A stretch of 64,000 nucleotides of DNA. It comes from Fodinibius salipaludis (GTDB taxonomy: Bacteria; Bacteroidota; Rhodothermia; Balneolales; Balneolaceae). The notes beneath the pieces are model-generated. The model saw only the letters and a program-made list of their open reading frames with translations. It was not told where the DNA came from and ran no database searches. Below, one piece after another: positions 1 to 64,000 of this stretch; position 1 is the first letter of the stretch, and each line of letters starts with the position of its first letter. A program made the position numbers and the translations under genes. Where the stretch lies: assembly GCF_002287075.1 (NCBI RefSeq), contig NZ_NSKE01000007.1, forward strand, positions 62,001 through 126,000, written 5' to 3'.

Positions 1-913
1 GATTCCCTACATCCATGGCATTTGAAATTGTTCTTTTCGAGGGTCGGGGATTAAACTCACCATAGTCCAAAAATTCAGGGACTACATCATTTGCATTGGT
101 GGCAGCTATAAAACCTGTGGCCGACATTCCCATTTTTTGGGCCATTAATCCTGCCGTTAGATTTCCAAAATTCCCACTGGGGACACAGAAAATGGGAGAG
201 CTATTTACAGACAGCTGTGCAATAGCATAAAAGTAATAAAACATCTGGGGAATAAGCCGGGCGATATTGATAGAATTGGCTGAACTCAGTTGTAATTTTT
301 CGTTTAGAGAGTAATCCGAAAATGCCTCCTTCACCATTCGCTGACAATCATCAAACGTACCTTCAACTTCGAGCGCCGTTACATTTTGTCCGGCCGTCGT
401 CAACTGCTGTTCTTGAATATAACTTACTTTTCCTTTGGGGTAGAGCAGGCAAACTTTAATCCCTTCCACACTTAAAAATCCCTGGGCAACGGCGCTCCCG
501 GTATCTCCCGAGGTAGCAGCTAAAATCACTAAATCCCGGTCTGACTCCTTCCTCAATGCCGAAAATATCCGCGACATAAATCTGGCTCCGAAATCCTTGA
601 ATGCCAAGGTAGGTCCATGGAATAGTTCTAACACATACACTTGGTTTCCGAGCGAATTCAGGGGCACATCAAAATTCAACGCTTCTTTTGTGATACCTTC
701 CAGGACATCATCATCTATACCATCGACAAACAACCGGGATATTTTAAAACCAATATCCTGCAAACTTTTCTGACTAAGTTGATCCAAAAAAGAATCAGAA
801 AGCCGTGGCCAGATTTGGGGAAGATATAATCCTCCATCGGGTGCCAACCCCTTGAGGGCAGCCTCTGCAAATGACACCGGGTCGGCCTTTTTATTCGTAC
901 TGATATACTTCAT
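1..913 (-). CDS. thrC: Threonine synthase, partial (C-terminus beyond window)
   Basis: PLP-dependent threonine synthase converts O-phosphohomoserine to threonine, the last step of the pathway. Reading the minus strand from the ATG at 913 gives about 304 open residues running off the window edge, starting MKYISTNKKADPVSF. The PLP lysine motif GPTLAFKDFGARF, the ATSGDTGSA loop and the phosphate-binding PSGNFGNLTAG are all visible. The start ATG overlaps the thrB stop (ATGA), so the two are translationally coupled. It is the last visible gene of the dapB-dapA-dapD-thrA-thrB-thrC operon. The missing part should be roughly the last 130 residues, judging from the usual family length. Confidence 0.95.
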   Translation of the reverse strand, partial: MKYISTNKKADPVSFAEAALKGLAPDGGLYLPQIWPRLSDSFLDQLSQKSLQDIGFKISRLFVDGIDDDVLEGITKEALNFDVPLNSLGNQVYVLELFHGPTLAFKDFGARFMSRIFSALRKESDRDLVILAATSGDTGSAVAQGFLSVEGIKVCLLYPKGKVSYIQEQQLTTAGQNVTALEVEGTFDDCQRMVKEAFSDYSLNEKLQLSSANSINIARLIPQMFYYFYAIAQLSVNSSPIFCVPSGNFGNLTAGLMAQKMGMSATGFIAATNANDVVPEFLDYGEFNPRPSKRTISNAMDVGN

Positions 914-1863
914 AACTGTACTTCCTCCAAAATTCGGGGACCTTCTTTATTGATCGGAGAAATGTACACTTCATTATCCAGACCTATTTCTTCATATTCA
1001 TGCTGCATCACTTTCCCTACCGCTGTGGCCGTTTCATTATCCCGGGAGAGAGCAAATATCGACGGTCCGGATCCGGAAATACCACTTCCCAATGCTCCAG
1101 CATCAAGTGCAGCTTCTTTTACCTCGGCAAAACTTGGAATTAGCACCGACCGGATCGGCTCAATTATCACGTCCTGCATCGATCGGGAAATAAGTTCATA
1201 ATCCCCCTTTAAAAGTCCCGCTACCAAACCGCCAATATTCCCCCATTGTGTTACCGCTTTTTGTAAAGGGATGTTGCGCCGTAAAATTTTTCGGGTATCT
1301 TCGGTCCTGATCTCTATCTGGGGATGTACGACGGTAGCAAATAATGGCTTTGAGCAATCCAACCCAATAACATCTTGGGGCTCACGACTCCGGATAAAAA
1401 CAAAACCTCCAAACAGTGATGGGGCCACATTGTCCAGATGGGGAGTCCCGCAGGCCACGCGTTCTCCTTCCGCGGCAAAAGTCAGGAGTTCATCGGACGT
1501 ACAGGGCAATCCCAACAAACGGTTAACAGCCACCACCGCTCCCACTGAGCTGGCTGCGCTCGAACCGAGTCCACTGCCCAACGGCATCTTCTTATGGACT
1601 TCCAGCTCGATTCCCACATCACTGCCAAGATGTCCTAACAGCGCCCGGACCGCCACTCCCGCCGTATTCTCGCTCACCGAAGTAGGCAATACACCATTTT
1701 CGCCGGTCACTCTTGTTATTTGGATTCCGGGTTCTTCTGTTCTCCGAGCCACGACTTCATCGCCAGGGTGATCGAGGGCAAGTCCCATTACATCAAAACC
1801 ACAGCTTACGTTGGCAACCGAAGCCGGGGCAAACACCTTTACATACTGATATTGATTAGGCAT
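910..1863 (-). CDS. thrB: Homoserine kinase
   Basis: GHMP-family kinase that phosphorylates homoserine with ATP. I chose the start at 1863 (MPNQYQYVKVFAPASVANV) rather than the longer reading at 1938: the extra 25 residues lie inside thrA, and GGGAGGAG sits a few bases before the 1863 ATG. The GHMP ATP loop PLGSGLGSSAASS and the C-terminal GSGISGSGPSIFAL motif are present. About 317 residues, normal for ThrB. It begins 1 nt after the thrA stop, and its stop overlaps the thrC start. Confidence 0.95.
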   Translation of the reverse strand: MPNQYQYVKVFAPASVANVSCGFDVMGLALDHPGDEVVARRTEEPGIQITRVTGENGVLPTSVSENTAGVAVRALLGHLGSDVGIELEVHKKMPLGSGLGSSAASSVGAVVAVNRLLGLPCTSDELLTFAAEGERVACGTPHLDNVAPSLFGGFVFIRSREPQDVIGLDCSKPLFATVVHPQIEIRTEDTRKILRRNIPLQKAVTQWGNIGGLVAGLLKGDYELISRSMQDVIIEPIRSVLIPSFAEVKEAALDAGALGSGISGSGPSIFALSRDNETATAVGKVMQHEYEEIGLDNEVYISPINKEGPRILEEVQL

Positions 1864-1864
1864 C

Positions 1865-4339
1865 TCAAATCTCCTCCCTGAATGAAGGGGCATTGCTAAT
1901 ACGAAGAATATCGGCAATAATTCCACTCGCGGTAACATCTGCCCCTGCGCCGGGACCTTTTACCACAATGGGACTTTTTTGGTAATGCCGCGTTTTAAAT
2001 GCCACGATATTGTCGCTACCGTCGAGTCCATAAAACGGATGTTCAGAACCAATTTGTTCTAACTGCACAGTAGCTTTTTCATTTTCGTATCGTGCGATAT
2101 AGCAAAGCTTTTTATTGTTCGAGGCAGCATCTTCAAAAAGCTTTGTAAATTCATCATCATGCTCTTCAAGAATATCAAAAAACTCCTCTACGGTATCGAC
2201 ATCACGCGCTTTTTCCGGAACCATATTTTGAATATCAATTTTATCAAATTCGAGTTTTAATCCTGCCTCACGCGTTAATATCAGCAGTTTTCGTCCCACA
2301 TCCTGACCGTTAAGATCTTCCCTCGGATCAGGTTCCGTAAATCCTTTGTCACGGGCTGTCCTTACCACTTCACTAAATGAGCTACTGCCATCAAACGTAT
2401 TAAAAATATAGCTGAGGGTGCCCGACAGCACTCCCTCAATCCGCATAACATCGTCACCCGTCAGCACCTGTTCTTTGAGGGTAGCAACCACTGGCAACCC
2501 CGCGCCAACATTGGTTTCGTAGAGATACGCTACATTATGTTTGAACGCCAGCCGCTGTAGTTTTTCGTAGGTAGCCAAAGAACTGGAGTTGGCCTTTTTA
2601 TTTGCCGTCACAATCGAAATATTTGACTCCAGCACATTCGAATAGGAAGAAGCAATTTCGTCACTGGCTGTACAATCGATAAAGATACTGTTCGAAAGAT
2701 TCAGGTCTGACATCTGATCTATAAAATGATTGATATCAGCCAGTTCACCCTCCGCCATCATCCGTTCTTTCCAGTTAACCATCGAAATCCCCTCATCATC
2801 AATAAGAAACTTTTTGCTGTTGGATACCCCCGCCAACTTTAATTCAAGGTGGTAGTCATCCAGTAATTTCTGGGCCTGTTGTTGGATTAAATCCAATAAC
2901 TTGCCCCCGATTAATCCCACGCCTACCAAAAACAGGTTCACTGTTTTTACATTCGCAATAAAAAAGGCGTCATGCAGCGTGTTCAGGGTTTTGGTCTCAT
3001 TTTTACGATCTACAACAATCGAGATATTACGCTCCGAAGATCCCTGTGCAATAGCTACTACGTTAATTCCATTTGCACCCAACGCCTGAAATACGCGTCC
3101 CGAAATTCCTGGCTTACGACGCATATTGTCGCTAACAACCGCTACAATCGAAAGGTCGTTTTCTACCTTTACCTCATCAATAATATTATCGCGGAGCTCA
3201 TATTTAAACTCCTTTTTTATCGCACTCTGTGCAACTTTTGTCTGTGCCGGGAGCACCGCCAGACTAATCGTATGTTCGGATGAGGCCTGCGTAATCAAAA
3301 TAATATTGACCCCAGCATCAGCCAAAGCCCCGAACAGACGCGCTGAAATACCGGTAACCCCAATCATGCCGCTCCCTTTAACGGTAAGCAGTGTAATGTT
3401 ATCGATTGAGGAAATGCCTTTTATGATTGACTCTCCCGGAATCGACTGGTTACTAATGCGCGTGCCCTCCTCTTCGGGCTTGAATGTATTTTTAATGAGG
3501 ATGGGAATATTTTCTTTCATCGCCGGTTGCAATGCTGGCGGATATATAATCTGTGCCCCAAAATGTGAAAGTTCCATCGCCTCCTCATAAGAAAGATGGG
3601 GAATCACAAAATAGCGTTTTACTTTCCCGGGATCGGCAGTCATGATGCCCTCAATATCGGTCCACAGTTCAATGGCCTCAGCTTCGAGCGCAGCGCTGAT
3701 TAACGAGGCCGTATAATCCGAACCGCCCCGACCTAAAGTAGTGGATTCACCGCTCGACGTTGAAGCTACAAAACCGGTGACAATCTGTATAGAATCAGAA
3801 TCTGTTTCCGAAAAATAGTCACAAATCTTTGGGTAGGTCTTGTCAAACTGCACCCTCGCAGATCCGAAATCACGATCAGTTTCAATAACTTTTCGAGCAT
3901 CAAGGTAGTCAGCTGAAATTCCGGTATCAGATAAAAACTGCCTAATGATATAGGCTGAAAATCGTTCTCCGAACCCCACCACAAAATCATGGGTGCGATC
4001 GGTCAGCTCACGAGTCAATGAAACCCCGTGTAGCACGTCGTCAAGCTCGTTAAACATCATTTTAAACTGTGCCAATGTATGACTTTGATTCTGAATGCTG
4101 ACCAGCTCTTTAATGGCATTATTATGGCGCTTTTCCAGATCAGTTAAAATATTAAGATATGCTTCATCCCCTTTTGAAGCTTTAACTACCGCATCTTCTA
4201 AAGCATCGGTAACCCCCTCAAAAGCAGAAACCACCACAGCTAAGTGGTGGTCTTTTTTCTTTTCAGAAATAATATCTGCAACCTGCCTGATAGCAGCGGT
4301 TGTTCCCACAGAGGAACCACCGAATTTTAATATGCGCAT
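1865..4339 (-). CDS. thrA: Bifunctional aspartokinase / homoserine dehydrogenase
   Basis: An 824-residue fusion that catalyses the first and third steps of the threonine branch. The N-terminal aspartokinase starts MRILKFGGSSVGT and carries the FGERFSAY and GRGGSDYTA substrate motifs. Two ACT-like regulatory segments follow (about residues 310-450), the second containing QGSSERNISIVV. The homoserine dehydrogenase half starts near residue 470 with a Rossmann loop VGVGLIGGKLLDLI and includes TANKKAN, GVLSGTLSYIFN and GFTEPDPREDLNGQDVGRK. ACT domains in this family usually give threonine feedback inhibition. It lies 37 nt after dapD, so aspartyl phosphate formation is transcribed with both the lysine and threonine branches. 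Confidence 0.96.
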   Translation of the reverse strand: MRILKFGGSSVGTTAAIRQVADIISEKKKDHHLAVVVSAFEGVTDALEDAVVKASKGDEAYLNILTDLEKRHNNAIKELVSIQNQSHTLAQFKMMFNELDDVLHGVSLTRELTDRTHDFVVGFGERFSAYIIRQFLSDTGISADYLDARKVIETDRDFGSARVQFDKTYPKICDYFSETDSDSIQIVTGFVASTSSGESTTLGRGGSDYTASLISAALEAEAIELWTDIEGIMTADPGKVKRYFVIPHLSYEEAMELSHFGAQIIYPPALQPAMKENIPILIKNTFKPEEEGTRISNQSIPGESIIKGISSIDNITLLTVKGSGMIGVTGISARLFGALADAGVNIILITQASSEHTISLAVLPAQTKVAQSAIKKEFKYELRDNIIDEVKVENDLSIVAVVSDNMRRKPGISGRVFQALGANGINVVAIAQGSSERNISIVVDRKNETKTLNTLHDAFFIANVKTVNLFLVGVGLIGGKLLDLIQQQAQKLLDDYHLELKLAGVSNSKKFLIDDEGISMVNWKERMMAEGELADINHFIDQMSDLNLSNSIFIDCTASDEIASSYSNVLESNISIVTANKKANSSSLATYEKLQRLAFKHNVAYLYETNVGAGLPVVATLKEQVLTGDDVMRIEGVLSGTLSYIFNTFDGSSSFSEVVRTARDKGFTEPDPREDLNGQDVGRKLLILTREAGLKLEFDKIDIQNMVPEKARDVDTVEEFFDILEEHDDEFTKLFEDAASNNKKLCYIARYENEKATVQLEQIGSEHPFYGLDGSDNIVAFKTRHYQKSPIVVKGPGAGADVTASGIIADILRISNAPSFREEI

Positions 4340-4376
4340 AAGCCCTTTTTAAATATGAAACCTGACTTTGATCTAA

Positions 4377-5132
4377 TTAACGAAGTGCATCCTCAAGTTC
4401 AAGCGAAGCATCGCTATCTGCATCGCGGTATTTCACGATCAGCGGACAAGCGACATTCAATCCCTGCTCTTGGGCCCAGTCACCGCTCATGGGACGCGTG
4501 CCCGGAACAACAACAGCTCGCTCGGGAATGTCAGCACCTTTGCCCAGCACTTCTTCATTAACGCAATCATAGACGGGAATCGACTTTGAAAGCGTTACCC
4601 CGGGAGCAATTACCGCTCCTTTTTTGACGAGGATCCCTTCCACAATCACTGAGCCTGCTCCAATAAAACAGTCGTCCTCAATTACAACCGGAGACAATCC
4701 CACCGGCTCAAGTACGCCACCAAGTTGTACCCCTGCCGACAGATGGACATTTTTGCCAACCTGTGCGCAAGAACCAACCAAGGCATGGCTGTCGATCATC
4801 GAACCTTCATCCACATACCCACCGACGTTTACGTAAGCCGGAGGCATAATGATAACATTCTCCGCTACATAGGCTCCGCGGCGAACAGACGATCCACCCG
4901 GTACCAAGCGAACATTTTCATCCGCCGAAAACCTGCGAGGCGGTAAATTGTGCTTATCTACAAATCCATCATAAATGCCCGAATATTCGGTATTTTCACC
5001 GGCTGAGAAAGAAGCCAATATTGCCTCCTTAACTTCACGGTTTGCCTCCCACCGATCCCCTTTGGGTTCGGCCGCACGCACTTCTCCGGTTTCCAGTTTA
5101 TCTAAAATTTCTTCCCACTTAATATCACTCAT
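4377..5132 (-). CDS. dapD: Tetrahydrodipicolinate N-succinyltransferase
   Basis: A 251-residue left-handed beta-helix (hexapeptide-repeat) acyltransferase that transfers succinyl from succinyl-CoA to tetrahydrodipicolinate, which indicates the succinylase route to diaminopimelate and lysine. The repeat region runs from about residue 75 to 200 ([52 protein letters not shown]). These match DapD signatures well. The gene sits between dapA and thrA; the 98-nt gap to dapA holds a hairpin. No dapC or dapE is in the window. Confidence 0.95.
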
Positions 5133-5183
5133 CAGTTTTTGAAATAATTTATTTTAAAATTAATGCTTCCTACAGTTCTTTCG

Positions 5184-5214
5184 AGTTCCCAATACATTGG
5201 TAGTGCCGGGAACT
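5184..5214 (-). promoter_or_regulatory. Intercistronic hairpin between dapA and dapD
   Basis: AGTTCCC at 5184-5190 is perfectly complementary to GGGAACT at 5208-5214, with a 17-nt loop. A smaller CCAA/TTGG pairing inside the loop would compete for the GGG bases. There is no T-tract, so it is not a standard terminator. It could be an mRNA processing or stability element separating dapBA from dapD-thr. Function is inferred. Confidence 0.35.
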
Positions 5215-5230
5215 TATTTAGTTCACCAAA

Positions 5231-6115
5231 TTAACTATTTTCTTTGTACCAGCGTTGGATCATATTATCAGCATTTTTGAGGATGCTAATATCCTCCACA
5301 TCATCTTCGGTCAGCGGTGGATGCAGCTTAGTATTTTCAATCCAACCTTTTTCATTCAACAATACTTTTGCCGGAACAGGATTTGGTCCACTGAACAGAG
5401 CATCCGTACATTCCTGCCAAAGCGGGAGCAATTCCGGACCGCGTCCATCCAAACACCAATCTACATATTGATGTGTCGCTTTAGGCCACACGTTCGAAGC
5501 CACCGATACAAGTCCGTTGCACCCAGCCATCGAAAAGAATGGTAATAGTCCGTCATCACCGCTGTAAAATACTATATCCTTAGCTGTCTTGCGATAATTC
5601 TGATAATCTTCAATGCTCCCGCTTGCTTCTTTGACTGCTACAAAATTGGAATGATCAGCCAACTCTTTAAGCACCAACGGACTCATTTTGCTACCCGTAC
5701 GCGAAGGTACGTTATAGAGCATGCACTCCTTGTCGGCTGTATCCAACAGCGATTTAAACCATTGTACCTGTCCTTTAGGGCCGGGCTTGGCGTAGAGTGG
5801 GGTCACCAGCAGAAATGAATCCACATCAAATTGATGGCAATACTCAATCCATTCAATCTGGTTCCGGAGATTAAATCCCCCTACTCCAACCATGATAGGC
5901 ACGTCTACATTTAAGCTCGAAGCCGTCTTAACCACCTGCTTTTTATCTTCAAGGGGCAGTGCCAGTCCTTCGCCCGTACTGCCCAAAACAAGCACGCCAT
6001 TACCGGCTTCATCCTGCTTGTGGATAAGTGAAGCTAAATCATCAAGATGTATATCCCCATTTTCGTTCATAGGGGTTACCAATGCCGTATAAAGTGGTGT
6101 ATCTGTAATACTCAT
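5231..6115 (-). CDS. dapA: 4-hydroxy-tetrahydrodipicolinate synthase
   Basis: A 294-residue class I aldolase (DapA/NAL family) that condenses pyruvate with aspartate semialdehyde at the entry to lysine and diaminopimelate synthesis. It shows the GSTGEGLALP substrate loop near residue 45, YNVPSRTG with the catalytic tyrosine, and VAVKEASG with the Schiff-base lysine near residue 160. Length is normal. The start at 6115 lies 2 nt after the dapB stop, so both are in one transcript. Confidence 0.95.
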   Translation of the reverse strand: MSITDTPLYTALVTPMNENGDIHLDDLASLIHKQDEAGNGVLVLGSTGEGLALPLEDKKQVVKTASSLNVDVPIMVGVGGFNLRNQIEWIEYCHQFDVDSFLLVTPLYAKPGPKGQVQWFKSLLDTADKECMLYNVPSRTGSKMSPLVLKELADHSNFVAVKEASGSIEDYQNYRKTAKDIVFYSGDDGLLPFFSMAGCNGLVSVASNVWPKATHQYVDWCLDGRGPELLPLWQECTDALFSGPNPVPAKVLLNEKGWIENTKLHPPLTEDDVEDISILKNADNMIQRWYKENS

Positions 6116-6117
6116 AA

Positions 6118-6789
6118 TTATTGTTGCATTACGTTATCAAAGATAGTTGAAAGATCGTGGAATCCAGATTCTACATTATCATGAACAAGTTGCTCTGCTG
6201 CCCAAATTGCACCTTGAGCAAATATTTTACGATCGTGCGCCTGGTGTTTTAAATGGATTGACTCCGCATCCGTTTTTACTTCCAGCTGATGAATTCCTTT
6301 AATATCACCTTTGCGCTCTGAGGTGATCTCAGCTTCTTTACCCAGCCATTCTTCCCACGAAATTGCTGTACCGCTGGGCGCGTCCTGTTTATGTTTATGA
6401 TGGATCTCATGAATATGGAATTCCGGATCATCCAAAACTGAAGAACTTTGTCCAATAATATTCAAACATCGGCGCACAATATTCATCCCCAAACTAAAGT
6501 TCGAAGCTTGCAACCATTTAAGATTTTTTTGCTTCAATTGTCGATCTAAATCTTCCGGCCAGTCATAACCGGTCGTTCCCCATGCAGCGGGAATTCCAGA
6601 CTCCATAAGCGGAGCTATAAGCTCATCTACAGCACCTCCCGGCACGAACAAAATCGCAGCATCAGCCTCTTTAAGCTTTTCAACCGTTGGTTTATTTGAG
6701 GAATCGAAGGGACCAACAATTTGACCCTCTTTTAATATTTCAACAACCTTGCCACCGGTTTTGCCGGTACCTATAACCGCAAATTTCAT
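6118..6789 (-). CDS. dapB: 4-hydroxy-tetrahydrodipicolinate reductase
   Basis: NAD(P)H-dependent reductase of the lysine pathway. The start at 6789 (MKFAVIGTGKTGGKV) puts the Rossmann GxGxxG loop at the N-terminus; a longer reading from 6816 would only add nine polar residues. The diagnostic motif EIHHKHKQDAPSGTA is intact and contains the catalytic histidines and substrate-binding lysine. At 224 residues it is shorter than the E. coli enzyme (about 270) but within what I expect for Bacteroidota forms. It is the first gene of the operon, with a candidate promoter about 85 nt upstream. Confidence 0.93.
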   Translation of the reverse strand: MKFAVIGTGKTGGKVVEILKEGQIVGPFDSSNKPTVEKLKEADAAILFVPGGAVDELIAPLMESGIPAAWGTTGYDWPEDLDRQLKQKNLKWLQASNFSLGMNIVRRCLNIIGQSSSVLDDPEFHIHEIHHKHKQDAPSGTAISWEEWLGKEAEITSERKGDIKGIHQLEVKTDAESIHLKHQAHDRKIFAQGAIWAAEQLVHDNVESGFHDLSTIFDNVMQQ

Positions 6790-6873
6790 ACTCTTTTCTT
6801 TTGATGTTGAACGCAAAGTGAGTGATAAGTATAACCTTTTCAGTGTCTATTTTCATCCATTTGCGCAATTACC

Positions 6874-6881
6874 CAAATATA
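6874..6881 (-). promoter_or_regulatory. Candidate -7 promoter box for the dap-thr operon
   Basis: On the minus strand these bases read TATATTTG, a full match to the Bacteroidota -7 consensus TAnnTTTG. A TTG lies about 18 nt further upstream, in the right place for a -33 element. It is 85 nt before the dapB ATG and faces the operon. Confidence 0.5.
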
Positions 6882-6920
6882 ATGTAGATTCAGCCTTAAC
6901 AATTCAAAATAATATCAAAT

Positions 6921-8174
6921 ATGTATACCTTATTTGCAGCTCCTGTTTTTACCAATGATGCAGTCGTTTTAGGAATCCTACTACTAATTCTGGCATTCAT
7001 ATTTGTCACCTCGAACAGCGACAACCCAAAGTGGCAAAAATTCTATACCTTTGTGCCCTCGCTGCTCCTCTGCTACTTTATTCCATCTATTTTTAACTCA
7101 CTCGGGTTAATATCGGGAGAAGAATCAAACCTTTACTTTGTAGCATCACGGTATCTTTTGCCTGCAAGTTTAGTACTCCTTACTCTCAGTATCGACTTTA
7201 AGGGAATTATCGGCTTAGGACCCAAAGCGATCATCATGTTTTTAGCGGGAACAGTCGGTATTATGATTGGGGGGCCGCTGGCTCTCATTACCGTAAGCTA
7301 TTTTGCTCCCGAAATGACGGCAGGAGCCGGACCCGAAGCCTTATGGCGGGGATTATCAACTATCGCCGGTAGCTGGATTGGCGGCGGTGCAAACCAGACG
7401 GCCATGTTCGAGGTTTTTGATCCCAGTGCTGACCTGTTTTCAGCCATGGTAACGGTTGATATTATTGTTGCAAATATCTGGCTGGCCTTTCTGCTGTATG
7501 GAGCAGGTATTTCTGAAAAAATTGACGCCTGGTTTAAAGCAGATGCTTCACCTATTACAGAACTCAGAAAAAAGATCGAAGATTATCGCGCCAATGTGGC
7601 CAAAATCCCCACCCTCGCTGATATTACCACAATCGTTGCTGTGGGCTTTGTGATCACAGCTATCGGTCATCTGGGCGCCGATGCTATTGCTCCCTGGATC
7701 GGTGAAAACTTTCCCCAGCTCAGCAATTTGAGCTTGGATTCTGAATTTTTCTGGATTATTGTCATTGCTACAACCGGTGGATTAGCCCTTTCTTTTACCC
7801 GTGCTCGAAAGCTTGAAGGGGCAGGTGCTTCTAAATTTGGAAGCTTGTTCCTTTATATCCTGGTAGCTACCATAGGAATGAAAATGAACGTAATGGCTAT
7901 CTTTGAAAGTCCCGGATTCTTCCTCATCGGGCTGCTCTGGATTATTATCCACGTTATTATTCTGTTTATTGTCGCTAAAATTATTAACGCACCGTTCTTC
8001 TTTATTGCCGTGGGCAGCCAAGCTAATGTCGGTGGAGCTGCATCAGCACCTATTGTGGCTTCGGCTTTTCATCCGGCTCTGGCTCCCGTTGGGGTTCTTC
8101 TGGCCGTTCTGGGATATGCGGTGGGCACGTATGCGGCCTACATCTGTGCTATCATGATGCAGTTTGTGAGCTAA
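6921..8174 (+). CDS. DUF819 family integral membrane protein
   Basis: A 417-residue protein with about ten to eleven predicted hydrophobic helices and little soluble sequence apart from a charged loop near residues 205-230. The start MYTLFAAPVFTNDAVVLG, the motif GRxLPASLVLLTL-like stretch in the third helix region, the GSWIGGGANQTAM segment and the C-terminal VGSQANVGGAASAPIVASAF segment fit the DUF819 (COG5505, YjcL-like) family as I know it. The substrate is not established; the inverted glycine-rich segments resemble transporter cores. It is divergent from dapB and followed by a long hairpin. Confidence 0.8.
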   Translation: MYTLFAAPVFTNDAVVLGILLLILAFIFVTSNSDNPKWQKFYTFVPSLLLCYFIPSIFNSLGLISGEESNLYFVASRYLLPASLVLLTLSIDFKGIIGLGPKAIIMFLAGTVGIMIGGPLALITVSYFAPEMTAGAGPEALWRGLSTIAGSWIGGGANQTAMFEVFDPSADLFSAMVTVDIIVANIWLAFLLYGAGISEKIDAWFKADASPITELRKKIEDYRANVAKIPTLADITTIVAVGFVITAIGHLGADAIAPWIGENFPQLSNLSLDSEFFWIIVIATTGGLALSFTRARKLEGAGASKFGSLFLYILVATIGMKMNVMAIFESPGFFLIGLLWIIIHVIILFIVAKIINAPFFFIAVGSQANVGGAASAPIVASAFHPALAPVGVLLAVLGYAVGTYAAYICAIMMQFVS

Positions 8175-8180
8175 CTAAAA

Positions 8181-8229
8181 GGCAAAAGTGAGACGTCAAA
8201 CGTTTACCTTTTCACGTCTCACCTTTGCC
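8181..8229. repeat. Long inverted repeat (16-bp stem)
   Basis: GGCAAAAGTGAGACGT at 8181-8196 pairs with ACGTCTCACCTTTGCC at 8214-8229 with one mismatch and a 17-nt loop. There is no T-tract after it, so it is not a classical intrinsic terminator. It could end transcription of the DUF819 gene with factor help, or be a dispersed palindromic repeat. Confidence 0.6.
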
Positions 8230-8262
8230 AAATAGTTTACTGATTAAAAGACGCAGAATTCC

Positions 8263-8270
8263 TATATTTG
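8263..8270 (+). promoter_or_regulatory. Candidate -7 promoter box for the 8307 gene
   Basis: TATATTTG, a full match to TAnnTTTG, 36 nt before the ATG at 8307. The -33 region is poor (TTTA about 23 nt upstream). Confidence 0.45.
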
Positions 8271-8306
8271 CAGGTCATTTTTTAATAGCTTTTTCAACAT
8301 ACCTGC

Positions 8307-9506
8307 ATGCGCATTCTGAAATTTATTGGCGTTTTTTTAGGCACCCTGATTCTTATCTTCTTTATTGTCTTTGGGTTCAACCTTGATGCCTTAAAAACAC
8401 TTTATAATAATAGCGGCGACCTACAAGAGGGACAGGAATGGGTTTCCAAGGCTACTTCCCTTAAAGGGCTTACCCAATATATTGGATCAAATCCCCAGCA
8501 TACCACCATTGTATCCCGCTCCGTAACCAACCCTGACACGACCATCACTTACCGTGCAGAAACGCCGCGTACCATGGGAACGCTCTCTAATTTTTTCCTC
8601 ATCACAACCTATTCCCGAATGGTTGAAAACGGACAAATAGATCCCGATGAATTAATTCATCTCGAAAAAACAGATCGCTTTCAGCTCCCCTATATTGATG
8701 CCTCCCACCATGATGATGCTAAAACTGCTCTTAAAAATCAGGGAGCTGTTAACAAGGATGGCCAAGTATCGCTGGATGAACTTTTGCAGATTGCTATCAT
8801 TTATAATGATCTGGCAATATCGGATTTCCTGTATTTCAAATTAGGTCAACAAGCAATTGACAAAACATTCGATCTGCTTGAACTAAAATCTACGGATCTG
8901 CCACTTCCTTTTTCAGGATTGTATATAACCCTGCATCCCAACTTAAACGATCGTGAGTTTACTACTCACTATGAAAATCTTTCAGCTTTATCCAAAAACG
9001 AATTTAGGGCAAAGGTTTTAGATAATGCTAAACGTTTTAGAACAGATAATGAATTCCATGATCGGGTCACGGAACGTTTTGAAGAAGACCAAGGATTAGG
9101 TATCGGCTTTAGAGAACGACGAAATAGTTTGAGCCTTTTTCCAAAATCTACGGGACAAGAATTAACAGACCTCATGATTCAGCTTGAGCAGAATGAGCTT
9201 ATTTCCGCCTCTATTTCGGAAAGGGTCAAGGGAATCATGGATTGGCCTTATCAACAACAGGGATTAAACAATGATTTTAAGTACTACGGGGCTCTATATG
9301 ATAACAGACTGGGCCTGCTTAACGGTATTGATTACGGCGCTTCTGTTTATTCTGAAGAACCATTTGGACAGGCAGTATTTTTTGACTCGCTGCAAGTTGC
9401 CTTTTGGTTTCACATGAGTAGTAACCTAATGCATCAGGATTACCAGCAACGCCTGATGTGGGATCCTGCATTGCGGGAAACCACCCTTCAGGAAATCAGT
9501 AAATAA
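8307..9506 (+). CDS. Class A beta-lactamase-fold protein, probably catalytically inactive
   Basis: A 399-residue protein with one N-terminal membrane anchor (about residues 5-25) and an extracytoplasmic domain that aligns by eye with serine beta-lactamase-like hydrolases. The segment TMGTLSNFFLITTYSRMVENGQI occupies the place of the SxxK helix followed by the usual exG-l-d-e turn. The serine is Ser94, but the lysine is Phe97. The SDN loop is replaced by YND (residues 166-168) in IIYNDLAISDFLYFKLG. I see no clear KTG. It therefore keeps the fold pattern but lacks the catalytic set. A role in binding peptidoglycan or in assembly is inference; a distant active hydrolase with moved residues is the alternative. 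Confidence 0.6.
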   Translation: MRILKFIGVFLGTLILIFFIVFGFNLDALKTLYNNSGDLQEGQEWVSKATSLKGLTQYIGSNPQHTTIVSRSVTNPDTTITYRAETPRTMGTLSNFFLITTYSRMVENGQIDPDELIHLEKTDRFQLPYIDASHHDDAKTALKNQGAVNKDGQVSLDELLQIAIIYNDLAISDFLYFKLGQQAIDKTFDLLELKSTDLPLPFSGLYITLHPNLNDREFTTHYENLSALSKNEFRAKVLDNAKRFRTDNEFHDRVTERFEEDQGLGIGFRERRNSLSLFPKSTGQELTDLMIQLEQNELISASISERVKGIMDWPYQQQGLNNDFKYYGALYDNRLGLLNGIDYGASVYSEEPFGQAVFFDSLQVAFWFHMSSNLMHQDYQQRLMWDPALRETTLQEISK

Positions 9507-9550
9507 TATTAAATTACTGAGAGTCAATTTTAAACTAACATGGAGTTATT

Positions 9551-9715
9551 ATGGCAGAGTCAAACAAAGTTAATGAGACCGTTCGTGGCGGAATAACACT
9601 GGGCACCGTTCTTGCAGTAACTATCTCGTGGTCGGTCAACAAATCCATTTTATGGGCGATTATCCACGGACTTTTTAGCTGGTTTTATGTGATTTACTAT
9701 GCACTTTTCTACTAA
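9551..9715 (+). CDS. Small 54-residue membrane protein
   Basis: The ORF reads MAESNKVNETVRGGITLG, then a hydrophobic segment with the pattern ISWSVNKSILWAIIHG and the end LFSWFYVIYYALFY. GGAG lies six bases before the ATG. The sequence forms one or two tight membrane helices rich in Trp and Tyr. I recall similar short conserved proteins with a SWFYVIYY tail in other bacteria, but no function. It lies between the beta-lactamase-fold gene and another small membrane gene, 19 nt before the next ATG, so they may share a transcript. Confidence 0.75.
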   Translation: MAESNKVNETVRGGITLGTVLAVTISWSVNKSILWAIIHGLFSWFYVIYYALFY

Positions 9716-9734
9716 ATTTTTGCACTCTTAGACA

Positions 9735-10217
9735 ATGAATAAGTACAAGTACTTGTATCTTTTTTGGCTTTTACCTGCTGCCTTTCTTTTTCTTACGCTC
9801 CACCAGGGATTGGTTTACTATGGCATTATCGATACCTATGAAAATGGTGAGAGCTATACCGCTGAAGTTGTGGAGTTTGAGCTTAAGCAGATTGCCGCTC
9901 AGACCAATGGCTATATTGTCTTGCGATTTACTCCGGGTGATAACCAGGAAATTGAACGCAAACTGTCGCTGCCTGTAGAGATGGCCGGCGACCTCCAGGA
10001 TATCCGGGTCATTCCCATACGCTACCAGCCCGGTGACATGCAGGAAATTGTATTAATGCCTACTTTTGAAACACAAAAAAGTCTTATATGGACAAACGCT
10101 CTTATGGCTGGCGTTGCGTTATTAATCACATTTATTATTGGACTGGCGGCTCATCGTTTTGCGAACAAAAAAATAAACGAACCGGAAGAGGAATTCGTCA
10201 TTGAACGAGTAGATTAA
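9735..10217 (+). CDS. Two-helix membrane protein, DUF3592-like
   Basis: A 160-residue protein with an N-terminal helix (about 8-30), an extracytoplasmic beta-rich domain (about 40-115) and a second helix (about 118-140), ending in an acidic cytoplasmic tail. The helix-beta domain-helix layout, with YTAEVVEFE and IPIRYQPGDMQEI strands, is like DUF3592 proteins, but the match is only by pattern. No function can be assigned. It ends 6 nt before the methylase gene, which suggests co-transcription. Confidence 0.65.
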   Translation: MNKYKYLYLFWLLPAAFLFLTLHQGLVYYGIIDTYENGESYTAEVVEFELKQIAAQTNGYIVLRFTPGDNQEIERKLSLPVEMAGDLQDIRVIPIRYQPGDMQEIVLMPTFETQKSLIWTNALMAGVALLITFIIGLAAHRFANKKINEPEEEFVIERVD

Positions 10218-10223
10218 TTTGGC

Positions 10224-10952
10224 ATGACTACATCAGATTCCAACAAAGGCACTCTTTTTCTGATTCCTAACACTTTAGGCAAAACTCCCGAAAACAATAC
10301 CATCCCCGATTATGTACTGAACGTTATTCGGCGGATGGAAGTGCTTATTGTGGAAAATGTGCAAACGGCGGCACGATATCTTCAATGGGTTGGGGATAGC
10401 GTTCCCGAGTATGAAATTGAATTTCTTTTGCTTAATAAAAAGACTCCCATCCACGAAATTACTTCCTTCTTAGATCCCCTAAAAAAGGGAAAAGACGCAG
10501 GATTACTTTCCGAAGCCGGATGCCCCGCTGTAGCAGATCCCGGGTCGGAACTCATTAAAATGGCACACGACCAGCAGATCAGCGTACATCCGCTGGTGGG
10601 CCCCTCTTCTATTTTACTGGCGCTGATGGGATCCGGTTTTAACGGACAACAATTCACCTTTAACGGTTACCTGCCTATTGATAAAAATAAGCGTCAGGCT
10701 GCTATTCAACAGTTAGAGAAGCAATCAAAATCATCGGGTGGCACGCAGATTTTTATGGAAGCCCCTCATCGTAACGACAATGTGGTTAAAGATGTAATCC
10801 GGTATTGCGAACCAACTACTCGTTTTTGTACGGCTACTAATTTAACGCTGCCCGATGAACGAATTGTTTCCCAAAAAATATCAGACTGGCGAAAAGATTC
10901 CCTTGACTCCATTCATAAAGAGCCAACGATCTTCCTGCTGTACGCTTCCTAA
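10224..10952 (+). CDS. Tetrapyrrole-methylase-fold SAM methyltransferase, RsmI-like
   Basis: A 242-residue SAM-dependent methyltransferase of the RsmI/YraL family, which in studied members 2'-O-methylates C1402 of 16S rRNA. The N-terminus GTLFLIPNTLG replaces the usual G-x-L-Y-l-V-p-T-P-I-G. The motifs LLSEAGCPAVADPG and HPLVGPSSILLALMGSGF match the P-D-P-G and G-p-s-A-l segments. It is about 40 residues shorter than E. coli RsmI and has divergent glycine loops, so it may be a paralogue with a different substrate. Many Bacteroidota carry this shorter form, to my knowledge. Confidence 0.8.
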   Translation: MTTSDSNKGTLFLIPNTLGKTPENNTIPDYVLNVIRRMEVLIVENVQTAARYLQWVGDSVPEYEIEFLLLNKKTPIHEITSFLDPLKKGKDAGLLSEAGCPAVADPGSELIKMAHDQQISVHPLVGPSSILLALMGSGFNGQQFTFNGYLPIDKNKRQAAIQQLEKQSKSSGGTQIFMEAPHRNDNVVKDVIRYCEPTTRFCTATNLTLPDERIVSQKISDWRKDSLDSIHKEPTIFLLYAS

Positions 10953-11011
10953 AATTTCCCGCAATACTTCTTGACTCAGCACTGATTTACAAAATAGGTA
11001 TGCATAATAAA

Positions 11012-11040
11012 AAAGCCTGCTCTGTTACAGAACAGGCTTT
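11012..11040 (-). terminator. Terminator between the methylase and ankyrin genes
   Basis: AAAGCCTGCTCTGT (11012-11025) pairs with ACAGAACAGGCTTT (11027-11040 region) with one mismatch. On the minus strand the stem is followed by a run of T (TTTTTTATTA), so it best serves the ankyrin gene; on the plus strand the T-tract is weak. Confidence 0.75.
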
Positions 11041-11064
11041 AAAAACTAAATGATAATTAAGGTA

Positions 11065-11448
11065 TTACGCTCCCGCTTCTTCCAACATGTTAACAATGCC
11101 CTCATAATTATGAGAGGTAGCCTGATCTTTGGCTGACCAACCACGATCATCCATCACACTAACATCACTTTGGTGTTGAATTAACAGTTGTACTATTGCA
11201 TCAAAGCCGTTACTGGATGCCCAGTATAAAGCACTTGTCCCGCGATTATCACGGGTATTCACTTCGGCACCGTGATCAAGTAGGTATTGAACAACATCCA
11301 AATGTCCATGTTTGGCTGCTTTCATTAATGCTGTCCGATCGTGCTCGTCACTGGTATTTACATCAGCACTATTCTCTAAATGCTTTTTTACGTTCTCTAA
11401 GTCTCCATTCTCAGCTGCTTCAAGAAAGGCATTTTCTTCCATATTCAA
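11065..11448 (-). CDS. Small ankyrin-repeat protein
   Basis: A 127-residue soluble protein made almost wholly of ankyrin repeats. Three repeats are clear: NTSDEHDRTALMKAAKHGHL, then NTRDNRGTSALYWASSNGF and SVMDDRGWSAKDQATSHNY, with a degenerate first repeat at the N-terminus. There is no signal peptide or membrane segment. Ankyrin repeats bind proteins; the partner is unknown. The gene is alone, with terminators on both sides (11012-11040 and 11544-11570). Confidence 0.85.
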   Translation of the reverse strand: MNMEENAFLEAAENGDLENVKKHLENSADVNTSDEHDRTALMKAAKHGHLDVVQYLLDHGAEVNTRDNRGTSALYWASSNGFDAIVQLLIQHQSDVSVMDDRGWSAKDQATSHNYEGIVNMLEEAGA

Positions 11449-11543
11449 ACCTCCTTATTTAGGATTAAAGGTGGGTCACTAAAATCATTTTAAACGTTTG
11501 GAAGACCATAGTCAACCCTTAAAAAAGGTTTCCCTAAATAAAA

Positions 11544-11570
11544 AAAGGGGACACATTTCTGCATCCCCTT
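11544..11570 (-). terminator. Intrinsic terminator of the M49-like peptidase gene
   Basis: AAGGGGA and TCCCCTT form a 7-bp stem around a 12-nt loop. On the minus strand the stem is followed by a run of seven T. It lies 24 nt after the peptidase stop at 11594. Confidence 0.7.
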
Positions 11571-11593
11571 AGATCATTACATTCGAAAAAACC

Positions 11594-13231
11594 TTATTCC
11601 AACCCGAGTACATCTACGCCTTGATTGAAGGTGACATCAACGGGGATAGATTGCTCCGATAATCGATCCAGCGACTGCTGCAGCTGATCACCGATAGTGC
11701 CGTATTCCTCTACAAATGCTGCAACACCTTCATAGTCGCCATCTCCCTGAAGGGTGAGAATTTTGTTGGAAAGAGCATCGGTTGCCTCAGCAATTTTGTC
11801 AAAATTCACGCGATAGGTCTGAGAATCTTCATCATAACTGAAAGCACCTTTTTCCTTAAAGTAATTGAATCGAATAAGATTGGCCTTGCCGTGGGCACTG
11901 GATGATCCAAACCGGATAGAACGAAAAATGCTGGCCATAAAGGTTACATAGTTATTTTCAATGGTCCCCTCATCGACCATACCATCCTCGCGCAGTTCCG
12001 AAACCATATATAGTCCCAATACATCGGCCTTGCCTTCCTCCAAAGCCGAAGCATGTTCTTTAAGCGCCTCACGAACGGTACCCTTGTCATTAATCGTATT
12101 CTTGATACCAAGTCCGTGAGCCACTTCATGGAACATCGTATTGCCAAAGAACGCATCGAAGGTCAGATATTGACGCTGATCCTCCGCAATAAGCACGTCG
12201 GAAATAGGCAACAGAATCTTATCATATTTTGCCCGCATTGCGTTTTTCAGCTGCAGACGACGGGTTCCCTTCTCCAGTTGGACCTCCTCATCATTAGGTA
12301 AATTAATTGCTATGGTTTTGGAACCGGCATTGGCATCCCCCGCATAATAAACGGCATCGTAAGCATTGAGATCAGAGTCACGTCCCGGTTTCTCCTGCTT
12401 GTATTCTTCAGCAACAGGCAATCCTTTCTGAAGCTCGGGCAGGACTTCAGCATATTTCGATAAGCGGTTGCTCCACTCCTTATCCTTAATTAATACAAAA
12501 GTTTCGTGAGCCGCTTTATATCCAAATAATTGATCTTCATAATTTTCTATGGGACCAATAACCACTTCGATCGTATTGTCTTTCATATCCAGCCAAGCCA
12601 TATCACTTTCCTGGTACTCATCAGTAAGCAGCGCTTCAGCACGGAGATTGAGGTACTTCTTCAGCCCCTCATCCTCGGTCAGCTTAGCTGCTTCCTTCAA
12701 CTTATCTGCAGCCAGTTGATGCTGCTCGGCAAAAGCCTCATGATATGGGATTGTTGTTAACTCTCCATTTTGCGTCCGGCGTACCAGCGTATAAAGATCA
12801 TCTTTGGTTTCAGAATCCCAATTCTCAAACTCCTCCTTTGTCATATCCGGCGGATAAAAATTAGCGCCTTCCGGTTTGGGACCCACATCATTAATAAAAG
12901 GCTCATTGCCATTCAGTCGATCCCAGGGACCGTAATTTATATGGGCAAACTGTTGCTCTTTCTCAGAAATATTGTTTAAAAGGGTTTCCTTGTTGCCATA
13001 AGCCTCTTCCCAGAACACCTTGTCCATTGCCTTACCGGCATCAATAAGCAGCTTTATAATCTCTTTTTGATTATCACTAAGGGATGAAACGTCCGCCGTT
13101 AATGTAAATTCGGTATACTGATCCAAGCGGTCATCAATCAACATTTTTTTATCGCTTTCCATACTTTGACAACCTGCCAAGAAAAAGGCAATTGCCAGAA
13201 TAGTTATGGCTGAAGTTAAAATAGATTTCAT
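11594..13231 (-). CDS. M49-like (dipeptidyl-peptidase III type) zinc peptidase lipoprotein
   Basis: A 545-residue protein with a lipoprotein signal (ILAIAFFLAGCQS; lipid cysteine at residue 21). A zinc site HEVAHG begins at His368 and a downstream EEGKAD at Glu398, the layout of family M49, whose second motif is EExRAD/E. The surrounding text, REALKEHASALEEGKADVLGL, resembles the bacterial and plant M49-like zinc hydrolases better than classical DPP III, which has HELLGH. The likely role is cleavage of peptides at the outer membrane or periplasmic face. It has its own terminator and is 26 nt downstream of the MscS gene, so it could be part of that transcript. Confidence 0.82.
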   Translation of the reverse strand: MKSILTSAITILAIAFFLAGCQSMESDKKMLIDDRLDQYTEFTLTADVSSLSDNQKEIIKLLIDAGKAMDKVFWEEAYGNKETLLNNISEKEQQFAHINYGPWDRLNGNEPFINDVGPKPEGANFYPPDMTKEEFENWDSETKDDLYTLVRRTQNGELTTIPYHEAFAEQHQLAADKLKEAAKLTEDEGLKKYLNLRAEALLTDEYQESDMAWLDMKDNTIEVVIGPIENYEDQLFGYKAAHETFVLIKDKEWSNRLSKYAEVLPELQKGLPVAEEYKQEKPGRDSDLNAYDAVYYAGDANAGSKTIAINLPNDEEVQLEKGTRRLQLKNAMRAKYDKILLPISDVLIAEDQRQYLTFDAFFGNTMFHEVAHGLGIKNTINDKGTVREALKEHASALEEGKADVLGLYMVSELREDGMVDEGTIENNYVTFMASIFRSIRFGSSSAHGKANLIRFNYFKEKGAFSYDEDSQTYRVNFDKIAEATDALSNKILTLQGDGDYEGVAAFVEEYGTIGDQLQQSLDRLSEQSIPVDVTFNQGVDVLGLE

Positions 13232-13257
13232 ATTATCAATATTTTAGATTATAGGGT

Positions 13258-14280
13258 TTAGGACTTATCAATATACCTCTGTTTGGGAAGTATATCGCGT
13301 TGTTTAAGTTCACTCAAAATCAATTCTGTCATATCACTTTTAAAGGGGAATTCGTACCTGATATCAAGAACATATGCTTTTACCCGAAGTTTGAGCACAA
13401 AATTTTCCTCGTGTACTTCATTCAAAGCAATAATAGCTATAGGCTTTTGTAGATATACATAACGTGATGAAACTGCTGCGCGATAGGCAATACGTTTAAC
13501 CGCATCTATATCCACATTCATTGGTAGAAATATTTCGGCTACTACTTGGCAGTCCAAGGCACTGGAATTCGCGTTTGATACTGCCTTGTTCATCAGCTCA
13601 CTGTTGGGGATCGTTACTATCGAATCATCGGGAGTGACGATACGACTGGACCGTAATCCAATGGCAATCACTTCACCATAATGTTCGGCTACCTGTATCT
13701 TGTCTCCCACCTGAAAAGGGCGATCCATAATAATGATAAAACCGCCAAAAATATTTTTCAGGATATCTTGTGCTGCAAATCCTACGGCTATACCCACTGA
13801 TGCCAATACGGTAATAATAGTACTTAGGGGTGGATCGATAATAGCGGCGATAATGATATATATCGCAAACGTCCATATTACCAGTCGTACAACTGGAACC
13901 ATGCGCTTTATTCCCAGCCGATAGCGCGTAAACTGTTCTGACAAATTTTCTAAGACTACTACCACAAATCGATTCAGAAAATAGGTAAATATCAAAGCGA
14001 TAATAATAGCCAGTATTACACCTACTGAAATAAGATTTTCAATCTCCGAGAGAGCTTTATCAGCATCTTGTGCAACTTGCTCTAAATTTGAGCTCGTATC
14101 GGCCTGTGCAGTATCAATTTTTGCGGTATCCAACTGTATGGTATCAATCTGCACCGGTTTAATTATAATAGTAGTATCGGACTGCTGTTTTACGGTATCT
14201 TGTACCGCGGTGAAGCCGAGGTTATGACATCCTAAAATTATAAACCCCGTCAGGAATAGTATCTTGATAAGTCTATACAT
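13258..14280 (-). CDS. MscS-family mechanosensitive channel
   Basis: A 340-residue small-conductance channel protein. A signal-like first helix is followed by a low-complexity Thr/Asp/Gln stretch (about 25-70), then three helices, the last being the pore-like VASVGIAVGFAAQDILKNIFGG (about 155-185). The beta domain follows with DRPFQVGDKIQV and VTIPNSELMNKAVSNAN. All are MscS signatures. The domain normally opens under membrane tension and releases solutes. The gene starts 7 nt after a large P-loop ATPase gene, an unusual partner that suggests regulated opening. Confidence 0.92.
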   Translation of the reverse strand: MYRLIKILFLTGFIILGCHNLGFTAVQDTVKQQSDTTIIIKPVQIDTIQLDTAKIDTAQADTSSNLEQVAQDADKALSEIENLISVGVILAIIIALIFTYFLNRFVVVVLENLSEQFTRYRLGIKRMVPVVRLVIWTFAIYIIIAAIIDPPLSTIITVLASVGIAVGFAAQDILKNIFGGFIIIMDRPFQVGDKIQVAEHYGEVIAIGLRSSRIVTPDDSIVTIPNSELMNKAVSNANSSALDCQVVAEIFLPMNVDIDAVKRIAYRAAVSSRYVYLQKPIAIIALNEVHEENFVLKLRVKAYVLDIRYEFPFKSDMTELILSELKQRDILPKQRYIDKS

Positions 14281-14287
14281 TCTGCTA

Positions 14288-17230
14288 TTACCCCAAATGA
14301 ATTATATTACGCTCTTTAAGCACCCGAACTATCTGCCGGTACATTAAATGATTGATGGTGAATGATTCATTTTTTTCGATCAATATACCGCGAGATCGCA
14401 ACCGATTTAACAGCAGTCTGCTTTCTTCACGTGTTATATTCATCACCATAGCCAGCTCTTCGTCTGATAACGTATCGTGCAATACAAAAGCTGCCAAAGC
14501 AAACAGTACCGGTGGTTTTAAATCCTCGATCATCTCTACAGATGTTATCTCAAGCGGTCGTATATAAAAATAGATTTCATCAAAATCCCGAATCGATCGT
14601 ATCCAGAATATCATAGCGATAGAGACATTTCCTTCAGCCAACTTTGTAAGCTTTTCGAAATATTCTTTTTTAAGATACTCCTGAGCCTCCTCTTCCTGAT
14701 CTTTTAACTTGCGATAAGTGCGTGATTGCTGTGTTTGACCATCCGGCTCAAAGTAAAGTGAATACCCACTGGCCTGATGCCTGTTTAGAATGACTTGTTT
14801 AACCTGCTCTGCATCCAGCGAATCACTTTTACTGATATGAGAAAAGTACTCGCTGATCTGTAACACCTTATCCAAAAATGACCAGGCGTAGCGAGAGCAA
14901 CTGACCATCCAAAAAATATTATTTCGCGTCTCAGAAATAAGATACGACAACTTTTCGATAGCTTTGAAACCATTAATATTACGAACAAAACAATTTTGTA
15001 TTGATTCCAAGACCACTACTCTGCGCTGATCAGATCCATTAATAGCTGTTACCAGCTCTTCGATACTTTGTGGAGATTCAACCTCAAATTCCGTTGCTAT
15101 TTTACTTACAAGCTGATCTTCTTCCCAAATCGTTCTTGTAAACTCAACTGTTTCCACCTCCTTTTCTTCAAGCTCAGATTCGACTATCAAACTGAGAAAT
15201 GATGATTTTCCACTCCCCTTCTCTCCAACCACTGCAAAATTAGTGGGAAGCTTATTCTGCCACTGCTCATACGCTCTTTTAAACGTTACAGTCGATTCTT
15301 GTGCAGGCTCAAAAAATCGTTTATCGGCCAGCGACTGAAAATCAAACAAGCGCCGATAAATATAGGGCAGCTCGTTCATTTTTTGATCCGTCTCTGAAAG
15401 ATACGTGGCTATATCTATCCTTTTCGACTCCTGGATTTTTTTCTCCTTGAATCCCAAAAACACTTTAAGGTCGGTGCCATACGTTTTCAACTTTTTCCAT
15501 ACAAATCGACTCCATAACATTAGCCAATCCGCAACTCTTGCCCACCGCGAGTCTAACACTGTTTGCCAATCCTTCTTTTTTTCCTTCATCCTATATTTGG
15601 CATTTAACAGCTGTAGCTGCTTAGAATCTCCCTCGTGTAACAGTGCCAACAATGAAGAGAAGAATTTCTCCCTTCCTTCACTAATAGAGTTATCAATCTG
15701 TTGCCACTTTTCATCAGCTCGGTCATTTAGCTCCTGAACCTTTTTCAAAATACGCTTGAGCGCTTCTCCTACCACTTTCGTGGGATCTTCTTTCTCAGTC
15801 ACATCTTCATCGCGAGCTTTCAGTGCCGAATCAAAATTAACTGCTATAATATTTTTAACTTCAATAATCTCTTCCAGGTTTTGAGATAAAAACTCTTCGT
15901 ACTGCTGATTGGCCGGCTGCAGTGGATTCATAAATAATTCTCTAAGAGCCCGGATAACCAGTTGTCGCCATTCCACTTCTTGTTGATTTACCGACGGCGG
16001 ATTTTCATCCAGCTCGGCATCGAAAACCAGTTGGGCTTCCTGTGGAGATTGCCCCACCTTTAGCAGTAAATCTTCGAACAGATGGTCTGTTTTTTGGGCT
16101 AAAATCCGTTTATCCAGCAGTTTCTGTATGGGCTGTATCAGTCGCTCATCTACAAAGGTTTCAAACGTTTCATGCAAGGTCTGCAACTCACCCAGTGTAG
16201 CACCCCGACCAACCTTTTCAGTTGCCTCCTTAATATCTGTTGAAAATTCCTGAAGCGGTGCTTTTAGAGATTTACGGAAGGTATCTTCAAAAGCCCTATT
16301 AAATTTTGCAATCTCCTCTCCAATTTCTGATTGTAGCTTCAAAAATTGAACAACGTCCTTTGTCCGTTCAAAAAAGAGCCGTTGCACAAATTGCCACTGT
16401 TCCTGATACGTACGAAATTGATTCTCTAATTTTTCTTCCGTCGTCTGTAATCGCTTTTCATCAAAAAAATCCGCTCGCCATTCCAGCGTCCCCACTTTTT
16501 CAATATCTTCAGCTATTTGGGACTGCTTGCTGCTGAGTGTTTCTTCTACATTGTCCAGCAGATCAGCCTTTTTCTCCTCAAGCTTCTTCTTTTGATCTGA
16601 TACAAAAACAGTTAAATCCAACTCTTTCTGCTCATCCTCTTCCCTAACCAGCAGATCCTCAATATCTGTAATTAAGTTTAACTGAACACGCTGAAGGTGA
16701 TGTCCCCATTCCAATACAGATTTATCATCCAATAAATAATAGCGTACCGCTTGACGTAAAGGAATCTTTTGTTCCCATCCGGGATATACTTTTCTGTCAG
16801 CTCCAAAAATACTCTTGAAGGCTTGAGTAGTCTTATATCCAAACTTTGCAATATCTCGGGCGGTGCTTTTACTTCGTTTGGCGATTGCTATCCAGATAGG
16901 ATCTTTATGCTGTACTACAAACCGTTCTTCCTCTTGCTTCCAAACTTCATCATCAGGAAATTTTTCACCAATCCGATCGACGGCGGATAAGTATATTCCC
17001 AAAATACTCTCACGTTCCTTTTTGGACAGGGTATCCTCAATATTTTTCAAGATCCCCGGAAATCCCAGCTTTATGATATCTTCGGTATCATACTTTCGTT
17101 CTACCGCAGAAAAATATCTCAACAACTGTTCCAACCGATCAAAATGTGCTTCAATATGCTCGGTAAGAATGGCCTCCAGATCTTCTGTAATGCACTTCTG
17201 TAGCTTTTTCCTAAATTCTTGACGATTCAA
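14288..17230 (-). CDS. 980-residue coiled-coil P-loop ATPase linked to MscS gene
   Basis: I do not recognise the family. Residues 1 to about 650 are charged and helical, with long coiled-coil-like stretches rich in Glu, Lys and Gln and no clear membrane segment. A Walker A motif GEKGSGKSS sits near residue 667. A Walker B-like RRVVVLESIQ lies near residue 738, and SCSRYAWSFLDKV could be a sensor region. The C-terminal part (about 900-980), LSDEELAMVMNITREESRLLLNRLRSRGILI, reads as a winged helix. The layout is like a STAND or AAA+ switch ATPase. The start codon is TTG at 17230 with AAAGG upstream; no in-frame ATG is near. It overlaps nothing and is 7 nt from the MscS gene. Confidence 0.7.
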   Translation of the reverse strand: MNRQEFRKKLQKCITEDLEAILTEHIEAHFDRLEQLLRYFSAVERKYDTEDIIKLGFPGILKNIEDTLSKKERESILGIYLSAVDRIGEKFPDDEVWKQEEERFVVQHKDPIWIAIAKRSKSTARDIAKFGYKTTQAFKSIFGADRKVYPGWEQKIPLRQAVRYYLLDDKSVLEWGHHLQRVQLNLITDIEDLLVREEDEQKELDLTVFVSDQKKKLEEKKADLLDNVEETLSSKQSQIAEDIEKVGTLEWRADFFDEKRLQTTEEKLENQFRTYQEQWQFVQRLFFERTKDVVQFLKLQSEIGEEIAKFNRAFEDTFRKSLKAPLQEFSTDIKEATEKVGRGATLGELQTLHETFETFVDERLIQPIQKLLDKRILAQKTDHLFEDLLLKVGQSPQEAQLVFDAELDENPPSVNQQEVEWRQLVIRALRELFMNPLQPANQQYEEFLSQNLEEIIEVKNIIAVNFDSALKARDEDVTEKEDPTKVVGEALKRILKKVQELNDRADEKWQQIDNSISEGREKFFSSLLALLHEGDSKQLQLLNAKYRMKEKKKDWQTVLDSRWARVADWLMLWSRFVWKKLKTYGTDLKVFLGFKEKKIQESKRIDIATYLSETDQKMNELPYIYRRLFDFQSLADKRFFEPAQESTVTFKRAYEQWQNKLPTNFAVVGEKGSGKSSFLSLIVESELEEKEVETVEFTRTIWEEDQLVSKIATEFEVESPQSIEELVTAINGSDQRRVVVLESIQNCFVRNINGFKAIEKLSYLISETRNNIFWMVSCSRYAWSFLDKVLQISEYFSHISKSDSLDAEQVKQVILNRHQASGYSLYFEPDGQTQQSRTYRKLKDQEEEAQEYLKKEYFEKLTKLAEGNVSIAMIFWIRSIRDFDEIYFYIRPLEITSVEMIEDLKPPVLFALAAFVLHDTLSDEELAMVMNITREESRLLLNRLRSRGILIEKNESFTINHLMYRQIVRVLKERNIIHLG

Positions 17231-17389
17231 TGGAAATACCTTTATTAATTACATTTCCCACAAAGTGATTAAAATATGATGAAATACAAACTAATACTTA
17301 CCGTTACTTACTGGGAATCATGACAATAATCCCTTTTCTTCTGGGGCAAATATTAGTTAATTTCGACCAAAATATTCTTCAGCATTACA

Positions 17390-18679
17390 ATGAAATGTAA
17401 GGTGATCAATCCCATTTTAAAATACTTGCACTTCCCTTCAAAATGCGGACACTTTTGGTCACTTTTGGCAACCTGTCTTTTTTTGAGTTGCGGTATTTCC
17501 CAACCTCTTCAGGCACAAAATAATTCACTGCAGATGGTTACCACAGCCGAGCGCAGTGATGGTAAGGGGCAAGTTATTCGATTCCATCTAAATCAGCCTG
17601 TTGACTCTTTTCAAGTATATCAGCCTGATGTGGATCTGATACAGATGACGCTTTACCAAGACAATATTGACACCGCTGATATTCAGCTACCCAATATTTC
17701 TTCTGCTTTTGATGAAATTAGCTTTTACGATATCCCGTCTGGCATTGGTATTGACATCTATATTACTGAGGATAAATTCTACGATGGTAAAGCCTACCAC
17801 GACGGGAACAGCGATGACCTTTTACTTGGACTTACAGAATTAGATAAAACTGAGTTAGAGTACCTTACCAAAGATACTGAACCGATTATATGGTCGAGTT
17901 TTACCATCACGGAAAAAAATCTACTGGAAGGAAACGGCGACGATGGGAACACCGCTGAAAATACCGACTACGACCAGACGAGAAATAAAATGAAGTTTGA
18001 TGTAGTCGTGATCGATCCCGGTCACGGAGGTCATGATCCTGGTTCCATCGGCCATAGGAATGTCAAAGAAAAAGATATCGTACTCGACATTTCAAAAAAA
18101 GTAGGAGACTATATCAACGAGTATATGCCCAATGTTAAAGTGGTCTACACCCGCGAAACTGACAAGTTTATCGAACTCGAAGAACGCGGCAGCATTGCCA
18201 ATGAAGCTGAGGGCGATCTATTTATATCGATACACTGCAACTCTCACACATCACATCAACCATATGGTACCGAACTATATTTTTTAGGACTGGAGCGCAG
18301 CGAATCTGCTTTGGAAGTAATGAAACGTGAAAACAAGGTCGTACGCGCCAATAACGATACTGAACAACGTGAACTGAGCCAAGAAGAATTATTAGTGTAC
18401 GAATTAGCAAATAGCAGCTACATAGCCGCCAGCGAACAAATTGCAGGCATGATGGAATATCAGTTTGACGAACGGGCCCAGCGTCACTCCCGGGGAGTAA
18501 AACAGGGACGTTTTGTAGTATTGTACCACGCTTCCATGCCAGCTGTACTTATTGAAACAGGTTTTATCAGCAACCCCAGTGAAGCACGCTATTTAACTTC
18601 CGATCGTGGACAAACCTATATTGCCTCAGCTATTTTTCGGGCTATTAGAAATTTTAAGGAAGGTAACGGAAATCCATAA
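17390..18679 (+). CDS. N-acetylmuramoyl-L-alanine amidase (Amidase_3)
   Basis: A 429-residue exported zinc amidase that cuts the bond between MurNAc and L-Ala in peptidoglycan, used in cell separation. The signal peptide is long (hydrophobic core about 24-36, LLATCLFLSCGIS). A beta-rich AMIN-like domain covers about 45-175. The catalytic domain starts at VVIDPGHGGHDPGSIG (zinc histidine and glutamate region), continues with LFISIHCNSH and ends with AVLIETGFISNPSEA (catalytic Glu). Between them is the usual insert (about 300-360). It is divergent from the ATPase gene and 18 nt before udk. Confidence 0.93.
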   Translation: MKCKVINPILKYLHFPSKCGHFWSLLATCLFLSCGISQPLQAQNNSLQMVTTAERSDGKGQVIRFHLNQPVDSFQVYQPDVDLIQMTLYQDNIDTADIQLPNISSAFDEISFYDIPSGIGIDIYITEDKFYDGKAYHDGNSDDLLLGLTELDKTELEYLTKDTEPIIWSSFTITEKNLLEGNGDDGNTAENTDYDQTRNKMKFDVVVIDPGHGGHDPGSIGHRNVKEKDIVLDISKKVGDYINEYMPNVKVVYTRETDKFIELEERGSIANEAEGDLFISIHCNSHTSHQPYGTELYFLGLERSESALEVMKRENKVVRANNDTEQRELSQEELLVYELANSSYIAASEQIAGMMEYQFDERAQRHSRGVKQGRFVVLYHASMPAVLIETGFISNPSEARYLTSDRGQTYIASAIFRAIRNFKEGNGNP

Positions 18680-18697
18680 TTTTCAAATACTCTCATA

Positions 18698-19354
18698 TTG
18701 GACCCTCTGATAATTGGTGTGGCAGGCGGTAGCGGATCCGGAAAAACAACCGTAGTACAGCAAATTATTTCTGCTATTGGTGAGGAAAAAATTCTTCTGA
18801 TCCAACACGATTCCTATTACCGTGATCTCAAACACTTGTCATTTGAAAAACGTACCCAGCAAAATTTTGACCATCCTTCTTCACTCGAAACCGAGCTTAT
18901 GATTCGTCATATTAAAGCCCTTAAAGAAGGATACCAGGTTGAAATTCCTATTTATGATTTTACCAACCATATCCGCAAAGAAGAAACACGCCTGGCCGAA
19001 CCCAAACAGGTTATCTTAGTTGACGGGATTCTGGTCTTTACGGAAAAAGAGCTTCGTGACCTTATGAACATCAAACTCTATGTGGATACCGATGATGACA
19101 TTCGACTACTGCGACGTATTCAGCGGGATATTGTAGAACGTGATCGGGAGCTTGAGCAGGTATTGTCACAGTACCAAAAATATGTTCGGCCTATGCATCT
19201 TGAATTTGTAGAACCCACAAAGCGCTATGCCGATATTATCATCCCGCACGGCGGCGAAAATAAAGTGGCGCTCGATATGGTAAATGCTCTTATCCAAGAT
19301 CGGCTTAATAATTCTGAAGTGGCAGAGCAAAAAAACGAATCAGTCTCAGAATAA
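18698..19354 (+). CDS. udk: Uridine kinase
   Basis: A 218-residue P-loop kinase that makes UMP and CMP from uridine and cytidine in pyrimidine salvage. It shows Walker A GGSGSGKTT, the IQHDSYYRD nucleoside-binding loop, NFDHPSSLE, PIYDFTNHIR and RRIQRDIVERDR, all Udk signatures. The start codon is TTG at 18698; there is no in-frame ATG between it and the amidase stop, and the family motif begins only six residues in. A charged C-terminal tail extends past the core. Confidence 0.93.
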   Translation: MDPLIIGVAGGSGSGKTTVVQQIISAIGEEKILLIQHDSYYRDLKHLSFEKRTQQNFDHPSSLETELMIRHIKALKEGYQVEIPIYDFTNHIRKEETRLAEPKQVILVDGILVFTEKELRDLMNIKLYVDTDDDIRLLRRIQRDIVERDRELEQVLSQYQKYVRPMHLEFVEPTKRYADIIIPHGGENKVALDMVNALIQDRLNNSEVAEQKNESVSE

Positions 19355-19417
19355 TTTTGTTGTACTACAGCAAGTGATTTCAAGAACTTTTGTTAAAAAG
19401 ATTAATCTTACATAATT

Positions 19418-20137
19418 ATGGATATTAATACTAAAACGGCCATTGTAACTGGGGCCAGCAGTGGAATTGGAATCGATTTTAGTCAGGCTCTTATAAAGAA
19501 AGGAGCTACCGTTTTCGGCTTAGCTCGCAGCACGGACAAACTCCAAAAGGTACAGCAGGAGCTCGGTGAAAATTTCCATCCTGTCACCATGGATATAACC
19601 GACCATGATGCCATTGAGGAATGGATCAATGCAACGTTCTCGACAGATCATCAACCTGATATTTTAATTAATAATGCCGGGTTCGGCCGTTTTGCCGACG
19701 TTGATGAGCTTTCTTTGGATGAATGGGAAGCCATGGTACAAACGAATTTATCCGGAACGTTTTACATGACGCGGCAGATTGTACCCCTGATGAAAGAAAA
19801 AGAATCCGTTTGTCATATAATCAACATTGTATCTATTGCCGGTAAAGTTGGAAATCCTAAAATGACCGGGTACAATGCTTCTAAGTTTGGGGTGCGAGGA
19901 TTTAGTGAAGGCCTGTTTAAGGAAGTTCGGTACGACGGTATCAAAGTTACCTGCTTTTATCCGGGCTCTATTGCTACCAACTTTTTTGGGGATAAAGACA
20001 TCGATACCCATGATAACATGATGCAACCTGATGAAGTAGCCCAGGTCTTGGTAAATGTACTTGAGACCCCTGACAACTTCCTGATCAATGATATTACCAT
20101 GCGACCCTTAAATCCCAAAGCACCGGAAGATCAATAG
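19418..20137 (+). CDS. Short-chain dehydrogenase/reductase (SDR)
   Basis: A 239-residue classical SDR with cofactor loop TGASSGIG, the NNAG motif and the catalytic YNASK (Tyr and Lys) preceded by the serine in NIVSIAGKVG. GLARSTDKL after the second strand has an arginine that favours NADP(H). The substrate cannot be told from sequence. Its stop abuts the ATG of the next gene with no gap, so the pair is co-translated. Confidence 0.9.
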   Translation: MDINTKTAIVTGASSGIGIDFSQALIKKGATVFGLARSTDKLQKVQQELGENFHPVTMDITDHDAIEEWINATFSTDHQPDILINNAGFGRFADVDELSLDEWEAMVQTNLSGTFYMTRQIVPLMKEKESVCHIINIVSIAGKVGNPKMTGYNASKFGVRGFSEGLFKEVRYDGIKVTCFYPGSIATNFFGDKDIDTHDNMMQPDEVAQVLVNVLETPDNFLINDITMRPLNPKAPEDQ

Positions 20138-20491
20138 ATGAAGTGGCTTTCTCTTCTCATTTTTCTGCTTTTGCTTTCCACATCGAGCTGTTCGGAAAAT
20201 CCCTCGAAACCAGACCAGCTCATCAAAGAAGACAAATATATCGACTTGATGGTGGAGCTACAGCTCGTACGATCATACGGAGAAACAAATTCGCTGGATA
20301 GTCTTACGGTAGATTCACTCACTGATGAAATTTTTCAAAAGTATGAAACAACCGATTCCGTATTTGTTCAGAGCCACAACTACTACCAACAGTTTCCCGA
20401 AAAACAGCTAAGCCGCATCGAAAAGGCGATTGAGCGATTGAAAATGGATCAGGTGTCAGACACTACCAAACAGGATACAACAACCAACTGA
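20138..20491 (+). CDS. DUF4296-domain lipoprotein
   Basis: A 117-residue protein with a short lipoprotein signal (LLLLSTSSCSEN; lipid cysteine near residue 19) and a helical domain. The pattern KEDKYIDLMVELQLVRSYG, then FQKYETTDSVFVQSHNYYQQ and IEKAIERL, fits DUF4296, a family found mainly in Bacteroidota. Function is unknown. It converges on recQ with a 1-nt gap and no terminator. Confidence 0.8.
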   Translation: MKWLSLLIFLLLLSTSSCSENPSKPDQLIKEDKYIDLMVELQLVRSYGETNSLDSLTVDSLTDEIFQKYETTDSVFVQSHNYYQQFPEKQLSRIEKAIERLKMDQVSDTTKQDTTTN

Positions 20492-20492
20492 T

Positions 20493-22421
20493 CTATGAAT
20501 CTTTCCAAGCGTATTTATCGCCCTTGGTAATCAGCATCTGTTCTCGAAGGAGATAACTTAACAAACGCTTGGTACGAGCTTTATTCCAACCAGTCTGGGC
20601 TGCTATTTCCGGAAATGACTGCGAACCTTCTTTGAGTACATTTTTAATCTGATGTATCTCTTCCTTCTTAATCGATACTGCAACCTCACTGGTACCCAAA
20701 CAGTTATCACAGTGTCCGCAAGCTTCAACATTTTCTTCCCCAAAATAATGACGGATATAAACCTCACGACAGTTTTCAGTTGAAATATAACCCTTCATAT
20801 ATTCCAACTTTTGCAATAAGTTATCACGATGTTTTTCCAGCTTTTCTGTACTTAACGACAGATTCGGATGTCGTTCTTCGATCAACTTGATTAGAGGCAA
20901 TTCTCCGATGGATTCATATTTCAACATATGGTCCCTATCCTGAAGAACCTGCAATCCCTTTTTTACGGCATTAGCCGAAACACCCAGTTTTCTCTGGATG
21001 TAATCAAATTCCAGGTACTTCATTTTCCCAAAGGCCTCCCCTCCAAACTGACGAAAGAGCACATCCAAAAACTCCGCTTTCTGCTGATTTTCCAAGCCGT
21101 TAATCTGATCGTGCACATAATCCTGGCTCACAATAAAATGTATCCCCACCTGTGGAGTGATATAATCAACAAGTTCAAGAATTCCCAACTGACCAAGCAC
21201 ATCTAAAGCCGTACGTACTTTTCGACCGGATAATCCTGCACGTTTTTCAAGCGCCTGGATTGACACCTCTTCCCGCTCTTCCATTTCAGATCCCACCGCC
21301 AAATTCAGGTGATCACACAGCACATCATAAACCTTCTGTAGCTCATCTCTACCGGGGTAGGAATCCTTTATTCTTTTCTCAGCAATAATGGCATCAGCCT
21401 TTTTAAACAACAATATCGGAAAACTTTTTTCTCCGTCGCGACCGGCTCTCCCCGCCTCCTGATAGTACGACTCCAGGGAATACGGCATCTCGTAATGGAT
21501 CACATAACGGCAGTCGGGCTTGTCAATTCCCATTCCAAACGCATTAGTCGCTACTACCAGCGGCGTGGCACCATTAATCCACTCCTGTTGAATTTGTTGC
21601 CGTTCTGCTGAGTCAATTCCCGCGTGATAAGCCTTTGTTTTTACTCCCAGCTTCTGTTCAATTTTTTGGGATAGCTCTTCACAATTGCGGCGGGTCCCCC
21701 CATAAATGAGCCCAGATCCTTTGGGAGCAGCCTTTTTAACAGCCTGAAAAAGCTTCTGATCCTTTTTGACTGTCTCAATAACCCACCACTTGAGATTGGG
21801 GCGATCAAAACCTTTGGAAACAATAACGGGGTCCCTCAGTTCCAAGCTTTTTTTGATATCATCCCGAACTTCAGGTGTTGCTGTTGCCGTCAATGCAATC
21901 CAGGTCACTTCATCAGCGATATCTTCCAAAGAAGGACGAATTTCTCGGTAACTCGGTCTAAAATCGTGCCCCCACTCCGAAATACAGTGGGCCTCATCAA
22001 TAGCAATAAGATCGATATCCAGTTTCGGCATTTCGGCCTCCCAAAGCGTAGTCTTAAGTCGCTCTGGGGAACAGTAAAGCAGGTCGTACATTCCGTTTCG
22101 GGCATTGGCAAACCGCTGCTCAATCTCCCATGATGAAATCGTGCTGTTCACAAACGTAGCCGAAATTCCCCGATCATTGAGTTGCTCAACTTGGTCCTGC
22201 ATCAGGGCCACCAACGGAGAAATAACGATCGCCAATCCATCCAATACCGTGGCCGGTACTTGGTAGCAGAGTGATTTACCTCCGCCTGTAGGAAAAAGCA
22301 CCATCGTATCCTTCCCATTGAGCACTGCTTGAATGACTTTATCCTGCCCCGGACGAAAAGATGGGAACCCCCAGTACTCTTCCAGGGATTCTTGTGCGTT
22401 TTGAAAGAGATCTTCGTTCAT
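20493..22421 (-). CDS. recQ: ATP-dependent DNA helicase RecQ
   Basis: A superfamily 2 3'-5' helicase for recombination and fork repair. It shows the RecQ-specific [13 protein letters not shown], Walker [15 protein letters not shown] box [31 protein letters not shown], the motif [12 protein letters not shown] and a zinc cluster with [12 protein letters not shown] and CGHCDNC. An RQC winged helix follows. The C-terminus ends in a further helix-turn-helix-like segment ([21 protein letters not shown]) in place of a typical HRDC domain. I chose the ATG at 22421 ([10 protein letters not shown]); a GTG at 22445 would add eight residues. Confidence 0.95.
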
Positions 22422-22780
22422 TAGATGGAAATTAATACCAATCACGTTTTACTTTAGAACCTCTTAAAGTCCAGATAAATCCCCAGCAGTTCAACTGAAT
22501 TGCAAAAATAAATTTTTGTTTGTCTTTTTAGTAAGAACTTCTATTTTGAAGCTTCATGAAAGCAAACGGAACACATATCAATACTTTTAGCGACAGCAAA
22601 ACTGTTGCAGGCATTTCTACGTTCCGCTTTCGCGTACGGCGTCGGGCCCTCCGGGCTCAACAATAACTCTCCTTGGAGGGTACACGCTATTGTACCACTC
22701 CATAAGACCCCTCACTTTTTAGTTAGATTTTCTTTCAGCGGATACCTTTATCGCTGATCGATTTCAACCATTGCCGTACG
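22422..22780 (+). other. Non-coding region between recQ and the arginine operon
   Basis: About 335-359 nt without a credible gene. The recQ-proximal part is AT-rich, with a minus-strand TATTTTTG box at 22503-22510 that could be the recQ -7 element. From 22620 the DNA becomes GC-rich and forms several hairpins, including GGGCCC/GGGCTC at 22644-22658 and the strong one at 22675-22701. A 36-codon ORF from 22556 has no ribosome site or recognisable product and I do not call it a gene. Confidence 0.6.
22675..22720 (+). promoter_or_regulatory. Structured leader ahead of the arginine operon (attenuator-like)
   Basis: GGAGGGTACA (22675-22684) pairs with TGTACC-A-CTCC (22691-22701) around a 6-nt loop, a 10-bp stem with one bulge. 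GAGGG at 22676-22680 can instead pair with CCCTC at 22709-22713, which ends 2 nt before five T (22716-22720). The two pairings exclude each other, as in an attenuator. That it regulates arg genes is inference; no Arg-rich leader peptide or ARG box was identified. Confidence 0.35.
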
Positions 22781-23449
22781 ATGAATATTACAATTACTGT
22801 AGCCAATACAGAGCATCTTTCTTTTGCCGAGGAAATTTGCAACCTCATGGAAAAAGCCGCCAAAAAACGCGGTACAGGCATTGCAAAACGTGCTCCCGAA
22901 TATATCCAAGATAAGATAAACGAGGGCAAAGCTGTTATCGCTGTTGATCAACAGAATGATCAGCTGGCCGGATTCTGCTATATCGAAAACTGGGATCACG
23001 ACAAATATATTGCCAATTCGGGACTCATTGTCCATCCCCACTACCGCAAGCTTGGACTCGGCCGAAAGATCAAAGAACGCATTTTTCACCTCTCTCGTGA
23101 CAAATATCCTGACGCCAAAATTTTCGGTATCACCACCAGCATGGCCGTAATGAAAATTAATTCTGACATGGGTTACAATCCGGTCACTTTTTCGGAATTG
23201 ACGCAGGACGAAGAGTTTTGGCAAGGATGTCAGAGCTGTCCCAATTATGATATTCTGAGCAGTGAAGACCGCAAAGATTGTCTCTGCACCGGAATGCTCT
23301 ACGACCCGGAGCAGGAAGAAGATCAGCCAAAAGGGCATGATGACTCCAATCAGAAAGCCAAACGCTGGGAAACCTTTAAGCGCTTCGTACGGCTACACAA
23401 AATTAATATCGAACGTAAAACGAAATCCATTTTCAATTTTAAAAATTAA
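22781..23449 (+). CDS. GNAT acyltransferase, probable N-acyl-glutamate synthase
   Basis: A 222-residue GNAT-fold protein and first gene of the arginine operon. The acyl-CoA site is HPHYRKLGLGRKIKE (about 85-100). Its position, 6 nt before argG and with no argJ or classical argA in the operon, suggests it makes N-acetyl- or N-succinyl-glutamate; linked GNAT genes are common in Bacteroidota arg clusters. After the core it has four cysteines as CxxC (150, 153) and CxC (167, 169), in the text CQSCPNYD and KDCLCTG, a likely metal site, then a basic tail. The donor (acetyl- or succinyl-CoA) cannot be read from sequence. Confidence 0.8.
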   Translation: MNITITVANTEHLSFAEEICNLMEKAAKKRGTGIAKRAPEYIQDKINEGKAVIAVDQQNDQLAGFCYIENWDHDKYIANSGLIVHPHYRKLGLGRKIKERIFHLSRDKYPDAKIFGITTSMAVMKINSDMGYNPVTFSELTQDEEFWQGCQSCPNYDILSSEDRKDCLCTGMLYDPEQEEDQPKGHDDSNQKAKRWETFKRFVRLHKINIERKTKSIFNFKN

Positions 23450-23455
23450 ATTCCA

Positions 23456-24652
23456 ATGAGCTCTAAGAAAAAAATTGTGCTAGCATACAGCGGGGGACTC
23501 GATACCTCGTACTGCGTGCCGTATCTCAAGCAAACCTATGATGCAGAAATTCATACCGTTTTAGTGAACACCGGCGGATTTTCTGAGGAGGACTTATCCA
23601 AAACAGAGGATCATGCCTATAATTTAGGGACCGATACCCATCAAACGTTGGAACAAACTGAGGACTTTTACCAGAAGGTCATCAAATTTTTGATCTTCGG
23701 AAACGTGCTCAAAAACGACACTTATCCTCTTTCGGTAAGTTCCGAGCGAGTTTTCCAGGCGGTAGCCATTGCCAAATATGCGCAGGAAATCGGCGCCGAT
23801 GCAATCGCTCATGGTAGCACAGGAGCAGGAAATGACCAAGTGCGTTTCGATTTGGTGTTCAATGTCATTGCGCCCGATCTCGAAATTATCACCCCTATCC
23901 GCGACCAGCAGCTTTCGCGTCAGGAGGAAGTCGATTTTCTTCAAAAGAATGGTTTTGACTTCGAATGGGCTGAATCGAAGTATTCGACTAATAAAGGACT
24001 CTGGGGCACGAGCGTGGGCGGCGCAGAAACGCTGACTTCCGACCAGCCCCTACCCGAAGAAGCGTGGCCCAGTCAACTTGAAAAACAAGGGCCTGAATCC
24101 CTGGAAATTAAATTTAAACAAGGCGAACCGGTGGCACTGGATGGGAAAAAGTTTGCCCCCGTCGAACTCATCCAAACGCTTCATAAACTGGCATCAAAAT
24201 ATGCCATCGGACGTGATATCCACGTAGGTGATACGATTATCGGTATCAAAGGACGTGTGGGATTCGAGGCTGCCGCCCCGATGATTCTTATTAAAGCTCA
24301 TAAGCATCTTGAAAAACACGTACTCACCAAATGGCAGATTCACTGGAAAGACCAGCTTGCGGACTGGTACGGTATGATGCTGCACGAGGGACAGTATCTC
24401 GATCCGGTGATGCGCAATATCGAAGGTTTTCTATCTGATACACAGTCGAATGTAACCGGAAAAGTAAAGTTACAACTGCATCCCTATCGCTTTGTAATCG
24501 AAGGCATTACGTCGGCCAATGACCTGATGAATGCCAAGTTCGGTGATTACGGAGAAATGAATAAAGTCTGGAGCGGTCAGGACGTCAAGGGGTTTGCTAA
24601 AATTCTCTCCAATCAAATTAATATCCATCAATCGGTGAATAGCTATGATTAA
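23456..24652 (+). CDS. argG: Argininosuccinate synthase
   Basis: A 398-residue ATP-dependent ligase joining citrulline and aspartate. The N-type ATP pyrophosphatase loop AYSGGLDTSYC, AHGSTGAGNDQVRF and the later GRVGFEAAAPMILIKAHKHLE region are ArgG motifs. The C-terminus overlaps the argC start by 8 nt, which implies translational coupling. Length is normal for the family. Confidence 0.96.
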   Translation: MSSKKKIVLAYSGGLDTSYCVPYLKQTYDAEIHTVLVNTGGFSEEDLSKTEDHAYNLGTDTHQTLEQTEDFYQKVIKFLIFGNVLKNDTYPLSVSSERVFQAVAIAKYAQEIGADAIAHGSTGAGNDQVRFDLVFNVIAPDLEIITPIRDQQLSRQEEVDFLQKNGFDFEWAESKYSTNKGLWGTSVGGAETLTSDQPLPEEAWPSQLEKQGPESLEIKFKQGEPVALDGKKFAPVELIQTLHKLASKYAIGRDIHVGDTIIGIKGRVGFEAAAPMILIKAHKHLEKHVLTKWQIHWKDQLADWYGMMLHEGQYLDPVMRNIEGFLSDTQSNVTGKVKLQLHPYRFVIEGITSANDLMNAKFGDYGEMNKVWSGQDVKGFAKILSNQINIHQSVNSYD

Positions 24653-25622
24653 CGCAGGAATTGTAGGCGGATCGGGATATACTGCCGGTGAACTTATCCG
24701 TTTGCTGCTGCATCATCCCGAAACAGAAATTGATTTTATATTCAGTACCAGCCGCGCCGGAAAGCCGGTTACCTCGGTCCACCAAGATCTTCTGGGAGAT
24801 ACCAATCTAACTTTCAGCTCAGAAATAAATCCCGAGGTCGATGTACTTTTTCTCTGTACGGGCCACGGGAATTCTACGGAAGTTTTACAAGCGTATACTC
24901 TATCAGGACGTACTAAAATCATTGATCTGAGTCGTGACTTCAGACTCTCCGACAGCAACATACTCAACGCCCGAAAATTTGTTTATGGCCTGCCCGAACT
25001 ACAAAAGGATATGATCGCCAGTGCTGAGAACATCGCCAATCCCGGCTGTTTTGCTACCGCCATTCAACTGGCCCTGCTGCCGCTGGCTTATGCATCCAAA
25101 TTGGAAAATGACATCCATATTCACGGAATCACCGGTGCAACAGGAGCAGGCAGTTCCCTAAGCGAAACAACCCATTTTAGCTGGCGCAGTAATAATGTAT
25201 CAATTTATAAGGCACTAAGTCATCAACACATTGGAGAAGTTGAACAGAGCCTAAAACAGCTTTCGCCCTCTTTTAAATCAAAACTCAATTTCATTCCCGT
25301 CCGTGGAAATTTCAGCAGGGGTATCTTTATATCCGCATATACGCAAAGCGGACTTTCACTGGAAAAAGCACAATCACTTTTTGAAAAATTTTATGCAGAT
25401 ACCCCTTTTGTACAGCTCAGCGATCAGTCCCTCCATCTAAAACAGGTCGCAAACACCAATAAATGTCTGCTGTATCTGCATAAAAAAGACGGGAAACTCT
25501 TGATAACCAGCATCATCGACAATCTGCTGAAAGGTGCTTCGGGACAGGCACTACAAAATATGAACCTGATGTTCGGACTTGATGAATCAGACGGACTGCA
25601 ACTCAAAGCAACTTACTTTTAA
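24645..25622 (+). CDS. argC: N-acetyl-gamma-glutamyl-phosphate reductase
   Basis: A 325-residue NADPH-dependent reductase making N-acyl-glutamate semialdehyde. It has the Rossmann motif IVGGSGYTAGELIRLL and the catalytic cysteine in NPGCFATA, followed by GITGATGAGSS and RGNFSRGI. The start ATG lies inside the argG 3' end; the stop is 1 nt before the argD ATG. Confidence 0.96.
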   Translation: MINAGIVGGSGYTAGELIRLLLHHPETEIDFIFSTSRAGKPVTSVHQDLLGDTNLTFSSEINPEVDVLFLCTGHGNSTEVLQAYTLSGRTKIIDLSRDFRLSDSNILNARKFVYGLPELQKDMIASAENIANPGCFATAIQLALLPLAYASKLENDIHIHGITGATGAGSSLSETTHFSWRSNNVSIYKALSHQHIGEVEQSLKQLSPSFKSKLNFIPVRGNFSRGIFISAYTQSGLSLEKAQSLFEKFYADTPFVQLSDQSLHLKQVANTNKCLLYLHKKDGKLLITSIIDNLLKGASGQALQNMNLMFGLDESDGLQLKATYF

Positions 25623-25623
25623 C

Positions 25624-26754
25624 ATGGAAATCTTCGACGTATATCCTCTTTTAGATCTGGAACCTGTAAAAGCTAAAGGGAATTATGTGTTCTGTAATAA
25701 CGGTAAAAAATATCTCGACTTTTATGGTGGACACGCGGTAATCTCTATTGGGCATTCTCACCCCCACTACGTGAATAGGGTCAGTAAACAATTAAACGAG
25801 ATTGGATTTTATTCCAACTCGGTTCAAAACTCCTTGCAACAAAAACTGGCCTCCAAATTAGGTGAACTATCGGGTTATGAGGATTACCAACTATTTCTCT
25901 GCAATTCCGGCGCCGAGGCCGTGGAAAACGCCCTTAAAATGGCTTCTTTTCATACCGGAAAATCCAAAGTTGTCTCTTTTAATAAAGCCTTCCACGGCCG
26001 AACAACTACCTCTTTGAGTGTGACAGATAAAGAGAAATACACCGCACCCATCAACGAAAGCAACGAAGTTGTTTTTCTCGAACTCAACGATATTAGAAGC
26101 TTGGAAAAAGAACTCTCCAATGGGGATGTCTGTGCGGTAATTATTGAAGCTATTCAAGGAATCGGGGGCATTCACATTCCAGATAATGATTTTTTAAAAA
26201 ACACAGCTGAACTTTGCCAGGAACACAACGCAGTGTTTATCTGCGACGAAATTCAGTCTGGCTTTGGGCGCACAGGCAACTTCTTTGCCCATCAGCATGC
26301 AGACATAAAACCCGATATTATCACTGTAGCTAAAGGAATGGGTAACGGATTCCCTGTCGCCGGCACGATTTTGAGTCCCGACTTTAAGGCCAAGCATGGA
26401 CAACTCGGCTCCACTTTCGGCGGCAATCACCTGGCGTGCGCGGCCGCCACAGCGGTGCTCGAAGTTCTGGAAAACGAACAGTTAATACAAAATGCCGCAA
26501 ATATCGGTCAACAATTAATGGAGGGTTTATCAAAACTACCAGAAGTCAAAGAAGTACGCGGCCGTGGACTCATGATCGGGATTGAATTTTCATATCCCAT
26601 CAAAAAGATACGTCAACAACTTATTAAAGAAGAACAGATTCTTACCGGCGTTGCTTCAGATCCTAATGTACTCCGGTTACTTCCACCGCTGACCATTCAT
26701 TCAAAAGAAGTCGACCAATTTATTAATGCAATGAAAAATATTTTAACCCAGTAA
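25624..26754 (+). CDS. argD: Acetylornithine (or succinylornithine) aminotransferase
   Basis: A 376-residue class III PLP aminotransferase that forms N-acyl-ornithine from the semialdehyde. I start it at 25624 (MEIFDVYPLLDLEPVKAKG), 1 nt after argC; a longer frame from 25579 only overlaps argC. The pyridoxal motifs NSGAEAVENALKMA, FICDEIQSGFGRTG and VAKGMGNGFPVAG with the Schiff-base lysine are present. Confidence 0.95.
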   Translation: MEIFDVYPLLDLEPVKAKGNYVFCNNGKKYLDFYGGHAVISIGHSHPHYVNRVSKQLNEIGFYSNSVQNSLQQKLASKLGELSGYEDYQLFLCNSGAEAVENALKMASFHTGKSKVVSFNKAFHGRTTTSLSVTDKEKYTAPINESNEVVFLELNDIRSLEKELSNGDVCAVIIEAIQGIGGIHIPDNDFLKNTAELCQEHNAVFICDEIQSGFGRTGNFFAHQHADIKPDIITVAKGMGNGFPVAGTILSPDFKAKHGQLGSTFGGNHLACAAATAVLEVLENEQLIQNAANIGQQLMEGLSKLPEVKEVRGRGLMIGIEFSYPIKKIRQQLIKEEQILTGVASDPNVLRLLPPLTIHSKEVDQFINAMKNILTQ

Positions 26755-26759
26755 TCACA

Positions 26760-27695
26760 ATGAATAATTTCACATCTGTCAACGAAGTCGCCAACCCTAA
26801 CAAACTGGTGCAACAAGTTCTGGATATAAAACAAAATACCAGCTATCCCAAGGTGGGCGAAAACAAATCTCTGGCGCTCATTTTCTTCAATCCCAGTCTG
26901 CGAACGCGGATGAGCACCCAGAAAGCGGCTCAAAATATCGGAATGGACGTGACCATGATGAATATCGACGCTGATACCTGGAATATCGAATTTGAAAACG
27001 GTACCGTCATGGACGGCTCTACCCAAGAACATATCAAGGATGCGGTTCAAATTATCAGTGGCTATTGTGACTTAATGGGTGTACGAACGTTTGCAAATCT
27101 ACAAAATCGACATAAAGATTATGAGGAAGAAGTGCTCAGTAAATTTCTGGAATACTCCTCGGTACCGATCATCAGTTTAGAATCGGCCATACGCCATCCG
27201 TTGCAATCGCTCGCAGATCTGACAACTATTGCCGAATCGAAAATCCAGAAACCCAAAGTTGTATTAAGCTGGGTGCCGCACCCTAAAAAACTGCCACAAG
27301 CCGTGGCTAATTCTTTTCTCGAGTGGATTGTCGAAACCGATGCCGAAATCACGCTTACGCATCCTAAAGGCTACGAACTCAGCAAAGAATTTACGGATGG
27401 AATTCCGATCTCGAATAACCAGAAAAAAGCTTTAAAGAATGCGGATTTCATCTACGCTAAAAACTGGTCCAGCTACTCGAACTACGGACAAACGCCGGAA
27501 GTCGCACAAAACTGGGTCATCACTGCCAAAAAAATGAATCTGTCAAACCAAGGTAAATTTATGCATTGCCTGCCAATCCGTAGAAATGTAGTAGCATCCG
27601 ACGAAGTTATTGATAATTCCTTAGTCTATCAGCAGGCCAAAAACCGTGAACACGCTGCACAAGCCGTGCTTCAAAATATTGTGGAGGCTCTATAA
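26760..27695 (+). CDS. argF': N-acyl-ornithine transcarbamylase (ArgF' type)
   Basis: A 311-residue transcarbamylase that makes N-acyl-citrulline from N-acyl-ornithine and carbamoyl phosphate, rather than acting on free ornithine. Carbamoyl-phosphate binding is at FFNPSLRTRMSTQ, with HPLQSLADLTT and the C-terminal MHCLPIRRN. The loop that reads acyl-chain identity is MDGSTQEHI: Gln89 sits where known N-acetylornithine enzymes have Glu and N-succinylornithine enzymes have Pro. It therefore fits neither class cleanly. The family call is firm; the acyl group is not. Confidence 0.93.
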   Translation: MNNFTSVNEVANPNKLVQQVLDIKQNTSYPKVGENKSLALIFFNPSLRTRMSTQKAAQNIGMDVTMMNIDADTWNIEFENGTVMDGSTQEHIKDAVQIISGYCDLMGVRTFANLQNRHKDYEEEVLSKFLEYSSVPIISLESAIRHPLQSLADLTTIAESKIQKPKVVLSWVPHPKKLPQAVANSFLEWIVETDAEITLTHPKGYELSKEFTDGIPISNNQKKALKNADFIYAKNWSSYSNYGQTPEVAQNWVITAKKMNLSNQGKFMHCLPIRRNVVASDEVIDNSLVYQQAKNREHAAQAVLQNIVEAL

Positions 27696-28471
27696 TGGAA
27701 ACACTACATGTTGTAAAAATTGGTGGTAATATCGTCAACGACGAAAAGAAGCTGGACAAATTTCTTTCAACCTTTATCCAGCTTAACTCACCCAAAATAT
27801 TGGTACACGGAGGCGGAAGTTCGGCTTCTGATCTCTGCCAAAAGCTGGATATTCCTATACAAATGATCAACGGCCGACGCATTACCGACGAACCAGCGCT
27901 CGATGTAGCAGTGATGGTTTATGCTGGACTCATCAATAAAAAGATCGTTGCCAGGCTACAAGGACAGTCTTGCAATGCATTGGGACTTTCGGGTGCGGAT
28001 CTTAATATCATTCCCGCCGAAAAAAGAACCGGTACCGAAATCGATTACGGCTTCGTCGGAGATATTCATGCCGATTCGATCAACACGCACTTCATAACTC
28101 GACTGCTGGATGAACAAGTAATACCGGCAATTTCGGCTATCACACACGACACCAAGGGACAGCTCTTAAATACCAATGCCGATACCATTGCCTCCACTCT
28201 TTCCGTGGCGCTCTCTGACAAATATGAGGTAGAGCTCACCTATTGCTTTGAAAAAAACGGTGTGCTGCACGATGAAGATGATGAGAAAACCTTGATTAAA
28301 ACCCTGGAATATGATGCTTTTGAGAACTTAAAACAGAAAAAAGTCATCCACGAAGGAATGATTCCCAAGCTGGATACGGCTTTTGAAGCGCTAAATAAAT
28401 ATGTTCAGCGCGTACAGATCAAACACGCCAACAACTTGCTAAAAGATATCGGGACAAAATTATCGCTATGA
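27695..28471 (+). CDS. argB: Acetylglutamate kinase
   Basis: A 258-residue amino acid kinase phosphorylating N-acyl-glutamate. The N-terminal KIGGNIVND replaces the usual KxGG-A/S, and VHGGGSSASDL, INGRRITDEPALDVA and the nucleotide loop LNTNADTIASTL follow. Its ATG overlaps the argF' stop (TAATG), and it overlaps argE by 4 nt. It lacks the long N-terminal helix seen in arginine-inhibited hexameric forms, so direct arginine feedback is less likely; that is inference from known classes. Confidence 0.95.
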   Translation: METLHVVKIGGNIVNDEKKLDKFLSTFIQLNSPKILVHGGGSSASDLCQKLDIPIQMINGRRITDEPALDVAVMVYAGLINKKIVARLQGQSCNALGLSGADLNIIPAEKRTGTEIDYGFVGDIHADSINTHFITRLLDEQVIPAISAITHDTKGQLLNTNADTIASTLSVALSDKYEVELTYCFEKNGVLHDEDDEKTLIKTLEYDAFENLKQKKVIHEGMIPKLDTAFEALNKYVQRVQIKHANNLLKDIGTKLSL

Positions 28472-29550
28472 ATCAATTAGTCGAAAACAGCACAGAACTT
28501 TTGAAAAAATTAATCGCTACCCCCTCCTTTTCCGAGAAAGAGAATAAGTCAGCGCAAATTCTTCAAGATTTTTTTGAGGATCAAAACATCCCCATAGAGC
28601 GTCACAAAAATAATATATGGGCAACCAATAAATATTTTGATACAAACAAGCCTACAATTCTTCTGAATTCACATCATGATACGGTAAAACCGAATTCCGG
28701 ATATAGCCGAGATCCGTTCACCCCAGTTATTGAAGATGGGAAACTTTTTGGATTAGGATCAAACGATGCCGGTGGACCGCTGACTTCACTGATTGCAACA
28801 TTTATACATTTTTATGAGCAGAAAGATCTAACTTATAACCTCATCTTTGCCGCATCAGCCGAAGAAGAAATTTCCGGGGATGGCGGTCTTGTTTCAATTC
28901 TCAACAAAATACCCAAGATCGACTGTGCCATTATTGGAGAACCTACACAGATGCATATGGCTGTGGCCGAAAAAGGGTTGATGGTGCTCGATTGTACCGC
29001 CAAGGGTGTTAGTGGACACGTTGCACACAACGAAGGAGAAAACGCAATTTTCAAAGCAATGAAAGATATTGAGTGGTTTCGTAATTATGAATTCCCTGAA
29101 GAGTCACAGACGTTGGGACCAGTAAAAATGACGGTCTCCAAAATAAAAGCGGGCGAAAAACACAACATGGTTCCTGATACTTGTGGCTATACCGTAGATG
29201 TGCGAAGTACTGATATTTATACCAATCAGGATATTCTAAAACTCATCCGCAAACATGTTTATTCCTCCATTCATCCTCGATCTACGCGACTTAATTCTTC
29301 ATCTATTCCGCTGGATCATCCGATAGTAGAATCCGGTACAGCACTGGGACTGGAACAATACGGGTCCCCCACACTCTCTGATCAAGCCTTGTTATCGGTA
29401 CCATCCCTTAAGATCGGTCCGGGTAATTCAGCTCGTTCTCATACGGCTGATGAATTTATCCGACTCGATGAAATTGAAAAGGGAATTGAGATCTATATCC
29501 AACTACTGGATTCAGCGATTACAAATAACCAATCAACAGATAACAAATAA
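28468..29550 (+). CDS. argE: M20 deacylase, N-acyl-ornithine/citrulline deacetylase
   Basis: A 360-residue zinc amidohydrolase of family M20. Metal ligands appear in LLNSHHDTVKP, the bridging aspartate in GSNDAGGPL, the general base in SAEEEISGDGG and later GEPTQMHMAVAEKG. In this operon it most likely removes the acyl group from N-acyl-citrulline, the product of ArgF', or from N-acyl-ornithine. DapE is a paralogue and a possible alternative, but the location between argB and argH favours the arginine role. Confidence 0.9.
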   Translation: MNQLVENSTELLKKLIATPSFSEKENKSAQILQDFFEDQNIPIERHKNNIWATNKYFDTNKPTILLNSHHDTVKPNSGYSRDPFTPVIEDGKLFGLGSNDAGGPLTSLIATFIHFYEQKDLTYNLIFAASAEEEISGDGGLVSILNKIPKIDCAIIGEPTQMHMAVAEKGLMVLDCTAKGVSGHVAHNEGENAIFKAMKDIEWFRNYEFPEESQTLGPVKMTVSKIKAGEKHNMVPDTCGYTVDVRSTDIYTNQDILKLIRKHVYSSIHPRSTRLNSSSIPLDHPIVESGTALGLEQYGSPTLSDQALLSVPSLKIGPGNSARSHTADEFIRLDEIEKGIEIYIQLLDSAITNNQSTDNK

Positions 29551-29556
29551 TTAATC

Positions 29557-30840
29557 ATGAAACTCTGGGAAAAAGACGAGACGTCGACAAGTAAAATAAT
29601 CGATCACTTTACAGTGGGCAACGACCGAATTCTTGATCTTGAAATTGCCGGGTATGACCTGCAAGCATCCAAAGCGCACGCCAAGATGCTTAATCACGTA
29701 AAATTACTGACTGATCAGGAATGGAACCAGATTGAGCAGGAACTGAATCGCCTTTTGGAGCAGGTTAAAGAAGGTGGATTCACAATCGAAGAAAAATTTG
29801 AAGACGTGCACTCTAAAATTGAATATGAACTCACTCAAGCACTGGGTGAGACTGGCAAAAAAATCCATGCCGGACGTTCGCGTAATGACCAGGTGCTCGT
29901 ATGTTTGCATCTGTACGTAAAAGATCAGATCGATGCAATAAAAGATCTGATCAGGGCACTTTTTGATCGGCTTATTGACCTTAGTGAAAAACACAAAGAG
30001 ATTATTATTCCCGGATACACGCACATGCAGGTAGCAATGCCTTCATCATTTGGGTTGTGGTTTGGCAGCTATGCTGAATCGCTTATTGATGATCTACACA
30101 TGCTGAATGCCGCTCATGAAGTTGCTGATCAAAATCCACTGGGTTCGGCTGCGGGGTATGGCAGCTCCCTCCCCTTAAACCGTCAAATGACTACCGAACT
30201 ACTGGGGTTTAGCACAATCAAATACAACTCAGTTGCGGCCCAGATGAATCGTGGACGCCTGGAAAAACTGATGAGTTTTGGACTAAGTGCTGTTGCCGGA
30301 ACACTATCCAAAATGGCGATGGATATTTGTCAATATACAAGTCAAAATTTTGGATTTATTTCTTTTCCCAATGAATTGACCACCGGCTCGAGTATTATGC
30401 CCCACAAAAAAAATCCTGATGTCTTTGAGCTTGTCCGTGCCAAATGCAACAGCATCCAAAATCTGCCCAACCAGTTAACGATGATCATCAATAACCTCCC
30501 AAGTGGCTATCATCGCGATTTTCAACTCCTAAAAGAAAAACTTTTCCCTGAAGTACAAACGCTAAAGTCATGCCTGCGCATCAGCGAATTTATGCTTCGT
30601 CATATCGAAGTTAATGATGATATTATGAAAGAAGAAAAGTATAAATATATTTACAGTGTAGAAGAGGTCAATAAAAAAGTACTCGAAGGCATTCCTTTTC
30701 GCGAAGCGTATCAACGGGTTGCGAAATCTATCGAGGAGGGGCATTTTCAACCTGATCGCAATTTAAATCACACGCATGAAGGCAGCATTGGAAATCTTTG
30801 CATTGACAAAATAAGAGAAAAGTTCGCTAACGTTGTCTAA
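29557..30840 (+). CDS. argH: Argininosuccinate lyase
   Basis: A 427-residue fumarase/aspartase-superfamily lyase releasing arginine and fumarate. It shows GRSRNDQVLVC, PGYTHMQVAMP, and the superfamily signature GSSIMPHKKNPD with the catalytic serine loop. It is the last gene of the operon and is followed 3 nt later by a strong terminator. Confidence 0.96.
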   Translation: MKLWEKDETSTSKIIDHFTVGNDRILDLEIAGYDLQASKAHAKMLNHVKLLTDQEWNQIEQELNRLLEQVKEGGFTIEEKFEDVHSKIEYELTQALGETGKKIHAGRSRNDQVLVCLHLYVKDQIDAIKDLIRALFDRLIDLSEKHKEIIIPGYTHMQVAMPSSFGLWFGSYAESLIDDLHMLNAAHEVADQNPLGSAAGYGSSLPLNRQMTTELLGFSTIKYNSVAAQMNRGRLEKLMSFGLSAVAGTLSKMAMDICQYTSQNFGFISFPNELTTGSSIMPHKKNPDVFELVRAKCNSIQNLPNQLTMIINNLPSGYHRDFQLLKEKLFPEVQTLKSCLRISEFMLRHIEVNDDIMKEEKYKYIYSVEEVNKKVLEGIPFREAYQRVAKSIEEGHFQPDRNLNHTHEGSIGNLCIDKIREKFANVV

Positions 30841-30843
30841 ATA

Positions 30844-30877
30844 AAAAAGGCGCAGATTTAATAATCTGCGCCTTTTT
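30844..30877. terminator. Bidirectional terminator between argH and sdhB
   Basis: A perfect 15-bp stem AAAAAGGCGCAGATT / AATCTGCGCCTTTTT with a TAAT loop. A-runs on one side and T-runs on the other let it serve both the plus-strand arg operon and the minus-strand sdh operon. Confidence 0.95.
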
Positions 30878-30898
30878 AACTGATCCCTCTTAATAATG

Positions 30899-31666
30899 TT
30901 ATGCCTCTGTACCGGCAAGCGTTGCTTTTACATAATTACGTCGCATCTCGGCAATAGCTGAAATGGAAATTCCTTTTGGACAAACAGCTTCGCATTCGGC
31001 ATAATTTGAACAATCACCAAAACCTTCTTCCTCCATCTGGTCGACCATGGAAACCGTTCGCTTCTTACGTTCGGGTTCACCCTGCGGCAATCGGTTCAGA
31101 TGTGCCAGCTTGGCGCCCGTAAACAACGAAGCCGAAGAGTTCGGACATGCAGCCACACAAGCACCACATCCAATACAGGTAGCATAATCAAACGCTGTGT
31201 CTGCTACTGTTTTATCGATCGGGATAGAGTTTGCATCCGGAGCTGATCCGGTTTTCACAGAAACATAACCACCTGCTTCAATAATACGATCAAAAGCAGA
31301 TCGATCGACAACAAGATCCTTGATAACCGGAAAGGCCTTCGCACGGAAGGGCTCAATAACAATCGTATCCCCATCACTAAAATTGCGCATGTGTAATTGA
31401 CAGGTACAAGTCATGTCTTTGGGACCATGAGCCTGACCGTTTATTACAAGATTACAAGAACCACAAATTCCTTCGCGGCAGTCATAATCAAATTCGATTG
31501 GTTCCTCTTTACCTTCTGCAACAATTTCCTCGTTAAGTACATCGAGCATCTCCAAAAAGGACATATGCTCATTCACTTTATCGAGAGTATAGTCAACCAG
31601 TTTACCCGGTTGGTCGGGCCCGTCTTGTCGCCAAATCTTGAGATGTACGGTAAATGTATCAGCCAT
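30899..31666 (-). CDS. sdhB: Succinate dehydrogenase/fumarate reductase iron-sulfur subunit
   Basis: A 255-residue electron-transfer subunit linking the flavoprotein to the membrane subunit. The [2Fe-2S] cysteines are in [10 protein letters not shown] and MTCTCQ; the [4Fe-4S] and [3Fe-4S] clusters use [13 protein letters not shown] and CEAVCPKG, with an extra Cys in [10 protein letters not shown]. It is the last gene of sdhC-sdhA-sdhB and ends at the two-way terminator. The gap to sdhA is 49 nt. Confidence 0.96.
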
Positions 31667-31715
31667 AATTGAGCTATTAAGTATAAAATTTCAGACGCAG
31701 TTTTAAACAGTCTTA

Positions 31716-33635
31716 TTATTTATAACTGCGTTGCTTCAGTTCTACAAAATCAAATTCCAGATCCTCTTTGTGCAGCTCTTCCTGGAGTTCTCCATTTACC
31801 CCTTGGAACTCCCAGGCTGCCACATAAGAATACTCGTCATCGTTACGAAGCGCTTCTCCTTCTTCAGTTTGATGTTCCGCACGCAGGTGACAGCCACACG
31901 ATTCATCACGGTGCAAGGCATCTTTCGCCATCAGCTCACCAAGCTCAAGGAAATCCGCTACCCGACCAGCAAACTCCAGATATTTATTGTAGTTGGATGA
32001 TTCCCCGGGCACGCGAACATTATTCCAAAACTCTTCTCGTAGATCCTGGATTTCCTTTATTGCCTCCTTAAGTCCTTCTTCGCTTCGGGAAATTCCAACC
32101 TTGTCCCACATAATCTGTCCAAGTTCACGATGGAACTCGATTACACTCTTATCGCCATCAACTTCGAACAGCTTATCAATTTGGGATTGGGCATTACTTG
32201 TAGCTTCATCAAAGGCTTCGTGATCCCTATTCACCTCATCAAGGTCTGTAGCAGCAATATAATTTCCAATGGTATAAGGAATAATAAAGTATCCATCAGA
32301 AAGACCTTGCATAAGTGCACTTGCACCAAGTCGATTTGCACCGTGATCAGAGAAGTTCGCTTCACCGGCTACAAAAAGTCCCGGAATATTACTCTGTAAA
32401 TTGTAATCAACCCAGAGGCCGCCCATCGTGTAGTGCACTGCGGGGAAAATCCGCATGGGTTCTTCGTAAGGATTGTCATCCGTAATATTTTCGTACATCT
32501 CAAAGAGGTTGCCGTACTTATCGGAAATCGCCTTTTTTCCTTCACGTTCTATAGCATCCCGGAAATCCAGATAAACAGCTCGTCCGGTTTGGCCAACCCC
32601 CATGCCTTCATCACAAACAATCTTGGCATTTCGGGAAGCCACATCACGCGGCACAAGATTTCCAAAAGCCGGATATTTTTCTTCCAGATAATAATAGCGC
32701 TCGTCTTCAGGAATATCATTTGGATGACGATCATCATCTTTGTCTTTCGGCACCCAAACGCGACCGTCATTACGGAGACTTTCACTCATCAACGTAAGCT
32801 TAGACTGGTAATCGCCGGAAACCGGTATACAAGTGGGGTGAATCTGCACATAACAAGGATTGGCAAAGGCCGCCCCTCGCTTATGACAGCGCCATGCTGC
32901 CGTAACGTTTGAATTAATAGCATTTGTAGAAAGATTAAAAACATTTCCATACCCTCCGCTTGCTAACACAACGGCGTCGGCCATCCACCGCTGAATTTCA
33001 CCGGAAACGAGATCGCGGGTTACAATACCGCGAGCCTTTCCATCAATGATCACCAGATCAAGCATTTCGTGACGGGTATGCATCTCGATTTTACCCTTAT
33101 TAACCTGACGCATCATCGCCTGATATGCACCAAGAAGCAACTGTTGCCCCGTTTGTCCACGGGCATAAAACGTTCTGGAAACCTGTGCCCCACCGAAAGA
33201 GCGGTTGGCAAGTAATCCACCGTATTCACGCGCAAAAGGCACACCCTGCGCTACCGCCTGATCAATAATTTCGTTAGATATTTCTGCCAGTCGATACGTA
33301 TTGGATTCACGAGAACGGTAGTCCCCTCCTTTAATGGTATCATAAAAGAGGCGCCAGATAGTATCTCCGTCGTTGGGATAATTTTTAGCAGCATTAATTC
33401 CACCCTGGGCAGCAATACTGTGAGCACGACGAGCGGAATCCTGAATACAGAAACTCTTCACATTGTATCCCAGTTCTGCGAGACTTGCGGCAGCAGATCC
33501 GCCGGCCAAACCGGTACCCACAACAATAACATCGTGCTTACGCTTATTGTTGGGAGCAACAAGTTTTATATCATTCAAATGCTTGGACCATTTTTCTTTG
33601 AGCGGCCCGGATGGAACTTTTGAGTCTAAATTCAT
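31716..33635 (-). CDS. sdhA: Succinate dehydrogenase/fumarate reductase flavoprotein subunit
   Basis: A 639-residue subunit with covalently bound FAD that oxidises succinate to fumarate. The FAD loop is [19 protein letters not shown]; the flavin-attachment region is [19 protein letters not shown]; substrate-site motifs include QIHPTCIPV and [11 protein letters not shown]. The size and sequence style match the single-cytochrome-b (SdhCAB) type of Bacteroidota and Bacillota. Confidence 0.97.
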
Positions 33636-33662
33636 AAGTCTAAAAGTGGATTTACAAAATGA

Positions 33663-34370
33663 TTATTGGCACTGAATGAGGGCTGCTTCACAGCCTCCGC
33701 CAAAGTAGATATAAAGTGGAATAAACAGAAATCCGACAGCCATCAGCATGGCAAAAATAACGCCCACCGTGTACATTAGTGCAGAATACTTGTTGTGCTT
33801 CATCGTCAGTGATGTAAACGCACTCCAAAACCCGTGTCCCAAGTGGAAGCCGAGCAGTATCATAACCGCCGTATACCCAAAGGCGTAGAGCGGCTGTTGA
33901 AAAGTAGAGATCATGAGTCCTTTGAGGTCGCGCGCCTCTTCACCGCCGGGTAGCATAACCATGTCAGTGGCTCCGAATTTAAACGTATCAATATGGATAA
34001 CTAAAAATACCAGCAAAACAATACCGGTAAATATCATCGACTTGGAAGCCCATGACATATGGCTCGGTCCACCCTTGCTCTGATATTTTTCGTAGCCCTC
34101 GGGACGAGCTTTGCGACGATTCCACCAGATTGAAATTCCCACGTAGGCATGCAAGAGAAAAGCTATAGCCAAACCAGCCTCTAATACATATAACAACCAG
34201 CCCATACTTTCGAGGGCATGTGCTGCTTCGTTAAAGGCATGAACATCCCCAAAAACCTGGAGGTTCGTAGCCAAATGAAAAATAATAAAGATGATTAATC
34301 CAACTCCGGTTACGCCCGTTAGAACCTTGCGACCAACCTGAGATTTAAGCGCTTCTGAAAATGATGGCAT
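33663..34370 (-). CDS. sdhC: Succinate dehydrogenase cytochrome b558 subunit
   Basis: A 235-residue integral membrane subunit with five helices that binds haem and menaquinone and anchors the complex. Histidines in IFHLATNLQVFG, ALHAYVGISIWW-like and LLGFHLGHGFWSAF regions are candidates for axial ligands. One fused b-type subunit instead of separate SdhC and SdhD fits a menaquinone-based enzyme, in line with menG at 49041-49730. It is the first gene of the operon, 27 nt before sdhA. Confidence 0.93.
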   Translation of the reverse strand: MPSFSEALKSQVGRKVLTGVTGVGLIIFIIFHLATNLQVFGDVHAFNEAAHALESMGWLLYVLEAGLAIAFLLHAYVGISIWWNRRKARPEGYEKYQSKGGPSHMSWASKSMIFTGIVLLVFLVIHIDTFKFGATDMVMLPGGEEARDLKGLMISTFQQPLYAFGYTAVMILLGFHLGHGFWSAFTSLTMKHNKYSALMYTVGVIFAMLMAVGFLFIPLYIYFGGGCEAALIQCQ

Positions 34371-34536
34371 TGTAACTAATGATATTTAATCTATTGTTAA
34401 AACCGCTGCATAAAACGCCAACGTCCGGACTCCTGATCCGTGGGTTGAAGATGTATTTTAATGGATAAAAAGGCAAGGTATTCCGAATTAGTTTTGACCC
34501 TAAAATCTTATTCAGAAATGTTCTAAATTGGAAGAG

Positions 34537-34544
34537 TATATTTG
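34537..34544 (+). promoter_or_regulatory. Candidate -7 promoter box for yigZ
   Basis: TATATTTG, a full match to TAnnTTTG, 73 nt before the TTG start at 34617. No clear -33 TTTG at the right distance. The remaining sdhC-yigZ spacer shows no other structure. Confidence 0.4.
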
Positions 34545-34616
34545 TTAATTGCGACCGGCTATTTGTTATTACTTAGTATTTCTAATAATTAATATCTAAC
34601 AACCTGTACATCAATA

Positions 34617-35240
34617 TTGAAAACGGTTCAACAAAATTACCAATCCTCATTCCGAGAAAAAGGCTCAAAGTTTATTGGTTACCTGTTTCCAACATCATCC
34701 AAAGAGGACTTTGAAAACAAGCTCGCAGATATTCAATCTAAATATCCCGATGCCACTCATCATTGCTATGCCTGGCGGATCAATCCCATTAACATAGAAG
34801 AGTTCACCCAAGATGACGGAGAACCGAGCGGCACTGCCGGGCTGCCCATCCTAAATAAACTAAAATCATATGAGATGATTAATTGCGGATGTGTAGTCAT
34901 ACGCTATTACGGAGGAACAAACCTGGGTACTTCGGGATTGATAAAAGCCTATGGGAAATCTGCTGAACTAAGCCTTGAGAAAGCTTCACTGAAAACGGTG
35001 GTTCCTACCAAAAATTTTGATATAACTTATCCTTATGATCAGCAGAACGAGATCGATCAACTCAAAAACAACTTTGACCTGAAAGAAGTTGATGCTCAAT
35101 ACACTGAGAAAGTAACCTTAACATTAGCTTGTAGAGCTAAACAAGCGGAGGCTTTTAAACAGGCACTTCTACAATTAGAGCACAAGGGAATTTCGGTCAC
35201 AGATAACGGTAGCGGTTTTGTGACGCTAAACACCAATTAG
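34617..35240 (+). CDS. yigZ: YigZ/IMPACT family protein
   Basis: A 207-residue protein of the UPF0029 family. The core ATHHCYAWRI, DDGEPSGTAGLPIL and VIRYYGGTNLGTSGLIKAYG segments are diagnostic. The C-terminal DUF1949-like ferredoxin-fold domain covers about 135-205. The molecular role in bacteria is not settled; eukaryotic IMPACT regulates translation. The start is TTG at 34617, with no upstream in-frame ATG, and the family N-terminus (MKTVQQNYQSSFREKGSKF) fits that start. Confidence 0.9.
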   Translation: MKTVQQNYQSSFREKGSKFIGYLFPTSSKEDFENKLADIQSKYPDATHHCYAWRINPINIEEFTQDDGEPSGTAGLPILNKLKSYEMINCGCVVIRYYGGTNLGTSGLIKAYGKSAELSLEKASLKTVVPTKNFDITYPYDQQNEIDQLKNNFDLKEVDAQYTEKVTLTLACRAKQAEAFKQALLQLEHKGISVTDNGSGFVTLNTN

Positions 35241-35316
35241 CAAAAATATTATCCCTGAAAATATGCATCCTGCTCCGTACTTTTATTTATCAAATTTTAC
35301 ACACTATTAACCCATC

Positions 35317-35862
35317 ATGAAAATATATACCAAAAAAGGTGATTCAGGTGAAACTTCGCTCTTTGGCGGGACACGCGTCCCAAAATCCAATGAGCGTATT
35401 GAAGCCTACGGAACTGTTGATGAGCTAAACTCTTTTGTGGGGTTAGCGGCCAGTTATGACCTGTCGGATGCCGGTACGAAATATTTGCGAAAGGTTCAGG
35501 AGCTACTCTTTACGCTCGGTGCCGATTTAGCCACGCCCCCCTCTTCAAAAACCCGAATTGATCGTATTTCCGATGATGATGTTACTTTTTTGGAGGATGC
35601 CATCGATGAGCTTGAAGAGAGTCTCGAAAGCTTAAAGAACTTTGTTTTGCCGGGCGGGTCTCAGGCCGGGGCAACCTTGCACGCAGCCCGAACCATTTGT
35701 CGCCGTGCCGAACGAGCAGCAGTAGCGTGTTCCGAAGTAGATGATATATCCGCTAATTGTGTCAAATTCCTAAACCGTCTCTCTGACTTTCTATTTGTAA
35801 TAGCCCGCTATGAAAACAAGCATGCCGGTGTGCGCGAAGAAACTTGGAAAGGCAAGCAGTGA
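35317..35862 (+). CDS. Cob(I)alamin adenosyltransferase, PduO type
   Basis: A 181-residue trimeric enzyme that transfers adenosyl from ATP to cob(I)alamin to make adenosylcobalamin. The N-terminal signature YTKKGDSGETSLFGGTRVPK and EAYGTVDELNSFVG, with the C-terminal RRAERAAVA and NRLSDFLFV, are all present. No other cobalamin gene and no cobalamin riboswitch is nearby; the 76-nt upstream gap is too short for one. It likely serves cobalamin salvage for a B12-dependent enzyme elsewhere. Confidence 0.94.
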   Translation: MKIYTKKGDSGETSLFGGTRVPKSNERIEAYGTVDELNSFVGLAASYDLSDAGTKYLRKVQELLFTLGADLATPPSSKTRIDRISDDDVTFLEDAIDELEESLESLKNFVLPGGSQAGATLHAARTICRRAERAAVACSEVDDISANCVKFLNRLSDFLFVIARYENKHAGVREETWKGKQ

Positions 35863-35896
35863 ACAGTTGGCAATTAACAGAAAATTATAACCCAGA

Positions 35897-35965
35897 TGTC
35901 ATCCTGAACTCGTTTCAGGATCTACTATGTCTAAGTTCAGATTCTGAAATAAATTCAGAATGACA
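35897..35965. repeat. REP-like composite palindrome
   Basis: Two adjacent hairpins, TCCTGAA/TTCAGGA (35902-35920) and ATTCTGAA/TTCAGAAT (35941-35961), sit inside a larger inverted repeat, TGTCATCCTGAA (35897-35908) against TTCAGAATGACA (35954-35965), one mismatch. Elements of this form, with TGTCATnCTGAA ends, are scattered in intergenic DNA of Bacteroidota genomes as I recall. It lies between the cobalamin adenosyltransferase and glmM-like genes. Confidence 0.75.
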
Positions 35966-35983
35966 CAAGTCTAATATTTTTAT

Positions 35984-37327
35984 ATGTCACTAATGATTTC
36001 GGTCTCGGGCATCCGGGGCGTATTTGGTACTGATCTTACACCAGCAAATCTAACACAATTTACGGCTGCTTTCGGACATTGGTCAGGTGGCGGAAAAATT
36101 GTAGTCGGTCGTGATACACGTGTTACCGGACAAATCTGTGAAGATATTGTGTGCGCTGTTCTGCAATCGGTTGGTTGCGATGTTATCAAAGTAGGCGTTT
36201 CCCCAACTCCCACCGTGGCAATGGGAGTGCTCAAACATCAGGCTGATGGAGCTATTATTATTTCAGCCAGTCACAATCCAGAAGAATGGAATGCTCTGAA
36301 ATTATTAAATAGCAAAAGTGAGTTTCTCGATGAGAGTCAGGGCAAAAAAGTTATTAAGATTAGCGAAGATCAATCCTATTCCTATAAGAAGTATGATCAG
36401 GTAGGGACTGTTACAGTAGATGATGAGCTACTGGACTATCACATTCAAAAAATATTGGACCTTCCCTATATTGACCGCGACCTCATTGCCTCGCAGAACT
36501 TTTCGGTGGGTATTGACCCCGTAAACGGTACCGGAGCCGTGAGCTTACCCCAATTATTTGAGGCGCTCGGCGTGGACACTGTTCATGCCATCAACGATGA
36601 GCCCACCGGTATTTTTGCGCACGTGGCCGAGCCGCTTCCCGAACATTTGGGAGATATCTGTGAGCTGGTCAGAGAGGAAAGTTGTGATCTTGGTATCGTT
36701 ACTGATCCCGATGCAGACCGACTTGCACTGGTAACCGACAAAGGCAATCTTTTCGGAGAAGAGTATACCCAGGCCGCAGCCTTTGATTTTCTGTTGGATA
36801 AAAAAACAGGTCCCTGCGCCACTAACTTGTCCTCTTCTCGGGTGGCCGAAGATGTAGCTAAAAAATACGGGCAAAAGTGTCACCGTTCTTCGGTTGGTGA
36901 AATCAATGTCGTAAAAAAGATGCAGGAGGTTGATGCCGTGATTGGCGGTGAAGGAAACGGGGGCGTTATCAATCCTGATCTCCATTATGGGCGCGATGCG
37001 TTGGTGGGCACAGCGATGATCCTACAATTATTGGCGGAACGCGGTATCAGTGCACAAGAATACCGCAACAGTCTGCCCGATTACTACATGCGAAAAAGTA
37101 AGATGCAGCTGGCCGATGTTGACGGTGATGCCCTGCTCGAAAAGGCGAAATCGGAATATGCAGATTATAACCCCGATACTACCGATGGAGTAAAAATAGA
37201 TTTTGAAAATGGATGGGTACACCTCAGAAAATCCAATACCGAACCTATTATTCGCGTATATTCCGAAGGCATATCACCCGAAAAAGCAAAAGAGCTGGCA
37301 GAATCAGTCGTTCAAAGAATTCAATAA
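35984..37327 (+). CDS. glmM: Phosphoglucosamine mutase / phosphohexomutase
   Basis: A 447-residue alpha-D-phosphohexomutase. The catalytic phosphoserine is Ser96 in ISASHNP, the metal loop is DPDADRLA and the sugar-binding loop is GGEGNGGVI; the phosphate-binding C-terminus reads RKSNTEPIIRVYSE. The GEGNGG loop is what I know from archaeal-type and Bacteroidota phosphoglucosamine mutases rather than the GGExSGH of phosphomannomutase. The product would be glucosamine-1-phosphate for cell wall precursors. A phosphomannomutase role is the alternative. Confidence 0.85.
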   Translation: MSLMISVSGIRGVFGTDLTPANLTQFTAAFGHWSGGGKIVVGRDTRVTGQICEDIVCAVLQSVGCDVIKVGVSPTPTVAMGVLKHQADGAIIISASHNPEEWNALKLLNSKSEFLDESQGKKVIKISEDQSYSYKKYDQVGTVTVDDELLDYHIQKILDLPYIDRDLIASQNFSVGIDPVNGTGAVSLPQLFEALGVDTVHAINDEPTGIFAHVAEPLPEHLGDICELVREESCDLGIVTDPDADRLALVTDKGNLFGEEYTQAAAFDFLLDKKTGPCATNLSSSRVAEDVAKKYGQKCHRSSVGEINVVKKMQEVDAVIGGEGNGGVINPDLHYGRDALVGTAMILQLLAERGISAQEYRNSLPDYYMRKSKMQLADVDGDALLEKAKSEYADYNPDTTDGVKIDFENGWVHLRKSNTEPIIRVYSEGISPEKAKELAESVVQRIQ

Positions 37328-37416
37328 TTTTTTTAGAATTTTTTTGAATGTATTACCGGTACCTCCTGTTCTACCAATCTTAACTGAAGCAAATCTAAAA
37401 GAATATTATCTACAAT

Positions 37417-38466
37417 ATGGCGAATATTAAGGCTTATGCCGCGCATGATTCTGAAGCAGATTTAGAACCTCATAATATTGAACGTCGTAATACTAAAGAC
37501 GATGATGTAAAAATTGAAATAACCTATTGTGGCGTATGTCACAGCGATATCCATCAAGTTCGAAACGATTGGAACAACTCCCAATATCCTGTAGTACCCG
37601 GCCATGAAATAATTGGTCGCGTCACAGAAACAGGAAAAAATGTTGAGCACTTTAAGGAAGGACAACTTGTTGGAGTGGGATGCATGGTGGACTCTTGCCA
37701 GCATTGCAAACACTGTAAAAATGACCTCGAGCAGTTTTGTGAAGAAGGTGCTGTTATGACGTATAACGGGCCCGACAAGCACTTAGGGGGACATACTTTG
37801 GGCGGTTATTCAGAACAGATTATAGTAAATAAGGAATTTGTCCTGGATATACCTGACAATATTGACACAAAAGCTGCTGCTCCGCTACTCTGCGCCGGAA
37901 TTACTACCTGGTCGCCGCTTAGTCATTGGAATGTGCAAAAAGATGACAAAGTTGGCGTTATTGGCCTTGGCGGGCTTGGTCATATGGGCGTAAAATTTGC
38001 AGATGCCCTGGGTGCGGAAGTTGTAATGATTACCAGATCTCCTGAAAAAGCCGATGATGCCAAGAGACTCGGTGCCGATGAGGTACTCATTTCTACTGAT
38101 CAGGAACAGATGAGTGAGCACCAAGGTTCTTTTGACTTTTTACTAAATACCATTCCCGTCGGACATGATTTAGACCCATACATTCAGCTCTTGAGTATTG
38201 ATGCTACAATGGTGCTGGTTGGTGCTATTGAACCACTCGAAGAAATGCACGGCGGTGGATTAATTGGTGGCCGTAAACGCGTAGCGGGCTCAGTCATCGG
38301 AGGAATCAAAGAAACACAAGAAATGCTTGATTTCTGCGGCGAAAATGATATCACCTGCGATGTAGAAATGATTGATATTCAAAATATCAATGAAGCTTAC
38401 GAGCGGGTTGTTAATTCAGATGTGAAATATCGATTTGTTATTGACATGCAGTCGCTTAAAAAATAA
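37417..38466 (+). CDS. Zinc-dependent alcohol dehydrogenase, cinnamyl-alcohol type
   Basis: A 349-residue medium-chain dehydrogenase. Catalytic zinc ligands are in CGVCHSDIH and PGHEIIG; structural zinc in the four-cysteine block CMVDSCQHCKHCKNDLEQFC; the cofactor loop is GLGGLGHMGVKFA. The TRSPEKADDAKRLGAD stretch after the second strand points to NADP(H), as in the YahK/CAD group. It likely reduces aldehydes. It stands alone, with its own terminator downstream. Confidence 0.92.
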   Translation: MANIKAYAAHDSEADLEPHNIERRNTKDDDVKIEITYCGVCHSDIHQVRNDWNNSQYPVVPGHEIIGRVTETGKNVEHFKEGQLVGVGCMVDSCQHCKHCKNDLEQFCEEGAVMTYNGPDKHLGGHTLGGYSEQIIVNKEFVLDIPDNIDTKAAAPLLCAGITTWSPLSHWNVQKDDKVGVIGLGGLGHMGVKFADALGAEVVMITRSPEKADDAKRLGADEVLISTDQEQMSEHQGSFDFLLNTIPVGHDLDPYIQLLSIDATMVLVGAIEPLEEMHGGGLIGGRKRVAGSVIGGIKETQEMLDFCGENDITCDVEMIDIQNINEAYERVVNSDVKYRFVIDMQSLKK

Positions 38467-38489
38467 GCTCTCATTGCAATACAGATATA

Positions 38490-38533
38490 CCCATCCAAGA
38501 TGATTGATAGCTCATTGTCTTGGGTGGGTTTTT
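38490..38533 (+). terminator. Intrinsic terminator after the alcohol dehydrogenase
   Basis: CCCATCCAAGA (38490-38500) pairs with TCTTGGGTGGG (38518-38528), with one G-U pair, followed by a run of five T. Confidence 0.9.
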
Positions 38534-38655
38534 AAATTTGACCGAACTTCTTCTATTGATCAGTTTTCCGGTAAAAGAACGCGATTTTATCGGGCATCAG
38601 AGTTTCTTATCTTAGATTTTTCTAAAATAGAAATTATCCACAAAGAAACAGCTAT

Positions 38656-39537
38656 ATGATCACTTCCATGACGGGTTTCGGTCGCGGCGAAGCCTCAGAA
38701 AACGGTATCGCCGTAACGGTTGAGCTCAAATCAGTAAACAGCCGCTACTTGGATATTTCACTGCGACTTCCGCAATCCCTGCAGGATAAAGAGCTGGATA
38801 TTAAAGAAATCCTGCAAGAACATGTCGAGCGGGGAAAGGTGAATGTCTCAATCCGTGTTGACAAATCGGATACCGGTGAACCGGAGATCACATTTAATGA
38901 GAATCTCGTTCAGGGTTATAAAGATATGCTCAATGACTTGCGCAAAGCGGCTGGCATTGAGGAACCTATCACGCTGAAAACATTTCTGGAATTCAACGAT
39001 ATTTTTGAATCCCGTGAAGACGATGAAGAGACCAAGGAGCAAATTTGGGATCTTGCCCAACAAGCCGTTAAAGAAGCAGCCAATGAATTGAAGAAGATGC
39101 GTCTGCAGGAAGGAAGTCAGCTTGAAAATGATCTCAATCAGCGCATCGATCACATTGAAAAGATGCTCAATATCGTCATGGATAAAGTGGACGGCCGCTC
39201 CAAAGAGATTAAAGAAGATCTCATTGAACGAATAAACGAGCTTATTGAGAGCGATAAGATTGATCCCGAGCGACTGGAAATGGAAGTGGCTGTTTTGGTC
39301 GATAAGATGGATATCACTGAAGAAATTGTGAGAACCCAATCTCATATTAAGTTTTTCCGTGAAGCCGTCAACAATGATGAGGCTGTCGGACGACGACTCA
39401 ATTTTCTTAGTCAGGAAATCAATCGCGAAATTAACACCATTGGCTCCAAAGCCAACGATTCCGAAATTTCGCAGTATATCGTCAAAGCCAAAGAAAGCTT
39501 AGAACAAATTCGAGAACAGGTGCAGAACGTTGAATAA
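38656..39537 (+). CDS. yicC: YicC family protein (endoribonuclease-type)
   Basis: A 293-residue protein. The N-terminal MITSMTGFGRGEA and ELKSVNSRYLDIS, and the C-terminal GRRLNFLSQEINREINTIGSKAND, are strict YicC signatures. Family members have been described as endoribonucleases involved in small-RNA turnover. It overlaps gmk by 8 nt, a conserved neighbour pair in many bacteria. Confidence 0.95.
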   Translation: MITSMTGFGRGEASENGIAVTVELKSVNSRYLDISLRLPQSLQDKELDIKEILQEHVERGKVNVSIRVDKSDTGEPEITFNENLVQGYKDMLNDLRKAAGIEEPITLKTFLEFNDIFESREDDEETKEQIWDLAQQAVKEAANELKKMRLQEGSQLENDLNQRIDHIEKMLNIVMDKVDGRSKEIKEDLIERINELIESDKIDPERLEMEVAVLVDKMDITEEIVRTQSHIKFFREAVNNDEAVGRRLNFLSQEINREINTIGSKANDSEISQYIVKAKESLEQIREQVQNVE

Positions 39538-40108
39538 GAAAACAACACCCGGTAAAGTCATTGTAATAGTAGCACCCAGCGGTGCCGGAAAAACCACCAT
39601 TGCCCAACGCCTGCTGAAAGAATATCCGAAGATAGAGTTTTCGGTATCTGCCACGACGCGGAAACCACGAAAAGACGAAAAAGATGGTGAAGACTATTAT
39701 TTTTTAAGCGACGAAGAATTTGATCGAAGAATAAAAAACGGGGAGTTTCTGGAGTGGGAACACTACAGTGGTAATCGCTACGGTACCCTGCAATCTGAAG
39801 TTGATAAACTGGTGGAATCTGGGTATTTTCCTCTGCTTGATGTCGAAGTGAAGGGGGCCCTTAATGTACAGCGGCTCTACAACTCAGGCGCCATTTCCAT
39901 TTTTATTGAACCACCCTCATTGGAGGAACTTAAAAACAGGCTCTCTAAGCGAGGCAGTGAAACAGAAAGCTCGCTGCAACAACGCCTGAAACGGGCAGAA
40001 ATGGAAATAAAATATGCCGATCGCTTCGACTATTCTGTTGTTAATGACGATCTTGAAGAAGCATACACAGAAGTCAAGAATATTATAGAACCCTTTATCA
40101 CTGATTAA
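39530..40108 (+). CDS. gmk: Guanylate kinase
   Basis: A 192-residue kinase forming GDP from GMP. Walker A APSGAGKTT, the GMP site SATTRKPR, the DGEDYYFLSDEEF lid segment and EWEHYSGNRYGT are present. The start is a TTG at 39530 inside the yicC end; the P-loop begins about 12 residues later, so a downstream start would be too short. It leads the gmk-rpoZ-coaBC set. Confidence 0.96.
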   Translation: MNKKTTPGKVIVIVAPSGAGKTTIAQRLLKEYPKIEFSVSATTRKPRKDEKDGEDYYFLSDEEFDRRIKNGEFLEWEHYSGNRYGTLQSEVDKLVESGYFPLLDVEVKGALNVQRLYNSGAISIFIEPPSLEELKNRLSKRGSETESSLQQRLKRAEMEIKYADRFDYSVVNDDLEEAYTEVKNIIEPFITD

Positions 40109-40123
40109 AAGCTGGATTACAAC

Positions 40124-40417
40124 ATGGGTATTAAAACATTAGATATTGAAAAGCTGAATAAAGACACTGGTAATCAGTACGAGCTGATTACAATCATGTC
40201 TAAACGAGCCCGTCAAATAGCGGCTCAGGAAAAGCTTGAACTTGATGAAAAGCTGAAGTACTTCGAAGGTTTTGAGGATGACGACGAGTTCACCTTTAAC
40301 GAGGAACAGGAAAATATCTCAAAAGAGTTTGAAAAGCGGAATCACTCTACACAGCGCGCTATTGAAGAAATGAGTAATGGAGAAGTTTATTTCCGTTATC
40401 CACAAGAAGAAGATTAA
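40124..40417 (+). CDS. rpoZ: RNA polymerase omega subunit
   Basis: A 97-residue Rpb6-like protein. The NQYELITIMSKRARQIAA segment matches the omega/Rpb6 helix that clasps the beta-prime subunit; the tail is acidic, as in Bacteroidota forms. The position between gmk and coaBC is a classic one for rpoZ. It has a 15-nt gap to gmk and a 3-nt gap to coaBC. Confidence 0.92.
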   Translation: MGIKTLDIEKLNKDTGNQYELITIMSKRARQIAAQEKLELDEKLKYFEGFEDDDEFTFNEEQENISKEFEKRNHSTQRAIEEMSNGEVYFRYPQEED

Positions 40418-40420
40418 TGT

Positions 40421-41623
40421 ATGTTATCCGGCAAACGGATAATACTGGGTGTTACCGGAGGAATTGCAGCCTATAAGGCTGCTTTTCTTTTACGTGCCTT
40501 ACAAAAGGCCGGTGCCGAAGTACGTGTAACAATGACACCCGCCGCTACTCGTTTTGTAGGTACCGAAACCTTTTCCTCCCTTTCCAAACACGAAGTTGCT
40601 GTTGATGTTTTTCCCGAAAAAGACTCGGCAACTGATTCGTGGACCCAACATATCTCTTGGGCCGAATGGGCTGATCTTTTTGTGATTGCCCCCTGCACGG
40701 CCAATACACTTTCCAAAATTGCAAATGGGGCAGCTGATAACATGCTTACTTCAACGGTATTGGCTGCGCGTTGTCCGCTGTTTATCTGTCCAACTATGGA
40801 CGGTGAGATGTTTGAGTCACCTGCAGTACAAAAGAATCTCGAAACAGTTCAGGAGTTTGGATATCATATTTTAGAGCCTGAAGAAGGCTATTTAGCAAGT
40901 GGATTAGAAGGCAAGGGACGCCTGCCGGAAACAAATCTCATTCTCGAAAAATGCAATACTGTCCTAAGCCAGTATCGATCAAATGGTCCCTTAGCCGGTA
41001 AAAAAGTAGTGGTTACTGCCGGCCCCACCCGGGAACATATCGATCCGGTCCGTTTTATTTCCAATCCCAGTTCTGGAAAAATGGGCTTTGCCATGGCCAA
41101 AGCTGCACAAAATATGGGCGCTGATGTTACCTTGATTCATGGTCCCGTTACTATTGAAAAACCTGAAGGCATTACTACCATTGAAATTGAATCGGCACAA
41201 GAACTCTTTGAACAGGTTCAAAACCATTCCGATGCGAATGTAGTAATTATGGCCGCGGCCGTTTCGGATTTTACTCCTAAAGAAACTCATCAACAAAAAG
41301 TAAAAAAAGACAAGGCCGACTCTTCCATCCAGCTCAAAAAAACACCTGATATTCTTTCTTGGCTCGGCGATCATAAAAATGATGGGCAAATCCTCATCGG
41401 CTTTGCAATGGAAACTGAGAATCTCCTTGAAAACGCCAAGGACAAACTTGAAAGAAAAAATGCCGACTGGATTGTAGCAAACTCCCTCAATGATGATGAC
41501 TCCGGGTTTGCATCCGATAAAAACAAGGTGCACCTGCTTAGCAAAAATGATTCAATACAAATAGAAGGGTTAAAATCTGAAGTTGCCCGACAAGTGCTGT
41601 CCCATATTTTCAAGAACAGTTAA
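40421..41623 (+). CDS. coaBC: Phosphopantothenoylcysteine decarboxylase/synthase
   Basis: A 400-residue bifunctional CoA-pathway enzyme. The N-terminal FMN-binding decarboxylase (CoaC, about 1-185) has [11 protein letters not shown] and [15 protein letters not shown]; the usual PxMNxxMW motif reads PTMDGEMF, with Asp for Asn. The C-terminal synthetase (CoaB, about 190-400) has [17 protein letters not shown] and the KKTPDIL lysine motif. The Asp form is, as I recall, common in Bacteroidota CoaBC. Its stop codon overlaps the stop of the opposite histidine kinase. Confidence 0.95.
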
Positions 41624-43773
41624 TTGGTACCATTCTCATTCGCAATCAGTAAACTCCCACTGCCGGTTTGCTTTTTATTTTCAAACACGACCTTAAATTC
41701 CGTTCCCCCATCAGAAGTATAAAAAAGCTCTCCTTCAAGCTGATTGGTCAATGTTTCTATCAGATTCATGCCAATCGAAGCATGATTCTCCACCGTAAAA
41801 CCGTCCGGTAATCCCTTGCCATTATCACGAACGATCATAGAAATTTCCTTATCTGATTTCGTAAGCAGGATCTCTATTTTCCCCGGCTGACTATTATCAA
41901 AAGCATGTTTATAAGCATTCGTTACCATCTCGTTGATGAGGATTGCACTTGGTATGGCCTGGTTGATATCAAGCAACACATTTCCCGTGTCTACCTCCAC
42001 ATCGATGTGCTGATGATTAAATGGCAACGTGTTTTTAATAGTATCAATCAATTTGGATATATACTCCTCAAATGAGATATCAATAAAATTCCCCGATTGA
42101 TACAACAACTCATGCACAATACCGATTGACTGTATCCGAAGCTGTCCATCATTCAAGGCATTACGAATTTCTTCGTTATCAGCCTCAAATGCCTGAAGCT
42201 GCAACATACCAGAAATAATCGCCAGATTATTTTTCACCCGATGATGAATCTCTTCCAGTAACACTTGCTTTTCTTTCACCGACTTCTTCAGTTGTTCCTG
42301 GTATTTCTTCTGCTCCGTGATATCCACATAAATACCAAACCCGGCAATAGGATCCTCATCTAAATAAACGGGTATGGCTCCTAATAAAAGATTGAGCTTT
42401 TCGCCCTGCTTTGTATACCTGATGATATCAGTATAAAACTTGTCTTCTTCGAACCCTTTGTCAGGCATCCGAGGTATTATTTGATCATCCTCTTCACCAA
42501 CAATTATTTCATCAATATCTCTATTAAGCAACTCCTCTTCGGTGTATCCGAAAAGTTCTTCAAAACTTTTATTTACTTTCTGCACCCTATTTTGGGTATC
42601 AATCATCACCATGGCACCGGGGGCTTTCAGAAACAGCTTTCTGAATAACTCTTCACTTTTTCTAAGTTTCTCCTGCGCTTTTTTCTGCTCTGTCAAATCC
42701 CGAACAATAGCCTGCACATAAACATCCTCAACTAATTGCAGTCGATTCAGACTTACTTCTACATCTACCGGTTTACCAGCCAATGTCTGATGCTGCCATT
42801 CAAAAACTTGCGGGGTTCCCTCCAGGGCCTTTTGGATTTTTTTGCGTGCTTTTGCATCCGATTTTTGTCCATCTGGCTGAAATTCGGGAGAAAAATAAAC
42901 AGGCGATTTACCTAAGATCTGCTCTTTTGAATCCAATCCGAAAATATTAACCACCTGGCTGTTACACTCGATAAATTGATCTTCATCCATAATAAAAATG
43001 CCGTCGTTGGCATTCTCAAACAACCGTTGATAACGAATCTCCGCCTGTTTCTCATTCGTAACATCTTCAATGAAAGTAAGAATAGAAATGAGATCACCAT
43101 TATCATCCCGCATCACCGAAGTATGTATACTGAGATCTACCAAATGCCCTTCACGGTGATACATTTTGACCTCAAAGTGCGTTTTATCGCCCTTGCCACT
43201 CATTAGGTAATCCATATTCCTTTTGACTACCCCTAGATCATCCTCATAGAAATCAAACACCTCAGGAGAATGCCCCAGAACCAGGCTTTTAGGATAACCA
43301 GTCATCTCCTTTGCTCTTTCGGACCACTCAATAACTTTAAAATCCGCATCCCATTTTATCATAGCCAGTGGGCTATGGTTGACATGATGATTCAACTCAT
43401 CAAAAGCTCGCTTCGCTTTCTTTTCCGCCTCCACACGTTCGGTGACATCATGAATAAATGCCATACGAGCATTTTTAAATCCATTTTTGTAGGGATGGGA
43501 AGAAACCATCACATAAATTAACTCCCCTTCTTTAGTTTGATGACGGGCAACTTCGATACGATTCGACACACCATCTTCACGATTCTCGACAACCTGATCT
43601 AACTTTTCATAAGCATCTTTAGGCCGCAAATCATAAAGATTCAAAGATTTTATCTCATCTTTGTGAAATTTATACTTTTCCCAAAATGCCCCATTAGCTT
43701 CCAGTATATCAAGCGAATCCTTGTCATAGATAAGGACGGGGTTGGGGTTTAGATCAAAAAGCGACCGATCCAT
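41620..43773 (-). CDS. Four-PAS sensor histidine kinase (HisKA_2 type)
   Basis: A 717-residue soluble kinase with no membrane segment. Four PAS domains are spaced along about residues 5-120, 130-255, 258-380 and 385-495, each closed by a DVTE/DLTEQKK-like linker. The phosphoacceptor His510 is in EEIHHRVKNNLAIISGMLQLQ, the HisKA_2 box, followed by an HATPase_c domain with NEMVTNAYKHAF and DNGKGLP. No response regulator is adjacent, so it is an orphan. A PAS-rich soluble sensor often reads redox, light or small ligands; none can be named here. Confidence 0.92.
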   Translation of the reverse strand: MDRSLFDLNPNPVLIYDKDSLDILEANGAFWEKYKFHKDEIKSLNLYDLRPKDAYEKLDQVVENREDGVSNRIEVARHQTKEGELIYVMVSSHPYKNGFKNARMAFIHDVTERVEAEKKAKRAFDELNHHVNHSPLAMIKWDADFKVIEWSERAKEMTGYPKSLVLGHSPEVFDFYEDDLGVVKRNMDYLMSGKGDKTHFEVKMYHREGHLVDLSIHTSVMRDDNGDLISILTFIEDVTNEKQAEIRYQRLFENANDGIFIMDEDQFIECNSQVVNIFGLDSKEQILGKSPVYFSPEFQPDGQKSDAKARKKIQKALEGTPQVFEWQHQTLAGKPVDVEVSLNRLQLVEDVYVQAIVRDLTEQKKAQEKLRKSEELFRKLFLKAPGAMVMIDTQNRVQKVNKSFEELFGYTEEELLNRDIDEIIVGEEDDQIIPRMPDKGFEEDKFYTDIIRYTKQGEKLNLLLGAIPVYLDEDPIAGFGIYVDITEQKKYQEQLKKSVKEKQVLLEEIHHRVKNNLAIISGMLQLQAFEADNEEIRNALNDGQLRIQSIGIVHELLYQSGNFIDISFEEYISKLIDTIKNTLPFNHQHIDVEVDTGNVLLDINQAIPSAILINEMVTNAYKHAFDNSQPGKIEILLTKSDKEISMIVRDNGKGLPDGFTVENHASIGMNLIETLTNQLEGELFYTSDGGTEFKVVFENKKQTGSGSLLIANENGTN

Positions 43774-43853
43774 AGATGATATTTAACTTGTCCTTTTATT
43801 TTACCCTAAGAGTAACTGTACAATCTATCTAATTCAAGTTTTGTGAATTAAAA

Positions 43854-44996
43854 TTAAAACTCCCATTTATAGGTTCGATGTGTTTTATGATGAAAGCATC
43901 CCAATGCTTCTAAGCTACGCTGCATCAACCAGTTGCTTTCACTTACCCAAGCCCCTTCCAAATATTGCAGTGCAGGTGCTGCTTTCTTAGTAAACTGAAT
44001 ACCTCTGGTAAATGTGAGTGCCTCCAGTCCTATTTTGCGATATTGTGGGCGTGTGCCGTAAACAAGTGTTCTTAAATGTCGGGCCCGTCGTTTAAACCAC
44101 AACAGCTTGGGATAATGCCACCAACGCAATTTCCCTCCGGTCTCCTTTGACAATTCGTTGAGATCAGGCACGCAGACAACAAACGAGGCCGGCTCACCAT
44201 CCACAAAAGCGATAAGTACACTTTCGGCAATCAATACCGGCTTTAGTTTCTTAATCATCCCCTCAACCGTATCACGAGTAAGCTCGGTAAATTCCATTTC
44301 ACGCTCTGTAATATCCTGTTCGCTCCAGGCTTCGTTATAAATTTGGCGTATGTATTCTGCATCACGATGAATATTTTTCTTATCAAGTGAGCGCAATGTT
44401 ACATCAGACCGGGCTTCAATACGATTTGTAATTCGTTTCATGCGATCCGGAATAGGCTTATCGAAGCTACGTTTATAGCTCCAATGATCGTCCAGTTTCA
44501 CTGCCCCTGTTTGCTCCAGATATTCTTTGTAATATGGCGGATGATAAAACATCCCGTAAATGGGAGGTTCCTCATAATTTTCTACCAGTAAACCCCAATA
44601 AATATCGTTTTCACCAAAATTAATGGGGCCACGCATGGCACTGTATCCGCGCTGTCGATGCCAGTCGGTCGCAAAATTTATTATCGCCTCTGCAATGTCC
44701 GGATCATCCAACATCTCAATAAACCCCATCCCTCCCATTGTGGGTTCAAGCACTTTGTCACGCTCTGGCGTATTCATCACCGCAAAACGTCCTACAACTT
44801 CATTACCCTCTTTTACAAGAAATCGCTCACACTCTCCTTTCTCAAAAAACACATTTTCACTTCGGTCAAAAATGCTTTCTATTTCAGAACGAAACGGTGG
44901 GGCCCATTTGGGATAGTTTTCATAAATTCGAAATGGTAACTGATGGAATGCATCAATTTGTGGCGACGTATTTACCAATTCAAAGCTATAAGCCAT
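43854..44996 (-). CDS. GNAT-like acyltransferase-fold protein
   Basis: A 380-residue soluble protein. The first half has FRIYENYPKWAPPF and RFLVKEGNEVVGRFAV, then GFIEMLDDP and RGYSAMRGPINF; the second half, from about 190, repeats the fold with YNEAWSEQDITE, LIAFVDGEPASFVV and YRKIGLEALTFTRGIQF. The layout suggests two GNAT domains in tandem, with YRKIGLEAL as a degenerate acyl-CoA loop. I know this as a conserved uncharacterised family in Bacteroidota. Substrate unknown. It stands alone, with short spacers on both sides. Confidence 0.65.
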   Translation of the reverse strand: MAYSFELVNTSPQIDAFHQLPFRIYENYPKWAPPFRSEIESIFDRSENVFFEKGECERFLVKEGNEVVGRFAVMNTPERDKVLEPTMGGMGFIEMLDDPDIAEAIINFATDWHRQRGYSAMRGPINFGENDIYWGLLVENYEEPPIYGMFYHPPYYKEYLEQTGAVKLDDHWSYKRSFDKPIPDRMKRITNRIEARSDVTLRSLDKKNIHRDAEYIRQIYNEAWSEQDITEREMEFTELTRDTVEGMIKKLKPVLIAESVLIAFVDGEPASFVVCVPDLNELSKETGGKLRWWHYPKLLWFKRRARHLRTLVYGTRPQYRKIGLEALTFTRGIQFTKKAAPALQYLEGAWVSESNWLMQRSLEALGCFHHKTHRTYKWEF

Positions 44997-45127
44997 TTGT
45001 CAGGAAGGTCACTTTGTTTAAAATCTAATCTTACGATTCATCTAATTGGGAAAATTATTCATAGATTTACAATAGAATAACACCTATTATTAGACGGCAA
45101 AATGCCAACTAAATATCGACAACTGGC

Positions 45128-46084
45128 TTGAAGGAACAAAAGAAAAAAAAGCTGATAGCAATTCTGTTGTTAGTATCGTGTTTTATAAGCGGATTTATCC
45201 TCTTTTCTACATCTGATAAAAACACCAAACGACTATCAACGCTGTCACAAGCCGACTCACTTATTCAACAACAGTTTTCAAGTTTTAATATACCCGAAGA
45301 TCAAATATCTGTTGGCACCACCCGGGTGGACTCAAATTTTTATCGCAAAACATATTTTGTTGGACTTCCCTATCGTTTTTCAAAAACCCAGTTCCACGCC
45401 GAACTCAATGATGCCCTTTCTCCATTCGGTATTCGAACTCCGGCTCGTGTCACTTTCCCCCAGAAAAATGTTAATATACAATTATCATACCGAGAGACTG
45501 TAATTCGAACAATTTCACTCCAAACTGATCCCGAGCTTTCGTTACAACAAAATGATATCAGCCTCCTGTTAGCTTTTGGTGATATCCCTGAATCACAACT
45601 TATATCGCAACTGAATGCTCTTGCCGAACCTATCCCCCTGGTGTTAAAAATTGAACAGCCGATGCAGGTCCAAACACTGAAGAAAGAACTCAACGGACAA
45701 TATGCTTCCGTAATATTTTGGTTTCAGAACAAAAACGGGGACGATCTGATCAAAACAAATCCGGAAGCAGCCCGTGCCCGCCTTGATCGATTACAGGATA
45801 TTTCCCCCAACACCAAAGTCTTGGTTACTCAAAATGATGCCGCCCAATTGATCGACAACTTTAACAAGTTAACATTTGTCGATGCTTCAAACGCTCAGTT
45901 ACTACATGAACAATTAGGTAAAAAAAGTTTCCTTGAAGAGCTTACATTATTGCAATCCAATACTCAAACTTTTTTAGCGTTAATTACCGGAACAGAGACC
46001 ACTGTAGAATGGCTGATCCAAAAATTACCGGATCTCAAAAAAGCGGGGGCCCGAATCATCCCACCGCCAAAAATGAATTTATAA
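45128..46084 (+). CDS. Unknown membrane-anchored exported protein
   Basis: I do not recognise the family. The 318-residue protein has a lysine-rich N-terminus and one helix (about 9-27), then an all-soluble region. A segment near 137-185 (ISLLLAFGDIPESQLISQLNALAEP) recalls the first strand of divergent polysaccharide deacetylases (YibQ type), but I see no DD or HxxxH metal residues, so that would be an inactive relative at best. The start is TTG at 45128. It ends 1 nt before the lipase ATG, so the two are co-translated. Confidence 0.65.
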   Translation: MKEQKKKKLIAILLLVSCFISGFILFSTSDKNTKRLSTLSQADSLIQQQFSSFNIPEDQISVGTTRVDSNFYRKTYFVGLPYRFSKTQFHAELNDALSPFGIRTPARVTFPQKNVNIQLSYRETVIRTISLQTDPELSLQQNDISLLLAFGDIPESQLISQLNALAEPIPLVLKIEQPMQVQTLKKELNGQYASVIFWFQNKNGDDLIKTNPEAARARLDRLQDISPNTKVLVTQNDAAQLIDNFNKLTFVDASNAQLLHEQLGKKSFLEELTLLQSNTQTFLALITGTETTVEWLIQKLPDLKKAGARIIPPPKMNL

Positions 46085-46085
46085 T

Positions 46086-46946
46086 ATGATTGATCGTCTT
46101 GATACAGACAAGTGGCTCAAACGTTTTGAGCTTAACCAATTTCCCGAACCGGAAATCGTACAACTCAAACATCCGGTGCTGCTTTGCCATGGATATGGGG
46201 CTATCGCATCGCTTGTAAAACCTTCGCCCCTTTATGATATAGCGCTAATGCTTCGTGCTCATAATGTACTGGCTTTTGCACCAAACATCGTTCCTTATGC
46301 CAAAATCGAGACTCGGGCCGAGGGTTGGGTTAAACTCATTAACGAACTCACAGAAAGTACCCCAACTGGCAAAGTTAATATTGTAGCCCACAGCATGGGC
46401 GGACTTGATATGCGATATGCCCTTTCAAATATGGATATTGCTCAACATGTTGCATCATTTACGACGGTTAGCACTCCGCACCGCGGTACAAGCCTGGCCG
46501 AACTTACCTTGAAAACGCCCGACGCTATCCGTGACAAGCTGGCTGATTTTCTTGATTGGATGGGCGACCGCATCTATCCGCATACAAAAAGTGATTCAGT
46601 TGCATCAGCGGCTCAGCTGACGCGAAAATATATAACGGAAGTATTCAATCCCGCAACGCCCAATGTCGATGGCATCCCCTACTATTCCTACACCTCCGCA
46701 GTGGGCAAAGGAACTAATGAACCCATTCGTGTGATCGCCCGATATCAAAACAAGCATATCTATGACATTGAAGGCCCCAATGACGGAATGGTATCAGTAA
46801 GAAGTGCCAAATGGGGCGAACATATTAAGACTTCCAACCTGTCTCACCTGGAGCAAATGAACTTGCGTGTCAAAGATGATCGTGAAGCCCTATACAAATC
46901 CTTTTGGTTAGATGTGGTTAAGATGCTGGAAGAAAAGGGCCACTAA
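46086..46946 (+). CDS. Alpha/beta-hydrolase, triacylglycerol lipase-like
   Basis: A 286-residue cytoplasmic-looking hydrolase without a signal peptide. The nucleophile is Ser103 in AHSMGG, the oxyanion motif is HGYG (35-38), and the FTTVSTPHRGTSLAE segment is typical of the bacterial lipase family I (LipA/PHA lipase type). Candidate aspartate and histidine are in NDGMVSVRSAKWG and SHLEQM. The substrate is unclear. It pairs with the unknown gene upstream and converges on surE with a 2-nt gap. Confidence 0.85.
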   Translation: MIDRLDTDKWLKRFELNQFPEPEIVQLKHPVLLCHGYGAIASLVKPSPLYDIALMLRAHNVLAFAPNIVPYAKIETRAEGWVKLINELTESTPTGKVNIVAHSMGGLDMRYALSNMDIAQHVASFTTVSTPHRGTSLAELTLKTPDAIRDKLADFLDWMGDRIYPHTKSDSVASAAQLTRKYITEVFNPATPNVDGIPYYSYTSAVGKGTNEPIRVIARYQNKHIYDIEGPNDGMVSVRSAKWGEHIKTSNLSHLEQMNLRVKDDREALYKSFWLDVVKMLEEKGH

Positions 46947-46948
46947 CC

Positions 46949-47716
46949 TTATAACTCAATATCTTCTTTATTCTTGAGAAGTGTGTAGGCTGTCATATCA
47001 TATTGGATAGGCGTCAAAGATGCATACCCTTTTTCTAACACATTAACATCCAAGTCGTCTCCTTCATCCAGAAGCTCCAGCTTACCGGTCATCCAATAAT
47101 ACGATCTGTTATTCGGATCAACACGACCTTCAAACTCTTCCACATAACGACTATTCGCCTGACGTGCCCACTTTATGCCTTTGAGCGGTCCCGCAGGGAC
47201 GTTTAAATTCATTGTAATTCCCTTGGGAAGCCCTTCACTGAGTACATATCCAATGACCTTGCGCGCCGCATCCTTAGCTCCGGATAGATCCGCATCTTCG
47301 TCATAATCTGTACAGCTTACAGCAATAGAAGGATAACCCAAAATGGTCCCTTCCGTAGCAGCACTTACCGTCCCCGAATACAAAATATTAATTCCCGCAT
47401 TACTACCATGATTAATACCACTGACTACCAGATCCGGCTTACGTTTCATCAACTGGTCGTGCGCTAATTTTACCGAATCAGCCGGAGTGCCCGTTACAGC
47501 CTGGCCGTTAAAGCGACCGTCAATTTGAAAAGATCGCGACCGGAGCGGCGTATTTACTGTAACCGCATGCCCTACTGCACTCTGTTGACGATCGGGGGCA
47601 ATAATTTCCACGTCGCCAAACTCATCGGCAACTTGGGCAAGCGCGCGTATACCCGGCGAAAAAATGCCATCATCATTGCAAACTAAAATTACCGGATTGT
47701 TATCGGATGTACTCAT
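46949..47716 (-). CDS. surE: 5'/3'-nucleotidase SurE
   Basis: A 255-residue metal-dependent phosphatase of survival protein SurE type. The metal site NDDGIFSPGI and the SGINHGSNAGINILYSGTVSAA loop are diagnostic, with VSCTDYDED later. It is the last gene of the comF-to-surE run on this strand. Family members remove phosphate from nucleoside monophosphates and short polyphosphates, with a role in stationary-phase survival. Confidence 0.96.
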   Translation of the reverse strand: MSTSDNNPVILVCNDDGIFSPGIRALAQVADEFGDVEIIAPDRQQSAVGHAVTVNTPLRSRSFQIDGRFNGQAVTGTPADSVKLAHDQLMKRKPDLVVSGINHGSNAGINILYSGTVSAATEGTILGYPSIAVSCTDYDEDADLSGAKDAARKVIGYVLSEGLPKGITMNLNVPAGPLKGIKWARQANSRYVEEFEGRVDPNNRSYYWMTGKLELLDEGDDLDVNVLEKGYASLTPIQYDMTAYTLLKNKEDIEL

Positions 47717-47728
47717 AGAGAAAGTTAA

Positions 47729-48556
47729 TTAATCGTATTGTTCATTTTCATTCGGAAAACCACCAGATTTTATATCCCTAATATACTGCTGTACCGCATT
47801 AGTCATTGATGAATGCATGTCGTCGTACCGGCGAAGGAATCGCGGTTTAAATTCCTTGTTGAGCCCAAGCATATCATGAGTAACCAACACTTGGCCATCA
47901 CATTCAGGACCGGCGCCAATACCAATAGTCGGGATAGAAATTGCTTCCGTTACTTTTTTCGCCAAGTCGGCGGGGATTTTTTCCAACACGATCGAAAAAC
48001 AACCAGCCTCTTCCAAGCTTTTGGCATCCTCAATCAGTTGTTCAGCTTCCGTCTTTTCGGTAGCACGAACTTTATACGTACCAAATTTATAAATACTCTG
48101 CGGCGTTAACCCCAGATGCCCCATGACCGGAATACCCGCTTCAACAATCTTTGCTATTGTTTCTACAACGGGTTTTCCACCCTCCAATTTAACCCCGTGC
48201 ACGCCCGCCTCTTTCATCATGCGCCCGGCATTTTCCAGCGCTTCTTCTGCTGTAACCTGGTAACTCATGAAGGGCAAATCTGCAATTACCAGTGCTGTTT
48301 CTACTCCCCGAACTACACACGAAGCGTGATAAATCATGTGCTCCATCGTCATAGGTACCGTAGTATCATGACCGGCCATTACATTGCTGGCCGAATCACC
48401 TACCAATATAACCTCAATACCTGCCTGATCAACAATGCGAGCCATCGTATAGTCGTAGGCGGTAAGCATGCTAATCTTCTCAGATTGCTGCTTCATCTCT
48501 ACGACAGTCTGAGTAGTAACTTTTTTTGGCCGGTCTGAAGTTTGTTGGGTACTCAT
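47729..48556 (-). CDS. panB: 3-methyl-2-oxobutanoate hydroxymethyltransferase
   Basis: A 275-residue TIM-barrel enzyme making ketopantoate for pantothenate and CoA. Motifs include [32 protein letters not shown] and the C-terminal [18 protein letters not shown]. It starts directly next to the fabZ stop and is 12 nt from surE. Together with coaBC at 40421 it covers CoA synthesis, though the two are not linked. panC and panD are not in the window. Confidence 0.96.
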
Positions 48557-49000
48557 CTACTCCTCATTTGGAACTATGGCTGCAGTGGCATCCAATTCAC
48601 AGACAACATTATCATCAACCCGTGCTTCTGCTGTCATATTATAAAAATTGCGCTTTTCCTGAACCAGCTTTACTTCCATTCTAAGCTGGTCGCCGGGTAC
48701 AACAGATTTGCGAAATTTCGCCTTATTGATTCCCGTAAATACAGGAATATAATCTTCCGGATTATCAATATGAGAATGCATCAGCATTAAACAACCACTT
48801 TGGGCAATCGCCTCAACCTGAAGCACACCAGGCATGATTGGGCGGTTGGGAAAATGTCCGTTAAAAAAATCCTCGTTGGCTGTAACATTTTTTAATGATA
48901 GAATGCGTCCCTCTTCGACTTCTAACACCCGATCAACCAATAAAAAAGGATATCGGTGCGGTATTAGTTTTTTAATTTCATCAATTGTTAACTGGTCCAT
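48557..49000 (-). CDS. fabZ: 3-hydroxyacyl-ACP dehydratase FabZ
   Basis: A 147-residue hotdog-fold dehydratase of fatty acid elongation. The catalytic histidine is in GHFPNRPIMPGVLQVEAIAQ; the N-terminus IPHRYPFLLVDRVLE is diagnostic. It is a stand-alone form, not fused to LpxC as in many Bacteroidota. Its stop abuts the panB start. Confidence 0.96.
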   Translation of the reverse strand: MDQLTIDEIKKLIPHRYPFLLVDRVLEVEEGRILSLKNVTANEDFFNGHFPNRPIMPGVLQVEAIAQSGCLMLMHSHIDNPEDYIPVFTGINKAKFRKSVVPGDQLRMEVKLVQEKRNFYNMTAEARVDDNVVCELDATAAIVPNEE

Positions 49001-49040
49001 GGTTTCGTAATATTTTAATGTCTAAATAATGTTTAGGTAT

Positions 49041-49730
49041 TTATTTTACAGTGCCTACATAAATGTAAGCGATACCGCCTGTTAATTTTTCAAAAGAATG
49101 TGACGAAAATGATCCTGCTTTTTCCATAAGTGCCACAAAATCATTTCCGGCGGGAAACTCCGCGCTTGTTCGTGGTAGATAAGTATAGGCCTCTCTATTG
49201 CCGCTTATCCACCCTCCCAATGTAGGCATAATATATTGGCTATATAACTCATATGGATATTTAAGTAATCCCTTGGGTTGCCCAAATTCTAAAACTACAA
49301 CTTTACCACCCGAAACTACAACACGAGACATCTCTTTAAGTGCTTGTACCGGATCATCAACATTGCGAATCCCAAAGGCAATGCTTGAAATATCAAAAAT
49401 ATCATCCTCATAAGGCAAATCCATCGCATCGGCAACCTCAAAATCGACGACCAAGTTATTTTCTTTTGCTTTAGCGGGGGCGTGCTCTATCATCTCGGCA
49501 CAAAAGTCGGTTCCCAGCACATAGCCCTCATCACCGACCACCTCCTTAAACTCTAACGCCAGATCACCTGTTCCCGTCGCACAATCCAGCACCCGATCAC
49601 CAAGCTTTGCTCCGCTTAACGATACCGCGCGATCTCTCCATATGTGATGGATACCAAAAGACAGAATAGTATTCACCCGATCGTAATCATCGGCGATATC
49701 CGCAAACATATTTCGAACTTTTTCACTCAT
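49041..49730 (-). CDS. menG: Demethylmenaquinone methyltransferase
   Basis: A 229-residue SAM methyltransferase of the UbiE/MenG family. It shows FADIADDYDRVNTILSFGIHHIWRD, the SAM loop DCATGTGDLALEF and the post-II LEFGQPKG motif. With a menaquinone-type succinate dehydrogenase nearby, the last step of menaquinone synthesis is the likely role rather than ubiquinone. Confidence 0.94.
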   Translation of the reverse strand: MSEKVRNMFADIADDYDRVNTILSFGIHHIWRDRAVSLSGAKLGDRVLDCATGTGDLALEFKEVVGDEGYVLGTDFCAEMIEHAPAKAKENNLVVDFEVADAMDLPYEDDIFDISSIAFGIRNVDDPVQALKEMSRVVVSGGKVVVLEFGQPKGLLKYPYELYSQYIMPTLGGWISGNREAYTYLPRTSAEFPAGNDFVALMEKAGSFSSHSFEKLTGGIAYIYVGTVK

Positions 49731-49762
49731 AAAACTTCTACAAATTAATCTGTTTTAAACTG

Positions 49763-50410
49763 TTACTTGGAGACCACTTCTTCTTTCGGATCTAATTCGA
49801 CCAAATGATCGGTCTTGTTGATATATAATGATTCAAAACCTGTGCTATTCCACTGCAGATGATATAAAGCCCCGTTGGAATGTGGTATTTTATGCATATT
49901 ATGAAGTCCGTGTTCAAGCCATTCCGACAGTAAAATACGCAGTAACCGACCATGGAGAACAAATAACAAGTTTTTCTGCTTATTTTCTTCCAAAATTTTC
50001 CGTGCCCTTTTATTGGCTCGATTGAAAACCGCAGATGGGCTTTCTCCCTGATCGGAAGCGAAATCCACATCACCTGACTTCCAACGCTCATGGAGATGCT
50101 TTAATTCGGATTTAATCTCCGAAATAGGTCTCCCTTCCAAAATACCAAAATCCATTTCATCCAAGTCTCGGTACGTTGCCACTTCCAATCGCTGCTGTTT
50201 AGCTATGGCCTCCGCCGTTTGTCGAGATCGCTTTAAGCTACTGCTAACAATTCGTTGAATGGATACATCTTGCAGATATCGAGCTATAGCATGTGCTTGC
50301 TGAACACCGGTATCATTCAATGGGGCATCAATACCGCGTCCCTGAATTTGGTCACAGCGATTGTACTCCGTTTCTCCATGACGAGCCAGATATATATTCG
50401 TTACACTCAT
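49763..50410 (-). CDS. Histidine phosphatase family protein
   Basis: A 215-residue phosphoglycerate-mutase-like phosphatase. The phosphohistidine is in LARHGETEYN, the second basic motif SSLKRSRQTAEAI, the acid EMDFGILEGRP and the final histidine in LFVLHGRLLRILL. This is the cofactor-independent broad-acid-phosphatase look (GpmB/CobC group). Substrate unknown; it could be a sugar phosphate or a cobamide precursor. It lies 1 nt after the next minus-strand gene. Confidence 0.92.
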   Translation of the reverse strand: MSVTNIYLARHGETEYNRCDQIQGRGIDAPLNDTGVQQAHAIARYLQDVSIQRIVSSSLKRSRQTAEAIAKQQRLEVATYRDLDEMDFGILEGRPISEIKSELKHLHERWKSGDVDFASDQGESPSAVFNRANKRARKILEENKQKNLLFVLHGRLLRILLSEWLEHGLHNMHKIPHSNGALYHLQWNSTGFESLYINKTDHLVELDPKEEVVSK

Positions 50411-50411
50411 G

Positions 50412-51047
50412 TTAGCTTTTTCCCTTTTTTCGGCTTGTTGCCAACTCTACAAATTTATCTTCCATCTGTTGCACTTCAGATGGCTGCAAGTTGTAATGCA
50501 TCCCGTATTTGACCAGTATCATTTTAAACACACGATCATTAAGCGTCAATTTTTTATCAACGCCCTGATCAATCTTATCCCACAACCATTTTAAAAGTCC
50601 CAGTTTCATCAAAAAGAAAAATACGAGTCCAATACCAGCAGCCAGGTACTGCCCGGTCATACCCAATGCACTGATTATAACCAATGAGGTAATCAACAAA
50701 TAACCATCCGTATTCATAAACTTAAGTACCTTCCCGAGATAAATTGTTACAAATGCACTTTTAGACCGATACCATAGAAAATGAAATGCAATTGCTATAG
50801 TCACGGCAAATATGGGGTGGATCACCAGTAGCAATACCAACAAAAGGGTAAGAGCAAGGCTGTCGGCACTCCGCACCCAAGCGATAGCCTCCCCAACCAA
50901 CTTATCCAATGGTCGTTTTTCCAACAACCCGGGTACAAATTGTTTAATCTGATCAGTGGTAATATGAAACCAATCACCAGTTCGGGTAACGATACCAAGT
51001 TGGGTTTCAAGAAATTGATTTTGCGCGCCGGGATTCTGTTTTTTCAT
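50412..51047 (-). CDS. Integral membrane protein of unknown function
   Basis: A 211-residue protein with about four hydrophobic segments (about 65-98 as two, 115-135, 138-155). Outside them are an N-terminal region (FLETQLGIVTRTGDWFHIT) and a charged C-terminal tail with LQPSEVQQMEDKFVELA. I do not know the family. It shares the transcript with comF upstream and the phosphatase downstream. Confidence 0.7.
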   Translation of the reverse strand: MKKQNPGAQNQFLETQLGIVTRTGDWFHITTDQIKQFVPGLLEKRPLDKLVGEAIAWVRSADSLALTLLLVLLLVIHPIFAVTIAIAFHFLWYRSKSAFVTIYLGKVLKFMNTDGYLLITSLVIISALGMTGQYLAAGIGLVFFFLMKLGLLKWLWDKIDQGVDKKLTLNDRVFKMILVKYGMHYNLQPSEVQQMEDKFVELATSRKKGKS

Positions 51048-51099
51048 AAGCCGAAAAATATCCTTCTTTTTGCAAAAAACGAATTTTCAATGCGAATAA

Positions 51100-51810
51100 T
51101 TATGCCTGGGCCACTGTTAAAATAATAACAGGACCTGCTCCTGCTTCTTTTAAAGTTCCAGCCAATTCAAAGGTGGTGGCACCAGTCGTAAAGACGTCAT
51201 CAATAATTACACACAAACGATTATTAATCAATGCTTGATTTTTAACCCTAAACGCTTTTTGCAGGTTCCAAAGGCGTTTTTCGAGGCTAAAGCCTGTCTG
51301 GGAACGGGTATTTTTGATCCGAACAATGTCATCTATCTCACAAGTCGGAATATCATCCCAAACCTCCCCAAATCCCTGGGCTAACTTAAACGCTTGATTA
51401 AATCCCCGATACCGATATTTTAAATAGTGCAAGGGTACCGGAACTACCACCGATTGATGTTTATCAAATAACTCTACAATCCCAGGATGCTTTTGCACCC
51501 GCCGTCCCAACGCTCTGCCCAAATCGCGCCCTACCATTGTAAGTCGCTCGTATTTGAGCTGATGCAACAAATTTTGGAGATCACCGCCCTTATCAAATTG
51601 CCATAATGCATGCTGAACTATAATACGATCCGGTAAAAGTGAATCAGAAGAAACCTTCTTATTTTGAGGATTTCCATCTTCGAAACGATCTCTTAAACAA
51701 AATGAACAGATTTGTCTCTGCTGCTCTGTATTTTCGCGGCCGCAGCAAACACAGACATTGGGAAATATCACCCTTTTCAAACCGTTTGTTATATTCTGGA
51801 ATACACTCAT
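51100..51810 (-). CDS. ComF family phosphoribosyltransferase-like protein
   Basis: A 236-residue ComF-type protein. The N-terminal zinc finger has CVCCGRE and CSFCL pairs; the C-terminal phosphoribosyltransferase fold has VIIDDVFTTGATTFEL. In competent bacteria ComF assists DNA uptake. No other com gene is near, so its role here is uncertain. It is probably the first gene of the minus-strand run down to surE. Confidence 0.93.
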   Translation of the reverse strand: MSVFQNITNGLKRVIFPNVCVCCGRENTEQQRQICSFCLRDRFEDGNPQNKKVSSDSLLPDRIIVQHALWQFDKGGDLQNLLHQLKYERLTMVGRDLGRALGRRVQKHPGIVELFDKHQSVVVPVPLHYLKYRYRGFNQAFKLAQGFGEVWDDIPTCEIDDIVRIKNTRSQTGFSLEKRLWNLQKAFRVKNQALINNRLCVIIDDVFTTGATTFELAGTLKEAGAGPVIILTVAQA

Positions 51811-51897
51811 CGGCAGTCATTTTTATAAGTAAGACCTCCTGTTTGCACAAATCCTTACAGAGAATTTTCTTTTCAGCAAAAAATTTTTGGCAACCAC

Positions 51898-51905
51898 TAT
51901 ATTTG
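51898..51905 (+). promoter_or_regulatory. Candidate -7 promoter box for the RodZ-like gene
   Basis: TATATTTG, a full match to TAnnTTTG, 54 nt before the ATG at 51960 in the divergent comF-rodZ spacer. No well-spaced -33 TTTG. Confidence 0.45.
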
Positions 51906-51959
51906 TTTAGATTATACGCCGCATAAACGGTTTGCCACTACTAATTCAGAACATTATTT

Positions 51960-53123
51960 ATGGCATCACTCGGAAAAGATCTTGCCCATATTCGCAAAGA
52001 GCAAGAATTGAGTCTGGAGGATATTTATGAGACTACGAAGATCCCAGTAAGGATTCTCAAGTCTATCGAAGACGACTCTATTTTTGCTGACTTTGAGGAA
52101 AATGCTACCTACGTTCGCAGCTATGTACGAAGCTATGCAAAAGAGTTATCTATTGATGAAAAACAGATTATCTATGCTTTAGATAAAGTTGAAAAAGATG
52201 ACTACTCCGGGTCACTGCAAAGTCTGTTTAAGGAGCAACCCAAGCGATCTTTTGAATACGATGAGGATAACGAAGATATTATTGATGAGGAATCGGGGAG
52301 TTCCGACGAAATAAAAAGTGAGGATATGATTCATGATCATTCTCCCGAGCTTCAACCCGACCAAACTGACTCATCAGAAGATTCTCCGGAAACACAAAAT
52401 TCTTCCCCCTTGCCAAAAGCCGACCATCCCGAAGTACAATCGGTAGACTGGGCTGACTTGGGCCGAAGATTTCAACCTCTTAAATCAGCACGATCAAGAA
52501 CATATGTGGGAATTTTTGTCACGCTCTTAATAATTATTGCGGTTGGATCTTTTTTCTATTTTTCTGAAACAGATCCCATTTCTACTGATGTTAACAACAA
52601 CGCTACAACAACCAATCAGCAAGAAGAATCTTCTGAAGAAAGGGTAAGTACTGATTCCCTCGAGTTAGACATCCTCCCTTCTTCCGAAACAGATGATACC
52701 ACTAACGAACAGCAACCGGCTACCACAACTGAGGACATCCCAAATGAAACTATGTCTACACTCCCAGACACCCTCAGTGTTGTGCTTTATGCTGCTTATG
52801 GACGATTAGAACCAGTCCGGGTCTATACTGATATTATGGATGACATTAATCCCTATTGGATTGAACAGGGAGAAGCGGTGCGATTTAACTTTGTAAATGA
52901 ACTCGATATACGCGGGCAATTTAGTCGCATGGTATTAATACTTAATGGTCATCCTATTCAAAATATTCGCGAAGAATTTTACAATCCCGAATCGCGGCTT
53001 CTGGAAATCAATCGCAGTTATTTCGAGAATGACCCTCAGTGGCTACAGCCTGCGCCTGATTCACTGGAAATTGATGCCCCTCCTCCATCCACAATAGATG
53101 ATCGCCCAACCTTTAATAATTAA
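51960..53123 (+). CDS. RodZ-like HTH membrane protein
   Basis: A 387-residue bitopic protein. The N-terminal helix-turn-helix (about 1-75: LGKDLAHIRKEQELSLEDIY, YVRSYVRSYAKEL) is the HTH_25 domain of RodZ. An acidic linker (about 85-165) leads to one helix (YVGIFVTLLIIIAVGSFFYF, about 182-202). A Ser/Thr-rich spacer and a C-terminal beta domain (DUF4115-like; VRVYTDIMDD onwards) are outside. RodZ links MreB to the elongation complex and sets rod shape. It is 24 nt upstream of ligA. Confidence 0.85.
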   Translation: MASLGKDLAHIRKEQELSLEDIYETTKIPVRILKSIEDDSIFADFEENATYVRSYVRSYAKELSIDEKQIIYALDKVEKDDYSGSLQSLFKEQPKRSFEYDEDNEDIIDEESGSSDEIKSEDMIHDHSPELQPDQTDSSEDSPETQNSSPLPKADHPEVQSVDWADLGRRFQPLKSARSRTYVGIFVTLLIIIAVGSFFYFSETDPISTDVNNNATTTNQQEESSEERVSTDSLELDILPSSETDDTTNEQQPATTTEDIPNETMSTLPDTLSVVLYAAYGRLEPVRVYTDIMDDINPYWIEQGEAVRFNFVNELDIRGQFSRMVLILNGHPIQNIREEFYNPESRLLEINRSYFENDPQWLQPAPDSLEIDAPPPSTIDDRPTFNN

Positions 53124-55151
<2,028 letters not shown>

Positions 55152-55227
55152 CCTATTGCAGGTTTGGTAATATGATAATGGGTTGGTATAATTTTGTAAT
55201 CAACGTATCTTATCTGAACATTTTAAT

Positions 55228-55256
55228 GTTTCTGTCAGGTTAGATATTACAGAAAC
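55228..55256 (+). other. Hairpin ahead of the 7TM-HD gene
   Basis: GTTTCTGT and ACAGAAAC form a perfect 8-bp stem with a 13-nt loop, ending 17 nt before the ATG at 55274. It has no T-tract. Formed in the mRNA, it would sit next to the ribosome site. Confidence 0.4.
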
Positions 55257-55273
55257 AGACTGAACTTATATTT

Positions 55274-57721
55274 ATGGGTATTCTTGAAAAACTGGGGTTA
55301 GCACCTAAAAAAAGGCAGGGCGCTCCCGTACTCGGGGAGAAGAAGAAAAAACAAGAAGAAGCCTCTTCATTAAAGTACAGCCCCTATCTAAGATCATTTA
55401 TCCTTGTTCTATTTCTGGGGATTATTGTTCTTGCCATACCGGAAAGCTCCTACAAAGAACCTGTCAACTACAATATTGGAGAACCCTGGCGGGGTGATGA
55501 CTTAACTGCTCCCTTTACCTTTGCCATCCAAAAAAGTGACCAGGAACTCGAAAAAGAACGTCAAACAATTCGAGAGACAACTCCACCTATTTTTCATAAG
55601 CAACCGGATATTCAAATTGCGGTACAAAGTAAGTTGGATTCTCTCTTTCAAAGTTTAACGCCCATAAAAAAGGGATACGATACCTGGCAGCAGGCAATAC
55701 AAGATGATCAATCCGATGCCCAGCGAGACAGCCTGCGATTCGAAGAGCTGAAAGAAAGATCTCCCATAAATTTATCTGATTCAGTTTGGAAAATACTGCT
55801 GGAAAACTATAACTCCGTTTCCTCACAAAGCAGTTCCAAAGGTGGCACAAACAACCAATTTTCTGATGTAAATCTTAACGAACAGCTTGAAAACCTCGCC
55901 GCTGAAGTCCTTAATGAAGGGGTTTTAGATGTTCCAAAATCAGAGCTTACTAATGATGAGATTACTGTTCGCGACTTACAAGAACGCACCGAACAAACAC
56001 TCAATTTAGTAAATATCCGTGATCTGCCGGAAGCAAAAGAATATGCACAATATCGTCTTTCACGCAACTTTTATGATAAATTAGCAAAAGCGGGCAACGA
56101 AATTTTTGCCCAAATTATCCAGCCTAATTATATCTTCAACAAAGAAGAAACCCAGGCACGCATCCAGGATGCCCTTGACGAAATCTCCACCTCAAAAGGG
56201 GCCGTTGCCCAAGGACAGGTTATCATTCGTCGGGGTGATATTGTCACCAGTGAGAAATACAATATGCTTCAGAGCTTGGCCGATGCCCGCGCCCAAAATG
56301 CAAGTACCCTGGAACGCTGGTTACGCTATGGCGGAGATATAATAGCGGTGGTTTCTATTCTTACTATTTTCTTTTTCTATCTCTATCTGTACCGTCGATA
56401 TATCTTTGTCGATAACTCGATGCTAACCCTCGTACTTATTGCCTTTTCGCTTGTTATAGTCAGCAGCTCTATTGTTTATCATCTTGATGATATTTCACCA
56501 TTTATCGTCCCTATTGCCATTGCTCCCATAATTCTAACTATCATTTTTGATTCCCGGGTGGGACTGCTATCAACAATTACCCTGGCACTTCTCACCGGAC
56601 TTATTAATGGCAATAATTATGAATTTGTCACCGCTACCACGGTGGCCTGCAGCCTTGGGTTATTCTCGGTGCGTGACATTAAAAAGCGTTCCCAGTTTTT
56701 CTTTACCACCCCAGGCATCGTATTTGGGTCGTATCTTGTGGTCGTGCTGGGCTTTAGCATGACTACTTTTGACAGCTGGACTGTACTTGGCAGCGAGCTG
56801 CTTTTTATAGCTATTAACGCCATATTTATTCTATTTACCTATCCGCTCATTTTGCTTTTTGAAAAATCATTTAACGTAACTACCGATTTTTCACTTTTGG
56901 AACTGAGCGACACCAACCTACCGCTCCTTAAGACATTAATGACCAAAGCCCCGGGCACATTCCATCACAGCCTACAAGTATCAAACCTTGCCGAAGCTGC
57001 TGCAGGAGCTATCCAGGCAAATGGGTTGCTCTGCCGGGTTGGAGGACTCTATCACGATATAGGAAAAATGGAGAACCCCGGCTATTTCACTGAAAACCAG
57101 ACTGAGAGTAATGAACATGACAAGCTAAAGCCGCGCATGAGTGCTCTTGTTATTAAAGCACACGTTTCTAATGGGGTCAAGATAGCTGAAGAACACGGCC
57201 TGCCCGAAGTTATTGTCGAATTCATCAGAACCCACCACGGTGATTCTCTCATTAAATTCTTCTGGGATAAAGCAAAAAAGCAAGCTGATTCAAGTAAAAA
57301 AGAAATAAAGGAAAATGATTTTAGATACGACGGACCTTTACCCCACACCAAGGAAACAGGAATTTTATTGCTGGCAGATTGCATTGAAGCATCCTCTCGG
57401 GCGATGAAAGATCCCAACTATCAGAAACTTGAAAACCTCATTGACAAGATGGTCGATGATCGGGTCAATGAAGGACAACTCAGTAAAACCCCTCTCACCT
57501 TCCAGGATATTCGAACAATTAAGGAAACATTTCTCAACATCTTGGTAGGCATATACCACAGCCGGGTCGAGTATCCGGATGATGAGAAAGAAGAGGAAAA
57601 AGAAACACAAGAAAAATCAGAAGATATTGATCTGGAAGAAACTCCGGCGACCGATGAAATGCCAGATCACCCTGAATCACCTAAAAAACCGCCTCGAGTA
57701 GACGAATATTATAATTCGTAA
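55274..57721 (+). CDS. 7TM-HD phosphodiesterase, PgpH type
   Basis: An 815-residue membrane protein. A first helix (about 37-53) is followed by a large extracytoplasmic domain (about 60-345; GAVAQGQVIIRRGDIVT near its end), then seven helices (about 350-540) and a cytoplasmic HD domain with HHSLQVSNLAEAA and the metal pair in YHDIGKM (near residue 593), then THHGDSL. This is the 7TMR-HDED, 7TM and HD layout of PgpH, which hydrolyses cyclic di-AMP in Gram-positive bacteria. The C-terminus is acidic. It ends 5 nt before the recombinase gene. Confidence 0.93.
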   Translation: MGILEKLGLAPKKRQGAPVLGEKKKKQEEASSLKYSPYLRSFILVLFLGIIVLAIPESSYKEPVNYNIGEPWRGDDLTAPFTFAIQKSDQELEKERQTIRETTPPIFHKQPDIQIAVQSKLDSLFQSLTPIKKGYDTWQQAIQDDQSDAQRDSLRFEELKERSPINLSDSVWKILLENYNSVSSQSSSKGGTNNQFSDVNLNEQLENLAAEVLNEGVLDVPKSELTNDEITVRDLQERTEQTLNLVNIRDLPEAKEYAQYRLSRNFYDKLAKAGNEIFAQIIQPNYIFNKEETQARIQDALDEISTSKGAVAQGQVIIRRGDIVTSEKYNMLQSLADARAQNASTLERWLRYGGDIIAVVSILTIFFFYLYLYRRYIFVDNSMLTLVLIAFSLVIVSSSIVYHLDDISPFIVPIAIAPIILTIIFDSRVGLLSTITLALLTGLINGNNYEFVTATTVACSLGLFSVRDIKKRSQFFFTTPGIVFGSYLVVVLGFSMTTFDSWTVLGSELLFIAINAIFILFTYPLILLFEKSFNVTTDFSLLELSDTNLPLLKTLMTKAPGTFHHSLQVSNLAEAAAGAIQANGLLCRVGGLYHDIGKMENPGYFTENQTESNEHDKLKPRMSALVIKAHVSNGVKIAEEHGLPEVIVEFIRTHHGDSLIKFFWDKAKKQADSSKKEIKENDFRYDGPLPHTKETGILLLADCIEASSRAMKDPNYQKLENLIDKMVDDRVNEGQLSKTPLTFQDIRTIKETFLNILVGIYHSRVEYPDDEKEEEKETQEKSEDIDLEETPATDEMPDHPESPKKPPRVDEYYNS

Positions 57722-57726
57722 TCAAG

Positions 57727-58635
57727 ATGCATTTTCAACAAGAGTTACAGCGGTATATCCAGTTTGTTAAGTTGGAAAAAAGTTTGTCAGAGAACTCCGT
57801 TGTATCCTATAAGAATGATCTGGAACGATATCTGCGATTCGTAGCAAACGACTTGCAAATATCCGACTTGGGGGGTATCGAGCTTCGTCATATCGAAAAC
57901 TACCTCGAAGAGCTTACAGCTATGGATTTGTCGGTAAGCTCTATTGCACGCAATATTTCCAGCATCCGGGGCTTTCACGAATTTGCTGTAGTCGAAGGCA
58001 TGGCGGAGGCAAATCCTGCAGAATTAGTTGATTTACCCAAGAAAGCAAAAAACTTGCCCGATGTATTAAATCCTGATGAAGTTTCTGCTATCATTGATAT
58101 CCCCAACAAAGAAACCGATGCCGGAATACGCAATGCTGCTATCCTGGAAACACTCTATGCCACCGGCATGCGCGTCAGTGAACTCACCAGTCTTGAACTC
58201 GATAACCTGATCTTTGAGATTGGGTTCATCCGTGTAGTCGGAAAAGGTAATAAGGAAAGACTGGTCCCTGTTGGAGAAATGGCACAGTCGGCACTGGAAC
58301 ATTATATCGAGGTGGTTCGCCCAAAATTTCAGAGTGATAAAAAACCACAAAAGGCTGAAAACAAAGTATTTCTGAGTCAGCGTGGAAACCCGCTTTCACG
58401 GATGAGTATTTGGAATATCGTCAATGATGCCGCCGAACGAGCAGGAATTGAAAAAAATGTGTATCCTCATATCTTTCGCCACTCTTTTGCCACGCATCTT
58501 CTGGAAGGCGGAGCAGATCTTCGCGCCGTGCAGGAAATGCTGGGGCATGCCTCCATCAACACTACAGAAATTTACACCCACGTAGATCGCAGCCTACTCC
58601 ATCAAGTCCACAAAGAGTTTCACCCCAGAGCGTAA
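57727..58635 (+). CDS. Tyrosine recombinase XerC/XerD
   Basis: A 302-residue site-specific recombinase, of a length typical for the chromosome-dimer resolvases. The catalytic set is complete: Arg149 (TGMRVSEL), Lys173 (VVGKGNKE), His248 and Arg251 (HIFRHSFATHLL), His274 (LGHASI) and Tyr283 (EIYTHV). The N-terminal SAM-like domain has SENSVVSYKNDLERYL. XerC and XerD cannot be told apart from this alone. No dif site was found in the window. Confidence 0.95.
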   Translation: MHFQQELQRYIQFVKLEKSLSENSVVSYKNDLERYLRFVANDLQISDLGGIELRHIENYLEELTAMDLSVSSIARNISSIRGFHEFAVVEGMAEANPAELVDLPKKAKNLPDVLNPDEVSAIIDIPNKETDAGIRNAAILETLYATGMRVSELTSLELDNLIFEIGFIRVVGKGNKERLVPVGEMAQSALEHYIEVVRPKFQSDKKPQKAENKVFLSQRGNPLSRMSIWNIVNDAAERAGIEKNVYPHIFRHSFATHLLEGGADLRAVQEMLGHASINTTEIYTHVDRSLLHQVHKEFHPRA

Positions 58636-58901
58636 AATTCGGGTAGAAACTTTTTTATCATTTATTATAAGAGCTACCCTCTCATGATAAACCAGAACTT
58701 TATTGCGGCTAACACATCTTTACACAGCAACATGCGATAAGCCAAACAGAACTGGTTCAAATTCGTTACAACCTTTTGTATCATGCACTGCAAAAGCCCA
58801 CTTCAGTATGAAATGGTATACTTTAAATTTTGATCATAACTATGAGCCTTTGTATTTATAGAAGAATGTTGGTGAATTTTTAGAAATAAATTCCAGGGAT
58901 C

Positions 58902-59468
58902 ATGAAAGAAAAATCAGAAGTCACCAAGCTTTTAGTCAAAGTTCAGAAAGGTGATGGAGAAGCCTATGATCAGCTATTCCCTCTTATTTACAGCGAACTA
59001 AAGCGGTTAGCCTATTCCAAGCTGCAGGATGAACATAATGACATCACGGTTTCGGAAACTGAGCTTGTGCACGAAGTTTACCTAAAAATGGTTGACCAAA
59101 CCTCTATTAAGGCCAACGATAAGAATCACTTTTTGGCTATTGCTGCCCGATGCATGCGGCAAATTCTGATTGATCATGCCCGAAAAAAGAAAGCTAAAAA
59201 ACGAGGTGGAGAAAAGAAGGATGTTACTTATATCGACAAGCTTCTCAAATTACATCATGAGGCTGAAGAACTAATTAATCTTGATAACAAACTTAAAAAG
59301 CTGGCAAAACTGGATCAACGCATGGCAGATGTAGTAACGTTTCGATTTTTTGGTCAAATGAGCAACTATGAAATAGCTAAAACACTTGAAATATCCGAAC
59401 GTACAGTTCGCCGTGACTGGACCAAAGCAAGAGGATGGCTCTACAAAGAAATCAAAAACCAAGATTGA
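58902..59468 (+). CDS. ECF sigma factor (Sig-70_X6 group)
   Basis: A 188-residue sigma-70 family protein. Region 2 includes YDQLFPLIYSELKRLAY and FLAIAARCMRQILIDHARKK; region 4 has VVTFRFFGQMSNYEIAKTLE and SERTVRRDWTKARGWL. This fits the ECF group that is usually encoded next to Ser/Thr kinases, as here: the kinase gene begins 15 nt after its stop. It probably drives a stress or signalling regulon. The 266-nt upstream gap holds no gene. Confidence 0.92.
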   Translation: MKEKSEVTKLLVKVQKGDGEAYDQLFPLIYSELKRLAYSKLQDEHNDITVSETELVHEVYLKMVDQTSIKANDKNHFLAIAARCMRQILIDHARKKKAKKRGGEKKDVTYIDKLLKLHHEAEELINLDNKLKKLAKLDQRMADVVTFRFFGQMSNYEIAKTLEISERTVRRDWTKARGWLYKEIKNQD

Positions 59469-59483
59469 TATCTACAAGCATTT

Positions 59484-62297
59484 ATGGATCAACGACAATG
59501 GGAAAAAGTAAACCAGATTATAGATACTGCACTTAATCTGGACCTTGATAAACGCTCTACCTATATCAAAAAAAAGTGTCAGGGGAAAGAATTACTATAT
59601 AAGGAAGTAATAAAATTGCTTGATTCCATTGAGCAATCTGAAACCGAGGAATTCTTAGAAGGTACACACGGCTATCCTCAAAACCTTGCTCAAGACTTAT
59701 TCAACTCAGAGAATAGCAAAAGTGCATCTGCTATGATCGGAAAAACTGTAGGTCGGTATGAAATAACTGAACTCATCGGTCATGGCGGTATGGGTTCAGT
59801 TTACAAAGCTGAGCGAGCTGATGGAGCTTATGACAGGAAGGTTGCGATCAAAATATTACGCCATGGTATGGATACCCCCTCAAATATCGCTCGTTTTAAA
59901 CGCGAACGAAATATCTTGGCAAACCTGGACCATCCCCACATTGCACAAATGTTGGATGGAGGACTCACTGACCAAGGACTCCCCTACTTGGTGATGGAAT
60001 ATGTTAATGGAGTGCCCCTACTGTCTTACTGTAACCGTCACCAGCTTACGGTAACAGAGCGACTACAGCTTTTCGAAAACGTTTGTGCTGCAGTAAACCA
60101 TGCACATAAGAATGCCATCATCCACCGCGATCTAAAGCCATCAAATATTTTTGTGACAGAAAAAGGTGTTGTTAAGGTCTTGGACTTCGGCATCGCCAAA
60201 CTTGTTAACCCCAGTAGGAACGAAAATATCTTTAAAACGCGTACCGGTGCACGAATATTAACACTTGGCTATTCTGCACCAGAGCAATTAGAAACACAGG
60301 CTATTACAACCGCTACCGATGCCTATGTGTTGGGAATACTTCTTTACGAACTTTTAGTAGGACAACATCCTTTTGATCTGGAAAAGAAAGGACTCACAGA
60401 AATTGAGGAAGTAATCCGTACAACCAACCCCCCACTTCCATCTACAAAATTTAAACAGCTAACGGAGGCAAAAAAAGAAGAAATTTCTTCAAACCGATGC
60501 ATTAAGCCAGCTGAACTTTACAAAATACTAAGTGGAGATCTTAATGCCATCCTGATGAAAGCCCTTCGCAAGGAACAAGACAAGCGATACTCGTCGGTTG
60601 AACAACTGTTGGAAGATCTCTCGCGTCGCAGATCAGATTTACCTATTCTTGCCCGACAGGACAGCTTCAGATATAGTGCCTCGAAATTTATGAAGCGCCA
60701 CAAGACCGGCTTTGCAGTAATAGCAGCATTTCTGGTTTTAATCCTCAGTTTTTCGGCATTCTATACGTGGAAAATCGCCAAAGAACGTAATAAAGCCCAA
60801 CTTGAAGCCAAAAAGGCACGAGAAGTTAGCACTTTTCTTGCTGACATGTTTCGAGCCAGTGACCCCACCGTTAATCCCCAAGATACGGTGACAGCCACAA
60901 CTTTTTTACAGCGTGGTAAAGAACGCATCAATCAACTTAACAACCAACCGGAGGTAAAATCGGAACTGCTGCATGTTATTGGCAGGGCTCACGTAAATAT
61001 CGGCGAATATGACAAAGCACAACCACTGTTGGAACAAAGCTTAGATATACGGAAAAATACTTTCAACTCTTCGCATCCAATGGTTGCTACAGGGTTAAGT
61101 GATATGGCCAAGCTTCAAAAAAATAAAGGTAATTTTGCCAAAGCCGAATCGCTTGAACGAAAAACGTTGGAAATACAGCGAGCAACGTTAGGTCCAAACA
61201 GTATCGAGACAGGCAAAACCATGAGCGCACTGGCTTATGTAATTGGTCGTCAAGGTGATCATCAGGCTGCCGACTCGATATATCAAAAAGCGCTAAAATT
61301 GCAACGTGCCAACCCGGAGGCTGGCGATAGTGACATTGCTTCCACCATCAGCGACTGGGCATTTTCTCTACGACAACTCGGGAAGTACGAGAAAGCAGCC
61401 ACATTGAAAAAAGAAGCTTTAACCATTTGGCGAAACCAATACGGTGAAATCCATCCCTATGTTCTGGAGCAACTCAACGACTTGGCAATTGTAGAAGAAG
61501 AAAGGGGGGATTTTGCCAAAGCCGATTCCTTTTATCAAAAGGCTCTTAGCGTTAACCGTCAGCTTTATGACGAACCCAACCCCAATACTGCGCAACTGTT
61601 AAATAATATTGGCACTACAAATATTAAAGCTGGACGCTATGACAAAGCTGAGCCCTATCTCAAAAAATCGTTGGCTATGCGTAAAGAAATACTTCGGCCT
61701 ATGCACCCTTCCATGGCAGAAAGCTACATCAACCTGGGACGTCTTTATATCGATATGGAAAAGTACCAAGAGGCACTCCAGCTTATCCAAAAGGGGTTAA
61801 AAATTGATAAAGAGCAATATGGAGATGATCACCCGTATGTAGGAGGTGACTACCTAAATATGGGTCTCATTGCAAAAAATATGGCGTCGTACGATCAAGC
61901 GGAAGAGTACTTTCGGCAAAGCCTGAATATTATGCAAGAAGCGTTGCCAGAGGGTCATCCTTCTACTGCCGCATCAATGGCCTCTCTGGGCGAAACCCTG
62001 TATTTAAAAGGAAGCCCCAAAGAGGCAGAACCGCACCTTCGCAAATCATTGCAAATGCGACTTGAAGCATATGACGCAGATGATGTGCGCGTAGCCCAAT
62101 CGCAGGTTAAACTTGGGATTTGCCTTACAAAGCTGAAGGAGTATACTGAGGCGGAAGAGCACCTCCAAAATGGGTATCAAAAGCTTAAGAAAAAACGCGG
62201 ATCATCGAACAGCCAAACCACAAGTGCCCGAAAATACCTGGTACAACTGTATGAGCAATGGGATAAAAAAGATATGCCCGATCAATATCGGCAGTAG
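59484..62297 (+). CDS. Ser/Thr protein kinase with C-terminal TPR repeats
   Basis: A 937-residue Hanks-type kinase. An N-terminal helical part (1-85) precedes the kinase domain (about 90-385): G-loop LIGHGGMGSVYKAE, VAIKILR lysine, catalytic IHRDLKPSNIF, DFGIAKL and SAPEQLE. A helix at about 407-427 (VIAAFLVLILSFSAFYTW) anchors it. The outer part (about 480-915) is TPR repeats with the pattern of 42-residue TPR_12 units, such as YDKAEPYLKKSLAMRKEI. It likely senses an extracytoplasmic partner through TPR and signals through phosphorylation, with the sigma factor as a possible target. Confidence 0.94.
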   Translation: MDQRQWEKVNQIIDTALNLDLDKRSTYIKKKCQGKELLYKEVIKLLDSIEQSETEEFLEGTHGYPQNLAQDLFNSENSKSASAMIGKTVGRYEITELIGHGGMGSVYKAERADGAYDRKVAIKILRHGMDTPSNIARFKRERNILANLDHPHIAQMLDGGLTDQGLPYLVMEYVNGVPLLSYCNRHQLTVTERLQLFENVCAAVNHAHKNAIIHRDLKPSNIFVTEKGVVKVLDFGIAKLVNPSRNENIFKTRTGARILTLGYSAPEQLETQAITTATDAYVLGILLYELLVGQHPFDLEKKGLTEIEEVIRTTNPPLPSTKFKQLTEAKKEEISSNRCIKPAELYKILSGDLNAILMKALRKEQDKRYSSVEQLLEDLSRRRSDLPILARQDSFRYSASKFMKRHKTGFAVIAAFLVLILSFSAFYTWKIAKERNKAQLEAKKAREVSTFLADMFRASDPTVNPQDTVTATTFLQRGKERINQLNNQPEVKSELLHVIGRAHVNIGEYDKAQPLLEQSLDIRKNTFNSSHPMVATGLSDMAKLQKNKGNFAKAESLERKTLEIQRATLGPNSIETGKTMSALAYVIGRQGDHQAADSIYQKALKLQRANPEAGDSDIASTISDWAFSLRQLGKYEKAATLKKEALTIWRNQYGEIHPYVLEQLNDLAIVEEERGDFAKADSFYQKALSVNRQLYDEPNPNTAQLLNNIGTTNIKAGRYDKAEPYLKKSLAMRKEILRPMHPSMAESYINLGRLYIDMEKYQEALQLIQKGLKIDKEQYGDDHPYVGGDYLNMGLIAKNMASYDQAEEYFRQSLNIMQEALPEGHPSTAASMASLGETLYLKGSPKEAEPHLRKSLQMRLEAYDADDVRVAQSQVKLGICLTKLKEYTEAEEHLQNGYQKLKKKRGSSNSQTTSARKYLVQLYEQWDKKDMPDQYRQ

Positions 62298-62444
62298 TAT
62301 TGGTAACTCTTTTACATTAAAAAAGCCTCTTATTTTTGGGGGCATTGTAGCAAATACTCACTTATTAATTGCTCAAATTTACCACCATTCCGTACTCTAT
62401 AATAGCTAAGTAATTATTTGAATACTCAAGCGGCAGATATACAA

Positions 62445-62485
62445 ATTGGGAATTCGAACCCTGCCCTTGTACCAGTTAGGTAAAA
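62445..62485 (-). pseudogene. Possible tRNA relic lacking the anticodon arm
   Basis: Read on the minus strand, TACCTAACTGGTACAA resembles a D-arm (TAGCTCAGTTGGTAGAG type) and runs straight into AGGGTTCGAATTCCC, which has the T-loop core GGTTCGAAT. The anticodon arm and a sound acceptor stem are missing and the T stem pairs poorly. It cannot be a working tRNA. Chance similarity is possible. Confidence 0.25.
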
Positions 62486-62607
62486 TCCATGAAATGATAA
62501 AAACTGACAAGAAATCAACTGAATAAATTTAACACTATATCAGTTAACTCATTAAAAGGGGCTGTGCTGAAATCCAAGAATTATCTTCTTCACTGCATCT
62601 AATAGAA

Positions 62608-62637
62608 AAAGGGTTCTGCTTTTCAGCAAAACCCTTT
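62608..62637 (-). terminator. Intrinsic terminator of the collagen-like lipoprotein gene
   Basis: AAAGGGTT and TGC on one arm pair with GCA and AACCCTTT on the other, with a one-base mismatch and a TTTTCA loop. On the minus strand it is followed by a T-run, 20 nt after the gene's stop at 62658. Confidence 0.9.
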
Positions 62638-62657
62638 CGACATCAATATATACTATT

Positions 62658-63521
62658 TCATTCATTCCAGAAGCTATAGTATTTAGCCACTTCTTGGTAA
62701 TTAGTTATATCCAAGTCTTTAGGAATTATCTTATCAATTGCTTGTTTTGACATATCAACTGTATTTGATGATTCTATACGTACAATTTCTATTTCATATT
62801 GGTCTCCATTGCCAGAATTTTCACTAAATGCAAAATTTACGACTGAGCTTGCTTGGTTCCATCTATGACGTACGTTATATTTTTCATCTCCTGCATAACC
62901 AAAGCCAGGAACAGGAATTCTGGAGTCTCCAGGCCCTATTAAATAAACCAACCATGCACTTTCGATCATCTCCGTTCGAGTTACATTTGTTATTTCTTTA
63001 ATAACATTTGGGGTGGCTCCAAAATCATGCGAGGGAAAAAGATAGCGTGTTACATTGGCATTCCCATCGGCCCCTTTCAGATTAATGGGGGATCCCCATC
63101 CCTGATCTGTCTTGGGACCGTACATATCGTAATTGGCTTTATCCAGATAAAAATCACCAACAGAACCTTTGGATGAAGCAGGTGCTCCCGTTCCGGCGTA
63201 AATCTGGCTGCCATCTTCACCATCCTGCCCATCTTCGCCCATCAACACAATAATAGGATTGCCCCAGCCATCAGTATCTTTGGGGCCATACATCTCACCG
63301 TTATTGGTATTGATGTAATAGTCTCCTTCCGCTCCGATATCGGCACCGGGTGCGCCCTGTCCGGAATACATCATGCTGCCGTCTTCACCGGCCGGACCAA
63401 CAGGGCCTTGCGGACCTTCAGGGCCCTGAGGACCTTCAGAACCGGCCGGGCCCTCGCATCCGGTAAATCCCAACATTATCGATACTAATACAAGTAATGA
63501 TATTTTTAATAATCGCTGCAT
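62658..63521 (-). CDS. Collagen-like surface lipoprotein
   Basis: A 287-residue lipoprotein with signal LVSIMLGFTGC (lipid Cys near residue 22). Right after it come Gly-X-Y triplets (GPAGSEGPQGPEGPQGPVG, about 24-45). Two copies of a module follow: DGSMMYSGQGAP...GDYYINT...MYGPKDTDGWGNPI and DGSQIYAGTGAP...GDFYLDK...MYGPKTDQGWGSPI. A C-terminal beta-rich domain (about 160-287) is unrecognised. It likely forms a short trimeric stalk on the cell surface. Terminators flank it; it may be a monocistronic unit. Confidence 0.85.
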   Translation of the reverse strand: MQRLLKISLLVLVSIMLGFTGCEGPAGSEGPQGPEGPQGPVGPAGEDGSMMYSGQGAPGADIGAEGDYYINTNNGEMYGPKDTDGWGNPIIVLMGEDGQDGEDGSQIYAGTGAPASSKGSVGDFYLDKANYDMYGPKTDQGWGSPINLKGADGNANVTRYLFPSHDFGATPNVIKEITNVTRTEMIESAWLVYLIGPGDSRIPVPGFGYAGDEKYNVRHRWNQASSVVNFAFSENSGNGDQYEIEIVRIESSNTVDMSKQAIDKIIPKDLDITNYQEVAKYYSFWNE

Positions 63522-63601
63522 ATTACATCTGTTTCATTAATATTAATTTCATTCACACAGTATAATGCGTACTATCAGGCGAAAGGTGGACAAATAAAAA
63601 A

Positions 63602-63629
63602 CCTGCAATAACTTTCACACTATTGCAGG
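63602..63629 (-). terminator. Intrinsic terminator of the TolB-like gene
   Basis: CCTGCAATA (63602-63610) pairs perfectly with TATTGCAGG (63621-63629). On the minus strand it is followed by a run of T (TTTTTTATTTG), 22 nt after the stop at 63651. Confidence 0.9.
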
Positions 63630-63650
63630 CAAGTCGTTATTTCCCAGATA

Positions 63651-64000
63651 TTATTTTACTGGACTCCAATCCGGAAATCGGTCATTTGCACTGTTATTTG
63701 AAAGGTTTACAGGACTTCCAGTACCGTCAGCATTTATTTTATAAATTTCATCATTCCCGTCACGATCGGAATCGAATATGATTTCTGTCCCATCCCGTGA
63801 CCAGCTGGGATATTCATCGCTTGCCGAATTGTTTGTAATACGCTGGGTATTACTGCCGTCCGCATTCATTACATATATTTCTTTATTTCCATCACTACTA
63901 ACAAAAGCTATCTTGCTGCCGTCTGGGGACCATACAGGATCTCCATCACTCGAATTATTGCTTGTCAACTGCTTTACATTACTGCCATCGGGATTCATCG
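63651..64000 (-). CDS. TolB-like beta-propeller protein, partial (N-terminus beyond window)
   Basis: The last 116 or so residues of a protein made of PD40 (WD40-like) blades. Each blade has the pattern NADGSNxxxxTNNSxxDxxPxWSPDGxxIxFxSDRDGNxEIY, seen three times here (for example DPVWSPDGSKIAFVS and YPSWSRDGTEIIFDS). The methionine at 63998 lies inside a blade, so it is not the start. The family is periplasmic or surface-located and often binds other envelope proteins. Own terminator downstream; it probably precedes the collagen-like gene in orientation only. Confidence 0.85.
   Translation of the reverse strand, partial: MNPDGSNVKQLTSNNSSDGDPVWSPDGSKIAFVSSDGNKEIYVMNADGSNTQRITNNSASDEYPSWSRDGTEIIFDSDRDGNDEIYKINADGTGSPVNLSNNSANDRFPDWSPVK

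Follow-up and report, generated by a model that had tools for sequence, protein, structure and literature searches.

The window, a 64,000-nucleotide stretch of DNA from Fodinibius salipaludis, carries a gene for a 980-residue AAA+ protein that is followed at once by a gene for an MscS channel (Table 1). The earlier note had given the coordinates, the protein length and the 7-nt spacing before the MscS gene correctly, and had left out the strand, which is minus. No terminator-like site was found in the gap between the two genes, the promoter-like sites in the scanned stretch upstream of the AAA+ gene were not more frequent than in shuffled sequences, and no riboswitch match was obtained in the window region around the operon. 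The M49-family peptidase gene downstream possibly lies on the same transcript; because this peptidase occurs in the cluster at only 7 of 38 loci, we place it outside the core module. The window locus is syntenic within its own family. Judged by eye, its neighbours resemble housekeeping genes (amidase, uridine kinase and RecQ).

Table 1. Features of the AAA+/MscS locus in the window
Feature	Position	Strand	Basis or remark
AAA+ (ORC/Cdc6-like) protein gene	17230..14288	minus	TTG start, 980 aa
N-terminal helical rod, residues 1-591	15458..17230	minus	AlphaFold2 model and relatives
AAA+ domain, ORC/Cdc6-like fold, residues about 607-897	14540..15412	minus	Model and structure matches
Walker A, GEKGSGKSS, residues 669-677	15200..15226	minus	Sequence
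Walker B-like strand with Glu at 742, residues 737-743	15002..15022	minus	Sequence (VVVLE = 738-742)
Winged helix at the C-terminus, residues 906-973	14312..14515	minus	AlphaFold2 model; weak MarR/TFIIE profile matches
AAA+/MscS intergenic gap, 7 nt	14281..14287	minus	
MscS channel gene, 340 aa	14280..13258	minus	Signal-like N-terminus and three hydrophobic segments; dedicated subfamily
MscS beta domain, residues 172-238	13567..13767	minus	PF00924, E 8e-22
M49-family peptidase, lipoprotein-like N-terminus	11594..13231	minus	26 nt downstream of the MscS gene
Upstream region, 159 nt	17231..17389	minus	Common to the AAA+ gene and a divergent gene that by eye encodes an amidase

In the AlphaFold2 model of the AAA+ protein (mean pLDDT 84.6, pTM 0.65), the rod is mostly helical with small beta elements, for example at residues 399-419, and a low-confidence hinge at residues 595-603 separates it from the AAA+ domain. 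The motifs given in the earlier note are present: the Walker A motif reported near residue 667 begins at 669, the Walker B-like strand near 738 is VVVLE, and the winged-helix-like end was placed by the model at 906-973, the protein stopping 7 residues after the last helix. Structure comparison, which effectively covers residues 619-947 and leaves the rod outside, identified the AAA+ plus winged-helix fold of ORC/Cdc6 proteins, which gave the top matches (7jgr_G, Z 15.6; 2v1u_A, Z 15.4); the best 50 matches listed were all AAA+ chains (ORC, Cdc6, TnsC, NSF, RFC and BrxC). Phmmer found no sequence relative of a solved structure, and a profile search gave only weak P-loop and winged-helix matches. 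The note had proposed a profile search for STAND, KAP or AAA+ affinity. AAA+ is supported by the fold, while the window protein stays below the Pfam cut-off for AAA_22 (23.7 vs. 27 bits), and the nSTAND1 match is also sub-threshold (18.6 vs. 27.1 bits); distant relatives (L137, L141, L142 and L144) do pass a Pfam AAA cut-off. The C-terminal superstructure-forming sensor repeats of STAND proteins are absent, the last helix ending at 973 of 980, and the hydropathy profile contains no hydrophobic segment that could represent the TM helices inserted in the P-loop domain of KAP proteins.

MscS channels are textbook safety valves opened by membrane tension. The window channel scores 77.6 bits against the curated PF00924 cut-off of 20.2, and hydropathy, examined together with the alignment, gives three transmembrane segments (83-101, 130-148 and 152-170), with the pore-lining TM3 ahead of the beta domain, in addition to an N-terminal segment at 4-22. 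The genomes examined hold 2-10 MscS copies each. In 21 of 22 genomes, the copy partnered with the AAA+ protein scored 216-469 bits, against at most 121 bits for the other copies. In G001, the AAA+-adjacent MscS reached 61 bits, below another MscS of the same genome (97 bits), and at the second locus of G070, the channel neighbouring the AAA+ gene was unmatched in this comparison. The transporter-fused systems, described below, carry divergent channels. In the MscS tree, 11 non-adjacent copies grouped apart from the partners, except for the long-branched partner at L066, and this tree is not leaned on because the support is weak (84/36).

A search with the AAA+ protein alone yielded 83 distinct loci after removal of 19 duplicates, and an MscS gene adjoins the AAA+ gene on the same strand in 81 of them (80 by script, to which we add L061 with its overlapping pair of frames). 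The two remaining loci stop at a contig edge; every distinct locus with sequence on both sides (81 of 81) thus contains the pair, which is therefore not due to chance. MscS lay beside the AAA+ gene in all 38 loci that the first phylum sample yielded, in 49 of 51 named loci (the other two being cut at contig edges), many of which are records of metagenome bins with possible contamination, and in 13 of 13 further loci from Acidobacteriota, Pseudomonadota, one Ignavibacteria and one KSB1, the last repeating L105. The pair singled out in the earlier note is thus a genuine unit with extreme conservation, and homologues lying mostly away from channel genes, the outcome the note named as its refutation, were not what we found. 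A scan of genome contigs with the whole AAA+ protein as query gave no match. In a separate genome search, a match in G111 (E 2e-4) was a 129-aa frame with four stops, which we attribute to chance similarity of coils and did not keep.

The same association was seen from the side of the channel. Three phylum samples with 696 genomes in total contained the MscS subfamily (E 1e-45) in 56 genomes, and an AAA+ relative adjoined it in every one of them. In the first sample, it was present in 36 of 198 genomes, all AAA+-positive, and in 0 of 160 genomes without an AAA+ match, a co-occurrence that is partly circular because the MscS profile had been made from 16 of these 36 channels. In Acidobacteriota, none of whose channels were used for the profile, it was found in 5 of 149 genomes, all AAA+-positive. 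Among 349 Pseudomonadota genomes, 15 possessed the subfamily; 6 were already AAA+-positive by search, and reading of the other 9 loci revealed an AAA+-like relative directly upstream, eight with E values of 1e-28 to 4e-23 and the ninth (L150) a weak match at 7e-5. One Pseudomonadota search had missed eight partners later found by reading the loci, and absences in general are soft because the searches scored a limited number of first-look candidates in each genome, such as 4 or 5. The sequences show that the two genes are inseparable across several phyla, with a pairing close to obligatory. Two housekeeping genes that do different jobs could be held together by nothing more than co-transcription and shared regulation. 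However, the gene order is reversed in five loci, the flanking genes differ from lineage to lineage, and in none of the 696 genomes was the subfamily found (E 1e-45) unless an AAA+-like gene adjoined it, the neighbour at L150 being a weak match, so this explanation seems improbable to us. Among mostly openly accessible articles, we found no paper on such an AAA+/MscS pair. The osmotic genes of Fodinibius salsisoli include Msc channels, Ktr and NhaA, and an AAA+ partner is not mentioned among them in the available part of that article (PMC9909488).

The window protein retains the Walker A lysine (Lys675), and its Walker B acid is a glutamate followed by a serine. Of 71 relatives, 19 have another residue in place of the lysine, which is also missing, by eye, in both longer Pseudomonadota forms inspected, and the residue following the Walker B acid is never a glutamate in those compared. 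The loss of the lysine makes the protein look less like a motor than like a regulator, either nucleotide-sensing or structural, and nucleotide control of the usual form cannot be general; the label of switch-type ATPase given in the note is consequently doubtful for the family as a whole. An AAA+ chaperone for the assembly, disassembly or quality control of the MscS subfamily would account for the constant pairing with a homo-oligomeric membrane protein, but the 19 lost lysines and the missing glutamate argue against a hydrolysis-driven machine, and the fusions to antiporters and cotransporters would be needless for it. We regard such a chaperone as a rather poor candidate.

These fusions were identified by domain searches. 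A Na+/H+ antiporter domain (PF00999) is fused to the AAA+ relative in L057, L058 and L104, and an AA_permease domain in L066, L130 and L136, with SLC12 matches in L130 and L136; MscS remains adjacent in both groups. Eight antiporter fusions form one clade (support 100/96), and L066 represents a separate fusion; it had been labelled as antiporter-fused by length, and the domain search shows an amino-acid-permease/SLC12-type transporter. Some relatives carry other membrane segments. The rod of the window protein is homologous to, and lies co-linear with, the stretch that joins the transporter to the AAA+ domain in antiporter-fused relatives, a homology that may partly reflect coil bias (30-65 bits in 5 of 8 single-sequence matches). 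In eight syntenic relatives, the rod is absent, and all eight keep MscS. On the AAA+ side of the pair, what stays constant is the AAA+/winged-helix part, and the rod is optional.

The flanking genes were surveyed in 123 same-strand ORFs from 40 loci, of which 102, from 36 loci, were scanned; 13 were left out by length (<140 or >999 aa), as were 8 of the remaining 110, two of them as spurious and the others to shorten the set. We regard the c42 'genes' in L062/L063 as spurious ORF calls, and likewise one antisense ORF at L065. TrkH was found in 8, TrkA in 8 and CorA in 7 of the 102 proteins. TrkH/TrkA genes lie beside antiporter-fused AAA+ loci, and CorA comes after the pair in some unfused loci; outside the transporter-fused clade, many loci are flanked by genes unrelated to ion transport. 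The TrkH/TrkA counts come largely from that clade. Among eight related loci, RNA matches comprised a Moco riboswitch, three tRNAs, tmRNA and RNase P RNA, with no ion or second-messenger riboswitch.

The fold raises the question of whether the protein acts on DNA, as a transcriptional or DNA-tethered regulator that governs expression of its operon or anchors the channel at the nucleoid. Its best folds are ORC/Cdc6, with which it shares an AAA+ domain plus winged helix, and the latter could bind DNA. However, a winged helix is also the norm in STAND proteins that do not bind DNA, and relatives built onto polytopic transporters or carrying other membrane segments suit a membrane regulator better, so we consider action on DNA unlikely. 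The protein also differs from ORC/Cdc6 in its low identity (about 12-14 percent for the chains that align best), its rod or transporter N-terminus and the poor Walker motifs of many relatives, and no replication family was present among the 25 commonest Pfam families of the 102 flanking proteins.

The earlier note had likened the pair to STAND-based phage-defence modules and had suggested a search for defence islands. A phage-defence or abortive-infection module, with a STAND-like sensor and a pore-forming channel as effector, could be read from the sub-threshold nSTAND and AAA_16 profile matches, from the presence of Apaf-1 among the Foldseek matches and from the weak PADLOC matches of the AAA+ protein (mad8, E 6e-4; ZorA, 0.024). 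The broad P-loop/winged-helix layout is indeed shared with STAND/nSTAND proteins, including NLR-like defence proteins, but the window protein is without their sensor repeats, and the surroundings speak against defence. First, PADLOC at 1e-10 matched 0 of the 102 same-strand flanking proteins, and revealed neither a described anti-phage system nor a defence neighbourhood. Second, tblastn searches of 50,697 phage records and 72,556 plasmid records gave no match. Third, the locus keeps its syntenic place in the family, among genes that by eye are housekeeping-like. Fourth, relatives occur together with ion transporters, either in one fused protein or in the same gene cluster. The likeness drawn in the note is therefore not sustained, and a defence role is very improbable; given the ion-transporter fusions of the AAA+ protein in some species, the pair looks like an undescribed salt/turgor control module rather than a system against viruses.

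On balance, we favour the view that the 980-aa protein acts in the cytoplasm as the dedicated partner and regulator of one MscS subfamily within a turgor/ion-homeostasis module. We infer direct contact between the AAA+ protein and MscS and gating of the channel. In this mechanism, the AAA+/winged-helix head would contact the channel or its assembly, and its occupancy by nucleotide (ATP/ADP, or a different ligand in proteins that have lost the lysine) would set, via a conformational change, how easily the channel opens, hydrolysis being probably slow or unnecessary. The release of solutes and K+ would then answer both to membrane tension and to the state of the cytoplasm, and the rod, where present, may space or anchor the head or sense the cytoplasm. 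As the subfamily was not found without its AAA+ partner, part of the MscS family would be under cytoplasmic control. More tentatively, the ORC-like, often pseudo-enzymatic head might be a common control subunit of several unrelated ion pathways, associated always with MscS, by fusion with a CPA antiporter or SLC12 cotransporter, and by gene clustering with Trk and CorA, so that one cytoplasmic sensor would govern uptake, exchange and emergency release; we hold this wider proposal to be possible, though doubtful. The antiporter and SLC12-type fusions suggest a general bacterial module coordinating ion flux and cell volume.

Regulatory input into channels of the MscS superfamily has precedents in MscK and the cyclic-nucleotide-gated bCNG channels. 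They share with the window channel the MscS pore and beta domain, and an opening set by more than tension is the principle proposed here; their regulation lies inside the channel protein, whereas here it would fall to a separate large AAA+ partner. CPA antiporters and SLC12 cotransporters possess cytoplasmic regulatory tails, and in some relatives the AAA+ protein forms such a C-terminal part of the transporter, while that of the window is free-standing; to our knowledge, an AAA+ tail has been described for neither transporter type. In the TrkH-TrkA and KtrB-KtrA potassium uptake systems, gating is performed by RCK nucleotide-binding subunits. Control of an ion channel by a separate cytoplasmic nucleotide-binding subunit is likewise proposed here, and TrkH/TrkA occur in some of the same clusters; the RCK subunit, however, has a Rossmann fold, whereas the protein described here combines AAA+ with a winged helix and has MscS as its constant partner.

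The pairing of the AAA+ gene with an MscS gene is nearly obligatory. Homologues were sought with the AAA+ protein alone, and their neighbours were read afterwards. In the sample from the window's phylum, 38 of 198 genomes gave an AAA+ match, one of them (genome G111) spurious; the 37 real genomes, window included, hold 38 loci (genome G070 has two), and MscS was adjacent in all 38, by the ORF caller in 36 and by tblastn in two. Among named genomes, 49 of 51 loci carried a same-strand MscS, and at the two exceptions, L108 and L115, the sequence ends 42 and 1 bases past the match, respectively. MscS was also adjacent in 13/13 loci from further phyla, one of which (L131) repeats L105. The question raised in the earlier note, whether homologues sit next to MscS across genomes, was answered positively: after 19 duplicates were dropped from 102 loci, MscS was adjacent in 81 of 83 distinct loci (80 by script, plus L061, whose overlapping frames the script's rule had dropped). 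The AAA+ gene comes first in 76 of these (75 and L061) and MscS in five. Named lineages with the pair include Balneolota, Bacteroidota, Ignavibacteriota, Calditrichota, Acidobacteriota, KSB1, Margulisiibacteriota and a Gallionella (Pseudomonadota), many of these records being metagenome bins. In a search of 55 Margulisiibacteriota genomes, the AAA+ gene turned up in one. The locus is syntenic inside the window's own family, so that rows from this family are not independent; outside it, the flanks vary and the pair persists.

In the window, the gene coordinates bore out the earlier description of a 980-residue protein encoded 7 nt before MscS, and the scan placed no terminator-like site in the gap between the two genes, its site total being not above that of shuffles. 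Among named records, uncultured Aliifodinibius bins (Balneolaceae) come nearest, with 85 percent identity in the AAA+ part. Besides the window, only six other loci of the family have the M49 peptidase gene in their cluster. Read by eye, several partner channels start with a signal-like segment whose last residue is a lipobox-like Cys, among them the window MscS (14280-14200, IILGC) and those of loci L063 (LAAC) and L067 (LPAC); a lipidated channel subunit would be unusual.

Features of the AAA+/MscS locus in the window
Feature	Position	Strand	Remarks
AAA+ gene	17230-14288	minus	980 codons, TTG start
MscS gene	14280-13258	minus	starts 7 nt past AAA+ gene end
M49-type (dipeptidyl-peptidase III-like) peptidase gene	13231-11594	minus	26 nt past MscS; lipoprotein-type N-terminus
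Terminator-like site	11570-11545	minus	past peptidase gene; total sites in scan no more than in shuffles

As judged from profile scores, the AAA+-paired channels are one MscS subfamily. With a profile built from 16 partner channels, 22 genomes showed 2-10 MscS copies each; in 21 of them the partner scored 216-469 bits and no other copy exceeded 121, the counter-case being genome G001 (AAA+-adjacent MscS 61 bits, another copy 97). The MscS adjacent to the second locus of G070 was unmatched by this profile. At E 1e-45, the subfamily occurred in 36 of the 198 genomes of the window's phylum sample, every one AAA+-positive, and in 0 of the 160 lacking an AAA+ match; 16 of those 36 channels had trained the profile, and therefore the clean tests are the other phyla. 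In Acidobacteriota, the subfamily was present in 5 of 149 genomes, all within the six that are AAA+-positive, and the adjoining MscS of the sixth (G318) is divergent. In Pseudomonadota, it was present in 15 of 349, among them all six AAA+-positive genomes; the other nine seemed counter-examples, but once read, all nine had an AAA+-like gene immediately upstream, the match being clear at eight loci (E 1.4e-28 to 3.6e-23) and weak at L150 (E 7e-5). Altogether, the subfamily was found in 56 of 696 genomes with an AAA+-like gene beside it in 56/56, L150 being the weak neighbour; these genome counts are lower bounds because few candidates (4 to 13) were scored per genome.

An AlphaFold2 model of the window AAA+ protein (44-row alignment, mean pLDDT 84.6, pTM 0.65) predicted a helical rod (1-591) that leads through a hinge into an AAA+ domain and then a winged helix, the last in agreement with the winged-helix-like C-terminal end noticed earlier. 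ORC/Cdc6 proteins headed the structural matches, with Z scores as high as 15.6 and identities of 12-14 percent; TnsC, NSF-D2 and BrxC ranked little lower. In the sequence profile search, no Pfam or NCBIfam model scored above cut-off. The window protein keeps the Walker A lysine, but 19 of 71 distinct relatives have another residue there (R in 6, A in 6, I in 3, and N, M, V and L in 1 each), while the preceding P-loop glycine is present in 71/71. As the Walker B acid, 56 of the 71 have Glu and 12 have Asp, and the residue after it is Glu in none. Gly754, Arg817 and His918 are among the residues outside the Walker motifs that are invariant in 38/38 alignment rows. This pattern suggests that binding or conformation weighs more than catalysis. 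At L150 (8570-9754), in one pseudomonadote, the AAA+ position before MscS is occupied by a 394-aa protein with no P-loop by eye, perhaps a fully degenerate head (AAA+ domain and winged helix).

In hhalign, the window rod aligned along its length with the segment intervening between antiporter and AAA+ parts in fused relatives, at 99.7 percent over 593 columns with 10 percent identity. Of the eight matches to single sequences, those to L105 (4e-49), L104 (4e-25) and L061 (5e-22) had low bias and the remaining five high bias. The rod has been lost, and MscS retained, in eight syntenic relatives from two genera (L042-L047, L049, L051) that group as a single clade in the tree; it is therefore probably the head that is tied to the channel.

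Eight relatives (L057-L061, L104, L105, L111) carry an N-terminal antiporter-type domain, with PF00999 confirmed in L057, L058 and L104, and L105 and L111 matching a profile made from L057-L061. They form one clade, whose genomes come from the window's phylum sample and from Ignavibacteriota, Acidobacteriota and KSB1, and all eight are accompanied by TrkH, TrkA-type and second 10-TM genes, the last with weak antiporter-profile matches and no Pfam family. TrkH also lies near one unfused pair (L064). An AA_permease domain is carried by L066, L130 and L136, two of which gave SLC12 matches, and other membrane segments occur in some members from Pseudomonadota. In a set of 102 same-strand flanking proteins drawn from 36 loci, TrkH (8), TrkA (8) and CorA (7) were the most frequent families, the TrkH and TrkA counts stemming largely from the antiporter-fused clade. 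What the partners have in common is a link to ion and volume balance. The likeness to phage-defence modules raised in the earlier note gained no support from PADLOC, which matched 0 of these 102 proteins at 1e-10.

We infer that the AAA+ protein would be a regulatory subunit of the MscS channel. Its head would act on the channel and alter its opening, triggered by nucleotide state or another cytoplasmic signal, and the rod or fused transporter would position the head. The component families are already known, and the pair with AAA+ would be a variant of regulated MscS-type channel systems; no description of the pair or of the transporter fusions was found among the titles and abstract openings listed by searches of an open-access library.

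A CorA-type Mg2+ transporter gene follows MscS at nine loci, L054 (5790-6869), L055, L093 (a repeat of L054), L095-L099 and L101, and at L095, L097, L099 and L101 a second MscS of another type lies between partner MscS and CorA. Beside the antiporter-fused locus L131 (KSB1), a second, broken-looking AAA+ C-terminus and MscS occur in short frames (7283-8240). Among eight loci scanned for RNA genes, a tmRNA (L138, 6545-6898) and a tRNA (L136, 14378-14451) immediately precede the AAA+ gene, and L060 (16121-16202) and L111 (14109-14190) have tRNAs ~4 kb downstream of MscS; these RNA genes may mark insertion sites through which the module spread.
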